From Candidatus Magnetominusculus xianensis (GTDB lineage: Bacteria; Nitrospirota; Thermodesulfovibrionia; Thermodesulfovibrionales; Magnetobacteriaceae), in the NCBI GenBank assembly GCA_001541255.1, contig LNQR01000027.1:1-37225 (forward strand): a DNA stretch of 37,225 nucleotides, in the 5' to 3' direction. Within the stretch, counting starts at the first letter, position 1. Every line of letters begins with the position of its first letter. Below, in pieces: positions 1 through 37,225 of the stretch. The translations under genes were made by a program, and so were the position numbers. The notes below the pieces were generated by a model, which worked only from the letters and a program-made list of their open reading frames with translations, was not told the DNA's origin and did not search any database.

Positions 1-442
1 GGGCTGACTGGTTTTATTATGACACAGTCTGGAAAGCGGGAATCCAGGAGAGGGATTAGCGGGTGTAAGTTTCTAATGCGATTGCCCTGGATGAAAAGCT
101 GTTGACGGACGGCATACAAGAAAGGACGAGGTGTTTATGGGAGTCCTCTGATGAATTTCGGAATATCCTTAAGCACCACGGAGGCATTCCAAAACTGGAC
201 TGCTCAATCCCATTGACTTCAAACTGACTAATGGGGTAACTTAAATACGTGTCCACTTAATCGGGGGAACATCAGCAAGACCTTCCAAATACCAAGCTAC
301 AGCAAGCGTGCCGCAGCTTGAGAGGAACGTGGCATCCAGGGTAAGTCCAATGACCGTAAGAGGAGGTCAATGTTATACAACCTGCATTGCTCATATCCCA
401 TGTATTGCTTAATCAGAGATTTTCTATGAACTCGTTTTGGCA
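1..442. other. Stretch without a recognisable gene
   Basis: About 440 bases downstream of the waaA stop. Short open frames exist on both strands (for example 56-256 on the minus strand), but none shows a family motif, a convincing ribosome binding site or coupling to a neighbour. It may hold decayed mobile-element sequence. The only structure I can support is a short piece at 26-50 resembling the repeat noted at 16911-16942. No tRNA or rRNA is seen. Confidence 0.5.
26..50. repeat. Short dispersed intergenic repeat fragment
   Basis: The sequence around 30-48 (core GAAAGCGGGAATCCAG) resembles the segment at 16921-16940 (core GAAAGCTGGAATCCAGA). It matches the common style of dispersed palindromic elements in which a GAAAGC core is followed by GGAATCCAG. 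Only a fragment is present and no mobility function is implied. Confidence 0.4.
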
Positions 443-1699
443 TTAGCGCCGGAGGATTGTCTTTAATTCCCTGATGGCGTTGTCGATAGCCCCTGAGTTT
501 TTTTGATAGAGATCTCTGGCCATGCTGCCCATTTCAAGTCTTACTGCCTCGTCTGAAAGCAGCGCAAAAAGTATATCGTACAGGTCACCTGTATTATCGG
601 CATCAGCGGTAACGGCGGCATTGGCAGCTGTAAATTCCCCCGTCATCGGGAAATTCTCCATGTATGGGCCGCACACTATGGGCTTTCCCCAATAGGCCGG
701 TTCAAGCAGGTTATGCCCGCCCTTTGGTACAAAACTCCCGCCCATTAGACAGACATCGGCAGCCCCGTAAACCGACGCCAGCTCCCCTATCGTATCAAGC
801 AGGACAAATGACGCAGGCGCTGCGGCTGTGTCTGACAGCTTGCTTCTTCTTACAAATGGAATATCGGCTGAAGCCAAAATCGCTGCAGCCTCGTCAAACC
901 GCTGTGGATGGCGCGGGGCCATAACCACTGACAGGCTCTCAATGTCTGCCTTGAGCCTCTTTAGTGTGCCTATTAAAATAGCCTCTTCCTTTTCGTGTGT
1001 GCTGCCAATTACAAGCATAGGATGTGTAAGCCTTAGCGCCCACTTTGGAATTTCAGGTGACGGCGCAGTGTCAAATTTGAAATTCCCCAATGTCTTAACC
1101 GCCTGGGTGTCAGCTCCCATTGCCTTGATTCTTTCAGAGTATATCTCACTCTGCATTCCAAACAACGTTACGCTACGCAGAACATGTTTCATAAAAAAGC
1201 GTATCTTCCTGTATCCCCCGAAGGATTTTTCAGATATGCGGCCATTTAATATCACAACCGGTATGTTTTGTTTTTTCATTTCACTGAATATACACGGCCA
1301 TAACTCTGTCTCCATTACAATAAATATGTCAGGATTTACTGCCTTAATCGCCCGCCTTACCGCCGATTTACTGTCAAATGGTACATAGATGACCTTAATG
1401 CCCTCAGGTAGTTTATCCTTTGCCGTCTGCTGCCCCGTGTCGGTTACTGTGGAGAGGACAATGTGCGGGCTTATCTCAGTAACGATTCGACGTATGAGCG
1501 AGACAGCCGTTATGGTCTCCCCTACCGATACCGCATGAATCCAGATTGTGGGGGATGAGGTATCCTTTTTTGTGAAGACAATCCTGCCCAGCCTCTCTGA
1601 AAACCAGCGCGCCCTTAAACCCTTCGGCCTCCTAAAGTACTCAAGTGGGACAAGCGCTAAAAGGGCTATAAAATATAATATTCGGTAGATAAGTGTCAT
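443..1699 (-). CDS. waaA: 3-deoxy-D-manno-octulosonic acid (Kdo) transferase
   Basis: WaaA (KdtA) transfers Kdo from CMP-Kdo to the lipid A precursor at the inner face of the cytoplasmic membrane. The 418-residue product has the usual family length. It opens with a hydrophobic membrane anchor (about residues 1-20) and carries the HAVSVGE segment near residue 60, whose Glu is the conserved catalytic acid of the family. The C-terminal half has a GT-B type donor site (GGSFVPKGGHNLLEP). It is the last gene of a minus-strand operon, six bases after lpxB, which supports a role in lipid A-Kdo assembly. Whether it adds one or two Kdo units cannot be read from sequence. No strong Shine-Dalgarno precedes the ATG, so it may depend on coupling to lpxB. 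Confidence 0.93.
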   Translation of the reverse strand: MTLIYRILYFIALLALVPLEYFRRPKGLRARWFSERLGRIVFTKKDTSSPTIWIHAVSVGETITAVSLIRRIVTEISPHIVLSTVTDTGQQTAKDKLPEGIKVIYVPFDSKSAVRRAIKAVNPDIFIVMETELWPCIFSEMKKQNIPVVILNGRISEKSFGGYRKIRFFMKHVLRSVTLFGMQSEIYSERIKAMGADTQAVKTLGNFKFDTAPSPEIPKWALRLTHPMLVIGSTHEKEEAILIGTLKRLKADIESLSVVMAPRHPQRFDEAAAILASADIPFVRRSKLSDTAAAPASFVLLDTIGELASVYGAADVCLMGGSFVPKGGHNLLEPAYWGKPIVCGPYMENFPMTGEFTAANAAVTADADNTGDLYDILFALLSDEAVRLEMGSMARDLYQKNSGAIDNAIRELKTILRR

Positions 1700-1705
1700 G
1701 GCTAC

Positions 1706-2839
1706 TTAGGCAATCAATTGTGCAATCAGTTCAGCAACACGGTTTGTCGGATTCTTCTGGTCAAATATCTCTCTCAGGCGTTTAAACTTCTCAAGCGTTT
1801 CGCTGCGTAAGTCAATGTCTTCGTAAAGTTTTAATAATTCCCCTGCTATTGCCTCAGGGACTGCCATTTCCTGAATGAGTTCCTTTACCACAGGGGCGTC
1901 GTAAATCAGATTGACGAGATTTATATACTTAACCTCAATTATCCTTCTGATAATATTATAGTCCAGCGCGCCCATCTTATAGATAACCACAATCGGTACG
2001 CCTATGAGCGCGGCCTGAAATGCAGCAGTCCCAGATTTCACTACGCCCAGGTCACATATCGACAGCGCCTCAACCGCCCGTCCATCTATGAGTTTTACGT
2101 CCAGCGCCGCTAACTCGGCAAACATCTGGCCAAACTCGCCTATTGTCAGATTTGGGGCAATGGGCATCAGGTACTGAAACTCAGGGTGCTGCAATTTCAG
2201 TATTTTTATGGTATCAATAAGCACTGGCAGATGCCTGCCAAGCTCGCCCTGCCTGCTGCCCGGGAGCATCCCTATCACCGGGCGCTCTGCATCAAGAGAG
2301 AATTCTCTCATTAAGGCGTTTTTGTCAATCACATGGGTATTTAATTCCTCAACAATGGGGTGCCCAACGAATTCACAGTAGACATTTTCCTTCGCATAGA
2401 TTTCAGGCTCGAAAGGCAGTATAGCGGCAATAACATCACTTCTGCGTGCAACTTTCTTTATCCTGCCCATCCTCCATGCCCACACCTGCGGACTTACATA
2501 GTAGAGGACTTTTATACCGCTTTTCTTGGCAGCCTTTGCCACCTTCAGATTAAAATCTGGGAAATCAATAAGCACTACCACATCAACCCGAATGGTCTTA
2601 AAGACATCTTTGAGCTTTTTATAGGATGCTATCAAATGCTTTACTGATGACAACGCCCCGACACCACCAAAGGCACTGTTAATTCCACTTAGAAGCTCCA
2701 CACCGGAAGCCTCCATTTTCTCCCCGCCTATGCCAAGAAGTAATAAGTCTGGCCACATTTCCCTGAGTCTCCTGGCAAGCATAGCGCCATATAGCTCACC
2801 TGATGACTCCCCTGCAATTATCATAACCCTTACAGGCAT
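1706..2839 (-). CDS. lpxB: Lipid-A-disaccharide synthase
   Basis: LpxB condenses UDP-2,3-diacyl-hexosamine with lipid X (2,3-diacyl-hexosamine-1-phosphate) to give the lipid A disaccharide. The 377-residue protein has the N-terminal AGESSGE motif (AGEASGD in E. coli). It also has the family block YVSPQVWAWR, followed by LPGSR near the middle. Its start overlaps the upstream aminotransferase gene by 10 bases, so it is probably translationally coupled to it. Because the two genes before it look like gnnA and gnnB, the natural substrate may be a diamino sugar with an amide-linked acyl chain at position 3. That last point is inference. Confidence 0.93.
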   Translation of the reverse strand: MPVRVMIIAGESSGELYGAMLARRLREMWPDLLLLGIGGEKMEASGVELLSGINSAFGGVGALSSVKHLIASYKKLKDVFKTIRVDVVVLIDFPDFNLKVAKAAKKSGIKVLYYVSPQVWAWRMGRIKKVARRSDVIAAILPFEPEIYAKENVYCEFVGHPIVEELNTHVIDKNALMREFSLDAERPVIGMLPGSRQGELGRHLPVLIDTIKILKLQHPEFQYLMPIAPNLTIGEFGQMFAELAALDVKLIDGRAVEALSICDLGVVKSGTAAFQAALIGVPIVVIYKMGALDYNIIRRIIEVKYINLVNLIYDAPVVKELIQEMAVPEAIAGELLKLYEDIDLRSETLEKFKRLREIFDQKNPTNRVAELIAQLIA

Positions 2840-3921
2840 TTTATTATTACTTCGGAAATCATCCCAATTGCCTCTTTGGTCAGACCAGGGTACACGGGAA
2901 GCGACAGCACCTGCTGCGAGGCAGTCTCGGCAACAGGGAAGTCCCCCTTTCTAAAACCGAACTGCTCCAGCGGTTTTTGTAAGTGAATCGGCAGCGGATA
3001 GTAGACTACCGATGATATACCAGCAGCGTGCAGGGTTTCCTTTATTTTATCTCTTTGAGGAGAGCGTATCGTGTACTGGTGATAATTGCTCACATATCCT
3101 TCGGGGATATAAGGACACATCACAGAGCTGCTTAAAAGCGACGAATAGAGCGCTGCGTTTTCTCTTCTCATTGCATTGTTACGCTCTACCTTTGTGAGTT
3201 TTATCAGCAGTATCGCCGCTTGAATTTCATCAAGCCTGCTGTTAAAACCAACTACGCTGTGGATATAGTTTCCCCTTGAGCCGTGATTCCTCAGAGCCAG
3301 TATGTTTTCATACATCTGCTGACTGTCCATGACAACTGCCCCGCCGTCGCCATAGCAGCCAAGGTTCTTGCTTGGATAAAAACTAAAACACCCTGCATTG
3401 CCAAACGTGCCGGTAAGTTTTCCATCTATCGATGAGCCGAAGGACTGCGCGCAGTCTTCAATTACATATAGATTGTACTTCTTTGCCAGCGCCATGATGC
3501 GTTTCATATCACATGGCAGTCCGAAAAGATGCACCGGCATGATTGCCTTTGTCTTTTTCGTTATCTTTGCTTCAATTAAGTCCACGTCGATGTTCAGCGT
3601 TTTTGTGTCAATATCGACAAAGACCGGTTTAGCGCCGACATACAGAATGCTCTCAACTGTAGCAAAAAAAGTAAACGGTGTTGTAATAATCTCGTCACCC
3701 GGTGATATAGGAAGGGATGCGAGGCTTAAAAACAACGCCCCTGTACCCGAACCCACACCAGCGCCGTAGGACAGCCCATGATATTCGGCCAACCGCCTCT
3801 CAAATGCCTCCACCTCAGGGCCTAACACATATCTCGTGCCCTTGAGTACATCAATCACCGCAGCAACAACCTCATCCTCGATATCGAGGAACTCCTTTCT
3901 CAAGTCCAACATCGGTATCAT
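2830..3921 (-). CDS. gnnB: DegT/DnrJ/EryC1-type PLP sugar aminotransferase, GnnB-like
   Basis: A 363-residue member of the DegT/DnrJ/EryC1 aminotransferases, which transaminate keto-sugar nucleotides using PLP. The fold is complete: the substrate/phosphate region near residues 58-62, the PLP-ring Asp156 in VIEDCAQ, and the Schiff-base Lys185 in FYPSKNLG. In Acidithiobacillus ferrooxidans and Leptospira, GnnB of this family turns a UDP-3-keto-GlcNAc into the 3-amino sugar used for lipid A. The tight linkage here supports that role: a 4-base ATGA overlap with the Gfo/Idh/MocA gene before it and a 10-base overlap with lpxB after it. An alternative is a WbpE-like enzyme for O-antigen sugars, less likely next to lpxB and waaA. 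The class call is secure; the substrate is inferred. Confidence 0.8.
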   Translation of the reverse strand: MIPMLDLRKEFLDIEDEVVAAVIDVLKGTRYVLGPEVEAFERRLAEYHGLSYGAGVGSGTGALFLSLASLPISPGDEIITTPFTFFATVESILYVGAKPVFVDIDTKTLNIDVDLIEAKITKKTKAIMPVHLFGLPCDMKRIMALAKKYNLYVIEDCAQSFGSSIDGKLTGTFGNAGCFSFYPSKNLGCYGDGGAVVMDSQQMYENILALRNHGSRGNYIHSVVGFNSRLDEIQAAILLIKLTKVERNNAMRRENAALYSSLLSSSVMCPYIPEGYVSNYHQYTIRSPQRDKIKETLHAAGISSVVYYPLPIHLQKPLEQFGFRKGDFPVAETASQQVLSLPVYPGLTKEAIGMISEVIIKCL

Positions 3922-4874
3922 ATCATCACACTACTCACGCTTTCCCTTATTATATTTCCTATACTGAGGGCAAGGCTTAGAGCCTTTCGCCCGCACTCAC
4001 CGGTTACTACCGGTTTTTTCCCCGTTAAGATGCTCTCGGTAAAACTCCTGAGTTCTTCTTTGAGTGGCTCTGCCATAGGCGGCTCATCCAGGGGGATTGC
4101 CTTTATAGCCGAACCATTTCTTATATATTTTGTTATCATGCCGCTTTGATAATCCAATGACAGGCATTCGTTTCTCTGCGATAGCGTCAATGTCCGCCGT
4201 TTCTCTGCGGATAGCCTGCCAGCAGCTAAAAATGCCTTAAGCCCGCTGTCAAACTCAATCCATGCCTTTGCCGTGTCTATGCAGCCGGTTAATACAGTTG
4301 CCCCGGCTGCATTTATAGACTTAACCGGTGATTTGGCAATGGAAAGCACAATATCAATGTCGTGAATCATCAGATCAAGGGTAACATCTATCCCTGCCGC
4401 ACGCTCTATAAGCGGTGACAGCCGCTGGGTCTCGATATATGCCGGTGAATCCAGCAATGTGCTCAACTTTCTCACTCCGGCGTTATATCTTTCCACATGT
4501 CCAACCTGAAGTATGAGACCACGCTTATTTGCCTCGTCTATCAATTGACTGGCCTCGTCAACAGCCTCTGTTATGGGTTTCTCAACAAAAACATGCTTAC
4601 CTGCCCGCAGACACTTCATAGCTATGCCGCTGTGTGTCTGCGTGGGGGTTGCTATGATAAAGGCATCTGTGAGGGGTAGAGACTCATCAACTGTGGCAAA
4701 CGCCTGACAATTATATCTTTGTGCTGCCTCAGCTGCCCTTGAAAACTCTGTATCGCACACGGCGGTCAGCACGGCGTTCTCCAGCTCTGTGACAATACGC
4801 CCGTGATGTTTACCGAAATATCCAACGCCTATAAGACCTACCCTAAGAGGTTTTGTTCCTTCTAATGCCTGCAT
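3918..4874 (-). CDS. gnnA: Gfo/Idh/MocA NAD-dependent sugar-nucleotide 3-dehydrogenase, GnnA-like
   Basis: A 318-residue oxidoreductase with an N-terminal Rossmann fold (GVGYFGKHH, residues 16-24), the family EKP signature at residues 98-100 (HVFVEKP) and the GHVERYN block that follows. The later DLMIHDIDI segment carries the conserved active-site His region. GnnA oxidises the 3-hydroxyl of UDP-GlcNAc to a ketone, which GnnB then aminates. The gene heads the operon gnnA-gnnB-lpxB-waaA. The ATG at 4874 has only a weak AGG upstream and lies inside a 16-codon ORF (4862-4912) starting near the probable transcription start, so translation may be coupled to that ORF. A WlbA/WbpB-like role on UDP-GlcNAc acid is the alternative. 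Confidence 0.78.
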   Translation of the reverse strand: MQALEGTKPLRVGLIGVGYFGKHHGRIVTELENAVLTAVCDTEFSRAAEAAQRYNCQAFATVDESLPLTDAFIIATPTQTHSGIAMKCLRAGKHVFVEKPITEAVDEASQLIDEANKRGLILQVGHVERYNAGVRKLSTLLDSPAYIETQRLSPLIERAAGIDVTLDLMIHDIDIVLSIAKSPVKSINAAGATVLTGCIDTAKAWIEFDSGLKAFLAAGRLSAEKRRTLTLSQRNECLSLDYQSGMITKYIRNGSAIKAIPLDEPPMAEPLKEELRSFTESILTGKKPVVTGECGRKALSLALSIGNIIRESVSSVMI

Positions 4875-4912
4875 GACAGCCTGTGCCGGTAATATTTTCT
4901 AATCTCTTTCAT
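4862..4912 (-). CDS. Putative 16-codon upstream ORF overlapping the gnnA start
   Basis: An ATG at 4912 opens a 16-codon frame (MKEIRKYYRHRLSCRH) ending with TAG at 4862-4864, so it overlaps the gnnA start codon in another frame by 13 bases. The ATG lies eight bases after a TATAAT -10 hexamer (minus strand, 4926-4921), so the transcript probably begins at or next to it. It is very basic. It could act as a translational coupler or regulatory leader for the lipid A operon. No homologue is known to me and it may be fortuitous. Confidence 0.35.
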   Translation of the reverse strand: MKEIRKYYRHRLSCRH

Positions 4913-4920
4913 AACAAACT

Positions 4921-4951
4921 ATTATATACAAAACTCCCTTCTTTTAGGCAA
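4921..4951 (-). promoter_or_regulatory. Promoter of the gnnA-gnnB-lpxB-waaA operon
   Basis: On the minus strand a perfect TATAAT lies at 4926-4921, with a possible weak -35 (TTGCCT, 4951-4946) at 19-base spacing. The expected start point is near 4914-4912, at or beside the ATG of the small upstream ORF. This is the only good -10 between gnnA and the divergent norC locus. Confidence 0.5.
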
Positions 4952-5001
4952 AGAAAAAAATCATATGGCAGGGCAAACGAATTTAGACGGAAAATACCTA
5001 T

Positions 5002-5041
5002 ATGACTTATATCATTGCATCTAACGCAATGAACATATATT
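5002..5041 (+). promoter_or_regulatory. FNR/DNR-type site and -10 of the norCB promoter
   Basis: The element ATGAC-TTAT-ATCAT (5002-5015) resembles the FNR/DNR consensus TTGAT-N4-ATCAA. A -10 hexamer TATATT follows at 5036-5041, predicting a start near 5048-5050. The box centre (5008.5) would then lie at about -40 to -41.5, the class II FNR activation position. The site overlaps an in-frame upstream ATG at 5002, which argues that translation begins at 5089 instead. Control by oxygen or nitric oxide is inferred. Confidence 0.6.
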
Positions 5042-5088
5042 GTACAAGAAACCCTTATAGGTTTAATACTACATGGAGGTACGCTATT

Positions 5089-5742
5089 ATGGGAAACAAA
5101 GGCGTCAGGAATATGTTCGTCTTTGGCAGTTTGCTGTGTTTTGTAGCGCTGGTTGTGATGACGTTTGATACATTTGCACAGCTTGATTCAAGGTCCACGA
5201 AAATAACCGCGGATGTGGACAAGGGGAAGCAGGTATGGCATAAATACGACTGTATCGGCTGTCACACAATCTTTGGTAACGGGTCATACTTTGCACCAGA
5301 TATGACAAAGATAACCGACAAGCTGCCAAAGTCATACCTTAAGAAATACCTGGTTAATCCAAGGAAGGTAAATGCCTCAGCTGCAATGCCTGTGCTTGGG
5401 ATTACCGATGATGAGGCAGAGAAATTGTTTGTTTTCCTTGAATGGATTTCTAAGGTCGATACAAACGGATGGCCGCCCAAGCCGATTATGTCGAAGGGAA
5501 GTTCGAGCGCTGCGGTGTATGAAAAGTACAGTTGTTCTTCTTGTCACTTGATTAACGGAATTGGAGGAACGTCAGGTCCTGATATAACACACGTTGCATC
5601 GAGACATCCTGAGGCAGAATGGCACAGGAAGCATCTCGATAACCCGTCTTCGGTTGTGCCTGATTCCGCTATGCCGCCATATGCGCAGCTCACGGAAGAT
5701 GAGAAAAAACAACTTATAGAGTTTCTCGTATCACTTAAATAA
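5089..5742 (+). CDS. norC: Nitric oxide reductase cytochrome c subunit with an extra C-terminal haem c domain
   Basis: NorC passes electrons from periplasmic donors to the catalytic NorB. The chosen start (5089) has GGAGG nine bases upstream; an in-frame ATG at 5002 lies inside the promoter. The 217-residue product has an N-terminal membrane anchor (about residues 8-29). A NorC domain follows, with haem site CIGCH (C55, C58, H59), the NorC-like segment GNGSYFAPD, a candidate axial Met100 and the NGWPP end typical of NorC. Ordinary NorC stops about there. This protein continues with a second class I cytochrome c domain: CSSCH at C149/C152/H153 and a likely axial Met195 in AMPPY. It is therefore a predicted two-haem NorC. 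norB follows after 16 bases with a strong Shine-Dalgarno. Confidence 0.9.
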   Translation: MGNKGVRNMFVFGSLLCFVALVVMTFDTFAQLDSRSTKITADVDKGKQVWHKYDCIGCHTIFGNGSYFAPDMTKITDKLPKSYLKKYLVNPRKVNASAAMPVLGITDDEAEKLFVFLEWISKVDTNGWPPKPIMSKGSSSAAVYEKYSCSSCHLINGIGGTSGPDITHVASRHPEAEWHRKHLDNPSSVVPDSAMPPYAQLTEDEKKQLIEFLVSLK

Positions 5743-5758
5743 GAGGAGGAATTGAGGA

Positions 5759-7156
5759 ATGAAATACAAGAGCCATAAAATAGCATTGAACTTTTTTACG
5801 TTTGCAGTGCTGCTGTTTCTTGTGCAGGTCATAGTCGGGGTTGTTGCAGCGATACAGTTTCTAAAGCCTGACTTTTTTGTTTTTGCCTTTAATATATCGA
5901 GAACGCTTCACATAAACGCCCTTGTAGTGTGGTTATTATGCGGTTTGATGGGGGCAACGTACTATGTGGTGCCAGAGGAGTCAGAGTGTGAACTCTGGAG
6001 CATACCTTTGGCACAGTTTCAGTTCTGGGCAACTGTTGTAGCCGTGCTTGGTGTCGTTGTTGGCTATATTGTCATGGGATTATTCCCCCAGAGCAATATA
6101 ATGATCTTCGGCACACTGCTGCTAAACGAAGGCCGTGAGTACATAGAGGCGCCCAGGTGGGCTGATTTTCTGATTGCCATCTCTGCTGTATTGTTTCTTA
6201 TCAACAACGCTATGACTATGTTTAAGAGCAAGAAGTGGACAGGGATTCAGGGTACTCTTCTAGGGGGAATGTTATTTCTGACCCTTATGTATTTGCCGGG
6301 TATGTTTTACTCCAGCAGTATGGTCAAGGACCAGTACTGGTGGTGGTGGGTGGTGCATCTCTGGGTTGAGGGCGCGTGGGAAGTAATCGCGGGGGCGCTT
6401 TTGGCATTTATGCTTATGAAACTGACTAACGCACCACGCCAGGCGCTTGAGAAATGGATGTACATCGAGGTCGCATTAGTCCTCTTTACAGGCATATTAG
6501 GCATTGGTCATCATTACTATTGGATAGGGACGCCAAGCTATTGGCTTTGGGTAGGCGGTATCTTTAGCTCGCTTGAGCCTATTCCACTACTAGTGATGGT
6601 CTGGGATGCCTTAAGAATAACAAAAGATACAAGGGTAAATACCAACAAGCTTGGACTATTTCTTGCCACAGCTCATGCCATATTTAATTTCCTCGGTGCT
6701 GGGCTCTGGGGTGTTATTCACACCCTGCCCTCTGTTAACAAATGGACGCACGGCACACAAATCACAACGGCACACGGACACCTTGCATTTTATGGGGCAT
6801 ACGTCCTGTTAATTATTGCTATGGTGTACATATCTGTGCCGTCAATGAGGGGCGTAAAGGACTACAATATGTCCAGAGGATACAGGTCGTTTTGGTGGCA
6901 GACTGTTTCTATGGTTATGATAGTCTTTACTATAACCGGTGCCGGTATGGTGCAAACATACATGGAACGCCTGCTCGGTATTGACTATGTAGCCGTCAAA
7001 AATGACTTCAACTCATGGTTTTGGATATGGAGAATTATCTTCGGAGTCACTTATCTGATAGGTGTTCTGATGTTTGTTGTAGACTACTTTAAGATTGGTA
7101 AAGAACCAGTAACCGTTAATGCAGCAGCTGCTGCCATCTCCGAATCTAAGGCATAG
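5759..7156 (+). CDS. norB: Nitric oxide reductase catalytic subunit (cNOR)
   Basis: NorB reduces two NO to N2O at a haem b3/non-haem iron centre in the cytoplasmic membrane. The 465-residue protein is very hydrophobic with about twelve membrane segments. All key residues of the Pseudomonas enzyme are present at nearly constant offset: low-spin haem ligand H51; FeB ligands H200 and E204 (HLWVEGAWE) and H251/H252; the conserved E273 (SLEPIPL); and H339/H341 (TTAHGHLAF) for haems b3 and b. These argue for a true cNOR rather than a quinol-type enzyme, which carries a fused N-terminal domain, or a NO dismutase with altered centre residues. An AGGAGG lies upstream of the ATG. No norD, norQ or norE occurs in the window. 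Confidence 0.95.
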   Translation: MKYKSHKIALNFFTFAVLLFLVQVIVGVVAAIQFLKPDFFVFAFNISRTLHINALVVWLLCGLMGATYYVVPEESECELWSIPLAQFQFWATVVAVLGVVVGYIVMGLFPQSNIMIFGTLLLNEGREYIEAPRWADFLIAISAVLFLINNAMTMFKSKKWTGIQGTLLGGMLFLTLMYLPGMFYSSSMVKDQYWWWWVVHLWVEGAWEVIAGALLAFMLMKLTNAPRQALEKWMYIEVALVLFTGILGIGHHYYWIGTPSYWLWVGGIFSSLEPIPLLVMVWDALRITKDTRVNTNKLGLFLATAHAIFNFLGAGLWGVIHTLPSVNKWTHGTQITTAHGHLAFYGAYVLLIIAMVYISVPSMRGVKDYNMSRGYRSFWWQTVSMVMIVFTITGAGMVQTYMERLLGIDYVAVKNDFNSWFWIWRIIFGVTYLIGVLMFVVDYFKIGKEPVTVNAAAAAISESKA

Positions 7157-7160
7157 TGAA

Positions 7161-7198
7161 TTTAAAAGGGGGGATGGCGCTGCCCTTTCCCCCTTAAA
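7161..7198 (+). terminator. Hairpin after norB
   Basis: The arms TTTAAAAGGGGGGA (7161-7174) and TCCCCCTTAAA (7188-7198) can pair into a strong stem with a loop of about 13 bases, just after the norB stop. There is no long T-tract, so this may be a weak intrinsic terminator or a 3'-end-stabilising hairpin that separates norCB from the next gene, which has its own promoter. Confidence 0.5.
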
Positions 7199-7210
7199 TG
7201 CCTACCCCAT

Positions 7211-7256
7211 ATGATACACATCATAACTATACAATCAGTAGTTGTACTAGTATAAT
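7211..7256 (+). promoter_or_regulatory. FNR/DNR-type palindrome and -10 of the polyferredoxin gene
   Basis: ATGAT-ACAC-ATCAT (7211-7224; 7210-7225 with flanks) is a perfect palindrome around four bases and matches 8 of 10 positions of the FNR/DNR consensus. A -10-like TAGTAT lies at 7248-7253, overlapping TATAAT at 7251-7256. If transcription starts at the A of the ATG (7259), the box centre is exactly at -41.5, as for class II FNR promoters, and the mRNA would be leaderless. This second box suggests co-regulation with norCB. Confidence 0.6.
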
Positions 7257-7258
7257 TC

Positions 7259-8176
7259 ATGAGAAAACCTGCAACCCTGAAACGCCTGAGAAGGCTGAGT
7301 CAATTACTATTTACCTTGTTTTTCTTTTCGATGCCAATCTTTGATATCCTCAGATATGACGTAAACACAAGGGATTTATATTTATTTGGAAATGTCTGGA
7401 CATTGGATATTGACGGGGCAATAGGGATGGAACATGGGATGGCTGGTCATGTGGCATGGCATATACTGTTAAAGGCATTGCTGCCGTGGGTATTGGTGTT
7501 GAGCATATTTCCGCTTATGGGGTTGTTTACAGGCAGGTTGTTCTGCGGATGGTTATGTCCTGAGGGCGCACTGTTTGAATTGGCAGAGTTCTTCTCTTTA
7601 AAGATATTTGGCAGACGGCACTTCTTTAAAAGCTCTGCCAATGATCCTGTAAATGCGAAGGATATGCCTTTTTTATATGCCGTGATTGCACTGGTGTGTA
7701 TTGTAACAATTCCGGTACTGACGGCAGTTATGCTGACAGGTTTTTTCATAGCGCCTGCCGATATATGGCAGCAGTTGAGGACATTTAATATAGGCTTTGG
7801 TTTGAAAGCCGGAATAATCGGAGTTTGCATATATATGTTTATAACTTCGGTATTGGTGCGGCATGTGTTTTGCCGATACGTGTGTGCCGCTGGTCTTATG
7901 CAGATGTTATTTGGATGGTTTAGTCCATTTTCGTTAAAATTAAAATATGACCGCGTGAATTCCTCTAAATGCACGGATTGCCGCCAGTGTGAAAAGGTAT
8001 GTTTTATGGACATTAAGCCGCGCCTGCCAAGATATGACATAAGTTGTGTGAACTGCGGGGAATGTGTGGATGCCTGTAATAAAGAGCTGGGGTCCGGTCA
8101 TGGCCTTTTTAGTTTAAAGTTTGGTGTGGATAAATCCGGCACGAGACGCACATCTCCGCCAAGCCTAAATAATTGA
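7259..8176 (+). CDS. Membrane polyferredoxin of the NapH/CcoG/NosR-C-terminal type
   Basis: A 305-residue integral membrane iron-sulfur protein. It has about four or five transmembrane segments and two CxxxC motifs at membrane edges (C96/C100 in FCGWLCP and C205/C209 in FCRYVCA), as in NapH, NosR and CcoG relatives. Two soluble 4Fe-4S sites follow, each CX2CX2CX3C (C238-C241-C244-C248 and C263-C266-C269-C273). Such proteins move electrons from the quinol pool or help copper or haem centre assembly. Sitting behind norCB with its own FNR-like box, it may supply electrons to NO reduction or assist NorB assembly; that is inference. No Shine-Dalgarno precedes the ATG and an in-frame stop lies two codons upstream, so a leaderless start is likely. 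Confidence 0.8.
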   Translation: MRKPATLKRLRRLSQLLFTLFFFSMPIFDILRYDVNTRDLYLFGNVWTLDIDGAIGMEHGMAGHVAWHILLKALLPWVLVLSIFPLMGLFTGRLFCGWLCPEGALFELAEFFSLKIFGRRHFFKSSANDPVNAKDMPFLYAVIALVCIVTIPVLTAVMLTGFFIAPADIWQQLRTFNIGFGLKAGIIGVCIYMFITSVLVRHVFCRYVCAAGLMQMLFGWFSPFSLKLKYDRVNSSKCTDCRQCEKVCFMDIKPRLPRYDISCVNCGECVDACNKELGSGHGLFSLKFGVDKSGTRRTSPPSLNN

Positions 8177-8201
8177 ATACCATTAAACACGGAGGGGGGT
8201 A

Positions 8202-9914
8202 TCACTGGCTCATACGAATCCGCAGTTCTACTGGGTTTTTCAGTGTTTTTAATGCCCTGATATATTCTATAAAGACCTCAGAGTCTATGAATCCGGTATC
8301 GACGGCAGAGCTTGCCGCCTTTAAAGGAGAAACAGCCTCAGTCCCCTGTGAGGGCATAAAACCGTCACCCCCTTTTGCTATGTATTCGCTTACGGCTATC
8401 TTATAAAAGGTATTCATTCTAACTGGTACGTATGTCTGTTTGATCTTTATTTCCATGTCTTTTACTCGCTGTCCCTTTGGTTTTGACAAGTCCAGCGTAA
8501 ATCCAAGACCGGAGGCATATAGAAATGGCGGTTTTTTATCTTTGCTTATCTGAAACTCTATGGTTGACTCTATGGCGTCTTTTATCTGAGAACCTTTGAG
8601 CTTAAGGACATATATCGTATTATTAAATGGCATGAGGGAGTATGCGTCGGCGATTGAGATATTACCCTTTGGCAGGTCAATCCGCACACCACCGGCGTTC
8701 ATAATGGCGATAACTGCCCCTGATGCGGCTGTCTTTTGCAGTATACTGTCAGTAATAATCGGCCCTGGGCCATGGTTATTTGCGCGCTTGAGGGGTTCTT
8801 CGGCATAGGCAATCGTCTCGCTCATGAAGCCTTTAATTGGAGCTGTATAGTTGTCGAGTTTTTGTGCTGCAACGGGGTCTTCTTTAACTAACTGAAACCG
8901 TGGGTTTGAAGTAATCCCAGTTCTATCCGATTCATAAAACTCTGTTGTCTCCGGTGTATTAACCGGAGTGTCAGGAAGGATAACTGTCTGCCCCCCGCGA
9001 TAAGAGATAATCCTGCCATCTGCGTCAAAGTCTATATCGGTAAGGCCAAGAATCTTCCCAAACTCCCATGCTGTGACGACCAGTACGGTAGTGTTATCTG
9101 CGGCGCATACCTCTGTAGGGTATGGTCCAGCAGGGTGAAGACCAACCTGACTCAGTGCGTTATCCCCCAGGAGCGTATGGGAGTGCCCGCCAACAATAAC
9201 ATCCACACCCGATAGTGTGCGGGCAAGGACGAGGTCATTGTCATAGCCGATGTGCGAGAGTATAACTATGATGTTTACACCCTGAGTGGTGAGCGCTGAG
9301 ACGGCAGTCTGGGCAGATTTTATAATATCATTGAACTTAACCGACTTACCGGGCTTGGAGATATATGGCGTCTCAGTTGTGGTAAGACCGGCAATGCCTA
9401 TCTTACGACCGTTTTTTTCTATAATCGTATAGGGTTTTATCAGACCGTAAAGCTGGGATTCTGTGGATATTTCAAGGTTTGCAGATACGACGGGGAAGGC
9501 CGCTTTTTTGATAAATTCGGCAAGAACTGAAGGCCCCTTGTCAAATTCGTGATTCCCTGTGGTCATAGCGTCAAGGTGCATTGGGTTAAGGAAATCCACA
9601 TCGGCAAGTCCCTGGTATTTTGAGAAATATACTGTTCCCGTAAACACATCCCCAGCATGAAGAAAAAGTAGGTTAGACCGAGATTCTCTGAGGGCGGTCA
9701 TGGCGCTGGTAATCCAGGGAAACCCTCCAGCACGCACAACAAAAGGACTTGAGTTATATGTCAGGGATATGCTGGACGGCTCAAGATGACTATGTGTGTC
9801 ATTGATATGCGCTATGGAAATGGTGTATGTATCATCGGCAATACCAAATGTCAAAAATCCAAACAATACAGCGGCTATGATAACAATACGCATCCCTTTA
9901 AATGCCGTGTCCAC
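8202..9914 (-). CDS. Secreted 5'-nucleotidase / UshA-like metallophosphatase
   Basis: A 570-residue periplasmic or surface phosphohydrolase that probably removes phosphate from nucleotides (or UDP-sugars). It has a signal peptide (about residues 8-27), then a calcineurin-type dimetal domain with the expected motif series: HINDTHSHLE, GDVFTG, GNHEFD, SHIGYD and GGHSHT. The C-terminal 5'-nucleotidase domain that binds the base follows (NAGGVRIDLPKG and YSLMPFNNTIY regions). The start is GTG at 9914 with GGAGGG five bases upstream; an in-frame ATG seven codons later is the alternative. It stands alone, convergent with the polyferredoxin gene and 25 bases from it. Substrate range cannot be read from sequence. 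Confidence 0.88.
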   Translation of the reverse strand: MDTAFKGMRIVIIAAVLFGFLTFGIADDTYTISIAHINDTHSHLEPSSISLTYNSSPFVVRAGGFPWITSAMTALRESRSNLLFLHAGDVFTGTVYFSKYQGLADVDFLNPMHLDAMTTGNHEFDKGPSVLAEFIKKAAFPVVSANLEISTESQLYGLIKPYTIIEKNGRKIGIAGLTTTETPYISKPGKSVKFNDIIKSAQTAVSALTTQGVNIIVILSHIGYDNDLVLARTLSGVDVIVGGHSHTLLGDNALSQVGLHPAGPYPTEVCAADNTTVLVVTAWEFGKILGLTDIDFDADGRIISYRGGQTVILPDTPVNTPETTEFYESDRTGITSNPRFQLVKEDPVAAQKLDNYTAPIKGFMSETIAYAEEPLKRANNHGPGPIITDSILQKTAASGAVIAIMNAGGVRIDLPKGNISIADAYSLMPFNNTIYVLKLKGSQIKDAIESTIEFQISKDKKPPFLYASGLGFTLDLSKPKGQRVKDMEIKIKQTYVPVRMNTFYKIAVSEYIAKGGDGFMPSQGTEAVSPLKAASSAVDTGFIDSEVFIEYIRALKTLKNPVELRIRMSQ

Positions 9915-10029
9915 ACCCGCCCTCCTTAATCTGTAGTCTGTTGATTAATATATATAATTGCGTACCAGTTCGTTCATGGTTTTCTCAAGTATGGTATCTT
10001 CAGATTTTTCCCCTTCTCTAAGATATTTC

Positions 10030-10371
10030 TTATTTAGCATTGTCAAGGAGTGACCTGCATGTTGTCTCCAACATACCGAGCTTGGTTTGAACAATATCCC
10101 AAACGATTGGAAAGGAAACCCCGAAATATTCATGAGTAAGAATGTTACGAATGCCAACGATTTTGCGCCATTGTATTTCGGGAGCGGCCAGAAGGCATGA
10201 CTTAGGTAATCGCCCTGCTGCTTCACCGATGATTTCAAGGTTTCGTACTACAGCATCCTGAGTTTTCGTGTCACTAATGAAATTCTCGTAATCCCTTCCT
10301 CTTGTATACTGTTTAATCCGGCTTATTGCTTCAAGGATATCTTCTAAATATAAACGATAGTCCCTATACAT
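10030..10371 (-). CDS. hepT: HepT-like HEPN (DUF86) ribonuclease toxin
   Basis: The HEPN half of a MntA-HepT type toxin-antitoxin pair. From the ATG at 10371 the product is 113 residues, all helical in style. It carries the catalytic and modification signature R-X4-H-X-Y (R75, H80, Y82 in RNILTHEY). In the characterised HepT toxins Arg and His form the RNase site, and the Tyr is poly-AMPylated by MntA to silence it. The start was chosen because ATGTATAG overlaps the mntA stop by eight bases; a TTG six codons earlier is the other option. It is the last gene of the uppS-cdsA-dxr-rseP-ybgC operon. Function is inferred from the family. Confidence 0.85.
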   Translation of the reverse strand: MYRDYRLYLEDILEAISRIKQYTRGRDYENFISDTKTQDAVVRNLEIIGEAAGRLPKSCLLAAPEIQWRKIVGIRNILTHEYFGVSFPIVWDIVQTKLGMLETTCRSLLDNAK

Positions 10372-10690
10372 AAATGGTTTCACGCTCAATAACTGGCTTG
10401 ATTCGTGGTTTGACTGTATCAGCCATCACCAGATCAACAGGTCGTCCAAGAAACTCTTCAAGGCGGAACTTCAGTTCCATGTAATTATCAAATGTAGGTC
10501 TTTCAAGCACAACGATGACATCTATATCGCTGTCAGGGTGCTGAGTGCCTCTGACATATGAGCCGAATATGCCTATACGCCCAACCGTGAAGCGCTCATG
10601 CAACTCTCTGCGTATTGAGGAAAGTTTTGATAATAGCTCGTTTTTCGTAGTGTAAGGGATATTAAATTGACCAGAACTTGGGTATTCCAT
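10364..10690 (-). CDS. mntA: MntA-like minimal nucleotidyltransferase antitoxin
   Basis: A 108-residue minimal nucleotidyltransferase. It has the exact GS-X10-D-X-D active-site motif (G43, S44, D55, D57), and the later LVMAD segment suits a third acidic residue. In MntA-HepT systems this enzyme adds AMP units to the HEPN partner and neutralises it. The start at 10690 is preferred because AAGGAG lies about five bases before it. An in-frame ATG at 10738, which overlaps the ybgC stop as TAATG, would give 124 residues. hepT follows with an eight-base overlap, the usual gene order. Confidence 0.85.
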   Translation of the reverse strand: MEYPSSGQFNIPYTTKNELLSKLSSIRRELHERFTVGRIGIFGSYVRGTQHPDSDIDVIVVLERPTFDNYMELKFRLEEFLGRPVDLVMADTVKPRIKPVIERETIYV

Positions 10691-10737
10691 TGAGTCTCCT
10701 TCTTTGACTGTAACAGACTTCCTGCCTTCACCTTTCA

Positions 10738-11142
10738 TTAGGTTTTCAACGCCTCAATCAGGTCTTTGGACATTTTTCTTGGCTTAAATTCTGTTTCGTT
10801 TGGCCGTGCCCCGACTGTTGCCAGCCTTACTTTTGCGGTAGAGAGCGGTGTGCCGTTGAGGTATAGTTTATGCGCAAAGGTTATCGAGGCGAACGTTATC
10901 TCTTCTATTTCCGTATAGATGTTTATCGTGTCAGCGTATCTGGCCGGTTTGTGATACCTGATATCTACGCTTACGACGACGAAATATATCCCCTCGTTCA
11001 TCAGGTCAAGGATTTTTATCCCCCGTTTTTCAAGGAAATCAGTCCTCGCCCTCTCCAAAAACCCCAGGTACTTGCCGTAGTAAACCACACCGCCACAGTC
11101 AGTGTCCTCGTAGTATATTCTTATGTCAATTATGTCGGGCAT
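10738..11142 (-). CDS. ybgC: YbgC/FadM-like acyl-CoA thioesterase
   Basis: A 134-residue single hotdog-fold thioesterase. It has the family signature near the start (YYEDTDCGGVVYYGKYLGFLE), including D15, the position of the catalytic Asp, and ends at the usual length. Family members hydrolyse acyl-CoA or acyl-ACP and are often linked to Tol-Pal or phospholipid metabolism. Here it lies 16 bases after rseP in an envelope and isoprenoid operon and is followed directly by the mntA-hepT pair. The substrate is not predictable. Confidence 0.85.
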   Translation of the reverse strand: MPDIIDIRIYYEDTDCGGVVYYGKYLGFLERARTDFLEKRGIKILDLMNEGIYFVVVSVDIRYHKPARYADTINIYTEIEEITFASITFAHKLYLNGTPLSTAKVRLATVGARPNETEFKPRKMSKDLIEALKT

Positions 11143-11158
11143 CTTCGATGAAAAATTG

Positions 11159-12241
11159 TTATGGCAGTTTTTCTCCCGTAAAAATGCGTACTACATCGTT
11201 ATACATCGCAAAGGCCATCAGCATAAGCAGCAGCGCCAGCCCTATTTTTTGAGATATAGCAATGGCCTGCTCACTCAACGGCTTCTTCCTAAGCGCCTCG
11301 ATAGCCAGATAGACCATGTGCCCGCCGTCCAGTATTGGTATCGGAAACAGGTTAAACACGCCCAGGTTTATGCTGATTACGGCCATGAACATTATAAAGC
11401 TCAGAAAGCCGCCAGATGACTGCTTGGCCGCCATCTGAAATATCATAATAGGGCCGCCTATTGTGTTTGCCGGAATGACGCTCTGGAAGAGTTTCACAAT
11501 AGAAAGCAGCAACAGCACGATTACTTCCCATGTCTTTACAAATCCCATGACTATGGAGTCAAAGACGCCATAAGCTACCTTGTTGGAGTCTCCGCTTGGG
11601 GATATGCCAATCAGCCCCATGCGCGTCTCCTCGCCGAAGATATTCTTTGACAGTTTTGACTCCGGCGTTATTGTGATGTTTCTGCTTGTACCGTCTGCCC
11701 CTTTGATTGTGAAATCGAGGGGTTTGCCGGGACTTTCGTGGATGATTTCTGTCATCTCTTCCCAGAATTTTATCTCAGTGGCGCCTATTCGCATTATCAC
11801 ATCGCCGGGTTTTAGGCCTGCGCGCATTGCCGGTGTGTCCTTTCCCACATCGCCGACTACTGAGAGATACCTCGGCACACCTGTAAGAAATATGAGGCTG
11901 AACAGCAGTACCGCAAAAAATATGTTGAACAACGACCCCGCCACAACCACTATAGCCCGCTTATAAATCGGCTGGGTAAAGAATGCCCTGTCCTTTTCCT
12001 CTATATCCTGGGCATCTGCAGAGCTTGCCATCTCATCACCGTGCATCTTCACATAGCCGCCAATCAAGAATGCCGACAGCACATACTCCGTGTCGCCGTA
12101 TTTCCTGCCTATTAACTTTGGTCCCATCCCCAGAGAAAACTTCGTTACCTTTATTCCCACTGCCTTTGCAAAAATAAAGTGCCCAAGCTCGTGGACAAAT
12201 ATCAATATCCCTAAAAGCAGTACCGCGTACACTATCGTCAT
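11159..12241 (-). CDS. rseP: Site-2 intramembrane zinc metalloprotease
   Basis: RseP cleaves single-pass membrane proteins inside the bilayer, classically anti-sigma factors and leftover signal peptides. The 360-residue protein has the zinc motif HELGH (H17, E18, H21) in the first membrane helix. A PDZ domain follows in the middle (about residues 120-200, RAGLKPGDVIMRIG), and the second active-site motif NLFPIPILDGG supplies the third zinc ligand D305. One PDZ domain rather than E. coli's two explains the shorter length. It directly abuts dxr (no intergenic base) in the conserved order uppS-cdsA-dxr-rseP. Confidence 0.95.
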   Translation of the reverse strand: MTIVYAVLLLGILIFVHELGHFIFAKAVGIKVTKFSLGMGPKLIGRKYGDTEYVLSAFLIGGYVKMHGDEMASSADAQDIEEKDRAFFTQPIYKRAIVVVAGSLFNIFFAVLLFSLIFLTGVPRYLSVVGDVGKDTPAMRAGLKPGDVIMRIGATEIKFWEEMTEIIHESPGKPLDFTIKGADGTSRNITITPESKLSKNIFGEETRMGLIGISPSGDSNKVAYGVFDSIVMGFVKTWEVIVLLLLSIVKLFQSVIPANTIGGPIMIFQMAAKQSSGGFLSFIMFMAVISINLGVFNLFPIPILDGGHMVYLAIEALRKKPLSEQAIAISQKIGLALLLMLMAFAMYNDVVRIFTGEKLP

Positions 12242-13462
12242 CTAATTACCCCCGCCATATTTTTCTTTCACAATTTCTCTTACAGCGTGCCTTGCCCATC
12301 TATCAGCCTCAAAAACTGCGTCAAGTTTGGCCTCAGTTGCGTTGTGTCTCATCATCACCTCTTCTATAATAACAGGTATCTGCGTAAAATTAATAATACC
12401 GTTTAAGAACAACCAGACCAGCTCTTCGTTTGCTGCGTTCAGGGCCGCTGGCATTGTGCCTCCTGCCTTTAGTGCCTCATATGCAAGGGGCAGGCACGGG
12501 AATGCCCCGGTGTCTGGCTTATGAAACGTTAAAGCAGAGATTTCCTCAAGGCGCAGCCCCTGTATTACGTTTTCCATCCTGTCTGGATATGCCATAGCGT
12601 AGGCTATTGGCCCTTTCATATCAGGGACAGAAAACTGCCCAAGCAAAGTGCCGTCAACCAGCTCCACAAGTGAGTGTACTATGCTTTGCGGATGAACTAA
12701 CACGTCTATAGAGCCGGGCGCAAAGCCAAACAGATGGTGTGCCTCTATCACCTCAAGCCCCTTGTTCATCAGGGTTGCACTGTCCACTGTTATCTTATTT
12801 CCCATGCTCCAGTTGGGGTGCTTAAGGGCGTCGGCTGCCGTTACTGTTTTTAGTTCGTACTTGGTTCTGCCAAAAAACGGTCCTCCGGAGGCCGTCAGGA
12901 TAAGCCTCCTTATATGTGTTTGTGGGCGGCCATCCAGACACTGGAATATGGCGCTGTGTTCGCTGTCCACAGGAAGCATCTTTACATTATTATTTTTGAC
13001 CTCTTCCATTACAGCAGCACCGGCCATAACGAGGGTCTCTTTATTTGCCAGCCCTATGTCCTTGCCCGCTTTGATAGCGGCAAGGGTTGGTCTGAGGCCA
13101 GATGCCCCGACAATTGCAGATATGACAAAGTCAGAGTTTTCGTATGCCGCCGCCTCACAGACGCCCTCCTGTGAGCTGAGTACCTTAATTGCTTTCCCAT
13201 GTGTGCCGTTAATGCCATTAATACCGGTGTCTTTGACCCACTGTCTTAGTCCTATGGCGCTGTGTTCGTCTGCAACTGCCGCTATCTCTGGCCTGAACTC
13301 AAGGATTTGCTGCTTTAACAATTCTACACTCTTATTGGCGGCAAGGGAGACTATCTTGAATCTGCCGTCAGAGTTTCTGACAGCCTCAAGCGCACTCCGC
13401 CCTATCGAGCCTGTGCTTCCCAACAGTGTTATATTTTTCGTACTGTTACCGCCGTTATCCAT
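12242..13462 (-). CDS. dxr: 1-deoxy-D-xylulose 5-phosphate reductoisomerase
   Basis: Dxr makes 2-C-methyl-D-erythritol 4-phosphate with NADPH, the committed step of the non-mevalonate isoprenoid pathway. The 406-residue protein has the NADPH-binding LGSTGSIG near the N-terminus, the metal-binding VDSEHSA, and the substrate loop and helix HPNWSMGNKITVDSATLMNKGLE. Its ATG overlaps the cdsA stop by eight bases. It provides the isoprenoid units used by UppS in the same operon. Confidence 0.97.
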   Translation of the reverse strand: MDNGGNSTKNITLLGSTGSIGRSALEAVRNSDGRFKIVSLAANKSVELLKQQILEFRPEIAAVADEHSAIGLRQWVKDTGINGINGTHGKAIKVLSSQEGVCEAAAYENSDFVISAIVGASGLRPTLAAIKAGKDIGLANKETLVMAGAAVMEEVKNNNVKMLPVDSEHSAIFQCLDGRPQTHIRRLILTASGGPFFGRTKYELKTVTAADALKHPNWSMGNKITVDSATLMNKGLEVIEAHHLFGFAPGSIDVLVHPQSIVHSLVELVDGTLLGQFSVPDMKGPIAYAMAYPDRMENVIQGLRLEEISALTFHKPDTGAFPCLPLAYEALKAGGTMPAALNAANEELVWLFLNGIINFTQIPVIIEEVMMRHNATEAKLDAVFEADRWARHAVREIVKEKYGGGN

Positions 13463-14246
13463 TATGTTTGTTAATAAACAATATCAAGTAATACAGCACC
13501 GGGGCAGCGATAAGCATCCCGTCCACTTTGTCAAGCATCCCTCCGTGCCCGGGCAAAAAGCTCCCTGAGTCCTTGATGTTTCTTTCCCTTTTAAACATTG
13601 ACTCAATCAGGTCGCCTATGATACCAAGTATCCCCAACACTATGCCTATCCCTGCGGCTGTCATATAATCCATTCTGATTTTGAAGCCGAGCTTTAATAT
13701 TACCGCCGAGGCAGCCCCGCCTATGACCGCAGCAACAGCCCCTTCGACTGTTTTATTTGGGCTGATACTTTCGTAGAGTTTTCTTCGGCCTATAGCCTTA
13801 CCGATGTACAAGGCAGCACTGTCTGCCCCCCATATCACTAGCATTAAAAACATAATGATCTCCGGGCCGATTGCCCTGAGTTTGATAAAATAACTCAGAG
13901 ACACCGGTATGTAAAACAAACCAGTCAGAAAAGGGGCTATATCAAACAGGGCGTTGTCCGGCCCATTACGGTCAAACAGCCTAATCGTAGTGCATAACAT
14001 GAATGTCGCAGCAAACACATAGGCCGGTATCTCGTTAAACAGGTAAGTCATATAGAGGGGAATTAGTCCAACTGCGGAGAATGCGTGCCGGTACAGAGCC
14101 TTTACACCGTACATCAAGAGGAATTCCTCCATGCAAATAAACGCCGCAATGAACATCAGTATCAGGAAATAGTTGCCTGGCAGATACATTATGTACGCAT
14201 AGAGAAGCGGAAGCAGTATTGCCGCAACAATGAGCCTTTTTAACAT
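13455..14246 (-). CDS. cdsA: Phosphatidate cytidylyltransferase
   Basis: CdsA makes CDP-diacylglycerol from phosphatidate and CTP in the cytoplasmic membrane, feeding all phospholipid synthesis. The 263-residue protein has about seven or eight membrane helices and the C-terminal family signature from SMFKRERNIKDSG to HGGMLDKVDG. The usual D-R-x-D of that signature is D-K-V-D here, a conservative change. It lies four bases after uppS. Confidence 0.94.
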   Translation of the reverse strand: MLKRLIVAAILLPLLYAYIMYLPGNYFLILMFIAAFICMEEFLLMYGVKALYRHAFSAVGLIPLYMTYLFNEIPAYVFAATFMLCTTIRLFDRNGPDNALFDIAPFLTGLFYIPVSLSYFIKLRAIGPEIIMFLMLVIWGADSAALYIGKAIGRRKLYESISPNKTVEGAVAAVIGGAASAVILKLGFKIRMDYMTAAGIGIVLGILGIIGDLIESMFKRERNIKDSGSFLPGHGGMLDKVDGMLIAAPVLYYLILFINKHNG

Positions 14247-14250
14247 CTGA

Positions 14251-14964
14251 TTATGTTTCAGCCTTATCGGGAATCATACCAAAGCGCCGCTGCCTGAGCT
14301 TATAGTCTTCGATGGCATAGATGAATTCCTCTTTCGTAAAGTCCGGCCACAGCGTATCAGTGAAAAACAACTCGGCATACGCGGCCTGCCAGACAAGGAA
14401 ATTGCTGATTCTCTTTTCACCGCCGGTTCTGATTATCAAATCCACCGGTGTTACGCCTCCGGTGTCAAGGTTTTCCTCAAAGGATTCCTCGTTTACCTCG
14501 TCCATGTCGCCGCCTTTTTCGATGAACCGCTTTACTGCCCTGACTATCTCATCCCTGCCGCCGTAGCTGATTGCCATCATCAGGTTCATGCCGGTGTTAC
14601 TGCCGGTTATACGCTCTGCCTCTTCCACCAGATATTGTATGTTGTCTGGGAGTTTTTCCTTGTTGCCGATGACCTTAAAGACTAGCCCCTTGTTTAACAG
14701 GTCTTCGATCTCGGTTTTAAGATAAAAATCGAGCAAGTCCATCAATGTTATAACTTCGTCATGCGGCCTCTTCCAGTTTTCAATTGAAAAGGCATAGAGT
14801 GTGAGGGTTTTAATGCCTAAATCAGCGGCGGCTTCTATTATCTCCTTTGTCCGCCCTGCCCCTTTGCGGTGTCCTTCAACGCGCGGCATACCCCTCTGAT
14901 TTGCCCACCTGCCGTTACCGTCCATTATTATACCCACATGTTTGGGTATGGTATGGTCTGTCAA
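14251..14964 (-). CDS. uppS: Undecaprenyl diphosphate synthase (cis-prenyltransferase)
   Basis: UppS elongates farnesyl diphosphate to the C55 carrier lipid used for peptidoglycan and O-antigen. The 237-residue protein has the usual length, the catalytic Asp15 in IIMDGNGRWA, the SIENWKRP block and the C-terminal RTGGEKRISNFL and WQAAYAEL motifs. The start is TTG at 14964 with GGAGG five bases upstream. A 16-base gap follows the beta-propeller gene. Confidence 0.96.
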   Translation of the reverse strand: MTDHTIPKHVGIIMDGNGRWANQRGMPRVEGHRKGAGRTKEIIEAAADLGIKTLTLYAFSIENWKRPHDEVITLMDLLDFYLKTEIEDLLNKGLVFKVIGNKEKLPDNIQYLVEEAERITGSNTGMNLMMAISYGGRDEIVRAVKRFIEKGGDMDEVNEESFEENLDTGGVTPVDLIIRTGGEKRISNFLVWQAAYAELFFTDTLWPDFTKEEFIYAIEDYKLRQRRFGMIPDKAET

Positions 14965-14980
14965 TTAAACCTCCAGCTCC

Positions 14981-16732
14981 CTATAACAATTTATATATAA
15001 ACAGGTTGGTCACGAGGGGGTTTTCTCCCTTGAGCATCCCAGACAGATTAAGCCCCAGTATTGGTCTTGCTAATACATAAATCCTATCTTTGTATATCGT
15101 ATAGTCTATTATATTCCCAGATACCGCACCGACAAGTGTGTTCTCTTCGACTGAGATACCGTTAAAGCCGTAGCTCATTATATATGATTGCTTATAACCC
15201 AATGACGCCGAGGTCAGGGCAAACGGGATTCTCCTGATAGCAATACCTTTTTTGTGATACAGGAACATCTTGTCGCTTATGTGCCACTTGCCTCCTTCTA
15301 CCATGATAGTCGGGCCAGGGATATTGTACTCCCTGATAAAGCCGCCCATGTTGCCCTTGCTGCGCCAGATGCGTGTCCCGGTGGAGTTCTTAACCACGAG
15401 GTGGTTAGCGTTGTCGTAGAATAATGTCACGGGGTCAGATTTAGCGTCCTCTGCAGCGGGTGCAAGATAGACAAAATCATAGAGATTAACCCCTGATGGC
15501 AGTTTTAACTGTCCTTCCTCTTTGAAATGATTGCTGTCCCAAACTATGTAGTCAACATTGCCGACTTGTCCTTCTCTGGGGGTGTAGCGCTGAAACAGGA
15601 GTTTATTGCCATATACCCTTAAAAAGCCGCTGGCCTTCCACAACAACTTAAGCTGCCCGCCCTCAACGCCATAGATAAACGCCCTTGCGCCGTCATAGGC
15701 CATAGCAGTAACTATGATTTCGTCTCTGCCGTCTTTGTTTATATCTATAATGTCAATATATACGTTATCGCTCATCTTGTCGCCCTTGAGTTCCATTATC
15801 TTGTTCATATCGACGCCGGGCTTGTATACTGCAAGGTCAGAGCCGGTGCTGAAGATAAGGTCAACATCACTGCCGCCGCTGATATTGCCTATTGTCATCA
15901 GGTCATACCCAATGGGCATACGATACGTAAGGACCGGTTCATTCATCGCGGACAGGAATATGTCTGCCGCGGCAAGCACATCCTGAAGATATGCCTCTGA
16001 TACTGCTACGGTATCTGAAGAGACTTCCCTTTTGTCAGAGACCCAGTAGATGCGCTGCTTCAGGTATTTGTCCTCATCCCTGATCTCATCTTTTTTTGAG
16101 CCTTCAATTAGGATAAGCACATCGGCGCCCAGCTTTTTTGCCTCCTCAAACAGTGCGGCAGTGTTTTCAGCATCTATAGCCGAGTCGATAAGCTCGAAGC
16201 GGCCGCTTTGTTTGAGCTGCCTGTAGTAAACATCACCGAGAAACCAATCGATGGACTTGTCCTGGTAGAACAACGCCCTGATCTTTGACTTTGACAGGCG
16301 CGCGATGTCGCCTTTTTTGGGAGTACCTTTTATGAGCCTTGCCGCCGTCTCGCCGTCAGGTTTTACGCCGGTTATCTCAATTGAGCCGATGAGGTCCTCG
16401 AAATGTCCAAGCGGTTCGTTAGTAACAGGGTGATAGAACATGGCGCCTTGTCTGAAGATTTCAAATCTGGTACCTGGTATGGCCTTTCCTGAGGTGTCAC
16501 CTCTGAGGGTGAGGGCGTCGCCTTTGACAGCATCAACTTTTAGTGTGAGCGGGTTAAAAAATTTGACGGTCTTATCGGCAAGCGGTTTAAGCGGGTCATC
16601 ATATCCCCCAACAGCCCCGAATGCGCCGTTAATAAATGACAGCAGGTATATGACCTGGCACAAAGCAATTACAACGGCATATGCCGAAATCTTCATATAT
16701 TGGGTCATATCTTTAGTCGTATCTTTAGTCAT
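14981..16732 (-). CDS. Exported FG-GAP/VCBS-type beta-propeller protein, function unknown
   Basis: A 583-residue protein from the ATG at 16732, which has an AGAGGGG stretch upstream; a TTG six codons earlier is possible. Residues about 12-40 form a hydrophobic export signal ending near FGAVGG. The first third includes a compact alpha/beta region (IDWFLGDVYYRQLKQSGRFELID, then LGADVLILIEG) of a kind seen in CsgG/TolB-like periplasmic proteins; I hold that comparison loosely. The rest looks like a beta-propeller with Asp-rich FG-GAP/VCBS loops (GSDVDLIFSTGSD, DINKDGRDEIIV), which often bind calcium. It heads the uppS-cdsA-dxr-rseP operon, where frr and pyrH often sit. An envelope role is likely but not shown. 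Confidence 0.6.
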   Translation of the reverse strand: MTKDTTKDMTQYMKISAYAVVIALCQVIYLLSFINGAFGAVGGYDDPLKPLADKTVKFFNPLTLKVDAVKGDALTLRGDTSGKAIPGTRFEIFRQGAMFYHPVTNEPLGHFEDLIGSIEITGVKPDGETAARLIKGTPKKGDIARLSKSKIRALFYQDKSIDWFLGDVYYRQLKQSGRFELIDSAIDAENTAALFEEAKKLGADVLILIEGSKKDEIRDEDKYLKQRIYWVSDKREVSSDTVAVSEAYLQDVLAAADIFLSAMNEPVLTYRMPIGYDLMTIGNISGGSDVDLIFSTGSDLAVYKPGVDMNKIMELKGDKMSDNVYIDIIDINKDGRDEIIVTAMAYDGARAFIYGVEGGQLKLLWKASGFLRVYGNKLLFQRYTPREGQVGNVDYIVWDSNHFKEEGQLKLPSGVNLYDFVYLAPAAEDAKSDPVTLFYDNANHLVVKNSTGTRIWRSKGNMGGFIREYNIPGPTIMVEGGKWHISDKMFLYHKKGIAIRRIPFALTSASLGYKQSYIMSYGFNGISVEENTLVGAVSGNIIDYTIYKDRIYVLARPILGLNLSGMLKGENPLVTNLFIYKLL

Positions 16733-17033
16733 ATAGGCCACCCCTCTCAATTTTTAGTCTCATATTATAGCAGTACCGCAAGACACAATTGTATCATAAA
16801 TTATCGATAAAATACTGTCAGCAATTCTCAATGAACAGGGCAACGTCAAAGTTTTTAATGAATCTGGCATAAGGTGGTTATTGGGTGATGGAATGAGGAG
16901 AATGTTTATCCTGTCACTCCTGAGAAAGCTGGAATCCAGAGGACGAAATGGCTATTATTATCTTACCTCTATGATTCTGTGACTGCCGTATCACAGTTAA
17001 AATATCTTTCAATCTTACTGGCAATCTTACAGG
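16733..17033. other. Intergenic space with repeat fragments
   Basis: About 300 bases between the kinase gene stop and the beta-propeller gene, both on the minus strand. It holds the 66-bp repeat (16834-16900) and, at 16911-16942, a fragment with the GAAAGC-T-GGAATCCAGAG core similar to 26-50. The 60 bases before 16750 are AT-rich and presumably contain the promoter of the beta-propeller operon. No ORF or clear terminator is seen. Confidence 0.5.
16834..16900 (+). repeat. Dispersed intergenic repeat, copy 1 (about 66 bp)
   Basis: The segment beginning AACAGGGCAACGTCAAAGTT at 16834 is closely similar over its full length to 34985-35050, with scattered substitutions and one indel. Both copies lie in intergenic spaces. 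Shared blocks include ACGTCAAAGTT and GGGTGA-GGAA. It is followed by a second repeat-like piece (16911-16942). Confidence 0.65.
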
Positions 17034-18380
17034 TTACGTGGCGCCGCATTGTTTCAGTCTGTTGTATAGTTCATTGATTTTTATGTCGCTGTTGCGGAGT
17101 TTTTCGGAAAGCACTGCGGCAAGATTCTTATACAGTTTCAGGCACAGCATCGGCTCAGAGTTTCTCAGGATAACTTCGCTTATGGCGATGGTGACACAGT
17201 CGGTTTCTGCCTTTGCTGCTGCAAAGCGCGGGGAGGCATCCATTACTGCCATCTCTCCAAAACACTCGCCTGACTTCAACACAGCCAGCAGGGTCTCCTC
17301 CTCGTTTTCTTTAAATACCTTTGTGATTCTTACCTTTCCCGATATTACGATATACATCTTTGTCCCTATGTCGCCTTCATTAAATATGCAGGTGTCTTTT
17401 TTAAAGGTCTTGTATGAACTGATAGATATTATTTTAAGCAGCTCCTCTGTAGTAAAATCTGAAAAAAACGTGTACTTTTTCTTTAGTGTGTCGGCCAGTA
17501 CCGTCTTGTCATAGTTTTTAATGGCAGTGATGTTCTGAGTGCGCTCCATGTCCATTTTCCCGGCATAGAGGTCAAGGAGATCGGCAAATTCACTAGCGGA
17601 CTGGCAGCGGCGCTCCTTGTTCTTTTCAAGGGCCTTCAGGATGAGCCTGCTTAAAGGCTCATCAAGGTGCGGATTTACAATATGCGGCATTTGCGGCTCT
17701 GTGTGAAGTATCTTATCCATAAGCTCATGAATCGTGTCGGCAATAAACGGTTTTTTACCAGACAAGAACTCATAAGAAAGCACTCCAAGTGAAAATATGT
17801 CAGTCTGTCTGTCAAGACCCGTCCCATCAATCTGCTCCGGCGACAAATATGCCGGGGTTCCCATCAGACCGCCTTGTGCGGCCTGCCCTTCACCTGAAGA
17901 CGCAAGCATGGCAATCCCAAAGTCCATTATTTTTATATGTGAGTTTTTTAATAACATAATATTGGCTGGCTTTATATCACGGTGAACTACTCCGCGCTGA
18001 TGGGCATAGTGCAAGGTGCGCCCTATGTCGATTAATATCCTGAGTTTCTCCAAAAGCGGTATATCTGGATTTTCCGATATGGCAGTCTTCAGGGTAATGC
18101 CTTCGACATATTCCATGACAAGATAATGTCCAGCGTTGTCCTGCCCGACATCGTAGATATGGGCAATGTTGGGGTGAGACAGTTTCCCGGCAATCCTGGC
18201 CTCGTGATAAAAATGTCCGATAAGTTCATTTTTTTTCTGTGGTGATTCAACATTTTCCATTTTGACGGTCTTTATGGCGACAATCCTGTCTATGATTGTG
18301 TCATGACCGCGATAGACCACGCCCATTGCACCTTCACCCAGGACATTAAGGATTTCATATCTGCCCATCTTCGCAATCAT
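17034..18380 (-). CDS. Ser/Thr protein kinase with C-terminal cyclic-nucleotide-binding domain
   Basis: A 448-residue soluble Hanks-type kinase. Its parts, in order: glycine loop GEGAMGVVY, catalytic Lys37 (AIKTVK), Glu60 (HEARIA), HRDIKPAN with Asp135, DFG at 153, and GTPAYLSPEQI. All are intact, so it should be active. After about residue 300 there is a cyclic-nucleotide-binding domain. Its phosphate-binding cassette (GECFGEMAVMDASPRFAA) keeps the Gly-Glu and Arg that bind cAMP or cGMP. There is no transmembrane segment. The kinase may therefore be switched by a cyclic nucleotide. The start at 18380 lies nine bases after TATAAT (18395-18390) with no Shine-Dalgarno; a TTG at 18401 overlaps the promoter. 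It is divergent from ligA. Its targets are unknown. Confidence 0.85.
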   Translation of the reverse strand: MIAKMGRYEILNVLGEGAMGVVYRGHDTIIDRIVAIKTVKMENVESPQKKNELIGHFYHEARIAGKLSHPNIAHIYDVGQDNAGHYLVMEYVEGITLKTAISENPDIPLLEKLRILIDIGRTLHYAHQRGVVHRDIKPANIMLLKNSHIKIMDFGIAMLASSGEGQAAQGGLMGTPAYLSPEQIDGTGLDRQTDIFSLGVLSYEFLSGKKPFIADTIHELMDKILHTEPQMPHIVNPHLDEPLSRLILKALEKNKERRCQSASEFADLLDLYAGKMDMERTQNITAIKNYDKTVLADTLKKKYTFFSDFTTEELLKIISISSYKTFKKDTCIFNEGDIGTKMYIVISGKVRITKVFKENEEETLLAVLKSGECFGEMAVMDASPRFAAAKAETDCVTIAISEVILRNSEPMLCLKLYKNLAAVLSEKLRNSDIKINELYNRLKQCGAT

Positions 18381-18435
18381 ATCAGTACTATTATATATCA
18401 AACAAATCGTTTTGTGATATACTTTATGGCATTCT
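18381..18435. promoter_or_regulatory. Divergent promoter region between the kinase gene and ligA
   Basis: On the minus strand TATAAT at 18395-18390 precedes the kinase ATG (18380) by nine bases. On the plus strand TATACT at 18418-18423 precedes the ligA ATG (18436) by twelve bases. Neither gene has a Shine-Dalgarno sequence, so both mRNAs would have leaders of roughly zero to six bases. The -35 elements are weak. The space is only 55 bases, so the two promoters overlap. Confidence 0.5.
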
Positions 18436-20478
18436 ATGGGAATACAACTGGATGATATAAAGGCTCAAATCGCCTTGCTTGCTGAGGAACTCAACCGCCA
18501 TAACTATCTCTATCATGTCCTTGATGCACCGGAAATTTCTGACGCAGACTTCGACAAAAAGTTTCGCCTGCTGCGCGAATTAGAAACGACATCGGGTTAT
18601 ATCCCCGCTAATTCGCCATCGTTAAGAGTAGGCGCGCCCCCGCTGGATAGGTTTGACAAGGCAGTCCACTCTATCCCGATGCTCTCGCTTGACGATACGT
18701 TTTCATTTGGTGAGGTGGATGAGTTTGACCGCCGTGTCAAAGAATTTTTACAGACACACGATATTAGATATACCGTCGAGCCAAAGTACGACGGCCTTGC
18801 CGTTGAGCTTACATACGAAAACGGTAATCTCACCAGGGCGGCAACCCGCGGCGACGGCATCACAGGCGAAGACGTTACACAGAACGTCAGGACTATTAAG
18901 ACCGTCCCGCTGAGTATTACAGGAGAAGGCGTGCCTGAGCTGCCTGAATTGCCTGAATTGATAGAAATACGCGGTGAAATATACATGACCAAGGCGGATT
19001 TCGACGCGCTTAATGCGAGGCGCGAAGAAAGCGGCAAGCCCCTGTTTGCTAACCCGCGCAACGCCGCCGCTGGTTCAGTAAGGCAGCTTGACCCCGCAGT
19101 TACGGCAAAGAGGAGACTCAGCATCACCTGCTACGGCACAGGGGCTATCAGGGGGCTTACGCTCACCTGCCAATCACAGCTCATAGAATGGTTGAGCACT
19201 CACCTCTTCCCAATCCCGTATCATTTTAAATCTGCTCAGGGGATAGACGAGGTCATTGAATATATAAGGGAAATCGACGCCGTCCGTGCAGAACTACCAT
19301 TTAACATCGACGGCGTTGTTGTGAAAGTGGACGAATTCGACCTCAGACAACGCCTGGGTGAAAAGACCAGGGCGCCGCGCTGGGCAATTGCCTACAAATA
19401 TCAGGCACACCAGGCACAGACACGTATCTTAAAAATAGCGCCAAGCATCGGCAGAACGGGAGTAATCACACCGGTTGCTGTGCTTGAGCCTGTCTCTGTC
19501 GGCGGCGTAACCGTATCAAGGTCTACGCTTCACAACTGGGATGAGGTCAAGCGTATGGGCATTCGCACGGGCGATACTGTGATAATAGAACGGGCAGGGG
19601 ATGTTATTCCTAAGGTTGTTGGGGTTGTCAGCCACGATGCTGTGCTGCAAGTACAGGTTGTCGAACCAGGGCTATGCCCTGAGTGCGGCTCAAGGGCAGT
19701 CAGACAAGAGGGCGGGGCAGTGCTTCGCTGCGCCGGACTGAACTGCCCGCCCCAACTGCAGGGCCGCATTATTCACTTTGCCTCACGCTTGGCGCTCAAT
19801 ATCGACGGGCTCGGTGATAAGATAGCAGCAGCGCTCTTTGATGCCGGGCTGGTCAAAGACTTCACTGATATTTTCAGGCTCACAAAAGATGACCTGATAA
19901 GGCTGCCACGCTTTGCCGAGAAATCAGCTGTTAATCTCATTCAGGCCATTGACAGCGCTAAGTCCACAACTCTGTCACGCTTTATTTATGCCCTCGGCAT
20001 ACGGCACTCCGGGGAGTTTGTCTCTAAGGTCATTGCTGCCAACTTTGAAACTATTGAGGGCCTCTACGGTGTAAGCGTAGAAAGACTTTGTTTGATAAAA
20101 CAACTGGGAGAGAAGACATCGTTGACAATTGCAGAGTTCTTTGCAGAGGAGAATAACATAAAGATTATAGAGACACTCAGGACACTGGGATTAACCCTGA
20201 CAAACCCTGACTACAGGCCAGATATGCCAGAGATGCCAGATATGATAGACGCCGGAAGGAAACTTGCCGGGCTTACGTTTGTCATTACAGGCACACTGCC
20301 AGCCGCACGTAAGCATATAGAAGAACAGATCCGGGCAGCAGGCGGGGTGGTCTCATCCTCAGTGTCCAGACAAACCTCATATCTTATAGCCGGTGACTCC
20401 CCAGGGTCAAAACTAGGCAAGGCCGCCGCCCTCGGCGTTAAGACCGTTTCCTACGATGAGTATCTGGCGCTTTTATGA
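18436..20478 (+). CDS. ligA: NAD-dependent DNA ligase
   Basis: LigA seals nicks in DNA using NAD during replication and repair. The 680-residue protein has the full set of domains: an Ia domain that binds NMN (HNYLYHVLD near residue 22), the adenylation domain with Lys117 in KYDG, an OB fold, and a four-Cys zinc finger (CPECG to CAGLNCPP). A helix-hairpin-helix region and a C-terminal BRCT domain (from about residue 610, LAGLTFVITG) complete it. Length and order are normal for a complete bacterial LigA. Confidence 0.97.
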   Translation: MGIQLDDIKAQIALLAEELNRHNYLYHVLDAPEISDADFDKKFRLLRELETTSGYIPANSPSLRVGAPPLDRFDKAVHSIPMLSLDDTFSFGEVDEFDRRVKEFLQTHDIRYTVEPKYDGLAVELTYENGNLTRAATRGDGITGEDVTQNVRTIKTVPLSITGEGVPELPELPELIEIRGEIYMTKADFDALNARREESGKPLFANPRNAAAGSVRQLDPAVTAKRRLSITCYGTGAIRGLTLTCQSQLIEWLSTHLFPIPYHFKSAQGIDEVIEYIREIDAVRAELPFNIDGVVVKVDEFDLRQRLGEKTRAPRWAIAYKYQAHQAQTRILKIAPSIGRTGVITPVAVLEPVSVGGVTVSRSTLHNWDEVKRMGIRTGDTVIIERAGDVIPKVVGVVSHDAVLQVQVVEPGLCPECGSRAVRQEGGAVLRCAGLNCPPQLQGRIIHFASRLALNIDGLGDKIAAALFDAGLVKDFTDIFRLTKDDLIRLPRFAEKSAVNLIQAIDSAKSTTLSRFIYALGIRHSGEFVSKVIAANFETIEGLYGVSVERLCLIKQLGEKTSLTIAEFFAEENNIKIIETLRTLGLTLTNPDYRPDMPEMPDMIDAGRKLAGLTFVITGTLPAARKHIEEQIRAAGGVVSSSVSRQTSYLIAGDSPGSKLGKAAALGVKTVSYDEYLALL

Positions 20479-20491
20479 GTAACGTTTTTGG

Positions 20492-21121
20492 CTAATACTC
20501 GACGTACTTAGCAATAACCTTGCCGACGATTCTCAGGTTTTTTCTGTCTCTTCCACTGATGATAATGTCGTCGTAGTCAGGATTCAGCGGTTTAAGAAGT
20601 ACGCTGTCCTCAAGTATCTTAAGTTTTTTCAGGGTTACATCGTCGCCAAACTTAGCTACAACATAATCACCGCTTACTGCCGCCAGTGACGGTGAGACGA
20701 CAACAAATTCGCCAGCCTTAAACTCAGGCTCCATACTTCTGCCGTCAACCAGCAAAGCAAAGGCGTGTTCATCCTTAGTGTCGTAAGCAAGCCACTTATC
20801 GGCATAGCCGGGCTGGAAGATGTCAACCGCCTCATGCCACAGGCCAGCCTTAACCCACGAAATAACAGGTACCTTTCTGGCCTTTTTTAATTTCGTGGTG
20901 CTGGTGGCGGCGTCTGAGTAGAAATCCTCCTCTGGGATATCAAGGGCCTTTGCTATGCGGCTGATGTTTTTTTTGCCAAATCCGCGCTTTGCCGTCATAT
21001 AGGCGTTCAGGTTTTGCGGCATGACGCCAATCATCTGAGCCAGTTCTTTTTGTTTGATACCACGCTGCTGAAGTATCCTTATAATCTTATTTCTAACGCG
21101 TTCGTCAATAGCAGTATTCAT
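20492..21121 (-). CDS. Phage CI-like repressor with HTH and S24 autoprotease domain
   Basis: A 209-residue repressor. An XRE-type helix-turn-helix (about residues 16-65, KQKELAQMIGVMPQNLNAYM) is followed by a short linker and an S24/LexA-like peptidase domain. The self-cleavage Ala-Gly lies in SWVKAG (residues 92-93), Ser129 in DGRSMEPEF and Lys165 in VTLKKL. This is the layout of lambda-type CI, which is cleaved during DNA damage. An XRE rather than LexA-type HTH argues against it being the cell's LexA. The ATG at 21121 has no Shine-Dalgarno; a TTG at 21142 is also in frame. It is divergent from the replication-type genes at 21269-22833 and probably controls them through the palindrome at 21214-21235. 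Confidence 0.85.
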   Translation of the reverse strand: MNTAIDERVRNKIIRILQQRGIKQKELAQMIGVMPQNLNAYMTAKRGFGKKNISRIAKALDIPEEDFYSDAATSTTKLKKARKVPVISWVKAGLWHEAVDIFQPGYADKWLAYDTKDEHAFALLVDGRSMEPEFKAGEFVVVSPSLAAVSGDYVVAKFGDDVTLKKLKILEDSVLLKPLNPDYDDIIISGRDRKNLRIVGKVIAKYVEY

Positions 21122-21213
21122 AGTGACTATATGATAACGCAAGTGTGGGCAGAATATACATTATGCAGTATGTTTTTTTATGGCTGCAAGATAAAATAAA
21201 TAATCTTATAAAT

Positions 21214-21235
21214 ACAACAATAATAATATTGTTGT
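21214..21235. promoter_or_regulatory. Probable CI operator palindrome
   Basis: The perfect 9-bp inverted repeat ACAACAATA / TATTGTTGT is separated by four bases. Its last base is the first base of the -35 hexamer of the rightward promoter, so a bound dimer would block RNA polymerase. It lies in the divergent space between the repressor gene and the genes it likely controls. Confidence 0.7.
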
Positions 21236-21263
21236 TGACATATAATATATATTGTGTTATATT
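21235..21263 (+). promoter_or_regulatory. Strong sigma70 promoter of the phage-like replication genes
   Basis: A perfect TTGACA at 21235-21240, a 17-base spacer and TATATT at 21258-21263. The expected start is at 21269-21270, the A or T of the ATG itself, which has no Shine-Dalgarno, so the transcript should be leaderless, as is known for lambda cI from pRM. Confidence 0.8.
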
Positions 21264-21268
21264 AAAGC

Positions 21269-21763
21269 ATGAAACGTGGTTTTACCCGCTCATGGCGTAA
21301 AGAGTTGACCAGCATGGTCTGGTTGATGCCCCCTATCTACCACAGGGTGTTTTATTGGCTGCGGCAGAAGGCTAAGTGGCAGCAGGAGCTTGTACCGACT
21401 GACAGAGGTATTGGTATCTGGCTTGAGCCGGGGATGCTTATCACCAGCTATCAGATTATCTCCGAAGGTGTGGCTTACAGTGACATGGGCGTGCTGAGAA
21501 CACCTTCTAAAAAAACCATCGGAAAGATACTTAAATGGCTGGAGAAAAATGAACAGATTCAGATTGTTGCAGGTCACTACGGCACTACGATACGAATATC
21601 GAATTGGGAAAAGTATCAGTCTGCCAGATATGAAACCCTGTCAAACGCCTCAAAAACTAACACCGCCAACAGTAAACGCAAAAGGCGCAAGGCAGACCCA
21701 TATGCCCATCTTTATATTGAGGAAGTAAACAGCCGTAAGCAGGTACAACGTGGCAGCAACTGA
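21269..21763 (+). CDS. Phage replication-organiser-like protein (winged-helix type)
   Basis: A 164-residue basic protein. Its middle part (TPSKKTIGKILKWLEKNEQIQIVAGHYGTTI then RISNWEKYQ) resembles the winged-helix domain of phage replisome organisers and DnaD-like initiators: a helix pair with a beta wing ending in I-x-N-W-x-x-Y-Q. The C-terminal 30 residues are Lys/Arg-rich. It is transcribed from the strong repressed promoter and overlaps the DnaC-like gene by 14 bases, the usual initiator-loader order of phages. It probably binds an origin, perhaps inside its own gene, and recruits the loader. No residue proves this, so the call rests on resemblance and context. Confidence 0.65.
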   Translation: MKRGFTRSWRKELTSMVWLMPPIYHRVFYWLRQKAKWQQELVPTDRGIGIWLEPGMLITSYQIISEGVAYSDMGVLRTPSKKTIGKILKWLEKNEQIQIVAGHYGTTIRISNWEKYQSARYETLSNASKTNTANSKRKRRKADPYAHLYIEEVNSRKQVQRGSN

Positions 21764-22478
21764 CGGATTAGCTCTGACATCGCGCATTGAGGCAGTTGAG
21801 CTTGAGCGCCAGCGGGTGCGCTTAAAGTGGAAAAATTCCATGAGGAGCAGGATAACAGAGATGATGAGACACTGCGGGGTGCCGCCAAAGTTCGCGGCTG
21901 AACAGGAATCTTCAGTAAGTTCAGGGCTTTGGCATTCAGTTGGCTGTGTTTTCAGCGGGCAGGGGTTATACATCTTTGGCCGCCCTGGTGTTGGAAAGAC
22001 ACATGTTGCTGCATTATGCGTGAGGAGTTTTATCCTTCGTATGGAGCCGGTGTTTCGCGGCGAGACAGGCACTGTGCCGCAGGAGGTTGAGTATCCTTTG
22101 TTTACAACGGCTGCTGATATGCTTCTGTCTGTCAAGGATTCATTTCGGCAGAGGGATTTCTCAGAAAACGATGTATTAAAGCGCTACTCATCAGCACCGC
22201 TTCTCGTATTAGATGACTTAGGGGGTGAAAAGGTCACTGAATGGTCGGCAAAGACGCTGTACACAGTTATTAATCGCAGATATGCCGGAGTGCTGCCGGT
22301 CATTATTACAAGCGCTATGAATCTGAAAGAGCTTGAGGACAGGTATAATGCGCCCGGCAGTCAAACGGGCAGCGCTATGGCACAAAGAATCAGTGAAACA
22401 AGCAAAATATTGAGCCTTCAGGCGGCTCAAAAGAAAACGGCCTCAGGCCGTAAAAGGAGGACAGATGAGAGAGTTTGA
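21750..22478 (+). CDS. DnaC-like replicative helicase loader (AAA+ ATPase)
   Basis: A 242-residue AAA+ ATPase of the DnaC/IstB-like group. Walker A is GRPGVGKTH (residues 77-85, Lys83), Walker B is LLVLDDLGG (151-159), and a sensor-1-like TSAMN follows. The N-terminal 60 residues are helical and would contact DnaB. Such proteins load the replicative helicase at a phage origin. The GTG at 21750 overlaps the previous gene by 14 bases with a weak Shine-Dalgarno; an ATG 30 codons downstream is an alternative start. An IstB helper of an IS21 element is unlikely because no istA is present and the neighbours are phage-like. Confidence 0.8.
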   Translation: MAATDGLALTSRIEAVELERQRVRLKWKNSMRSRITEMMRHCGVPPKFAAEQESSVSSGLWHSVGCVFSGQGLYIFGRPGVGKTHVAALCVRSFILRMEPVFRGETGTVPQEVEYPLFTTAADMLLSVKDSFRQRDFSENDVLKRYSSAPLLVLDDLGGEKVTEWSAKTLYTVINRRYAGVLPVIITSAMNLKELEDRYNAPGSQTGSAMAQRISETSKILSLQAAQKKTASGRKRRTDERV

Positions 22479-22833
22479 GGTGTCAAAAAAAGGGGTAACG
22501 TCTTGTATGCAGTGCAAAAAATACATAAGCTGTAACGAGACATGCGTACATGTCGATAGAATATTGCCGTCTATACCATATTCTCCTGAAATCACTATGA
22601 ATGACAATGTCCTGACGCACGATTACAAGGAGGTATTGAACGCCCTTAGAGAAGGCAAGGAGCAGATTAAAAAGGTCAACATTGGGAAAATCAGACAAAT
22701 TAAAGACGTCAGGCTTCGTGCGATAGCCTTAATGATATACGGCAAAATCAGCATATTTGAGATTGCCGCCCTGCTGGATAAATCTGTCTCGCAGATATAC
22801 AGAATTGTAAACAGGGGGCAGTCACCGGTCTGA
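22465..22833 (+). CDS. Small protein with an N-terminal Cys cluster and a C-terminal helix-turn-helix
   Basis: A 122-residue protein not assignable to a named family. Near the N-terminus CMQCKKYISCNETC offers four cysteines (CX2CX5CX3C), probably a small zinc site. The last 40 residues (RAIALMIYGKISIFEIAALLDKSVSQIYRIV) read as a sigma-region-4-like helix-turn-helix, so DNA binding is likely. An AAAGGAGG lies five bases before the ATG, and the start overlaps the DnaC-like gene by 14 bases. It could be a late regulator of the phage-like module. It ends overlapping the convergent zinc-ribbon gene by 12 bases. Confidence 0.65.
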   Translation: MREFEVSKKGVTSCMQCKKYISCNETCVHVDRILPSIPYSPEITMNDNVLTHDYKEVLNALREGKEQIKKVNIGKIRQIKDVRLRAIALMIYGKISIFEIAALLDKSVSQIYRIVNRGQSPV

Positions 22834-23097
22834 GTTGAGTATCTTCTGGAAGGTTCTGCACGATGGATAAGCGGAGCACCGGAAGCGCACCGCTGCCTCC
22901 GCTCTCATATACAGATGCATGGGCCTTCCACACGCAGGACACTCCGGCCTGTTTGTCAGTTGCTCATGTCTACTGCCAATGGAAAATTGCCTCCCGCAGG
23001 TCAGACACAAACGCCGCTCTTTTCCGGTTCTCGTTCTCCCGTATTTATAGCATGCGTCGTGCCCGCACACAGGGCACCTCACCTCTGATTCCGCCAC
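22822..23097 (-). CDS. Two-module zinc-ribbon protein
   Basis: A 91-residue protein made of two Cys4 ribbons. The first (CPVCGHDACYKYGRTRTGKERRLCLTCGRQF) looks like the N-terminal zinc ribbon of IS1-type InsA and related transposase-like proteins. The second (CPACGRPMHLYMRAEAAVRFRCSAYPSC) looks like the C-terminal zinc finger of type IA topoisomerase. There is no catalytic domain. The start is GTG at 23097 with G-rich and AGGAT sequence just upstream. It lies convergent at the end of the phage-like module and probably belongs to it. The role is presumably nucleic-acid binding. Confidence 0.65.
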   Translation of the reverse strand: MAESEVRCPVCGHDACYKYGRTRTGKERRLCLTCGRQFSIGSRHEQLTNRPECPACGRPMHLYMRAEAAVRFRCSAYPSCRTFQKILNSDR

Positions 23098-23179
23098 ATC
23101 CTACCCCCCCTGACTATGCCGCAACAAGACTTTTCAGCCGCCTGCGCTGCGGATGGCACCCGCCCGTGTGCTGTCGGTG

Positions 23180-23407
23180 TTAAACTGCCTCTACTGCCTT
23201 GACACCAGGCAGGTCAGACTTAAGTTTTGCCTCAATACCGCCCTTTAGAGTCATCATCGACATCGGGCAGGACCCACATGCCCCCATCAGTTTGACCTTG
23301 ACTATGCCGTCGCTTGTTACGTCAACCAGTTCCACGTTACCGCCGTCTCTTTGCAGGGCTGGCCTTATCTGATTCAGTGAATTCTCTACTTGTGCTCTGT
23401 CTAACAT
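23180..23407 (-). CDS. nfu: NifU C-terminal-domain (Nfu) iron-sulfur carrier
   Basis: A 75-residue stand-alone Nfu domain that carries an Fe-S cluster between two subunits and delivers it to target proteins. The defining GACGSCPMS motif supplies Cys44 and Cys47. The N-terminal helix (NQIRPALQRDGGNVELV) is typical of the family. AAGGAGG precedes the ATG at normal spacing. It is divergent from the endonuclease V gene. A carrier of this type suits the many Fe-S proteins in the window. Confidence 0.92.
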   Translation of the reverse strand: MLDRAQVENSLNQIRPALQRDGGNVELVDVTSDGIVKVKLMGACGSCPMSMMTLKGGIEAKLKSDLPGVKAVEAV

Positions 23408-23446
23408 TTAAAATATCCTCCTTGCAGGTTTTATGTAACGTTAGAT

Positions 23447-23452
23447 TATAAT
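23447..23452 (+). promoter_or_regulatory. -10 element of the endonuclease V gene
   Basis: A perfect TATAAT ends six bases before the ATG at 23459, with no Shine-Dalgarno, so a leaderless transcript is expected. A weak -35 candidate, TTGCAG, lies at 23422-23427 with a 19-base spacer. Confidence 0.55.
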
Positions 23453-23458
23453 ATAATT

Positions 23459-24142
23459 ATGCAGAAAATAGCCAACTTTATCAGAGATACACAGAATTCA
23501 CTGGCGGCAAGGGTAAAGATAACCGCCCTTAAGAGGCCGATTAAACTTGTTGCAGGCGCTGATGCGTCATGTTATGGCAATAATATTATAGGCAGCGCGT
23601 GTCTGTTCACATACCCGTCCCTTGATAAACTTGATAAAATCGATGAGTCTATCGTGATACAAGAGACGGACTTCCCCTATATACCCGGGTTTTTATCCTT
23701 TAGAGAGGCTCCGGCGCTTATCGGGGCAATCAAGGGGCTAAGACACATGCCCGATGCGATAATTGTCGATGGACAGGGCATCGCACACCCAAGACGTATA
23801 GGGCTTGCCTCTCACATTGGTGTACTATTAGACACGGTTACGCTTGGCGCTGCCAAGTCAAGACTTATCGGGACATATGAAGAGCCGGGCATGGAAAAAG
23901 GCAGCCGGAGTCCCCTGTTTGACTCAGCAGAGTGTATAGGTGTTGTCCTGAGAAGCAGAACCGGTGTAAGGCCATTGTTTGTGTCCCCCGGTCACCTGAT
24001 TGATATCGACGGGGCTGTTGACATGGTATTAAGCTGTCTCAGCCGGTACAGACTGCCAGAGCCGGTACGCTGCGCTCACAACGCCGCCTCTGCTGCCAGG
24101 CAGCAGCGCGAGGCCATATTATTAGGGCCGCCCTCTGAATGA
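23459..24142 (+). CDS. nfi: Endonuclease V (deoxyinosine 3' endonuclease)
   Basis: EndoV nicks DNA one base 3' of deoxyinosine and other deaminated bases. The 227-residue protein has the usual length and the full motif set: Asp35 in GADASCY, the wedge YIPGFLSFRE with catalytic Glu83, Asp104 in VDGQGIAHPRRIGLA, and His207 near the C-terminus in CAHNAAS. The ATG sits six bases after a TATAAT. Its end overlaps the convergent rRNA methyltransferase gene by 21 bases. Confidence 0.95.
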   Translation: MQKIANFIRDTQNSLAARVKITALKRPIKLVAGADASCYGNNIIGSACLFTYPSLDKLDKIDESIVIQETDFPYIPGFLSFREAPALIGAIKGLRHMPDAIIVDGQGIAHPRRIGLASHIGVLLDTVTLGAAKSRLIGTYEEPGMEKGSRSPLFDSAECIGVVLRSRTGVRPLFVSPGHLIDIDGAVDMVLSCLSRYRLPEPVRCAHNAASAARQQREAILLGPPSE

Positions 24143-24904
24143 CTCATACAGGAACACTGCCGCAGCAGCCGCCGCGTTTAAACTTCCCGTAATGCCGCTC
24201 ATAGGGATTGAGGCGGTTACGTCTGCCATTTTAATTATATCTGGGTCGGCCCCCGCGGCCTCCTCGCCAAAGACTACGGCAAACGGTGATACAAGGTCTA
24301 TGTCTCTGATTTGTGTGCCTCCCTCCGGTACGGTCACTATCAGGCGTATGCCTTTTGCTTTCAGCCACTGTATGAGTTCCTGCTTTTGTGAATACACGAC
24401 GGTGAGGTTAAAAACTCCACCCGCCGAGGCCCTTATAGACTTTGGGGCGTATGGGTTTGTCGTGTTTGGCAAAATAACAATTGTGTCTGTGGCAAACACC
24501 TCGGCTGTACGTATAATAGCGCCAAGATTCCCCGGGTCTTTTATCCCGTCGCAAATAACGATTTGCGGGTTGACCCTGGCAGCGGCGTCCTCTAATGAAA
24601 ATTGTTTCCTTGTCCCTATGCCGACGATACCCTGCGGCGAGTGCGTGTCAGAGAGTTTTTCCATTACCTTTGGGGATACCTCCTCAAGCGCCAGCCCTAT
24701 GTTTTTTAGTCTTTCAATGAGCGGGGCATTGACTGGTTTTAAGGCAAATTCATTGGTATAAAAGACCCTTTGTATCGAAACACCGGCATCGAGGGCGGTT
24801 TGAAAGAGCCTCGTCCCTTCGATAAAAAATGCGCCGCCTCTGCCGTGATTCGTCCTGATGGCAACGGCATCTTTAACTTTTTCATTAGATATTGAGGCTA
24901 TCAT
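24122..24904 (-). CDS. SpoU/TrmH-family RNA 2'-O-ribose methyltransferase (RlmB-like)
   Basis: A 260-residue SPOUT methyltransferase. An N-terminal L30e-like substrate-binding domain (residues about 1-95) is followed by the knotted SAM domain. Its motifs are IKDPGNLGAIIRTAEV (motif 1, with the catalytic Asn/Arg region), FGEEAAGAD (motif 2) and IPMSGITGSLNAAAAAA (motif 3). It methylates a ribose in rRNA or tRNA; which one cannot be told from sequence. It is divergent from the DUF362 gene with 36 bases between, and no clear Shine-Dalgarno is seen. Confidence 0.9.
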   Translation of the reverse strand: MIASISNEKVKDAVAIRTNHGRGGAFFIEGTRLFQTALDAGVSIQRVFYTNEFALKPVNAPLIERLKNIGLALEEVSPKVMEKLSDTHSPQGIVGIGTRKQFSLEDAAARVNPQIVICDGIKDPGNLGAIIRTAEVFATDTIVILPNTTNPYAPKSIRASAGGVFNLTVVYSQKQELIQWLKAKGIRLIVTVPEGGTQIRDIDLVSPFAVVFGEEAAGADPDIIKMADVTASIPMSGITGSLNAAAAAAVFLYESFRGRP

Positions 24905-24929
24905 ATAGACACAACCGCTTCTCTTGATT

Positions 24930-24935
24930 TACAAT
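24930..24935 (+). promoter_or_regulatory. -10 element of the DUF362-ferredoxin gene
   Basis: TACAAT ends five bases before the ATG at 24941. There is no Shine-Dalgarno and no clear -35. The spacing implies a leaderless transcript. Confidence 0.45.
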
Positions 24936-24940
24936 AAACA

Positions 24941-26095
24941 ATGCTTCAGGTATTTGTCAAAGAATCGGCATATGATTATGCCATTCTGAAAAAGGCAATA
25001 TTCGATATGATTGTTGCGATTGAGGATACCTCCCCTGTGAGGATAACTGCCGGGTCACGGGTTTTAATCAAACCCAATATGCTTGCCGCGGCACACCCTG
25101 ATATGGCCCTGACGACACATCCTATGGTTATAAAGGCGGTGGTGGAGTATGTTTTGGAAAAGGGGGCACATCCGCAGGTCTCAGACAGCCATGCAACATT
25201 CTCAAAGTTCTCAAAGGTAATCGAAGACTGTGGCATTGCCACCGCCCTCAATGCCCTACCCGCCCAGATAAAAGAGCTAACAGAATCAAAAAGGGTACTA
25301 TCAACGCGCGGAGGAGTGAATTTTGCTCCGGATTCGCGCTTTAATACCCTGGAGCTTGCTGAAGACGCCCTTGCTGCTGATATTATCATAAACCTCCCAA
25401 AGCTCAAGACTCATACACAGATGGGCCTCACGCTGGCGGTAAAAAACCTCTTCGGCTGCGTCGTAGGAAAGAGAAAACCCCAGTGGCATTTTAATCTTGG
25501 TGAAAACAATGAGTTATTCGCAAACCTTTTAGTCACTATATACGGTGTGCTGAGACCGGAAATTAATATTATCGATGGTATCCTCTCTATGGAAGGCAAT
25601 GGCCCCGGCACAAGTGGTATCCCCAGACATCTGGGGGTCATTATGGGCAGCGCCAACGCCGTTGCCCTCGATATGGCCATCTGCCGTATGCTTGGTCTTG
25701 GAGATATGTCTTTGCCTACCAATAAGGCAGCACACGATATGGGGCTGACCAGTGAGTTCACGATTTCAGGGGAGATGAAATCAGTAGAGAATTTTATTAT
25801 TCCAACCCTGTCTGGCATAGTATTTGGTCCGCCGTTTGCAAAAAAATTCCTGAGAAATAATCTGACCTCCCACCCTAAGAACATCGAAGGTGCGTGTAAG
25901 CTGTGTAACGAATGTGTAAAGATATGTCCGGCACAGGCGATTGAAAACAATTTAAGGCGTCTGCATTTCGACTATGAGAAATGTATCAGATGTTACTGCT
26001 GCATAGAGGTATGCCCGCATAAGGCTATCGAGGTTCACCAACCTTTGGCAATGAAAACTATAAAGAAAATCGCCAGTGTATTTTCACTCAAATAG
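24941..26095 (+). CDS. DUF362 domain protein with two 4Fe-4S ferredoxin sites
   Basis: A 384-residue protein. The first about 300 residues are a DUF362 domain (IKPNMLAAAHPDMALTTHP, NLPKLKTHTQMGLTLAVKNLFGCVVG, IIDGILSMEGNGPGT). A ferredoxin pair follows with CKLCNECVKICP and CIRCYCCIEVCP, each a complete four-Cys 4Fe-4S site. The family is common in anaerobes; its reaction is not established. No signal or membrane segment is seen, so it is cytoplasmic. A SAM methyltransferase gene follows after 15 bases and is probably co-transcribed. Confidence 0.85.
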   Translation: MLQVFVKESAYDYAILKKAIFDMIVAIEDTSPVRITAGSRVLIKPNMLAAAHPDMALTTHPMVIKAVVEYVLEKGAHPQVSDSHATFSKFSKVIEDCGIATALNALPAQIKELTESKRVLSTRGGVNFAPDSRFNTLELAEDALAADIIINLPKLKTHTQMGLTLAVKNLFGCVVGKRKPQWHFNLGENNELFANLLVTIYGVLRPEINIIDGILSMEGNGPGTSGIPRHLGVIMGSANAVALDMAICRMLGLGDMSLPTNKAAHDMGLTSEFTISGEMKSVENFIIPTLSGIVFGPPFAKKFLRNNLTSHPKNIEGACKLCNECVKICPAQAIENNLRRLHFDYEKCIRCYCCIEVCPHKAIEVHQPLAMKTIKKIASVFSLK

Positions 26096-26110
26096 CCTGG
26101 AGAACTGCCC

Positions 26111-26917
26111 TTGAGTATCCCAAGTTCGGACGAGCAATCAAAAAATCACGGGAAAGTCTTTGGCAAGCTGTGGGACAGTATACATGGCGGGTATTTTTCT
26201 AATAAAGAAGTGGCTGACCATATGGTTTCAGCCGCCCTCAGCCGAATAAACCCTCTGTCACCGCCCGCCGCAATCGCAGACCTCGGCGGTGGAACCGGCT
26301 TTGTCCTGAAAGAACTTGCTGCCAGGTTAAACACACTCCAGATTCGTCTAATTAACATAGATACATCAAGCTCACAGTTAAGCGTTAGCGCTGCGGGGCA
26401 AATCTGTACAATCCACTGCCCTGTTGAGGGTATTACGCGGGAGACACTGCTGTCAGAAAACGGCACACTGCTATTTATAATGCGCTTTGTGCTGCATTAC
26501 TTTGGCAGAGACGGCATAGAAAACGCCCTGCTGCATATCAGGCGGCAGATGCGCCCCGGGGAGTGTTTTATCCACCAAACCGCATGTTTTGAAGCCACCG
26601 CCCACGCCGCTCTTTTAAATGAACTCTTTCGGAGCGCTGGCCTTGACAAATGGTTCCCGTCAGTCCATGAACTAAGCGGCATACTAAGTGCCAGTGGTTT
26701 TACCCAGGCGCTAATTAAAGATATGCCAGCCTTGCCTGTAACCTCTCGCGATTTTGCTGAAAGATATGACATCAGCGATAAAAAACTATTGGAGATAGAC
26801 CAGAATATCAGGGCAAGATATGGTGATGTTCCCGGAGTGCCCGGAGTTTTTGAAAGCAATGGCCGTGAGTTTACGTTTTATCTCCACTGCCGGATATTTA
26901 TCTCCAAGGCGGTGTGA
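26111..26917 (+). CDS. Class I SAM-dependent methyltransferase
   Basis: A 268-residue Rossmann-type methyltransferase. Motif I is IADLGGGTGFV (near residues 55-65), an acidic ribose-binding residue sits at the end of strand 2 (LINID), and motif IV-like LFIMRFVLHYF carries a post-I layout typical of small-molecule methyltransferases. The start is TTG at 26111 with GGAGA about seven bases upstream; no ATG lies nearby. Directly behind the DUF362 gene, it may act on the same metabolite. The substrate is unknown. Confidence 0.78.
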   Translation: MSIPSSDEQSKNHGKVFGKLWDSIHGGYFSNKEVADHMVSAALSRINPLSPPAAIADLGGGTGFVLKELAARLNTLQIRLINIDTSSSQLSVSAAGQICTIHCPVEGITRETLLSENGTLLFIMRFVLHYFGRDGIENALLHIRRQMRPGECFIHQTACFEATAHAALLNELFRSAGLDKWFPSVHELSGILSASGFTQALIKDMPALPVTSRDFAERYDISDKKLLEIDQNIRARYGDVPGVPGVFESNGREFTFYLHCRIFISKAV

Positions 26918-26970
26918 TACGTGTAATGCAGCACATGACACATGAAAACCTGCCCCCCTCATTCTGTTAT

Positions 26971-27000
26971 TTGACACATCATCTCAGTTAAAGGTAGAAT
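26971..27000 (+). promoter_or_regulatory. Promoter of the Uma2 gene
   Basis: TTGACA at 26971-26976, an 18-base spacer and TAGAAT at 26995-27000. The -10 ends six bases before the ATG at 27007, so the predicted transcript starts at the start codon. No Shine-Dalgarno is present. Confidence 0.65.
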
Positions 27001-27006
27001 ATCACT

Positions 27007-27531
27007 ATGGAAACGCTTACAATCGAACGGGATTTAGATTTAACGGAGATAATAAACGGGGAGGAAGTTGTGACGCCAAGCCCATCGTGGATACATCAAG
27101 AAATTAGCGCTAATCTATTCAGAAAAATAGATGCTCATGTAGAACAAAAAGGTTTGGGACGGGTTTATTACTCTCCACTAGACGTGATATTCGAGGATGG
27201 CACAAACCGTCTTCAACCGGATTTGTTGTTTATTTGTAAAAAAAACAGACCTGTTGTTATCACAGACTGGGTACGCATCACTCCGGATATGGTATGTGAG
27301 ATTGTATCTCCAGGTAGTTATGACAGGGATGTGTCTGCTAAGAAGGCGATATACGAGAAATACGGTGTGTCCGAGTACTGGGTTATCTTACCAGACTTTA
27401 GGGCTGTCGAGGTCTTAATTATCAACAACGCTAAGTACGTAAGACATTCATACGCAGAGCTTGAGGGCATAGTTACGTCAAAAGTCATTGAGGGCCTGCA
27501 AGTGAATATTAAAGACATATTCGAAGACTAA
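27007..27531 (+). CDS. Uma2 family (DUF820) putative restriction-type endonuclease
   Basis: A 174-residue protein of the Uma2/DUF820 family, which has a PD-(D/E)XK nuclease fold. Visible landmarks are PSPSWIHQEISANLF near the start, QPDLLFI with the catalytic Asp, the strand CEIVSPGSYDRD with the Glu, and the KKAIYEKYGVSEYWVI block found in the family. It is complete. Members are widespread and numerous, especially in Cyanobacteria, with little known of their biology. It stands alone behind its own promoter. Confidence 0.85.
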   Translation: METLTIERDLDLTEIINGEEVVTPSPSWIHQEISANLFRKIDAHVEQKGLGRVYYSPLDVIFEDGTNRLQPDLLFICKKNRPVVITDWVRITPDMVCEIVSPGSYDRDVSAKKAIYEKYGVSEYWVILPDFRAVEVLIINNAKYVRHSYAELEGIVTSKVIEGLQVNIKDIFED

Positions 27532-27725
27532 TCCTTTTGTGCTGGCGGCTGTGGATAATATTATTGAACAGCGTCTCTGGGCGGTATGGGCGTGTTTGCT
27601 CCGTCGTCATCATGAGTTAATAAAGCCAGTTACCGCTGATATTAAGATTGCATAAAGCAGCGCCTGCCTTAGTATTTTCTTTGATTGGGACATCCTTTAG
27701 TCAACTAGTATTTGTTACTGGGCAC

Positions 27726-28214
27726 TCACCGGCCACAGTCCGACGTACCGCCCTTGATCTTTTCTATCGCATGAGGCAGGACATCCAGTATTACGGCGAG
27801 GTTTTCCCTTACTGCCTTTACACTTCCCGGCAGGTTTACTATTAATGAGCTGCCGCGTGTGCCTGCCACAGCCCGGGAGAGCATAGAGCGGCGTGTCGCC
27901 CTAAGGCCCTCGGCACGCATTGTCTCCCCTATGCCGGGTATCTCCTTATCTATCACCTCAAGCGTGGCATCAGGTGTTACATCTCGTGGTGAAAGCCCTG
28001 TACCGCCGGTTGTTATCACAAGGTCAACCTTTTGTGTCATTGCGATTAGCCGTGCCTTGATTTGTTCCTTTTCATCGGGGATTATTTCAGTAAAGAGTAT
28101 CTCAGCCCCGATTCCACTGAGTAATTCACATATGGCAGGGCCACCTTCGTCTACGCGCTGCCCTGTTGAGCCTTTGTCACTGATTGTCAGTACTGCTGCG
28201 GTTATGCTGGTCAT
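27726..28214 (-). CDS. mogA: MogA/MoaB-type molybdopterin adenylyltransferase
   Basis: A 162-residue molybdenum cofactor enzyme. MogA activates molybdopterin by adenylation before molybdate insertion. The signature TTGGTGLSPRDVTPDAT binds the pterin, and the C-terminal LPGSVKAVRENL block is also typical. The ATG at 28214 follows an 11-bp tandem repeat that joins it to the MOSC gene. MoaB is the alternative name; sequence alone does not separate the two. A molybdoenzyme such as nitrate or formate enzymes may use the cofactor; none is in this window. Confidence 0.9.
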   Translation of the reverse strand: MTSITAAVLTISDKGSTGQRVDEGGPAICELLSGIGAEILFTEIIPDEKEQIKARLIAMTQKVDLVITTGGTGLSPRDVTPDATLEVIDKEIPGIGETMRAEGLRATRRSMLSRAVAGTRGSSLIVNLPGSVKAVRENLAVILDVLPHAIEKIKGGTSDCGR

Positions 28215-28258
28215 TTTATCACCACTTTATCATCACTTTATCATCACTTTATAACCAC
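28215..28258 (-). repeat. 11-bp tandem repeat between the MOSC and mogA genes
   Basis: Four units of 11 bp, which on the minus strand read GTGGTTATAAA, GTGATGATAAA twice, and GTGGTGATAAA, directly followed by the mogA ATG. A degenerate fifth unit lies just outside (28259-28269). The MOSC stop codon (28246-28244) lies inside the array. Unit length is not a multiple of three and each full unit carries TGA/TAA stops. Confidence 0.85.
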
Positions 28259-28690
28259 CTTATCGCCGGACATAATTTCCCCGCCCTCTATGACACGCAC
28301 AAAAATCCCCTCAGACGGCATTACACAGTCCCCGGCCTGATAGTATATTGCGCATCTGTTGTGGCACTCCTTGCCAATTTGTGTTATCTCGACCACTACT
28401 GACCCTCCGATAGTCATTCGCGTACCTATGGGCAGTGAGGGAAGCGGTATACCTTCTGTTGTAATGTTCTCAGCAAAGTCGCCGCAGTCAACGTCAAGGC
28501 CCATTGCCTGCATTTTTTTTATACTTTCTATGGCAAGCAGACTGACCTGCCTGTGCCACTGCCCTGAGGCGTGGGCATCTCCTTCAATGCCAAAGTTTGC
28601 TATCAGCACAGCCGATTTAACAGGTGTCTTTCTCTCACCCTTTCCTTTGCTGGTATTTACTGAGACTATTTTGCCGGTTCTTCCGCTCAT
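28244..28690 (-). CDS. MOSC domain protein
   Basis: A 148-residue single MOSC domain (MOCO sulfurase C-terminal-like), a family that binds molybdenum cofactor or moves activated sulfur. It has the early KGKGERKTPV and NFGIEGDAHASGQWHRQVSLLA blocks, the latter carrying the GDAH segment of the family, a later CGDFAENITTEGI with the conserved Cys, and the ECHNRCAIYYQAGDC stretch. The start at 28690 is preferred: a TAATAT -10-like sequence ends five bases upstream and no Shine-Dalgarno is seen; a GTG at 28705 is also in frame. It lies upstream of mogA, a pairing that fits cofactor work. Confidence 0.85.
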   Translation of the reverse strand: MSGRTGKIVSVNTSKGKGERKTPVKSAVLIANFGIEGDAHASGQWHRQVSLLAIESIKKMQAMGLDVDCGDFAENITTEGIPLPSLPIGTRMTIGGSVVVEITQIGKECHNRCAIYYQAGDCVMPSEGIFVRVIEGGEIMSGDKVVIK

Positions 28691-28840
28691 TATTAATATT
28701 AACACATATCTATAGAATTTGGACAGTATTTCAACAGCCCTAAGTCCACCATAAAAATAAGCCTCGGCACCAGTTATTGGTTTTTCTTAGATTTTTACGA
28801 GAAGATTAGCGTTCATCCCCTTTTACAACGTGTTTTGAGA

Positions 28841-29266
28841 TTACTGCCATGTAAAGACTACCTGCTGATGGCTTGTGCGCACGGTTATGTTTTGTGTCCT
28901 GGTTACGCCTTCGTTGGTTGCCTTTATCGTGTATGCACCGGCGGGGAGTTTTACATAGAAAATTGGGCCGCTTGAGATTATCTCTAATATCTTTTTGCCG
29001 CCTTTGTTTTTTATCTCTACAGGGATGTCAGCTAAGTAATTTCCAGCGCGCATCGCAAATATCAGTTTTACGTTATATTTTGACTTTGCTATCAGCCCAA
29101 TTGCCTCTCTGTCGTCATCTCCAACTCCTCCGGCTATGTAGTCTATCCCGTTTACGCTTCCGGTCTGAAATGTTGGATTCGTATCATCGTTAGCTGACAA
29201 ATTGTTCGTGTGCAGTCCTATTAATGCCGTGATGAGCAGTATTATTATCATTGTAGTTGTTTTCAT
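28841..29266 (-). CDS. Small exported protein with a carboxypeptidase-regulatory/PEGA-like end
   Basis: A 141-residue protein with a clear N-terminal signal peptide (hydrophobic residues 5-18, cleavage probably near LSANDD). No enzyme motif is seen. The C-terminal 60 residues (IPVEIKNKGGKKILEIISSGPIFYVKLPAGAYTIKATNEG) read as a small beta-sandwich of the carboxypeptidase-regulatory or PEGA style, which often binds envelope components. GGGAGGG overlaps the end of the RND gene, and the ATG is one base past its stop. It is thus a coupled fourth gene of the efflux operon and may be a periplasmic accessory of the pump. That role is inference. Confidence 0.6.
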   Translation of the reverse strand: MKTTTMIIILLITALIGLHTNNLSANDDTNPTFQTGSVNGIDYIAGGVGDDDREAIGLIAKSKYNVKLIFAMRAGNYLADIPVEIKNKGGKKILEIISSGPIFYVKLPAGAYTIKATNEGVTRTQNITVRTSHQQVVFTWQ

Positions 29267-29267
29267 G

Positions 29268-32200
29268 CTATATCCCTCCCTTTTCGAGTGCCGGAGTGAC
29301 TGTCTCCGGCTTGTTTGTTACCCATTTATTCAGCCTGTCCATATAGATATAAAACACCGGCGTTATATATAGTGTCATCAACTGTGAAAATACCAGTCCA
29401 CCTACTACCGCTATCCCTAAGGGCTGTCTGGCATCGCCTCCTGCACCGTATCCAAGCGCTATCGGAATCGTCCCAAATAACGCCGCCATTGTTGTCATCA
29501 TTATCGGACGAAACCTTACTATGCAGGCATTATATATCGATTCCTCTGACTCCATTCCCTTATCCCGCTCAAGCTCCAACGCAAAGTCTACCATCATTAT
29601 ACCGTTTTTCTTCACTATCCCTATCAGCATCACTACCCCGACAAACGAATACATGTTCAGTTCCATTTTAAATAATACCAATGTTATCAGCGCCCCAAAC
29701 CCCGCTAACGGCAGCGACGTCAGTATCGTTATCGGATGTATAAAGCTCTCGTACAATATGGCAAGCACCATATAGATTACAAATATTGTTATTAGCATCA
29801 ACGGCCCCATGCTTGACATAGAGTCCTGAAAGGCCTGTGCCGACCCCTGAAACGTCCCAGATATAGTTGCAGGAAGCGCCTCATGCGCGATTTCGTTTAT
29901 AGCTGAGACGGCATCGCCGATTGAGACGCCTTCTTTCAAATTAAACGAAATCGTCGTCGATGGCATCATCCCCGTGTGGTTTACTGTCAGCGCGCCGTAT
30001 GTCTCAGTTATTTTGGCCACAGCGCTGAGCGGTACGAGTTTGTTGTCATTGCTTGAGCGAACATATAACTGCGACAACAGGTTGGGCTGCGTCCTGAACT
30101 GCCGCTCGACCTGCAGGATTACATAGTACTGGTCTATCGTTGAAAATATTGTCGAGGCATACTGACCGCCGTATGCCGCTCCAAGGGCGCCTTGTATCTG
30201 GCTTACGGTCAGGCCAAGTGTTGAGGCCCTGTCCCTGTCTATCTCGACATTTACCCAGGGGGCGTTTATCTGCAAATCATTGTTTACTCCAACAAGTCCG
30301 GGTATAGTCCTGATCTTTGCAGTCATCACCGGGCCGTACTTATAGAGGTCATCTGAGCTGCTTGACCTCAGCGTATACTGGTACTGGGCATTTGACTGCG
30401 ATGAACCAATTTGTATGGGCGGTGGGTTTTGCATAAATGTGTATATGCCCGGCACTGAGTTGACCTTCGGCCACAGGTCCATGACCATGCCGTCTGCCGA
30501 GAGTTTTCGCTTTGCCTTGTCCTCCAGCATTACAAACATAACACCCTTGTTCGAGACACCGAAGTTCCCCAGGGCTGACATAAGGGCGACAACACCAGGT
30601 TCTTTCTCCACTATCGCAGTTACTTTCTTTTGATTTTCTAACATCTCTTCAAATGAATAACTCTCTGGCCCCAGCGTAATACCCATCAGCATATTAGAGT
30701 CCTGCCCCGGCAGAAATCCCTTCTGTATCTTCACAAATAAGTAACCGGTTACCACTAACACCGCTGCCATAAATAGCAGCGTCATATACTTGTGCCTTAA
30801 GACAAGCTTTAGTGTCTTTTCATAAAAGCTGAGCATCGCATTAAATAGTCCCTCAGTAGCCCTGAAAAATCCTCCTCCTCCGCCTGTTGTGTGTGAATGG
30901 GAAAGTATACGGCTGCACATCATCGGTGTGAGCGTCAGGGATATGAAACCAGAAATCATTATCGCCACTGCTATTGTTACAGAAAACTCCCTAAAGAGCT
31001 TCCCAATCAACCCTGACATAAATAGCAGCGGTATAAACACCACCACAAGTGACAACGTCATCGAGAGAATCGTGAAGTTTATCTCCCCGGAGCCTTTGAA
31101 TGAGGCCTCGCGCGCTGGCATCCCCTGCTCCATGTGTCTGAATATGTTTTCCAGCATCACTACGGCATCGTCAACAACAAAGCCGACCGCCAGCACCAGG
31201 GCCATCATCGATAGATTGTCCAGGCTGTAGCCCAATGCATACATCACACCGAATGTCCCTATCAGTGAAAGCGGTATCGCTACGGCTGGCACTATCGTCG
31301 ATACCCATGAACGCAGGAATACAAATATAATGAAGATTACCAGAAATATTGTCACTATCAGCGTGTCCCTGACATCATCGATACATTCGTGTATGTAGTC
31401 TGCATCCGTATGAAGCAGATACAGGTTGAGCGCCTGTGGAAGCTGAGGTTTTAATCCCTCAATCAGCCTTTTCACATTTTCTGAAATCTGAACCGTATTT
31501 GAACCCGGCACCCTGCGCACGGCTATTACTACGGATTCAATGCTCTTTCCGCCTATGTGCGCGGTGATGGCAATCTTATCGTTAACCACGCTGTCATAGG
31601 CCTTTCCTATGTCTTTTATCCTCACAGGATAGCCGTTTTGATAGGCTACGATCAGCGGCTCATAGTCCTTTGCCTTGTAGAGCTGCCCTTCGCTGCGTAT
31701 AGTATATTGTTTATGCTTATCGGCATCGAGACTACCAGTTGGCTTAATGACGTTGCCCTGGCTTATGGCTGAGACTACCTGGTCTAAGCCGATGCCTTTT
31801 GAGGCCAGAGAGTCAGGGTTTACCATTATCCTGACTGCGTACTTTGTACCATAAACGTCTACTTTTGCAATATCGCTGAGCATTGAAATCTGCTGCCCGA
31901 TTATCGTATTAGCGTAGTCGTAGAGTTCGGCCTCTGTTAGCGTTGATGAGTAAACTGCGTAGTACATAATGGGATTGTCCGATGGGTTATATTTGCTGTA
32001 TGTCGGCGGTGTTGGCATTTGAGGCAGCAGCCCCTGAACCGCGTTTATTTGCGTGTTAACGTCCTGGGCGGCGGCATCGATGTTTCTGTCAAGATTGAAC
32101 TGTATAGTTACAGTGGTTGAACCTGCGGTGGATGTAGATGTCATAGAGCTTATGCCCTGAATCTGGGAAAATGATTTCTCAAGCGGTGTTGCCACAGTTG

Positions 32201-32411
32201 CCGCCATTGTATCAGCGGTTGCCCCCGGGTAGTTGGCCGTTACGTTAATCGTAGGGTATGCGACACTTGGCAGATTACTAATAGGCAGCTTATTATAACT
32301 AACCATGCCGAAGACAAATATCCCAAGCATAACAATTGTTGTCATGACGGGACGCCTGATCCAAATGTCGGAGAGGTTTGTAGAGCTTTCGGTGGTTTTC
32401 TCTTCTGTCAT
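29268..32411 (-). CDS. RND efflux pump inner-membrane transporter (HAE-1/AcrB type)
   Basis: A 1047-residue proton-driven drug/lipophile exporter, the normal length for AcrB/MexB relatives. It has the two-fold repeat of a membrane domain plus large periplasmic loops. The N-terminal WIRRPVMTTIV helix, the proton-relay pair in GFVVDDAVVMLENIFRH (membrane helix 4) and the matching Lys region GIVKKNGIMMVDFA (helix 10) are all intact, so it should be active. The start overlaps the adaptor gene stop by four bases (ATGA). Substrates cannot be predicted; a multidrug pump is the usual role. Confidence 0.95.
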   Translation of the reverse strand: MTEEKTTESSTNLSDIWIRRPVMTTIVMLGIFVFGMVSYNKLPISNLPSVAYPTINVTANYPGATADTMAATVATPLEKSFSQIQGISSMTSTSTAGSTTVTIQFNLDRNIDAAAQDVNTQINAVQGLLPQMPTPPTYSKYNPSDNPIMYYAVYSSTLTEAELYDYANTIIGQQISMLSDIAKVDVYGTKYAVRIMVNPDSLASKGIGLDQVVSAISQGNVIKPTGSLDADKHKQYTIRSEGQLYKAKDYEPLIVAYQNGYPVRIKDIGKAYDSVVNDKIAITAHIGGKSIESVVIAVRRVPGSNTVQISENVKRLIEGLKPQLPQALNLYLLHTDADYIHECIDDVRDTLIVTIFLVIFIIFVFLRSWVSTIVPAVAIPLSLIGTFGVMYALGYSLDNLSMMALVLAVGFVVDDAVVMLENIFRHMEQGMPAREASFKGSGEINFTILSMTLSLVVVFIPLLFMSGLIGKLFREFSVTIAVAIMISGFISLTLTPMMCSRILSHSHTTGGGGGFFRATEGLFNAMLSFYEKTLKLVLRHKYMTLLFMAAVLVVTGYLFVKIQKGFLPGQDSNMLMGITLGPESYSFEEMLENQKKVTAIVEKEPGVVALMSALGNFGVSNKGVMFVMLEDKAKRKLSADGMVMDLWPKVNSVPGIYTFMQNPPPIQIGSSQSNAQYQYTLRSSSSDDLYKYGPVMTAKIRTIPGLVGVNNDLQINAPWVNVEIDRDRASTLGLTVSQIQGALGAAYGGQYASTIFSTIDQYYVILQVERQFRTQPNLLSQLYVRSSNDNKLVPLSAVAKITETYGALTVNHTGMMPSTTISFNLKEGVSIGDAVSAINEIAHEALPATISGTFQGSAQAFQDSMSSMGPLMLITIFVIYMVLAILYESFIHPITILTSLPLAGFGALITLVLFKMELNMYSFVGVVMLIGIVKKNGIMMVDFALELERDKGMESEESIYNACIVRFRPIMMTTMAALFGTIPIALGYGAGGDARQPLGIAVVGGLVFSQLMTLYITPVFYIYMDRLNKWVTNKPETVTPALEKGGI

Positions 32412-33547
32412 TTCGGGGCGCTTGTTTTGACGGCTGTTGCGTTATCAGAACCATCGCCGGGTTTTTTAATCATAACCTTGAACCCTGGCTTGAGCTTCAA
32501 CTGACCGTCCGTTACCACTGTCTCACCGGCGCTTACACCGCTTTCTATTACCAGCTCATTGCCGAACTCCCTGGCTACTTTCACTATGCTGGTAGCAACC
32601 GTCATGTCGTCTTTGACAACAAACACGTATTGCCCCTGCTGGCTTACCTGCACAGCGCTTACCGGCACTACCAGGGCATCTGGCTCCGTTGTCAGCGTCA
32701 ACACTACATTCAGGAACTGTCCAGGCCACAGGTACTTGTCCTTGTTCTCAAAGACAGCCTTTAATTTTATCATCCCGGTTTGTGTATTTACTGTGTTATC
32801 TATAAATGTGAGCAGCCCTTCACGTGCATCTTTTGCAAAGCCCGGGGGAAATGCTGACACCTTTAGTTTCTCTTTATCGCTGTACTTCTTTATGTTTGGC
32901 AGCTCTTTCTCCGGCACTGAAAATGTAACATATATGGGTGTAACTTGATTGAGGACAACAAGTTTTGTGTCGTTTGTCTTGATACTCGTGCCGATGTTTG
33001 TCAGGTATGTGCCAGCCCTGCCGTCTATTTCGGCGCGTATGTAACTGTATTGGAGTTTTATTTTTGCATTTTCAAGTTGTGCCTTGTCGTTTTTCACCTT
33101 CTCAGCCTGAGTTAAGGCAAGGGTTTGATTTTGTTCTGCGGTATTTTTATCGACAGCTCCTTTCTCCACAAGAAATGTGTATCTTTTAGCCTGTGTCTCA
33201 TAAAAATCCAGTTGTTTTTTGTCCTGCAGGAGTGCCGCCTCTGCCTGCCTCACAGATTCGATAAGCGGGCGGGGGTCTACACTAAAGAGCATCTGCCCCT
33301 TTTTAACGTCTTCGCCCTCTTTGAAATGGACCTGCTGCAGGGTGCCGTCAACCTGAGAAAGCACTGTTACGCTCAGGTATGGCTCGACATTGCCTATGGC
33401 CTTGATTTCAATGGGGATGGTCTTTTTCTCTACGGCAGCCGTCAGCACAGGCACAATCTGTGGTCTGGATTCCTGCGGCTTTGCACAGCCAGATACTGTA
33501 AATATGACTAAGAATATGAGAATAATTGCGCGTATTTGTCCTTTCAT
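32408..33547 (-). CDS. RND efflux periplasmic adaptor lipoprotein (membrane fusion protein)
   Basis: A 379-residue AcrA-type adaptor that links the RND pump to the outer-membrane channel. The signal ends in a lipobox (VSGC), so it is probably a lipoprotein. The order is standard: first half of the lipoyl domain (LSQVDGTLQQVHFKEGEDVKKGQMLFSVD), a coiled-coil hairpin (about residues 90-150), second lipoyl half, a beta-barrel and a membrane-proximal domain. The ATG at 33547 is chosen because GGGGAG stands about six bases before it and the ATG overlaps the tolC-like stop as TAATG; a GTG at 33568 is the longer alternative. Confidence 0.93.
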   Translation of the reverse strand: MKGQIRAIILIFLVIFTVSGCAKPQESRPQIVPVLTAAVEKKTIPIEIKAIGNVEPYLSVTVLSQVDGTLQQVHFKEGEDVKKGQMLFSVDPRPLIESVRQAEAALLQDKKQLDFYETQAKRYTFLVEKGAVDKNTAEQNQTLALTQAEKVKNDKAQLENAKIKLQYSYIRAEIDGRAGTYLTNIGTSIKTNDTKLVVLNQVTPIYVTFSVPEKELPNIKKYSDKEKLKVSAFPPGFAKDAREGLLTFIDNTVNTQTGMIKLKAVFENKDKYLWPGQFLNVVLTLTTEPDALVVPVSAVQVSQQGQYVFVVKDDMTVATSIVKVAREFGNELVIESGVSAGETVVTDGQLKLKPGFKVMIKKPGDGSDNATAVKTSAPK

Positions 33548-34905
33548 TATCTGCTCCCCATTGCCCACAGTATTGCCGCCTCGGCTGTTTTGTAATTATA
33601 GAGGGCGTTTATATATGTTAGTTTTGCTGATTTATACTGCACTACGGCATCCGTATAGTCAACCGGGCTGGCCAGCCCAGCCTCATACTTTAGTGTAACT
33701 ATGTCCAAGTTCTCCATTGCGAGTTTCACCTGCAACTCAGAGGCCGGAATCATGTCCCCTGCGAGGTTCAGATTCAGATAGGACTGCTTTACGCCGCTGT
33801 AAATAGAGAGTTTCAGGGATTGAATCTTTGTCTCGGCGGCGTCCTTAGATGCCCGTGCCTCGGCCACCTTGAATTTTGTATTAAAGCCGGAGAAAATATT
33901 CCATTTCATCACCACACCGGCTATCCAGCCATTATTAAGCGGAAAGCGGCCGTCGTCAAAGTTATACGATGCCGTACCGCTTACAACCGGAAAGTTATCC
34001 TTCTTTGCGTACTCTATGTTTATTTGTGCAGCGTCCTTTGCTGCCATAGCTGACATCAAGTCCGGTCTGTTGTTATAAGCGCTGGACAAGGCATCCTCAA
34101 ATTTTATCCCAAGTGGTTTAGGGTTTATGTCCTCGTCGATTTTAAACTCTGAGCTAAAGACAATCCCCATCGTTGTGGTAAGATTGTCCCATGCGACAGC
34201 GAGGGCATTTTCTGAGTTCATAAGGGAAATCTTTGCGCTGCTTAAGTTGACCTCTGCCTGAGTTACGTCATAGAGGGCCTTTGTGCCGACCTTAAAGAAA
34301 TCCTTTGCCCGTTCAAGCTGTCTTTCATATTTACTTACCGTATCGGCATCGACATCACGCGCCTTCCTGGCCTTTACGACCCCGTAGTAGGAGACCTTGA
34401 CGTTGTAGGCAGTTGTGTTAGTCTGCGTCTCATAGTCCTTTTTTGACGCTAATAGATAGTATTTTCTCATATTTACGTTTGTCCGGGTCTTGCCGAAATC
34501 ATAAATCATCTGTGACAGTTGCAGACTGCCATAATAATCGTCCTTGTTGATTATTGATGATGGAGGGGGATTCGGCCCTAAGTGATAGTTGTTGACGAGT
34601 TGATTCCGCGTGTAGCCGCCCTGTAAATCAAGAGTTGGATAAAATCCGGAGTGTGCCTGTCCAACCTGAGCCTCATACACTTGAATTTGGTAAAGAGAAG
34701 ACATCAGACTGGGCTGCTGCTTTAAGGCTATTTCTATACAGTTGTCAAGGGTGAGATACTCCCCTTCACTTATTGTCTTATCTGGTGTTGGCTTGTCTGG
34801 CGTGTCCACGGCTGACGCGTTAGCAGCGCTGAATAAAATCAATACTACAAACAATACGGACAGCAATCGATAATACCTGATAGTAATCTTTCTAACCCTC
34901 CTCAT
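33547..34905 (-). CDS. TolC-like outer-membrane efflux channel
   Basis: A 452-residue outer-membrane factor. After a signal peptide (about residues 12-33, ending ANASA) come two repeats of the OEP domain with long amphipathic helices and beta strands (ARDVDADTVSKYERQLERAKDFFKVGTKALYDVTQAEVNL and, later, the matching ASPVDYTDAVVQYKSAKL). The protein would form the exit duct of the tripartite pump. It is the first gene of the operon tolC-MFP-RND-secreted protein. GAGAGGG lies before the ATG. Confidence 0.93.
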   Translation of the reverse strand: MRRVRKITIRYYRLLSVLFVVLILFSAANASAVDTPDKPTPDKTISEGEYLTLDNCIEIALKQQPSLMSSLYQIQVYEAQVGQAHSGFYPTLDLQGGYTRNQLVNNYHLGPNPPPSSIINKDDYYGSLQLSQMIYDFGKTRTNVNMRKYYLLASKKDYETQTNTTAYNVKVSYYGVVKARKARDVDADTVSKYERQLERAKDFFKVGTKALYDVTQAEVNLSSAKISLMNSENALAVAWDNLTTTMGIVFSSEFKIDEDINPKPLGIKFEDALSSAYNNRPDLMSAMAAKDAAQINIEYAKKDNFPVVSGTASYNFDDGRFPLNNGWIAGVVMKWNIFSGFNTKFKVAEARASKDAAETKIQSLKLSIYSGVKQSYLNLNLAGDMIPASELQVKLAMENLDIVTLKYEAGLASPVDYTDAVVQYKSAKLTYINALYNYKTAEAAILWAMGSR

Positions 34906-35183
34906 GCTTTATAGCCCTCTCAACCCTGCTTTAAGTTAATGATACAGCAGACAGATTAAAAATGTCAATCTGCATTGGCACCCCAACAGGGCGACGTCAA
35001 AGTTATATTATGAGTCGGGCATTAGGGGGTAACGGGTGACGGAAGGGGAGAGGGATGATGAGCTCAGCGGGGGAATAAAGTCATAATTGCACACGAAGGC
35101 AACATCAATTGGCTGGATTGGGACGTAACGGTACTGGGCAGAATCGCTGCCAAAAGTAACAATGCTCTATAGGCCGATCAATT
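34906..35183. other. Intergenic space with a dispersed repeat
   Basis: About 280 bases between the start of the tolC-like gene and the decayed transposase. It holds repeat copy 2 at 34985-35050. The AT-rich stretch just upstream of 34905 should contain the efflux operon promoter; no palindromic operator for a TetR-type regulator stands out. No ORF is seen. Confidence 0.5.
34985..35050 (+). repeat. Dispersed intergenic repeat, copy 2 (about 66 bp)
   Basis: Similar over its full length to 16834-16900: it starts AACAGGGCGACGTCAAAGTT and shares the GGCAT, GGGTGA and GGAA blocks in order, with substitutions and one single-base indel. Both copies are on the same strand and in intergenic DNA. Confidence 0.65.
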
Positions 35184-35929
35184 TTAGTGCAAGATGAGGT
35201 CTTCGTCCGTTTTGTGTTGAGGGGGGAAAAGCCTCCCACGGAAGTGTTTCTGCTTTAATGTGCTTTGATTGTCTTTGACCGTGAAAAAATAATGTGCTTC
35301 TTTCTCCTTTACCAGAAATTCGGCAGTCTTTCTCTGAGTATGCAGTGCATCAGCCGTTACCGTCATACCGCTAATGTCTACGTCTTTAAGTAATTGCTTT
35401 ACGCCGGGTATTTCTCCGCCACCAGTTGAGAGTGCAATCGTTATGCCCTCATGATGAAAAAAAGCACTTAGCAGGTGAGCCCCTTTTACAGTCTTACCGT
35501 CAATGGCAAGTCCTTCAGTATCATCAGATTTCCTGATGCTGCCTCCCAGTCCGATGATAGTCGTATGAGATTCAGCCTTTATATTCTGGATGCAAGGTTG
35601 TGGACACGTACCCACGGTAAGATTAAAAATCGACTGTTGTTCGCTATGAACTTTAAACGCTTCCACTGTACCGCTGGTATCCAACCTATCCATTTATCAC
35701 GATGCATATTTTTGAATGCTGCCGATGACCAGCCTATCAGGGCTGCTAGTTCCCCTTCCAGTTCCGCAACGTATCTCAGTGATTCCCCAACCGCCCTCTG
35801 AAATCCAAGATAATGATAGCTACTCATCAGTTTGTCCCACTCAGCTGCTTCTCCTACCCTTGCTAATCGTACTTCTATCTCATCTTCTCTCCTCACTTGC
35901 CTTATAGAACTACCTGTCTCATCTGCCAT
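35184..35929 (-). pseudogene. Decayed DUF4338/ISAs1-like transposase
   Basis: Two overlapping frames make one broken gene. The first (35579-35929) encodes the N-terminal DUF4338 part: RREDEIEVRLARVGEAAEWDKLM, YHYLGFQRAVGESLRYVAE, ending RVHNLASRI. The reading then shifts frame near 35580-35690 into the second (35184-35693), which matches an ISAs1-type DDE transposase core. That core has AIDGKTVKGA with the first catalytic Asp, VTADALHTQ with the second, and the FTVKDNQ block. The C-terminal region with the third acidic residue is missing. An internal deletion or fusion, a frame change and a truncated end indicate an inactive remnant. No terminal inverted repeats were found. Confidence 0.8.
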
Positions 35930-36191
35930 GCTTTGTTATACATTAATCTCGTGTGAAAAAAGCCAGTACTTTGTTTTTCTGCTTTCTCTATTCATACTTA
36001 CAGCCCACATTGACATAGTCCTGATTCACTGCTATATTCAAACAATAAATCTATCAGTCTATCAATTACCATACCGGACAGTTATTGTGTCTGTCTCCAT
36101 TATGCTGTAGTCCATTATTCAGACTATGTATTGCTGATTTTGTGGGGAACCACTACGACAAAAAAATATCCCCATATTTTTCTATTAGCGC

Positions 36192-36220
36192 TTGACAAAT
36201 AATTCATAATGTGTTATAAT
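36192..36220 (+). promoter_or_regulatory. Perfect consensus sigma70 promoter
   Basis: TTGACA at 36192-36197, a 17-base spacer and TATAAT at 36215-36220. All twelve hexamer bases match consensus, making this the strongest promoter in the window. The predicted start is at 36227-36228, the A of the leader ORF ATG. Confidence 0.88.
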
Positions 36221-36227
36221 AAATATT

Positions 36228-36350
36228 ATGAGATTGCCATTATGGTTACTGCATTTCGCCCATTGTTTTATATTGTTCATAATTGCCGCATTCGCGGTAA
36301 TAACGCCAGACCATAGGAGGACGTTACATGTCGACACAGTTCTGGATTAA
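36228..36350 (+). CDS. Putative 40-residue hydrophobic leader peptide
   Basis: An ATG at 36228, seven bases after the -10, opens a 40-codon frame. Residues 3-25 (LPLWLLHFAHCFILFIIAAFAVI) would span a membrane; the remainder is polar. It overlaps the start of the 236-residue gene (36328) by 23 bases in another frame. The AGGAGG used by that gene lies inside this ORF, so ribosomes finishing the leader would arrive at the downstream start. It could be a true small membrane protein, a coupling leader or chance. No homologue is known to me. Confidence 0.4.
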   Translation: MRLPLWLLHFAHCFILFIIAAFAVITPDHRRTLHVDTVLD

Positions 36351-37038
36351 AGATGCAGATGGTAAATTTGACGGAAGTCTGCCCGAAGTCCCAAAGAAAG
36401 GATACGTAGCTGAAGCCTCTAACAATGAGAATGTATCAGTTGTATCCAATGTATCCAAAGCACAAAACGTCGCCGATGTAAAAAAAGAACGCGATGATCG
36501 AATCATTAGCGATGAACGACTTGTGGAGATTCTTAAGGCGTTAAGAAAAGCCTTGAGATTTAGCAAGCAAGGCGACATACTCCGGAAGTTTGGAATTGAT
36601 CCCTCTCTCTTCACTCTGGAAGAAATAACCGCTATGGTAGAGATGTTTGTGCAATACAGAAAGATGCAGATGGCGATGGATTTGGCGAAAAATAAAGTCA
36701 AAGATCCATCCGTAGTGGACAAGTACTATCACTGCAGGGCGCATTGCATAGCCACAAGGACCGGCCTGGGTGGAATTGCTGCATCATATCCTGCGGGTTA
36801 CGCTAAGGAGGTGGCCGATTTATTTAAAAATGCCTTTGGACGCGGCACCATCAAAGGAGGAAGTGTTGATGACAGAATAATCGCCAGTATAAAAGACAGT
36901 ATTGGCGATTTAGCTGCCAATAGTAAGGGAAGGCTGGGCGACCCTCGCATATCCTGCAACAATGTATGTGAGCACCTTTGGCCTGATAGCGTTTCTCCAG
37001 AAATTAGAGACGAGGTAGATACAGCATTCGGAGTATAG
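36328..37038 (+). CDS. Cys-rich-ended hypothetical protein with a serum-amyloid-A-like C-terminal domain
   Basis: A 236-residue protein with a strong AGGAGG eight bases before the ATG. Residues 1-55 look disordered. Residues 60-125 are charged and helical. The last 105 residues begin DKYYHCRAHCIATRTGLGGIAA and end ISCNNVCEHLWPD. This C-terminal part, with C136/C140 and C210/C214 (two CX3C pairs) and a Gly-rich helical middle, resembles the bacterial relatives of vertebrate serum amyloid A seen at the ends of some Rhs or phage-type proteins. The comparison is from memory and moderate. There is no signal peptide. The protein sits in an accessory region between a dead transposase and inverted repeats, which suits horizontally acquired DNA. 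Function unknown. Confidence 0.65.
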   Translation: MSTQFWIKDADGKFDGSLPEVPKKGYVAEASNNENVSVVSNVSKAQNVADVKKERDDRIISDERLVEILKALRKALRFSKQGDILRKFGIDPSLFTLEEITAMVEMFVQYRKMQMAMDLAKNKVKDPSVVDKYYHCRAHCIATRTGLGGIAASYPAGYAKEVADLFKNAFGRGTIKGGSVDDRIIASIKDSIGDLAANSKGRLGDPRISCNNVCEHLWPDSVSPEIRDEVDTAFGV

Positions 37039-37047
37039 CTATCGAAG

Positions 37048-37076
37048 CAGTATAACGTTACACGCTCTATACTGCC
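37048..37076. repeat. Inverted repeat downstream of the 236-residue gene
   Basis: Perfect 8-bp arms GCAGTATA (37048-37055) and TATACTGC (37069-37076) with a 13-base loop, ten bases after the stop codon. It may form a weak hairpin at the mRNA 3' end. No T-tract follows. The AGTATAACGT inside recurs at 37158-37167. Confidence 0.45.
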
Positions 37077-37138
37077 TGAAGATATTGTCTGAAATCTCCG
37101 TTGAACTCATCTACTTAACTAGCTGAAGTGTCAACCAC

Positions 37139-37182
37139 CATTGCTCACAATGGCTTGTAGTATAACGTCGTTGTGAGCAATG
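37139..37182. repeat. 12-bp perfect inverted repeat
   Basis: Arms CATTGCTCACAA (37139-37150) and TTGTGAGCAATG (37171-37182) are perfectly complementary around a 20-base loop. The loop carries AGTATAACGT, shared with the hairpin at 37048-37076. No T-tract follows. It could be a hairpin end, a protein-binding site, or the edge of a mobile element. Confidence 0.7.
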
Positions 37183-37225
37183 CAAATCAAAATTAATTTC
37201 CCTTGTCTATCTGTATAGTAACAGT

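Follow-up and report, generated by a model that had tools for sequence, protein, structure and literature searches.

A phage-type repressor switch beside ligA in Candidatus Magnetominusculus looks like a viral control region turned host regulator

Introduction

The closest described counterparts of the locus reported here are the CI repressors of lambda/imm21-type phages and LexA, with which its repressor shares the domain order, an Ala-Gly site and a Ser/Lys dyad. The repressor is 33-34% identical to the imm21/mEp235 and mEp213 repressors and, as with lambda/imm21-type CI, an operator-like element lies over a promoter driving replication genes. Unlike lambda/imm21 CI, it is found outside a prophage, beside ligA in all eight genomes examined, with the operator TAATAT-N10-ATATTA and a second, unlinked target. 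The DnaD-like loaders of Paenibacillus larvae phages (phrog_2514) are 38% identical to one of its replication proteins over 85% of that protein, but the latter is short and ends in a lineage-specific motif, DPYAHLYI.

ArpU and RinA are phage late-gene regulators, and the Cys/HTH protein of the locus resembles them in being a small HTH protein of a kind found before packaging/head genes, with a weak sigma-region-4 fold match. GafA, an activator of a GTA (PMC9638019), is alike in these respects. The Cys/HTH protein differs from all three in having a four-Cys motif at its N terminus, which marks a separate family of 23 proteins, and in matching none of the known regulator families significantly.

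ROR of Bartonella, a run-off replication locus of phage origin, is linked to BaGTA (PMC3610622, PMC6899734). ROR and the present block are both short phage replication remnants with initiator-like and helicase-type genes, present genus-wide, with packaging genes elsewhere. In contrast to ROR as described there, the block carries a CI-like switch and a Cys/HTH gene, lacks the loader genes in three of eight genomes, yielded no origin in an iteron and synonymous-site search and is not known to go with a gene transfer agent.

Literature searches found no paper on prophages of Magnetominusculus or magnetotactic Nitrospirota or on Magnetobacterium phage repressors, and among the papers listed by searches on phage domestication and satellites none concerned this system. 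The locus offers a natural experiment in domestication: cleavage residues are retained beside a partner gene and lost in stand-alone repressors, the replication genes are gone from one clade that still has the switch, and a predicted target of the repressor is conserved elsewhere in the chromosome. If the predicted induction is true, an uncultivated lineage would use a phage switch as a stress regulator and encode a new family of likely activators. The presence of packaging genes under selection far from the control region makes a split GTA-like system a testable question.

Results and Discussion

A CI/LexA-type repressor gene adjoins ligA

The window is the whole 37,225-nt stretch that was analyzed (LNQR01000027.1, positions 1 to 37,225). 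Eight genomes of the Ca. Magnetominusculus group (g1), the window's own included, were examined, together with a sister genus (g2). Five ORFs occupy 20492-23097 between ligA (18436..20478, plus strand) and nfu (23180..23407, minus strand), and the ORF list and domain scans bore out the coordinates and placement given in an initial sequence-only reading. The first ORF (20492..21142, minus strand) encodes a CI/LexA-like repressor with HTH and peptidase S24 domains above cut-off (PF01381, 35.7 bits; PF00717, 90.9 bits) and a match to the lambda CI structure 3bdn (4.5e-16) in which the cleavage-site and dyad stretches are aligned. An Ala99-Gly100 cleavage site and a Ser136/Lys172 dyad (ORF numbering) are present in 8/8 g1 genomes. 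The start is probably the conserved ATG at 21121, because nine aligned orthologues all share Met8 of the ORF. Ala-Gly, Ser and Lys are all retained in the nine repressors that adjoin a Cys/HTH gene, and the catalytic Lys is replaced by Arg in all seven stand-alone repressors of other genera; the members of each set are kin and hence not independent events, and the counts exclude the broken repressor fragments of G009 and S24 proteins below 52% identity. A RecA gene is present, and the repressor is predicted to be RecA cleavable and SOS controlled. A structure prediction for the repressor gave a poor model and was dropped. In the repressor tree g1 and g2 each form one group, the deeper order being unreliable because of the long rows G011, G016a, G016b and G015b.

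A conserved element lies over the predicted promoter PR

A predicted sigma-70-type promoter, PR (21235..21263, plus strand; TTGACA, 17 nt, TATATT), was read from the sequence and is kept in the g1 genomes compared. Over its spacer and -10 lies a 22-bp partial palindrome, TAATAT-N10-ATATTA (21243..21264), whose nonspacer positions are identical in eight genomes; an exact copy occurs once per genome in the seven g1 genomes scanned, and the form is the same in MYbin6. The same motif lies at g2 repressor promoters, where its score at each of five was reached by 0 to 6 of 300 shuffles, and in Ca. M. casense the sole site with at most two mismatches abuts that organism's own repressor gene. The motif did not rise above shuffles (79 of 300) in G011, where repressor and Cys/HTH gene are paired, and did not stand out before the terminase gene of contig C54 or the replication gene of contig C49, both in the window's own genome, or before g2 dnaD. 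From the inheritance of the motif we infer that the repressor binds the element at 21243-21264. The palindrome previously proposed as operator, at 21214-21235, is a real inverted repeat with 9-bp arms but is not conserved among relatives: among the g1 genomes compared it occurs in the window only, and it was rejected as the operator. A possible weak second operator (21210..21231, plus strand) overlaps it and occupies the same place in 8/8 g1 genomes, exceeding the 99% shuffle level in G002 only.

The motif recurs before an unlinked operon

The motif is also found 58-61 nt upstream of two genes for small proteins that form an operon unlinked to the block. It lies there, together with a TTGAC -35, in each of the six g1 genomes that have the locus, of seven searched. 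The scores of these sites were reached by 0, 0, 0, 0, 5 and 24 of 500 shuffles, and the site is weak in G006; the operon had no match in G002 (75% complete), and no known function was found for its proteins. Again from motif inheritance, we infer that the repressor binds here too and controls a small regulon. Because of this motif before an unlinked operon, the block has the look of a viral switch that now serves the host as a regulator. The sequence-only reading did not include the second site.

A scan of 11 genomes returned 20 sites with at most two mismatches, against 8 for a reversed control. Seven are PR, one is the Ca. M. casense repressor and two (G000:C56 and G005:C162) are the conserved second target; G006:C86 matches the G005 site at 92% over 50 bp with differing neighbors, and the remaining nine, near the control level, are without explanation. 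A one-mismatch site before a sensor-type gene (G000:C24) was discarded as it is missing from the G005 orthologue.

The switch is under constraint and in one clade outlasts its replication genes

Downstream of PR, on the plus strand, lie genes for a short DnaD-like replication-organizer homologue (21269..21763), a DnaC/IstB-like AAA+ predicted helicase loader (21750..22478) and the Cys/HTH protein (22465..22833), followed on the minus strand by a zinc-ribbon gene (22822..23097). The unit of ligA, repressor, promoter, Cys/HTH gene and zinc-ribbon gene was found in 8/8 g1 genomes, whereas the DnaD-like/DnaC-like pair is present in only 5/8. The constant neighbor is ligA, adjoining the block in every case; of the stretches compared, the window and G002 alone have nfu next to it, and the outer flanks differ between species. 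G001, G003 and G005 are without dnaD-dnaC but still have the promoter, the final portion of dnaC and a Cys/HTH gene with an open frame. The three genomes group in a single clade (support 100/99); the loader pair was lost by one deletion in a clade that retained the remaining unit. The LigA tree comprised seven g1 rows plus G016, G002 being omitted because its contig carries only part of ligA.

No disrupted frame was seen in the block genes of the eight genomes, and dN/dS is at most 0.39 for all five genes in every pair, which, with the 8/8 occurrence of the unit, agrees with the earlier suggestion that the block is kept under selection. By this measure the repressor is the most constrained block gene (0.033-0.066 in 6 pairs and 0.018-0.061 in 10 pairs, one pair being in both), with values below those of ligA (0.134-0.164, 3 pairs). 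dnaD and dnaC are also constrained (0.08-0.28), and replication may therefore matter where the pair is retained.

On balance we judge it rather probable that the block is a domesticated phage early switch, predicted to be SOS controlled, with a lineage-specific predicted activator as its main local output. The complete switch anatomy is supported, and so is a phage origin, which we grade likely: the block would be the region that controlled the early genes of a temperate virus, stationed behind ligA. The repressor likely holds PR shut through the palindrome over the -10 and, acting also on the motif before the small operon, would serve as a chromosomal regulator. DNA damage would trigger RecA-dependent self-cleavage, as judged from the residues, and release PR, yielding the predicted Cys/HTH activator and, in 5/8 genomes, the predicted helicase-loading pair. 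That pair would load helicase at some origin, a function that appears dispensable. The deletion of the loader pair, together with the coupling of the repressor residues to an adjoining Cys/HTH gene, points to the Cys/HTH protein as the selected local output, likely an in-trans activator of late or packaging genes of phage type.

An unlikely alternative is that the block is a prophage remnant in slow decay, persisting by chance after deletions took the integrase, the packaging genes and also, within a single clade, the loaders. The absence of dnaD-dnaC from 3/8 genomes, the shortening of both replication proteins and the broken pieces that represent portal relatives in G004 fit decay, but the low dN/dS values, the open frames, the operator unchanged over eight genomes and the conserved second target argue against it.

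The Cys/HTH protein and phage genes elsewhere in the genome

The Cys/HTH protein has four invariant Cys residues, a helix and an HTH weakly like sigma region 4; the G017 row was left out of the comparison. Profile scans of the window protein gave generic or weak HTH matches only, and none to late regulators of the ArpU, RinA or GafA type. Its structure model has a mean pLDDT of 65.5, with a best Foldseek E of 0.7 and none at 0.001. Sequence comparison with solved structures gave a single match below 0.001, to 25 residues of an uncharacterized protein (2lvs, 9e-4), and a sigma factor ranks at E 0.75. In the window's own genome one paralogue lies directly before a portal gene (C101) and another upstream of a terminase gene (C49); one viral contig with a relative has the same extent and genes as C101 and is thus not independent evidence. 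Gene position and the weak fold matches lead us to predict that the protein is a transcription activator; no target promoter for it was found.

Elsewhere in the window's genome a related phage is still represented by terminase and portal genes; those on C54 are constrained and stand without a recognized capsid gene beside them, and major head genes occur at sister-genus loci L134 and L135. An unlikely reading joins these parts into a phage split among several chromosomal loci and run by its host, in which the SOS switch at ligA, with the second operon under its repressor, would start run-off replication and the Cys/HTH protein would drive the separate terminase-portal operon, making a new GTA-like viriform of magnetotactic Nitrospirota.

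The replication proteins are shortened

The gene called replication-organizer-like in the sequence-only reading falls below cut-off for the Pfam Phage_rep_org_N family and is better matched by phrog_2514, "DnaD-like helicase loader" (2e-17). Its 164-aa product is without the C-terminal part of longer metagenomic relatives (mostly 225-331 aa), two of which carry PF09524. The 242-aa DnaC-like protein aligns to the C-terminal part of sister-genus proteins of 353-472 aa and is without their N-terminal region; the block is thus intact in its reading frames but not in the length of these two proteins. Neither protein had a relative among viral contigs. The sequence-only reading proposed looking for an origin inside 21269-21763; no iterons and no run of synonymous-site conservation marked one, and other kinds of origin fall outside these criteria.

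These results bear on a module for run-off replication of the Bartonella ROR kind, in which the DnaD-like and DnaC-like proteins, once derepressed, would start replication at an origin inside the block, with amplification of the ligA region as the outcome. An initiator-like gene followed by a helicase-loader gene under one promoter, the fixed neighbor and the constraint on both genes speak for it; the origin search, the shortened proteins, the loss of the pair from genomes that retain the switch and Cys/HTH gene, and the differing outer flanks that would be amplified make it decidedly unlikely. Superinfection immunity, with the host retaining the repressor to silence incoming phages with the same operator, would accord with a recognition region that is nearly identical over three genera, also in those repressors that stand alone and are likely cleavage-dead. 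It is very improbable, as none of the resident terminase loci scanned yielded an operator and the retained cleavability, the Cys/HTH gene and the second operon would be left unexplained.

Mobile-element features

The 38 nonoverlapping window ORFs of at least 70 aa formed the set for PHROG scans (E up to 0.1 for some, up to 1e-5 for others). As the sequence-only reading had stated, no integrase, packaging or structural family was found, here in 34 of the 38 plus the zinc-ribbon ORF; ligA, nfu, 22863-23183 and 35832-36110 lay outside the scans. The integrase, packaging and structural genes of a temperate prophage are thus missing from the ORFs scanned, as are the integrase and att sites of a PICI/P4-like satellite: no att-like repeats frame the block, and the only repeat pair spanning most of it (17 nt, 82%) has one copy within the repressor coding sequence and the other within that of nfu. 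In having a switch and replication genes without virion genes the block resembles the core of some satellites. A satellite, the earlier suggestion, or a mobile element of another kind is nevertheless scarcely credible for a block in which neither integrase nor att repeats were found, which adjoins ligA in 8/8 genomes and which is present in G004 (91% complete), a genome that yielded no terminase relative at E of at most 1e-4. The zinc-ribbon protein, found in all eight g1 genomes, has an IS1/IS1595-type N-terminal zinc domain by profile match; at 91 aa it has no room for a transposase core, and its weak PHROG match to a transposase family (1.8e-4) is through the zinc domain.

Anatomy and inheritance of the ligA block

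We read the ligA block as a phage early switch that has been kept by the host, in which the replication genes are optional and the repressor likely serves a small regulon. All five of the ORFs placed here by an earlier sequence-only reading were confirmed and were scanned against Pfam, PHROG, and NCBIfam: a repressor gene with HTH_3 and Peptidase_S24 domains (20492-21142, minus strand) and a DnaC/IstB-like loader gene, dnaC (21750-22478, plus strand); a DnaD-like helicase loader gene, dnaD (21269-21763, plus strand; phrog_2514, 2e-17); a Cys/HTH gene (22465-22833, plus strand), for which the scans gave weak HTH matches below the cut-off and nothing else; and a zinc-ribbon gene (22822-23097, minus strand) with an IS1/IS1595-type zinc domain above the cut-off. 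The accompanying claim that integrase, packaging, and structural genes are lacking also held, since none was matched when 34 of the 38 non-overlapping window ORFs of at least 70 aa, plus the zinc-ribbon ORF, were scanned against PHROGs; no att-type repeats framing the block were found. The predicted -10 is just five bases (21264-21268) from the start codon ATG of dnaD, whose transcript would therefore lack a leader. The DnaD-like proteins of this bacterial family share a short C-terminal motif, DPY-[AS]-[HD]-LYI (21695-21718; alignments A3 and A5), which stands where metagenomic DnaD-like relatives have a longer C-terminal part and is possibly a docking peptide.

The window takes up the entire contig C27 of its assembly. 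All genomes compared are multi-contig assemblies, and G001, G002, G003, and G005 are 64-84% complete. The block recurs across the genus Ca. Magnetominusculus, but not always as five genes: the unit of ligA, repressor, Cys/HTH, and zinc ribbon is present in all eight genomes (the window, G001 to G006, and MYbin6, a MAG assigned to the genus because its repressor matches at 88% and it has the ligA locus; the G002 contig has the ligA end only), whereas dnaD and dnaC are kept in five (the window, G002, G004, G006, and MYbin6). The proposed position between ligA and nfu is correct for the window, but the outer flanks vary, and nfu is next only there and in G002. dnaD and dnaC are missing from the ligA locus in G001, G003, and G005, where a stretch resembling the end of dnaC lies between the promoter and the Cys/HTH gene, and no dnaD match was found elsewhere in these assemblies (64-84% complete). 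Because these three genomes form a single clade in the LigA tree (100/99), one deletion accounts for the loss.

In G016 (C28, L059), a second repressor copy has hslVU-like genes on one side and ligA on the other, and such genes are found upstream of ligA in G006 (L012) too, suggesting that the repressor-ligA neighborhood may predate the genus. A two-gene pair adjoining the block in G006 (L012:11903-13026) has cognates beside the G005 terminase-portal set (L081:5396-6474), and ORFs resembling it also occur at G006:C28, G004:C69, and G001:C543.

Nei-Gojobori dN/dS was far below 1 for every block gene and for ligA: 0.033-0.066 (six pairs) and 0.018-0.061 (ten pairs; window-G006 counted in both sets) for the repressor, 0.083-0.191 for dnaD, 0.158-0.278 for dnaC, 0.094-0.201 for Cys/HTH (0.093-0.257 over ten pairs with the deletion clade included), and 0.124-0.386 for the zinc ribbon (six pairs each), and 0.134-0.164 (three pairs) for ligA, with dS ranging from 0.1 to 2.4, so that some ratios are only approximate owing to saturation. 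Because the host also encodes DciA, the DnaC-like protein is unlikely to be the sole helicase loader available to it. Searches for an origin signature found none. Set against the Bartonella ROR, the block shows resemblance rather than membership.

Probable operator and regulon

A perfect inverted repeat at 21214-21235, proposed earlier as the operator, was rejected because it is not conserved across the relatives' intergenic regions. What is conserved there is TTGACA-N17-TATATT together with TAATAT-N10-ATATTA (21243-21264), to which the repressor would bind. In a scan of 11 genomes, this second motif occurred without mismatch once per genome in all seven Ca. Magnetominusculus genomes, always at the block promoter, and the sole site with at most two mismatches in Ca. 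Magnetobacterium casense abuts that organism's own repressor gene. A matrix built from the Ca. Magnetominusculus sites was applied with 300 shuffles per region; for the five Ca. Magnetobacterium repressor promoters, 0, 2, 6, 0, and 6 shuffles scored at least as high, whereas regions before dnaD at four loci of that genus were not above background (37-144), and from these scores its repressor looks uncoupled from replication genes. Also not above background were the repressor promoters of G016 (186 and 51) and G011 (79), the region before the C54 terminase of the window's own genome, G000 (56), G006 C78 (186), the C49 replication gene (114), and G007 C41 (126).

The two-mismatch sites at G000:C56 and G005:C162 belong to orthologous loci, which match at 72% across 1.5 kb, and a search with the neighboring gene found this second target in six of seven Ca. 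Magnetominusculus genomes, not in G002. At all six loci the site has a TTGAC -35 and lies 58-61 nt upstream of the first small gene, which encodes 46 aa (no such gene was found in G001, where the site precedes the 44-aa gene), and it was reached by 0 (G000, G005, G004, and G001), 5 (G003), and 24 (G006) of 500 shuffles. At G000:C56 (L168:1110-1506; orthologues L169 to L173), this operator precedes an operon for a 46-aa and a 44-aa Cys-rich protein, neither with a PHROG match or a Pfam match above the cut-off. With a conserved second target, the repressor probably controls a small regulon, and this agrees with its constraint, the strongest among the block genes.

Repressor and Cys/HTH proteins

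Among solved structures, the best relative of the repressor is lambda CI (3bdn, 4.5e-16), and the alignment covers the Ala-Gly, Ser, and Lys stretches; which residues are catalytic follows from what is known of LexA and CI, and the protein would accordingly be subject to SOS cleavage. Among 16 repressors from four genera, Lys172 is K in all nine that adjoin a Cys/HTH gene (eight from Ca. Magnetominusculus, one from Ca. Magnetomicrobium cryptolimnococcus, G011) and R in all seven that stand alone (G007, G013, G017, and two each in G015 and G016); Ser is gone in four of the latter and Ala-Gly in one. The 16 rows are related and so do not represent 16 independent events; the pairing with Lys172 nevertheless spans different genera, G011 and Ca. 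Magnetominusculus. No match to Cys/HTH, dnaD, or dnaC was found at the seven stand-alone loci (8-16 kb each). In three Ca. Magnetobacterium genomes (L052, L054, and L055), the stand-alone repressor, likely cleavage-dead, is divergent from a gene whose product, judged by eye, is a large and likely secreted repeat protein.

In a set of 5.8 billion proteins, 23 belong to the Cys/HTH family, and those with organism names come from Nitrospirae bacteria or Candidatus Magneto- genera, with one exception, a Magnetococcales MAG. Four Cys residues are invariant in 22 aligned members. Confidence in the AlphaFold2 model is limited to the C-terminal helices (residue blocks with pLDDT 78-91), and its best Foldseek matches, mostly to region 4 domains of sigma factors, all fall short of significance (E of 0.7 and up). 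Among paralogues in the same genome, one (C101) is directly 5' of a portal gene (phrog_113, 1e-117) followed by head genes, and another (C49) is upstream of a terminase gene, from which it is separated by one small gene and a two-gene pair in the opposite orientation. These are places where a late regulator would sit, pointing to a putative activator function for Cys/HTH.

Phage genes elsewhere

Terminase relatives were present in 11 of the 19 family genomes searched, and the portal likewise in 11 of 19. G000 carries an orphan terminase-portal set (C54:2188-6668; L076) that is strongly constrained in the genus (dN/dS 0.069-0.108 over six pairs for terminase and 0.066-0.116 over three for portal), its third gene being looser (0.34-0.51), and no capsid gene was recognized beside it. 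Among the Ca. Magnetobacterium genomes, G013 and G017 have terminase genes divergent from dnaD-dnaC-Cys/HTH, and in G015 the terminase gene is divergent from a dnaD piece at a contig end; G015 and G017 carry major head genes on different contigs from these. G007 has terminase and portal together, on another contig. In Ca. Magnetominusculus sp. LBB02 (G004; 91% complete), the ligA block is complete, no terminase match was obtained at E<=1e-4, and portal is found in pieces only; the block thus seems independent of terminase and portal genes.

A hairpin, AAGGAGGGTTACCCTCCTTG, precedes the C54 set and is also present at C82. Partial repeats of the portal C-terminal part lie amid lipoprotein-like ORFs at G004:C69, G006:C28, and G001:C543, and a reverse transcriptase gene (L015:4132-5175; phrog_1423) is found near the G007 dnaD-dnaC-Cys/HTH trio. 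A prophage-like region of G000 is apparently split at its terminase gene across C49 and C150 (L077 and L078), and its G002 relative (L084) has an integrase. G000:C101 (L137/L118), prophage-like with portal and head genes, has the same length and genes as IMG/VR entry IMGVR_UViG_2728369050_000002.
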